Source: Flavobacterium psychrophilum (lineage in GTDB: Bacteria; Bacteroidota; Bacteroidia; Flavobacteriales; Flavobacteriaceae). Taken from it: DNA of 8,907 nt. The notes beneath the pieces were generated by a model that saw only the letters and a list, made by a program, of their open reading frames with translations, made no database searches and was not told the DNA's origin. Shown here in pieces: positions 1-8,907 of the stretch (positions are counted from its first letter, which is position 1; every line of letters starts with the position of its first letter). The DNA lies in the NCBI GenBank assembly GCA_945897545.1, contig CAMDGJ010000119.1, forward strand, positions 1 to 8,907. The letters are read 5' to 3'. The translations under genes were made by a program, and so were the position numbers.

Positions 1-1
1 A

Positions 2-73
2 TTTTCTGATAATTTGACTTTAGACGAAATAAATCAATTGAATCACTTATTAGATAAATACAGAAATAAATAA
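2..73 (+). CDS. 3' end of an upstream gene, probably a MarR-family transcriptional regulator (partial)
   Basis: An open frame enters from the left edge and ends at TAA 71-73, giving 23 residues (FSDNLTLDEINQLNHLLDKY, then RNK). The pattern, a short acidic start followed by an amphipathic Leu/Asn-rich helix ending in a basic tail, is what the last helix of MarR-type regulators looks like (LT..E...LN.LLDK.R). Its stop lies only 14 nt before the nitroreductase start, on the same strand, so the two are probably co-transcribed. A MarR-type regulator next to a nitroreductase and a YceI protein would make sense as a stress or redox switch. The DNA-binding part is outside the window, so the family is inferred from a very short tail and could be wrong. 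Confidence 0.55.
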   Translation, partial: FSDNLTLDEINQLNHLLDKYRNK

Positions 74-87
74 ATTAAAATAAAATT

Positions 88-720
88 ATGAATACTTTTT
101 TAGACAATCAAAACTGGAGATATGCAACAAAGAAATTTGATGCAACGAAAAAAATCTCAACCGAAGACTTAAATAATTTAAAAGAAGCAATCCGTTTAAG
201 TTCGTCTTCTTATGGTTTACAGCCGTATCAAATTATTATTGTTGAAAATCCTGAGTTACGAGCTCAATTATTAGCTGCTGCTTATGGACAATCGCAAGTT
301 GTAGATGCATCTCACCTTATCGTTTTCGCACACGAAACAAATGTTAATAACGAAACAATCGACAAATACATTAATAGAATCAGTGAAACTAGAGGTATTC
401 CTGCTGAAGCATTAGCTGGTTTTGGAAACTACATGAAAGGTGGAGTTAATGCAATGCCAGAAGACGTGAGAAACATTTGGGCATCAAAACAAACGTATTT
501 GGCTTTAGGTAATTTATTAAATGCTGCTGCCGAATTAAAAATTGACATAACTCCAATGGAAGGTTTTGTTCCTGCAAAAGTAAACGAAATATTAGGTCTT
601 GATAAACTAGGTTTAAACGCTTCACTTATGGCTACAGTAGGTTACAGAAGCGAAGAAGATGCTACACAACATTACAAAAAAGTTAGAAAATCTAACGAAG
701 AATTATTTATAACCCTTTAA
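88..720 (+). CDS. NfsB-like FMN-dependent NAD(P)H nitroreductase
   Basis: This 210-residue protein has the usual length of the nitroreductase family, homodimeric cytoplasmic flavoenzymes that use NAD(P)H to reduce nitroaromatics, quinones or similar acceptors. Visible family features are the N-terminal RYATKKFD (residues 11-18, FMN phosphate contact), SSSSYGLQPYQ (38-48, matching SPSSTNSQPW of E. coli NfsB), the KQ pair at 134-135 in the helix that meets the flavin, TPMEGF (155-160, matching the PIEGF flavin loop) and the C-terminal KKVRKS. The ATG at 88 follows an A-rich tract and gives the canonical N-terminus. It lies 14 nt after the putative regulator and 29 nt before the yceI-like gene, which points to one transcript. 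The true substrate cannot be read from sequence, so no gene symbol is given. Confidence 0.9.
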   Translation: MNTFLDNQNWRYATKKFDATKKISTEDLNNLKEAIRLSSSSYGLQPYQIIIVENPELRAQLLAAAYGQSQVVDASHLIVFAHETNVNNETIDKYINRISETRGIPAEALAGFGNYMKGGVNAMPEDVRNIWASKQTYLALGNLLNAAAELKIDITPMEGFVPAKVNEILGLDKLGLNASLMATVGYRSEEDATQHYKKVRKSNEELFITL

Positions 721-749
721 TTATTAATCCTAAAAACAAATTTAAAACA

Positions 750-1316
750 ATGAAAAATTTAAAATCAATTGCATTAGCATTAGTTGTAGTTTTATCTACT
801 GTAGCGGTATCAGCTCAAACAAAAAAAATCGATGTTGCTACTAGTAAGATCGAATGGGTAGGAAAAAAAGTAACTGGACAACACAATGGTATCGTAAACT
901 TCAAAGACGGAGCAGTAGTTTTGAAAGCTGGTAAATTAGTTGGAGGATCTTTCACAGTAAACATGAATTCATTGACTGCAACAGATTTAACTGGTGAATA
1001 CAAAGACAAATTAGACGGACACTTGAAAGCAGATGACTTTTTTGGAACTACAAAATTCCCAACTGCTACACTAGTTATCAAAAAAATTGGTGCTAAATCG
1101 GCTAATGTTTACAATGCAACGGCAGATTTAACCATCAAAGGAATTACACAGCCAGTAACTTTTGATATGACTGTAAACGACGACACTGCTACTACAACTT
1201 TCAATGTAGATCGTACTAAATATGACATTAAACACGGTTCTAAATCATTCTTCGAAAGCATTGGAGACAAAGCAATTTCTGACGAATTTGAATTGAAAGT
1301 GAATTTGAAATATTAA
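750..1316 (+). CDS. YceI-family secreted lipocalin-like protein
   Basis: This is a 188-residue protein with a clear Sec signal peptide: the basic start MKNLK, a hydrophobic core from about residue 6 to 19, and a likely signal peptidase I cut after AVSA (22|23, before QTKK). There is no lipobox cysteine, so a soluble periplasmic protein is expected. The mature part matches the YceI fold, an extended beta barrel that in characterised members binds a polyisoprenoid chain. Supporting motifs are the start IDVATSKIEWVGKKVTGQH, HLKADDFF (91-98) followed by FPTATL, the central LTIKGITQPVTFD, and the C-terminal DRTKYDIKHGSKSFFES. It is the last gene before a strong terminator and shares its short-gap arrangement with the nitroreductase. 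Family assignment is firm; the physiological ligand is unknown. Confidence 0.92.
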   Translation: MKNLKSIALALVVVLSTVAVSAQTKKIDVATSKIEWVGKKVTGQHNGIVNFKDGAVVLKAGKLVGGSFTVNMNSLTATDLTGEYKDKLDGHLKADDFFGTTKFPTATLVIKKIGAKSANVYNATADLTIKGITQPVTFDMTVNDDTATTTFNVDRTKYDIKHGSKSFFESIGDKAISDEFELKVNLKY

Positions 1317-1342
1317 TTTCAACAAATAATATTAAACTTCAC

Positions 1343-1376
1343 AAACCCTAACGATAATTCGTTGGGGTTTTTTTTT
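1343..1376 (+). terminator. Rho-independent terminator after the yceI-like gene
   Basis: A 12-bp stem (1343-1354 with 1359-1370, one T·G wobble at 1349/1364) closes a TAAT loop and runs straight into a T tract from 1368 to 1376. It lies 26 nt after the yceI-like stop codon and insulates the trp promoter from the upstream unit. Confidence 0.93.
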
Positions 1377-1415
1377 AACAAAATCATAAAAAATAGTATT
1401 TTTTGTTCATTCTGT

Positions 1416-1445
1416 TTGGATAATCAAAATTCATTTATATATTTG
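1416..1445 (+). promoter_or_regulatory. trp operon promoter, Bacteroidota type (TTG-N19-TATATTTG)
   Basis: TATATTTG at 1438-1445 is an exact match to the Bacteroidota -7 consensus TAnnTTTG. TTG at 1416-1418, within TTTG, lies 19 nt upstream, at the expected spacing for the -33 element. Transcription would start near 1450, about ten nucleotides before the leader peptide ATG. I see no operator-like palindrome over the promoter, which fits control by attenuation rather than by a TrpR-type repressor. Confidence 0.85.
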
Positions 1446-1460
1446 TGCCAAGAATTAAAT

Positions 1461-1517
1461 ATGAAAACAATTACAAATAATACTTGGTGGTGGAACAATT
1501 TACGTCAGTCGTCGTGA
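1461..1517 (+). CDS. trpL: trp operon leader peptide with three consecutive Trp codons
   Basis: ATG 1461 opens an 18-codon frame, MKTITNNTWWWNNLRQSS, ending at TGA 1515-1517. Three successive TGG codons lie at 1485-1493. It is the first start codon after the promoter and precedes an intrinsic terminator and trpE, exactly where a ribosome-sensing leader is expected. The start is preceded by an A-rich tract and there is no Shine-Dalgarno site, as for its neighbours. The late codons CGT CAG TCG TCG TGA are GC-rich against the surrounding style. They coincide with the bases that pair in the antiterminator, so RNA structure probably dictates their choice. The peptide itself is not expected to have a function; its translation is the sensor of charged tRNA-Trp. 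Confidence 0.9.
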   Translation: MKTITNNTWWWNNLRQSS

Positions 1518-1569
1518 ACAAAGCTCCTATAGTATAAAACTATAAATATAAAAGGCTTGTCATCACGAC
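1511..1569 (+). promoter_or_regulatory. trp attenuator antiterminator (mutually exclusive with the terminator)
   Basis: GTCGTGA (1511-1517, overlapping the leader stop codon) is perfectly complementary to TCACGAC (1563-1569). The pairing continues as ACAA (1518-1521) with TTGT (1557-1560), with CA at 1561-1562 bulged out, and GC (1523-1524) with GC (1555-1556). This helix uses both the terminator loop and parts of both terminator arms, so the two folds cannot coexist. A ribosome stalled on the Trp codons at 1485-1493 leaves 1511-1528 free and favours antitermination. One that reaches the stop at 1515 masks it and lets the terminator form. The pairing is seen in the sequence; the mechanism is the established logic of E. 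coli-type attenuation. Confidence 0.82.
1528..1544 (+). repeat. Small hairpin nested inside the antiterminator loop
   Basis: TATAGT (1528-1533) pairs perfectly with ACTATA (1539-1544) around an ATAAA loop. It lies in the linker between the two antiterminator strands and would draw them together, shortening the effective loop of the long-range helix. Functional meaning is inferred. Confidence 0.55.
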
Positions 1570-1583
1570 AAGCCTTTTTTTTT
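1551..1583 (+). terminator. trp attenuator terminator
   Basis: An 11-bp perfect stem (1551-1561 with 1567-1577) has the loop ATCAC and a T tract from 1575 to 1583. It stands 34 nt after the leader stop codon and 43 nt before the trpE ATG, so it controls entry into the structural genes. The loop bases are complementary to the end of the leader frame (see the antiterminator). Confidence 0.92.
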
Positions 1584-1626
1584 GTGTAAAGACACCATTT
1601 TATGGTCTCCATTAAATAAAAATAAA

Positions 1627-3027
1627 ATGAAAACATTTATTCTAAATACAAATTACAAGCAAATCCTTGCTGATACAATCACACCGGTGAGTGTTTACTT
1701 AAAAATACGGGATCAATTTCCTAATAGTTTGCTTTTGGAAAGTAGCGATTACCATGGTAACGACAACAGTTTTTCCTATATCTGTTGCAACCCGATAGCT
1801 TCTATAAAAATCGAAAACGAAACCATTTCAAAAATATATCCCGACGGAAGTGTTGAAAATATTTCAATCGATGCAAATACTGATATTCCGCAAATAATTC
1901 AAGAATTTTCAGGGCAATTCCAGTCTGAGAAAAATGATTTTAAATTCATTAATAACGGATTATTTGGCTATATTTCGTATGATGCTGTTCGTTATTTCGA
2001 AAAAGTAACTATCGCCAAAAAAGATGGAGAAACTACTATTCCCGATGTGTTTTACGCTGTTTACCAAAATATAATTGCCATCAACCATTTCAAAAATGAA
2101 GCTTATATTTTCTGCCACAGTATAGACGACAGAAACAACATTTCTGAAATTGAACAATTATTGCAGTCCAGAAACATAGCTTCATATAAATTCTCGAAAG
2201 AAGGCAAAGGTTTTTCTAACTTAACCGACGAAGAATTCAAGCACAATGTAGCTTTGGCCAAAAAACATTGTTACAGGGGAGATGTGTTCCAATTAGTATT
2301 ATCCAGAAGATTTACACAAGGTTTTAAAGGCGATGAATTCAATGTTTACAGAGCTTTGCGAAGCATTAACCCTTCTCCGTATTTGTTCTTTTTTGATTAT
2401 GGCGATTTCAAAATATTTGGTTCTTCACCCGAAGCTCAAATTATTGTAAAAGACCGTAAAGCCGAAATTCACCCCATCGCCGGAACTTTCAGACGAACAG
2501 GCGATGATGAAAAAGATGCCCTTTTAGCTAAAAAACTATCCGAAGACAAAAAAGAAAACAGCGAACACGTAATGCTTGTTGATCTAGCCCGAAACGATTT
2601 AAGCAGAAACGGTCACGAGGTTAAAGTAGAAAAATACCGCGAAGTACAATTTTTCTCCCATGTGATTCATTTAGTTTCCAAAGTAACGGGACATTTACAC
2701 GAAAAAGCCACAACGATGCAAGTCGTAGCCGACACTTTTCCAGCGGGAACATTAAGTGGCGCACCAAAACACAGAGCGATGCAATTGATAGAAGATTACG
2801 AAAAAACAAATCGTAATTTTTACGGAGGAGCAATAGGATTTATGGATTTCAAAGGCAACTTTAATCACGCTATTATGATTCGTACTTTTTTAAGTAAAAA
2901 CCATCAGTTACATTCTCAAGCAGGAGCTGGAATTGTAGCTGGCTCAGATGAAGAAAGCGAAATGCAGGAAGTATACAATAAATTATTGGCGTTGAATAAA
3001 GCGCTGGATTTGGCAGAAACAATATAA
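1627..3027 (+). CDS. trpE: Anthranilate synthase component I
   Basis: TrpE converts chorismate and ammonia, supplied by TrpG, to anthranilate and pyruvate, the committed step of tryptophan synthesis. From ATG 1627 it is 466 residues, in the normal size range. LLLESS (35-40) is the inhibitory tryptophan-binding segment, so feedback control is probably intact. The chorismate-binding domain shows SPEA (267-270), HPIAGT (282-287), SEHVMLVDLARND (312-324), GTLSGAPK (374-381) and GAGIVAGSDEESE (433-445). The alanine in PIAGT marks TrpE; the related PabB usually has lysine there. The frame is open 15 codons further upstream, to a TTG at 1582 inside the terminator T tract. That start is rejected because ATG 1627 has an A-rich leader and gives the canonical MKTFILNTNY start. 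It is the first structural gene behind the attenuator. Confidence 0.97.
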   Translation: MKTFILNTNYKQILADTITPVSVYLKIRDQFPNSLLLESSDYHGNDNSFSYICCNPIASIKIENETISKIYPDGSVENISIDANTDIPQIIQEFSGQFQSEKNDFKFINNGLFGYISYDAVRYFEKVTIAKKDGETTIPDVFYAVYQNIIAINHFKNEAYIFCHSIDDRNNISEIEQLLQSRNIASYKFSKEGKGFSNLTDEEFKHNVALAKKHCYRGDVFQLVLSRRFTQGFKGDEFNVYRALRSINPSPYLFFFDYGDFKIFGSSPEAQIIVKDRKAEIHPIAGTFRRTGDDEKDALLAKKLSEDKKENSEHVMLVDLARNDLSRNGHEVKVEKYREVQFFSHVIHLVSKVTGHLHEKATTMQVVADTFPAGTLSGAPKHRAMQLIEDYEKTNRNFYGGAIGFMDFKGNFNHAIMIRTFLSKNHQLHSQAGAGIVAGSDEESEMQEVYNKLLALNKALDLAETI

Positions 3028-3034
3028 TGTAAGT

Positions 3035-3050
3035 ACAAGTCGCGACTTGT
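3035..3050. repeat. 16-bp perfect palindrome in the trpE-trpG spacer
   Basis: ACAAGTCGCGACTTGT is perfectly self-complementary with no unpaired loop in DNA. It fills much of the 42-nt gap between trpE and trpG and is followed by CCC rather than a T tract, so it is not a terminator. Its centre, TCGCGA, is GC-rich for this region. It could be a dispersed extragenic repeat or an RNA-stability or processing hairpin. A single window cannot decide. Confidence 0.75.
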
Positions 3051-3069
3051 CCCTAAAATAAAAAACAAA

Positions 3070-3636
3070 ATGAAAAAAATACTAGTCATAGACAATTACG
3101 ATAGCTTCACTTACAACTTAGTGCATTATCTCGAGGATTTAGATTGCGAAGTTACTGTCTACAGAAACGATGAATTTGATATTGACGAAATTGCCCATTT
3201 CGATAAAATATTACTATCACCCGGACCAGGAATTCCTGATGAAGCGGGTTTGTTAAAAGCCGTAATTGCCAAATATGCTTCAACAAAAAGCATTCTGGGA
3301 GTTTGCCTTGGCCAACAAGCCATTGGAGAAGTCTTTGGCGGAACGCTTTCAAACTTAGACAAAGTCTATCACGGAGTTTCCTCAATGATAAAAACATCAG
3401 TTGATGATGAACTTTTATTCGAAGGATTAGGAAATGAATTTGAAGTAGGACGGTACCATTCGTGGGTGGTCGATGCTAATTTGCCTGATGTTCTAGAAGC
3501 AACCTCTTTCGACGAAAACGGACAACTAATGTCCTTGCGACATAAAACGTTTGATGTACGAGGTGTACAATTTCATCCTGAAAGTGTGTTGACACCAAAC
3601 GGAAAGAAAATTTTAGAAAACTGGCTAAAGAATTAA
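3070..3636 (+). CDS. trpG: Anthranilate synthase component II, glutamine amidotransferase
   Basis: TrpG hydrolyses glutamine and channels ammonia to TrpE. At 188 residues it has the standard length of a free-standing class I amidotransferase. The N-terminal LVIDNYDSFTYNLVHYL, the oxyanion-loop PGPG (51-54), the nucleophile Cys79 in GVCLGQQAIGE, and the His169/Glu171 pair in FHPES are all present, so the triad is complete. The close relative PabA shares these motifs and can be the same protein serving folate synthesis. Placement between trpE and trpD makes TrpG the better name, and a dual role is possible. ATG 3070 follows an A-rich tract and gives the canonical MKKILVIDNYDSF start. It lies 42 nt after trpE, across the 16-bp palindrome. 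Confidence 0.96.
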   Translation: MKKILVIDNYDSFTYNLVHYLEDLDCEVTVYRNDEFDIDEIAHFDKILLSPGPGIPDEAGLLKAVIAKYASTKSILGVCLGQQAIGEVFGGTLSNLDKVYHGVSSMIKTSVDDELLFEGLGNEFEVGRYHSWVVDANLPDVLEATSFDENGQLMSLRHKTFDVRGVQFHPESVLTPNGKKILENWLKN

Positions 3637-3654
3637 TGCAATACCTAGAAAAAA

Positions 3655-3692
3655 ATCCGTAAATATCAGTTAATAATCCGCGTCATCCGCGT
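3655..3692. repeat. Tandem ATCCGCGT repeat in the trpG-trpD spacer
   Basis: ATCCGCGT occurs at 3676-3683 and again at 3685-3692, a 9-nt period with one C between copies. A degenerate third unit, ATCCGT, lies at 3655-3660. The stretch takes up most of the 64-nt gap and reaches to within 8 nt of the trpD start, displacing the usual A-rich translation leader. Short GC-rich direct repeats like this look like a dispersed intergenic element, but copy number elsewhere cannot be seen here. Confidence 0.6.
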
Positions 3693-3700
3693 TCCATTTT

Positions 3701-4693
3701 ATGAAAACAATATTAAACAAGCTCATCAATCACGAAATGCTTTCGAAAGAAGAAGCTAAAAACGTCTTGGTCAATATTTCTAACGGAAGTTATAATCCAA
3801 GCCAAATTGCTTCATTCCTTACGGTTTATATGATGAGAAGTGTCAGTATCGAGGAACTTTCAGGCTTTCGAGAAGCCTTATTGGAACTCTGTATTCGAGT
3901 AGATTTATCGGCATACAATACCATCGATTTGTGCGGAACAGGTGGCGATGGAAAAGATACTTTCAATATATCAACTTTGGCTTCTTTTGTAGCAGCTGGA
4001 GCAGGAATTAAAGTTGCCAAACATGGTAATTACGGCGTTTCTTCGATTTCGGGTTCAAGCAATGTGATGGAAAAATTAGGAGTGAAATTCAGCAATGACA
4101 CTGATTTCTTGGACAAATGTATCGACCAAGCAGGAATTTGCATTCTACATGCGCCCTTGTTTCACCCAGCAATGAAAAATGTGGGACCTATTCGTTCAGC
4201 ATTAGGAGTAAAAACCTTCTTCAATATGTTAGGTCCAATGGTTAATCCTTCGTTTCCAAAAAACCAATTGGTGGGAGTTTTCAATTTGGAACTGGCAAGA
4301 ATGTATGGGTATTTATACCAAAATACTGATAGAAATTTTACGATATTACATTCATTGGATGGCTATGACGAAATTTCATTAACTTGCCCAACTAAATATA
4401 TTTCCAATACGCGAGAAGGTGTTTTAAATCCAAGTGATTTTGGCATTCGACAACTGTCACAAAGCGAAATTGAAGGAGGGAAAACCATCGAAGAATCAGC
4501 GCAAATGTTTGCCAATATTATTTCTGGAAAAGGGACTGAAGCTCAAAATAACGTGGTTTGTGCCAATGCTGCAATGGCAATTTCGACAGTGAACGGTGGT
4601 TCGCCATTAGAAGCATTTCAATTGGCAAAAGAAAGTTTATTGTCAGGGAAAGGATTAGCATCATTGAACAAATTACAAGAATTAAGTAAATAA
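3701..4693 (+). CDS. trpD: Anthranilate phosphoribosyltransferase
   Basis: TrpD transfers the phosphoribosyl group of PRPP to anthranilate, giving N-(5-phosphoribosyl)anthranilate. The 330-residue product has the usual length of a monofunctional enzyme, not fused to TrpG. An N-terminal helical domain leads into the PRPP-binding DLCGTGGDGKDTFNIST (GTGGD 79-83, NIST 89-92). KHGNYGVSS (107-115) and the anthranilate-site segment RSALGVKTFFNMLGPMVNP (165-183) follow. The family more often has KHGNR; tyrosine at 111 is a variation, not a sign of damage. The ATG is preceded by TTCCATTTT from the repeat-like spacer instead of an A-rich tract, so translation initiation may be weaker than in its neighbours or coupled to trpG. 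It ends 5 nt before trpC, suggesting tight translational coupling. Confidence 0.97.
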   Translation: MKTILNKLINHEMLSKEEAKNVLVNISNGSYNPSQIASFLTVYMMRSVSIEELSGFREALLELCIRVDLSAYNTIDLCGTGGDGKDTFNISTLASFVAAGAGIKVAKHGNYGVSSISGSSNVMEKLGVKFSNDTDFLDKCIDQAGICILHAPLFHPAMKNVGPIRSALGVKTFFNMLGPMVNPSFPKNQLVGVFNLELARMYGYLYQNTDRNFTILHSLDGYDEISLTCPTKYISNTREGVLNPSDFGIRQLSQSEIEGGKTIEESAQMFANIISGKGTEAQNNVVCANAAMAISTVNGGSPLEAFQLAKESLLSGKGLASLNKLQELSK

Positions 4694-4698
4694 CGCAA

Positions 4699-5505
4699 AT
4701 GAATATTTTAGATAGAATAATAATCGACAAACGAAGAGAAGTCATTCTCAAGAAATCAATCATTCCTGTTTCGCAATTGGAAGCTTCGGTTTTCTTTGAA
4801 AAAAAGACGATTTCTTTGAGTCAAAATTTGCAACACAGCAACTCTGGGATCATTGCTGAACACAAACGTCGTTCGCCTTCAAAAGCCGAAATCAACTATG
4901 GTTTCACTGTGGAAGAAGTAGCAAAAGGGTACGAAAATGCAGGTGCTTGCGGAATTTCAGTTCTCACCGATGGAAAATATTTTGGTGGTTCATTAGACGA
5001 TTTGCTTTTGGCTAGAGCCTCAGTGAATATTCCGTTGTTGCGAAAAGAATTCATTGTAGACGAATACCAAATATTGGAAGCCAAAGCCTATGGAGCCGAT
5101 TTAATTTTACTCATCGCAGCCGTTTTAAGTCGGGAGGAAATTAAATCCTTGTCGGAATTTGCTAAAAGTTTAGGATTAGAAGTTTTGTTAGAAGTGCATA
5201 ATTTGGAAGAATTGGAGAAATCAATAATGCCAACATTGGATATGATTGGTGTAAATAACAGAAACCTAAAAACATTTGAAGTAAGTTTGGATTTTAGCAA
5301 GCAATTGGCAGACCATATTCCAAATGATTTCGTGAAAATATCCGAAAGCGGTATTTCATCAATAGAAGCCATCAACGAACTGAAACCCTACGGTTACAAA
5401 GGGTTCCTGATTGGAGAAAATTTTATGAAAACGGACGATGCCGGAAGAGCTGCAACGGAATTTATTAGCCCCCTAGCCCCCAAAGGGGGAATTAGCAACT
5501 TGTAA
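4699..5505 (+). CDS. trpC: Indole-3-glycerol-phosphate synthase
   Basis: TrpC decarboxylates and cyclises carboxyphenylamino-deoxyribulose phosphate to indole-3-glycerol phosphate. It is a 268-residue monofunctional (beta/alpha)8 enzyme. Catalytic and phosphate-binding motifs are complete: AEHKRRSPSK (53-62, with Glu54, Lys56 and Ser61), LRKEF (114-118, Lys116), LLEVHN (163-168, Glu165), VNNRNL (185-190, Asn187) and SESGI (215-219, Glu216). FLIGENFM forms the last phosphate site. The C-terminal tail after about residue 255 (SPLAPKGGISNL) is not TrpC-like. It is the translation of a G/C-run repeat inserted at the gene's end, and the fold should tolerate it because all active-site elements come earlier. 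The gene starts 5 nt after trpD and ends 14 nt before the ATG that opens the trpF frame. Confidence 0.97.
   Translation: MNILDRIIIDKRREVILKKSIIPVSQLEASVFFEKKTISLSQNLQHSNSGIIAEHKRRSPSKAEINYGFTVEEVAKGYENAGACGISVLTDGKYFGGSLDDLLLARASVNIPLLRKEFIVDEYQILEAKAYGADLILLIAAVLSREEIKSLSEFAKSLGLEVLLEVHNLEELEKSIMPTLDMIGVNNRNLKTFEVSLDFSKQLADHIPNDFVKISESGISSIEAINELKPYGYKGFLIGENFMKTDDAGRAATEFISPLAPKGGISNL
5467..5492 (+). repeat. G/C-run repeat, copy 1 (inside the 3' end of trpC)
   Basis: The unit reads AGCCCCCTAGCCCCC, then AAA, then GGGGG, with CCCCC (5477-5481) and GGGGG (5485-5489) able to form a small hairpin. It is sharply different in base composition from the surrounding AT-rich genes. It encodes SPLAPKGG at the TrpC C-terminus. 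A near-identical copy lies inverted at 5583-5608 (21 of 23 core positions match). Elements of this appearance occur in Bacteroidota genomes as dispersed palindromic repeats; that link is from memory. Confidence 0.8.
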
Positions 5506-5519
5506 ATATAAATAGTAAT

Positions 5520-6224
5520 ATGCAGTCGACTTCAACAAAAGCATCCGACAATTCAAACTCGCAAACAACATCCCGCCAAGAACTCCCCCTTCGGGGGCTG
5601 GGGGGCTTGAAAATCTGTGGAATGAAATACCCCGAAAACATACTCGAAGTAGGCTCGCTCCTACCCGATTATATGGGCTTTATATTCTGGGAGAAATCAG
5701 CACGTTATTTTGACGGAGAAATACCTAATTTACCAGAATCAATCAAAAAAGTAGGTGTGTTTGTCAATGCCAGTTCATCCGAAATTCTAGATAAAATTAA
5801 AAAGTACGATTTGCAAGCTGTTCAATTACACGGGAATGAATCGGTCGAATTTTGTGCAACATTAAAAAATAGTGTACCAAACCTGATAGAAATCATAAAA
5901 GTATTTTCAATTTTAGATACCTTTGACTTTGAAGAACTAAAACCATTCGAAAGTGTATGCGATTTCTATCTTTTTGACACCAAAGGAAAGTTACCCGGCG
6001 GAAACGGAACCGCTTTCGATTGGAAAGTTTTAGAAAGTTACCCCTCAACGAAGCACTTTTTCCTGAGCGGGGGAATAGGAATTGAGGAAATAGAAGCCAT
6101 AAATGAAATTTTGAAAACTAATCTACCGCTTTATGCCATTGACGTAAACAGTAAATTTGAAATCGAACCTGGATTAAAAAATATAAAAACATTATCTAGT
6201 TTTAAGGATAACTTGAAGCTTTAA
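5520..6224 (+). CDS. trpF: Phosphoribosylanthranilate isomerase, with a repeat-derived N-terminal extension
   Basis: TrpF performs the Amadori isomerisation of phosphoribosylanthranilate, between the TrpD and TrpC steps. The catalytic cysteine is Cys33 in LKICGM and the catalytic aspartate is probably Asp153 in [16 protein letters not shown] (160-168), LSGGIG (182-187) and IDVNSKFE (207-214) bind phosphate and close the barrel. Normal TrpF begins within a few residues of KICGM. Here the frame opens 30 codons earlier at ATG 5520 with a Ser/Thr/Asn-rich stretch and then ELPLRGLGG, the translation of the G/C-run repeat. The only other in-frame option is TTG 5607, which would give the ordinary length of about 205 residues. 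The next ATG, 5622, would remove the catalytic cysteine and is excluded. Identity is certain; the start codon is not. Confidence 0.93.
5583..5608 (-). repeat. G/C-run repeat, copy 2 (inverted, over the trpF start)
   Basis: CTCCCCCTTCGGGGG followed by CTGGGGGGCTT is the reverse complement of copy 1 at 5467-5492, with only two differences in the 23-base core. CCCCC (5585-5589) and GGGGG (5593-5597) form a local hairpin, and the whole unit can pair with copy 1 to make a large stem enclosing 5490-5584. It ends right at the codon before KICGM of TrpF, where the ancestral start codon should have been. Confidence 0.8.
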
Positions 6225-6243
6225 ATTTAATACTTTAAACAAA

Positions 6244-7425
6244 ATGAGTTACAACGTCAACGAAAAAGGCTATTACGGAGAATTTGGAGGAGCTTATATT
6301 CCTGAAATGTTATATCCAAATGTAGAGGAATTACGCAAACAATATCTAAAAGTTACAGCAGAACCTGAATTCCAAGAAGAATTTGATGCACTCTTGAAAG
6401 ACTATGTAGGTCGTCCTACTCCTCTTTATTTTGCAACCCGATTATCTGCAAAATACAATACAAAAGTCTACCTCAAACGAGAAGATTTATGTCATACAGG
6501 TGCACATAAAATCAACAATACTATTGGACAAATTTTGCTTGCCAAACGTTTGGGTAAAACCAGAATCATAGCCGAAACTGGCGCAGGTCAACACGGTGTT
6601 GCCACTGCTACTGTTTGCGCCTTGATGGGATTGCAGTGCATTGTATATATGGGTGAAGTTGATATCAAGCGTCAAGCACCAAATGTAGCTAGAATGAAAA
6701 TGTTGGGAGCCGAAGTTCGTCCTGCACTTTCGGGTTCCCGAACACTGAAAGATGCTACAAATGAAGCTATTCGTGATTGGATAAACAATCCAATAGACAC
6801 CTATTACATTATTGGTTCAGTAGTTGGACCACATCCTTATCCTGATATGGTGGCACGTTTCCAAAGTGTCATTTCTAAAGAAATTAAATGGCAATTATTG
6901 GAAAAAGAAGGTCGTGAAAATCCTGATTATGTGATTGCTTGTGTTGGTGGCGGAAGTAATGCTGCTGGAACCTACTATCATTTTTTAGAAGATGAAAACG
7001 TAAATATTATCGCCGTTGAAGCCGCAGGTTTAGGAGTAGATTCTGGCGAAAGTGCCGCAACTTCAGCTTTGGGAAAGGTAGGAGTCATTCACGGAAGCAA
7101 AACCCTGTTGATGCAATCACCTGACGGACAGATTACCGAGCCGTATTCTATTTCTGCTGGATTGGATTATCCAGGTGTTGGCCCTATGCACGCCAATTTA
7201 TTTACTACTGGAAGAGCAGAATTTATATCGGTTACTGATGAAGATGCGATGCAGTGGGGACTGAAATTATCGCAAATGGAAGGATTGATTCCAGCAATCG
7301 AAACCGCACACGCCTTCGCAGTATTAGACGTGAAAAAATTCAAACCTACGGATATTGTTGTGATTAATTTATCTGGACGTGGCGACAAAGATTTGAATAC
7401 TTATATTGATTATTTTAAATTATAA
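6244..7425 (+). CDS. trpB: Tryptophan synthase beta chain
   Basis: TrpB condenses indole with L-serine using pyridoxal phosphate, in the alpha2beta2 complex with TrpA. The 393-residue protein has the standard TrpB1 length and start ([14 protein letters not shown]). The cofactor lysine is Lys89 in HTGAHKINN, the catalytic glutamate Glu111 in AETGAGQHG, the PLP phosphate loop GGGSNA at 235-240, and the C-terminal LSGRGDKD carries the serine that contacts the pyridine nitrogen. GRPTPLY and the long conserved block around 140-165 also fit. It starts 19 nt after trpF behind an A-rich tract. Unusually for a trpB, it is separated from trpA by another gene, although the two subunits form one enzyme. 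Confidence 0.98.
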
Positions 7426-7449
7426 TTGAACCTTACAAAATTGAATGCT

Positions 7450-7770
7450 ATGATAAAATTATTCACCTACGGAACATTGCAACAAACTGACGTACAAGAA
7501 GAGCTTTTTGGTCGCAGATTAGTTGGAACTCCAGAAATAATAGTTGGATATGCGTTACAAGAAATTCAAATTGAAGAAGAATTTGGAATTGTAGCCTATG
7601 AAATTCTCGTGGAAACTGGTAATCCAAAAGATACAATTAATGGAATAGTATACGATGTAACACAAAAAGAACTTTATCAAGCAGATCTTTACGAGGGAAT
7701 GAATTACAAACGTGTTGAAGTACACTTGCAATCAGACCAAAAAGTTTGGGCTTACAGTGCAACAAGATAA
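7450..7770 (+). CDS. Gamma-glutamylcyclotransferase-like (AIG2/GGCT fold) protein inside the trp operon
   Basis: From ATG 7450 the product is 106 residues, typical for the compact GGCT-like domain. It has the N-terminal substrate loop LFTYGTLQ (YGTL 7-10), the pattern GIVYDV (65-70), and ADLYEGMNYKRVEV (78-91), whose Glu82 sits where the family's catalytic glutamate is expected. Related proteins release 5-oxoproline from gamma-glutamyl compounds, but substrates differ widely and this one's is unknown. The frame is open back to TTG 7426, directly after the trpB stop; ATG 7450 is preferred because MIKLFTYGTL is the canonical start. It lies 24 nt after trpB and 57 nt before trpA on the same strand, with no terminator visible between them, so it should be co-transcribed. 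It has no known role in tryptophan synthesis. Confidence 0.88.
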   Translation: MIKLFTYGTLQQTDVQEELFGRRLVGTPEIIVGYALQEIQIEEEFGIVAYEILVETGNPKDTINGIVYDVTQKELYQADLYEGMNYKRVEVHLQSDQKVWAYSATR

Positions 7771-7827
7771 GCTATTATTAAATCAAACCTCTAATTGTAC
7801 AAGATATTATGGGTAAATAAAATAAAT

Positions 7828-8592
7828 ATGAATCGAATAAATATAAAATTACAAGAAAATAAAAAAATACTTTCCATCTATTTTTCTGCAGGATATCCCA
7901 GTTTAACTGATACTGTGCAAATCATTCAGGACTTGGAAAAAAACGGTGTCGATATGATAGAAATCGGATTGCCGTTTAGTGATCCATTAGCCGATGGACC
8001 CACGATTCAAGAAAGTTCAACCCAAGCTTTACACAACGGAATGACAACTCAAGTTTTGTTTGATCAACTAAAAGACATCAGGAAAACCGTTTCAATTCCG
8101 CTGGTAATTATGGGGTATTTCAATCCAATGTTGCAATATGGCATAGAAAATTTCTGCATGGAATGTGCTAAAATTGGCATCGATGGCTTGATCATTCCCG
8201 ATCTTCCAGTTGACGTTTACGCTGATGAATACAAAGTAACTTTCGAGAAATACGGACTCAAAAATATATTTCTGATTACCCCACAAACTTCGGACGAACG
8301 CATTCGTTTTATAGATAGCGTTTCGGATGGATTTATTTATATGGTGAGTTCAGCTAGTGTAACTGGTTCGCAATCTGGATTTGGAAGCATTCAAGAAAAC
8401 TATTTCAAACGTATTTCTGAAATGAACCTGAACAACCATCAAATCATTGGTTTTGGAATCAGCAATGCAGCAACTTTTAATCAAGCCACGGAATTTGCAA
8501 AAGGTGCGATTATTGGTAGTGCTTTCATCAAAAATCTGACGGAAAATGGGGTTGGCAGTATTGAAGAGTTTACAAAAGCGATTCGATTATAA
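7828..8592 (+). CDS. trpA: Tryptophan synthase alpha chain
   Basis: TrpA cleaves indole-3-glycerol phosphate to indole and glyceraldehyde 3-phosphate, and passes indole through a tunnel to TrpB. From ATG 7828 the protein has 254 residues, slightly shorter than the E. coli enzyme mainly at the N-terminus. Catalytic Glu45 in MIEIGLPFSDP and Asp56 in LADGPTIQ correspond to Glu49 and Asp60 of E. coli. IIPDLPV, ITPQTS, VSSASVTG (the family usually has SRAGVTG) and GFGIS complete the barrel. The frame continues upstream to TTG 7795, but that adds 11 residues unlike the family, while ATG 7828 follows AATAAAATAAAT, matching the A-rich leaders of this operon. It is the last gene of the operon, 21 nt before a strong terminator. 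Confidence 0.97.
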   Translation: MNRINIKLQENKKILSIYFSAGYPSLTDTVQIIQDLEKNGVDMIEIGLPFSDPLADGPTIQESSTQALHNGMTTQVLFDQLKDIRKTVSIPLVIMGYFNPMLQYGIENFCMECAKIGIDGLIIPDLPVDVYADEYKVTFEKYGLKNIFLITPQTSDERIRFIDSVSDGFIYMVSSASVTGSQSGFGSIQENYFKRISEMNLNNHQIIGFGISNAATFNQATEFAKGAIIGSAFIKNLTENGVGSIEEFTKAIRL

Positions 8593-8613
8593 GTTCCTTT
8601 TTCGTAAAATAAT

Positions 8614-8680
8614 AAACCGCAAATTCGAAAATTATCAAGCATTGAAAGCTTCAATAATTTTCGAATTTGCGGTTTTTTTT
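8614..8680 (+). terminator. trp operon terminator with a 22-bp perfect stem
   Basis: Positions 8614-8635 pair perfectly with 8654-8675, a 22-bp stem without a single mismatch, followed by a T tract at 8673-8680. Inside the 18-nt loop, AAGC (8637-8640) can pair with GCTT (8648-8651) to extend the helix. It begins 21 nt after the trpA stop codon. Confidence 0.95.
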
Positions 8681-8822
8681 AAGATTGTTTTATATATTTA
8701 ATAAATAATGCGAATCAAGGGTTGAAAAAAGTATAAAAAAAGAAATAAATATCTTTAAATAAATTAGTTTAATAAGCTGATAATCAGTTTATTTATAGTG
8801 TATTCAACGCACATTTAAATAT
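8681..8822. other. AT-rich non-coding stretch between the trp terminator and a downstream gene start
   Basis: No open frame of note is present. A 10-bp hairpin (8771-8780 with 8784-8793, one G·T pair, loop TAA) is the only clear structure. TATCTTTA at 8750-8757 is one base off the -7 consensus, but its best TTG partner (8722-8724) is 25 nt away, outside the usual spacing, so no promoter is called. If the gene at 8823 is a transposase, the left end of its insertion sequence should lie in this stretch. Confidence 0.5.
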
Positions 8823-8907
8823 ATGATTAATCAGCCTAAAGCCCTAAAATTAATAAAAATCTACTCAATAATTTGCGACAGATTTGAAAAAGATTTAAAA
8901 TATACTT
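8823..8907 (+). CDS. 5' end of a possible transposase gene (partial)
   Basis: ATG 8823 opens a frame that runs off the right edge after 28 residues, beginning MINQPKALKLIKIY and continuing SIICDRFEKDLKYT. The run of Lys/Ile-rich helix followed by CDRFEKDLKYT resembles the N-termini of DDE transposases annotated in flavobacteria, where the sequence typically goes on to a CQRFSNN-like segment. This is recalled similarity over a very short piece, and the IS family is not resolved. The ATG is preceded by an A/T-rich tract with no Shine-Dalgarno site, like other genes here. It is on the same strand as the trp operon but beyond its terminator, so it would be a separate unit. Confidence 0.45.
   Translation, partial: MINQPKALKLIKIYSIICDRFEKDLKYT

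Follow-up and report, generated by a model that had tools for sequence, protein, structure and literature searches.

The trp operon and the region upstream of trpE

The window, by which we mean the whole 8,907-nucleotide stretch of Flavobacterium psychrophilum DNA that was analysed, carries a complete trp operon on its forward strand, ahead of which lie a promoter, a short Trp-rich leader ORF and an intrinsic terminator (Table 1). A gamma-glutamylcyclotransferase-like ORF (GGACT domain, PF06094) occupies 7450-7770, between trpB and trpA. On the other side of the promoter, an inverted repeat of 11 bp with eight T residues after it (1344-1377, read by eye) is found behind a YceI-domain gene, and is likely a terminator that insulates this gene from the trp promoter. 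Of the three short matches in a plasmid search, two were trpE-like.

Table 1. Positions in the window of the trp genes and of the features that precede them.
Feature	Positions	Strand	Remarks
Possible -33 element, TTTG	1415..1418	+	Read by eye; 19 nt upstream of the -7 box
-7 promoter box, TATATTTG (TAnnTTTG)	1438..1445	+	Direct reading; predicted transcription start 1450 or 1451
Rfam RF01692 Bacteroid-trp match	1443..1561	+	Whole model 1-131; 66.4 bits, gathering 49
Leader ORF, MKTITNNTWWWNNLRQSS	1461..1517	+	ATG 1461, 18 codons, TGA 1515-1517
Trp codons 9-11 (TGG TGG TGG), predicted stall site	1485..1493	+	Direct reading
Possible protector hairpin, 5' strand	1499..1504	+	Partner 1513-1518; seen in folds
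Antiterminator 5' strand, GTCGTGA	1511..1517	+	Overlaps the leader stop codon
Intrinsic terminator	1550..1583	+	Arms 1550-1561 and 1567-1578, loop 1562-1566, T run 1575-1583
Antiterminator 3' strand, TCACGAC	1563..1569	+	Exact complement of 1511-1517
trpE (anthranilate synthase component I)	1627..3027	+	Pfam PF00425, PF04715
trpG, trpD, trpC, trpF, trpB, GGACT-domain ORF, trpA	3070..8592	+	ORFs and Pfam

The initial annotation had placed all parts of an attenuator within 1438-1583, and direct reading confirmed the promoter box, the 18-codon leader and the WWW run at codons 9-11. The complementarity that it had noted between the strand over the leader stop codon and the loop and arm of the terminator proved to be exact, with the antiterminator 3' strand made up of four terminator-loop bases and the initial three bases of the 3' arm. 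Folding of 1451-1583 gives -27.7 kcal/mol (z -3.32), which none of 200 shuffles equalled, and a duplex as good as that between the window's post-Trp segment and its own terminator arises in 0.2% of 1000 shuffles (p 0.002). RF01692 is the only Rfam family to reach gathering in the window; all remaining matches, including any to the T-box covariance model, fall below it. The location of the RF01692 match agrees with that of the family, with trpE-trpA downstream and relatives titled Flavobacterium.

Conservation of the leader and terminator

The initial annotation had suggested looking for conserved Trp-codon runs upstream of trpE in related genomes, and such runs are indeed found there. Close relatives were taken as the best 80 of 587 by trpE match in one scan (trpE identity 86-92%); 75 of these best 80 are titled Flavobacterium, and a WWW leader is present at all 80 loci. 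Together with the window they form the 81 Flavobacterium-type rows referred to below. For the host family (Flavobacteriaceae), trpE was matched in 109 of 120 sampled genomes, and 107 upstreams were retained once the partial hits G460 and G473 had been left out. A WW leader and a terminator occur together in 101 of these 107 upstreams, a WW leader only in three, a terminator only in one and neither in two, whereas the combination appears in none of 1,070 shuffled host-family upstreams. The Trp run is WWW in 89 of the 101 leaders and WW in 12. A sample of the host class (Bacteroidia) gave a trpE match in 51 of 159 genomes and hence 52 upstreams, as one genome had two hits; here 33 have leader and terminator, 11 a terminator only, one a WW leader only and seven neither.

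By the criteria used, the full set is missing from 6/107 host-family and 19/52 host-class upstreams, some of which are cut by a contig end (L188 in the host family; L116, L122 and L126 in the host class, where L108-L110 are Flavobacterium-like) or have another first gene. In three genomes scored as misses (G108, G074 and G140; rows L082, L086 and L097, and L174-L176), RF01692 matches lie ~1.25-1.3 kb upstream of trpE, which indicates that a different gene is probably first in the operon. For the terminator itself, 99.6% of cells are paired in the host-family alignment, with a double change at 8/8 pairs.

Promoter spacing and the predicted 5' UTR

In F. johnsoniae, 4 or 5 nt separate the -7 box from the transcription start at probable promoters, and the -33 element is weak (PMC6847099); in F. 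psychrophilum, the promoter box is reported at -12 to -5 (PMC9723704). These published offsets lead us to predict a start at 1450 or 1451 in the window and a 5' UTR of 10-11 nt, in keeping with the roughly ten nucleotides first proposed. Transcripts with leaders longer than 10 nt make up 87% in F. johnsoniae (PMC6847099), and the leaderless share published for F. psychrophilum is 5.5% (PMC9723704).

Proximity of promoter and start codon recurs among the trp leaders. An exact TAnnTTTG box lies at most 60 nt from an in-frame ATG in 97 of the 101 host-family leaders, and the median TTTG-to-ATG spacing in these 97 is 11 nt, compared with 19 nt at control promoters. Spacings of 14 nt or less are found in 62/97 leaders vs 10/51 control promoters (p 3e-7), and spacings of 4-5 nt in 26/97 vs 6/51 (Fisher p 0.037), the latter 26 corresponding to predicted transcripts that begin at the ATG. 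The control behind these figures is small (202 ORFs from 20 stretches, 51 with a box, starts being the first or next in-frame ATGs), and the nearest box was counted for control promoters whereas the last box ahead of the Trp codons was taken for leaders. The trp leaders fall into one sharp group at 4-5 nt and one longer group. The trend toward short spacing is not uniform, because Flavobacterium-type rows split into 13/81 at 4 nt and 68/81 at 15-19 nt, the window being at 15 nt. The closeness of promoter to start codon hints that fast ribosome loading may be under selection in trp leaders.

Comparative evidence for the antiterminator pairing

The antiterminator 5' strand GTCGTGA is present in 81/81 Flavobacterium-type rows (the window and the best 80 of 587) and the 3' strand TCACGAC in 77/81 of the same rows; against the pairing, the remaining 4/81 differ by one base in the loop, which costs one antiterminator pair. 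Within the host family, 87.2% of antiterminator cells pair, compared with 85.9% in shuffles (0/300 reach the observed value), and there are nine double-change cells at 4/7 pairs. The excess in this column test is slight because the antiterminator core hardly varies in the family.

When the best duplex that the post-Trp segment can form with the terminator is compared with dinucleotide shuffles of the same row, it is the better one at p<=0.05 in 72/101 host-family and 16/32 host-class rows (L108 omitted from the latter set), and an exact complement of at least 6 nt occurs in 89/101 host-family rows vs 293/2020 shuffled ones. In 43 divergent rows, namely 30 host-class rows (L108-L111 omitted) and 13 divergent host-family rows picked by eye, the segment prefers its own terminator by -3.76 kcal/mol relative to row and column expectation, a value reached in 0/20,000 permutations that, like all those given here, ignore kinship among rows. 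This preference is located in the initial 36 nt past the last Trp codon (-3.94, 0/20,000), and in the same 43 rows it is absent from the pre-Trp stretch (+0.22), the remaining segment (+0.70) and the post-terminator stretch (-0.04). The 30 host-class rows alone give -3.65 for the initial 36 nt (0/20,000 permutations), and all 101 host-family rows give -0.83 (0/20,000). In distant rows such as L112 and L178, the UCGUGA string is replaced, for example by GAACAGC opposite GCUGUUC. In the host-class and divergent host-family rows, antiterminator and terminator thus exclude each other and co-vary, and the co-variation of the 1511-1517 and 1563-1569 regions that the initial annotation had proposed to look for is seen across species. 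A longer pairing did not hold up: an antiterminator extension between 1518-1525 and 1554-1560 was 57.6% and 64.4% paired, with little or no excess over shuffles, and was rejected.

The relation of this strand to the reading frame is also informative. A UCGUGA-like string occurs in 90/101 host-family leaders, and its TGA is the stop codon in 42 of them, lies at -5 in another frame (as in TTC GTG AAC TAA) in 25, at -4 or -3 in two, and past the stop (+6 to +16) in 21. Because the string is kept across reading frames while remaining near the leader stop, selection acts on the RNA and not on the end of the peptide. At all these positions the string would be covered by, or lie against, a ribosome that has reached the stop codon.

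Folding along the transcript

Equilibrium folding was followed as the 3' end advanced. With a ribosome edge at 1505, as in the stalled state, the antiterminator is favoured at 3' ends 1567-1574 (probability ~0.6), and the terminator reaches 0.51 at 1575 and 0.96 at 1577. Moving the edge to 1528 abolishes the antiterminator, and the terminator is at 1.0 by 1574. RNA that is not being translated forms the protector hairpin at an early stage (0.97 at 3' end 1560), the antiterminator is favoured at 1568-1573 (0.41-0.75), and from 1574 the terminator and protector win. Once the transcript reaches its full length, equilibrium folding yields the terminator even if nothing covers the antiterminator strand, so that read-through would need to be settled while the 3' end crosses ~1567-1574. 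Likewise, low read-through in the absence of translation rests on kinetics, since the untranslated RNA favours the antiterminator at 1568-1573.

The initial annotation had held that the geometry predicts the correct outcome in both ribosome states. The two edges do differ in the folds as claimed, and the initial interpretation is supported, its comparative test having been passed; the qualification is that the two states depend on kinetics, as at full length the terminator prevails even when the ribosome is stalled. The equilibrium folds therefore allow, without proving, a kinetic choice of read-through upon stalling.

The protector hairpin is a less certain component. Its cells are 61.2% paired vs 55.7% in letter shuffles (0/300 reach this), and one of six slid controls is equal (0.61); in a fold test it passes p<=0.05 in 29/86 host-family rows and only 1/81 Flavobacterium-type rows. 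We retain it as a putative element, given that the folds show it and the comparative tests are mixed.

Proposed mechanism and alternative explanations

Sequence and comparison establish the leader ORF and the terminator, the complementarity of the stop strand to the terminator, and the class-wide co-evolution of both regions. Based on the 18-codon WWW leader and the two mutually exclusive pairings that precede the full trp operon, we propose that the region is a ribosome-mediated transcription attenuator, a prediction that we regard as highly probable. A ribosome would load onto a 5' UTR of only 10-11 nt, and would do so without a Shine-Dalgarno sequence. When charged tRNA-Trp is ample, the ribosome would reach the stop codon and cover 1511-1517, and the terminator would form. 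When Trp is scarce, the ribosome is expected to stall at codons 9-11 with its leading edge at ~1497-1504, as reckoned from the usual ribosome footprint. This would leave 1511-1517 free to pair with 1563-1569 once these emerge, and the resulting antiterminator would hold the terminator open during passage of the polymerase over the T run, permitting transcription into trpE-trpA. If the leader is not translated at all, the local hairpin 1499-1504/1513-1518 may mask 1511-1517 and lead to termination.

An alternative is that the main switch is the hairpin of the RF01692 model, in which the Trp-codon region (~1480-1490) pairs with CCUAUAGUAU (1526-1535), the terminator being a mere backstop; a stalled ribosome could, for example, open this hairpin and so alter RNA stability or trpE translation. 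The hairpin is the annotated structure of the model and also belongs to the minimum-energy fold of 1451-1583, and in 30/81 Flavobacterium-type and 22/101 host-family rows it outperforms shuffles at p<=0.05. It does so in only 4/32 host-class rows, however, where the antiterminator signal is strong, and many of its pairs are broken in the alignment of the window to the model. Its weakness outside Flavobacterium led us to reject the hairpin as the main switch, and we consider this explanation improbable.

It could also be that the terminator works as a constant brake, from which a short stable RNA results, with the leader translated to no effect on read-through. Such a brake would accord with the terminator being the strongest structure, which prevails at full length regardless of the leader, but it leaves both the conserved Trp run and the co-evolution of stop strand and terminator unexplained; we rate it somewhat less probable than the hairpin switch. 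Least probable of all is a small functional Trp-rich peptide that works in trans: NTWWW and NLRQ-type residues do recur in Flavobacterium rows, but across the host family neither the frame of the peptide end around UCGUGA nor the position of the stop is constant, the N-terminal part and the length vary, and the codons past the Trp run overlap an RNA strand that is under pairing selection.

A possible wider pattern in amino-acid operons

Leaders of similar design precede other biosynthetic genes. Among 31 sampled host-family genomes, a His-run leader and a terminator were found in 22 of 25 hisG upstreams (L286-L310). PDT-domain (pheA-type) genes gave 29 upstreams (L311-L339), of which 17 have a Phe-run leader and a terminator, one of the 17 being doubtful (L337). 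In the initial 36 nt, the own-terminator preference is -0.79 for the his leaders (329/20,000 permutations equal) and -1.77 for the phe leaders (1/20,000 equal).

It is conceivable that Bacteroidia follow common rules of attenuation on mRNAs that are nearly leaderless and lack Shine-Dalgarno sites: the leader peptide begins at, or a few bases from, the first base of the transcript and contains a run of codons for the end product (Trp, His or Phe), and a freely rewritten strand near the stop pairs with the terminator; we think this generalization about as apt to prove wrong as right. If only a frame-independent pairing and a place near the stop are selected, sequence models such as RF01692 would be expected to miss members outside the host family.

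What these data offer is comparative evidence, beyond resemblance, for classical leader-peptide attenuation in a phylum whose sigma factor is divergent and whose translation does not start from Shine-Dalgarno sites, and they name the exact pairing 1511-1517/1563-1569 as a testable target. The antiterminator rule catches trp leaders that RF01692 misses, and would thus allow better annotation of amino-acid operons in Bacteroidota.

Relation to the known family and to other attenuators

RF01692 was described as a probable cis-regulatory RNA by Weinberg et al. (2010; PMC2864571). The whole model is matched in the window, and the family is described as Trp-rich leaders before trp genes in Bacteroidetes, as is the case here. 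The model ends within the 5' arm of the terminator; because its alignment stops at GGCUUGUC, the terminator stem and the antiterminator pairing that the window has besides lie outside it. The model recovers 14/20 host-family trp leaders and 0/20 host-class leaders, the 40 having been chosen from rows with leader and terminator, of which some in the host class are without a significant duplex (e.g. L169). In a scan of 395 host-class genomes under strict filters, to be read as no census, 27 had a match and 18 were over the cut-off.

For F. psychrophilum, a Bacteroid-Trp element before the trp operon has been reported and likened to the E. coli mechanism (PMC6414381), and structured 5' elements without Rfam hits have been described before pheA and hisG (PMC9723704). 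As far as these accounts describe them, the element and the proposed mechanism are the same as ours, and the present work examines the antiterminator pairing and its co-variation. In B. thetaiotaomicron, long 5' UTRs with short ORFs that recall attenuation leaders have been noted (PMC7366714), and PMC4833913 cites a comparative study of attenuation by Lopatovskaya et al. (2010).

We found no bench test of attenuation in Bacteroidota in the open-licence papers searched. To this extent, the statement in the initial annotation that no experimentally characterised case was known stands for direct tests of the mechanism; it needs tempering in that the leader belongs to a known Rfam family, one already discussed for F. 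psychrophilum. The window very probably holds a member of a known family that acts by a textbook mechanism, and what is newly added is a tested antiterminator, its frame independence and the predicted short 5' UTRs.

The E. coli trp attenuator combines a Trp-codon leader with mutually exclusive antiterminator and terminator pairings, and a stalled ribosome leads to read-through. The switch predicted for the window shares this logic: the Trp-codon leader, the exclusive pairings, and read-through that would follow from stalling. Unlike in E. coli trp, its antiterminator strand sits directly on the leader stop codon and pairs with the loop and 3' arm of the terminator. Its surroundings differ as well, with a promoter of the TAnnTTTG type, a predicted 5' UTR of 10-11 nt and no Shine-Dalgarno sequence.
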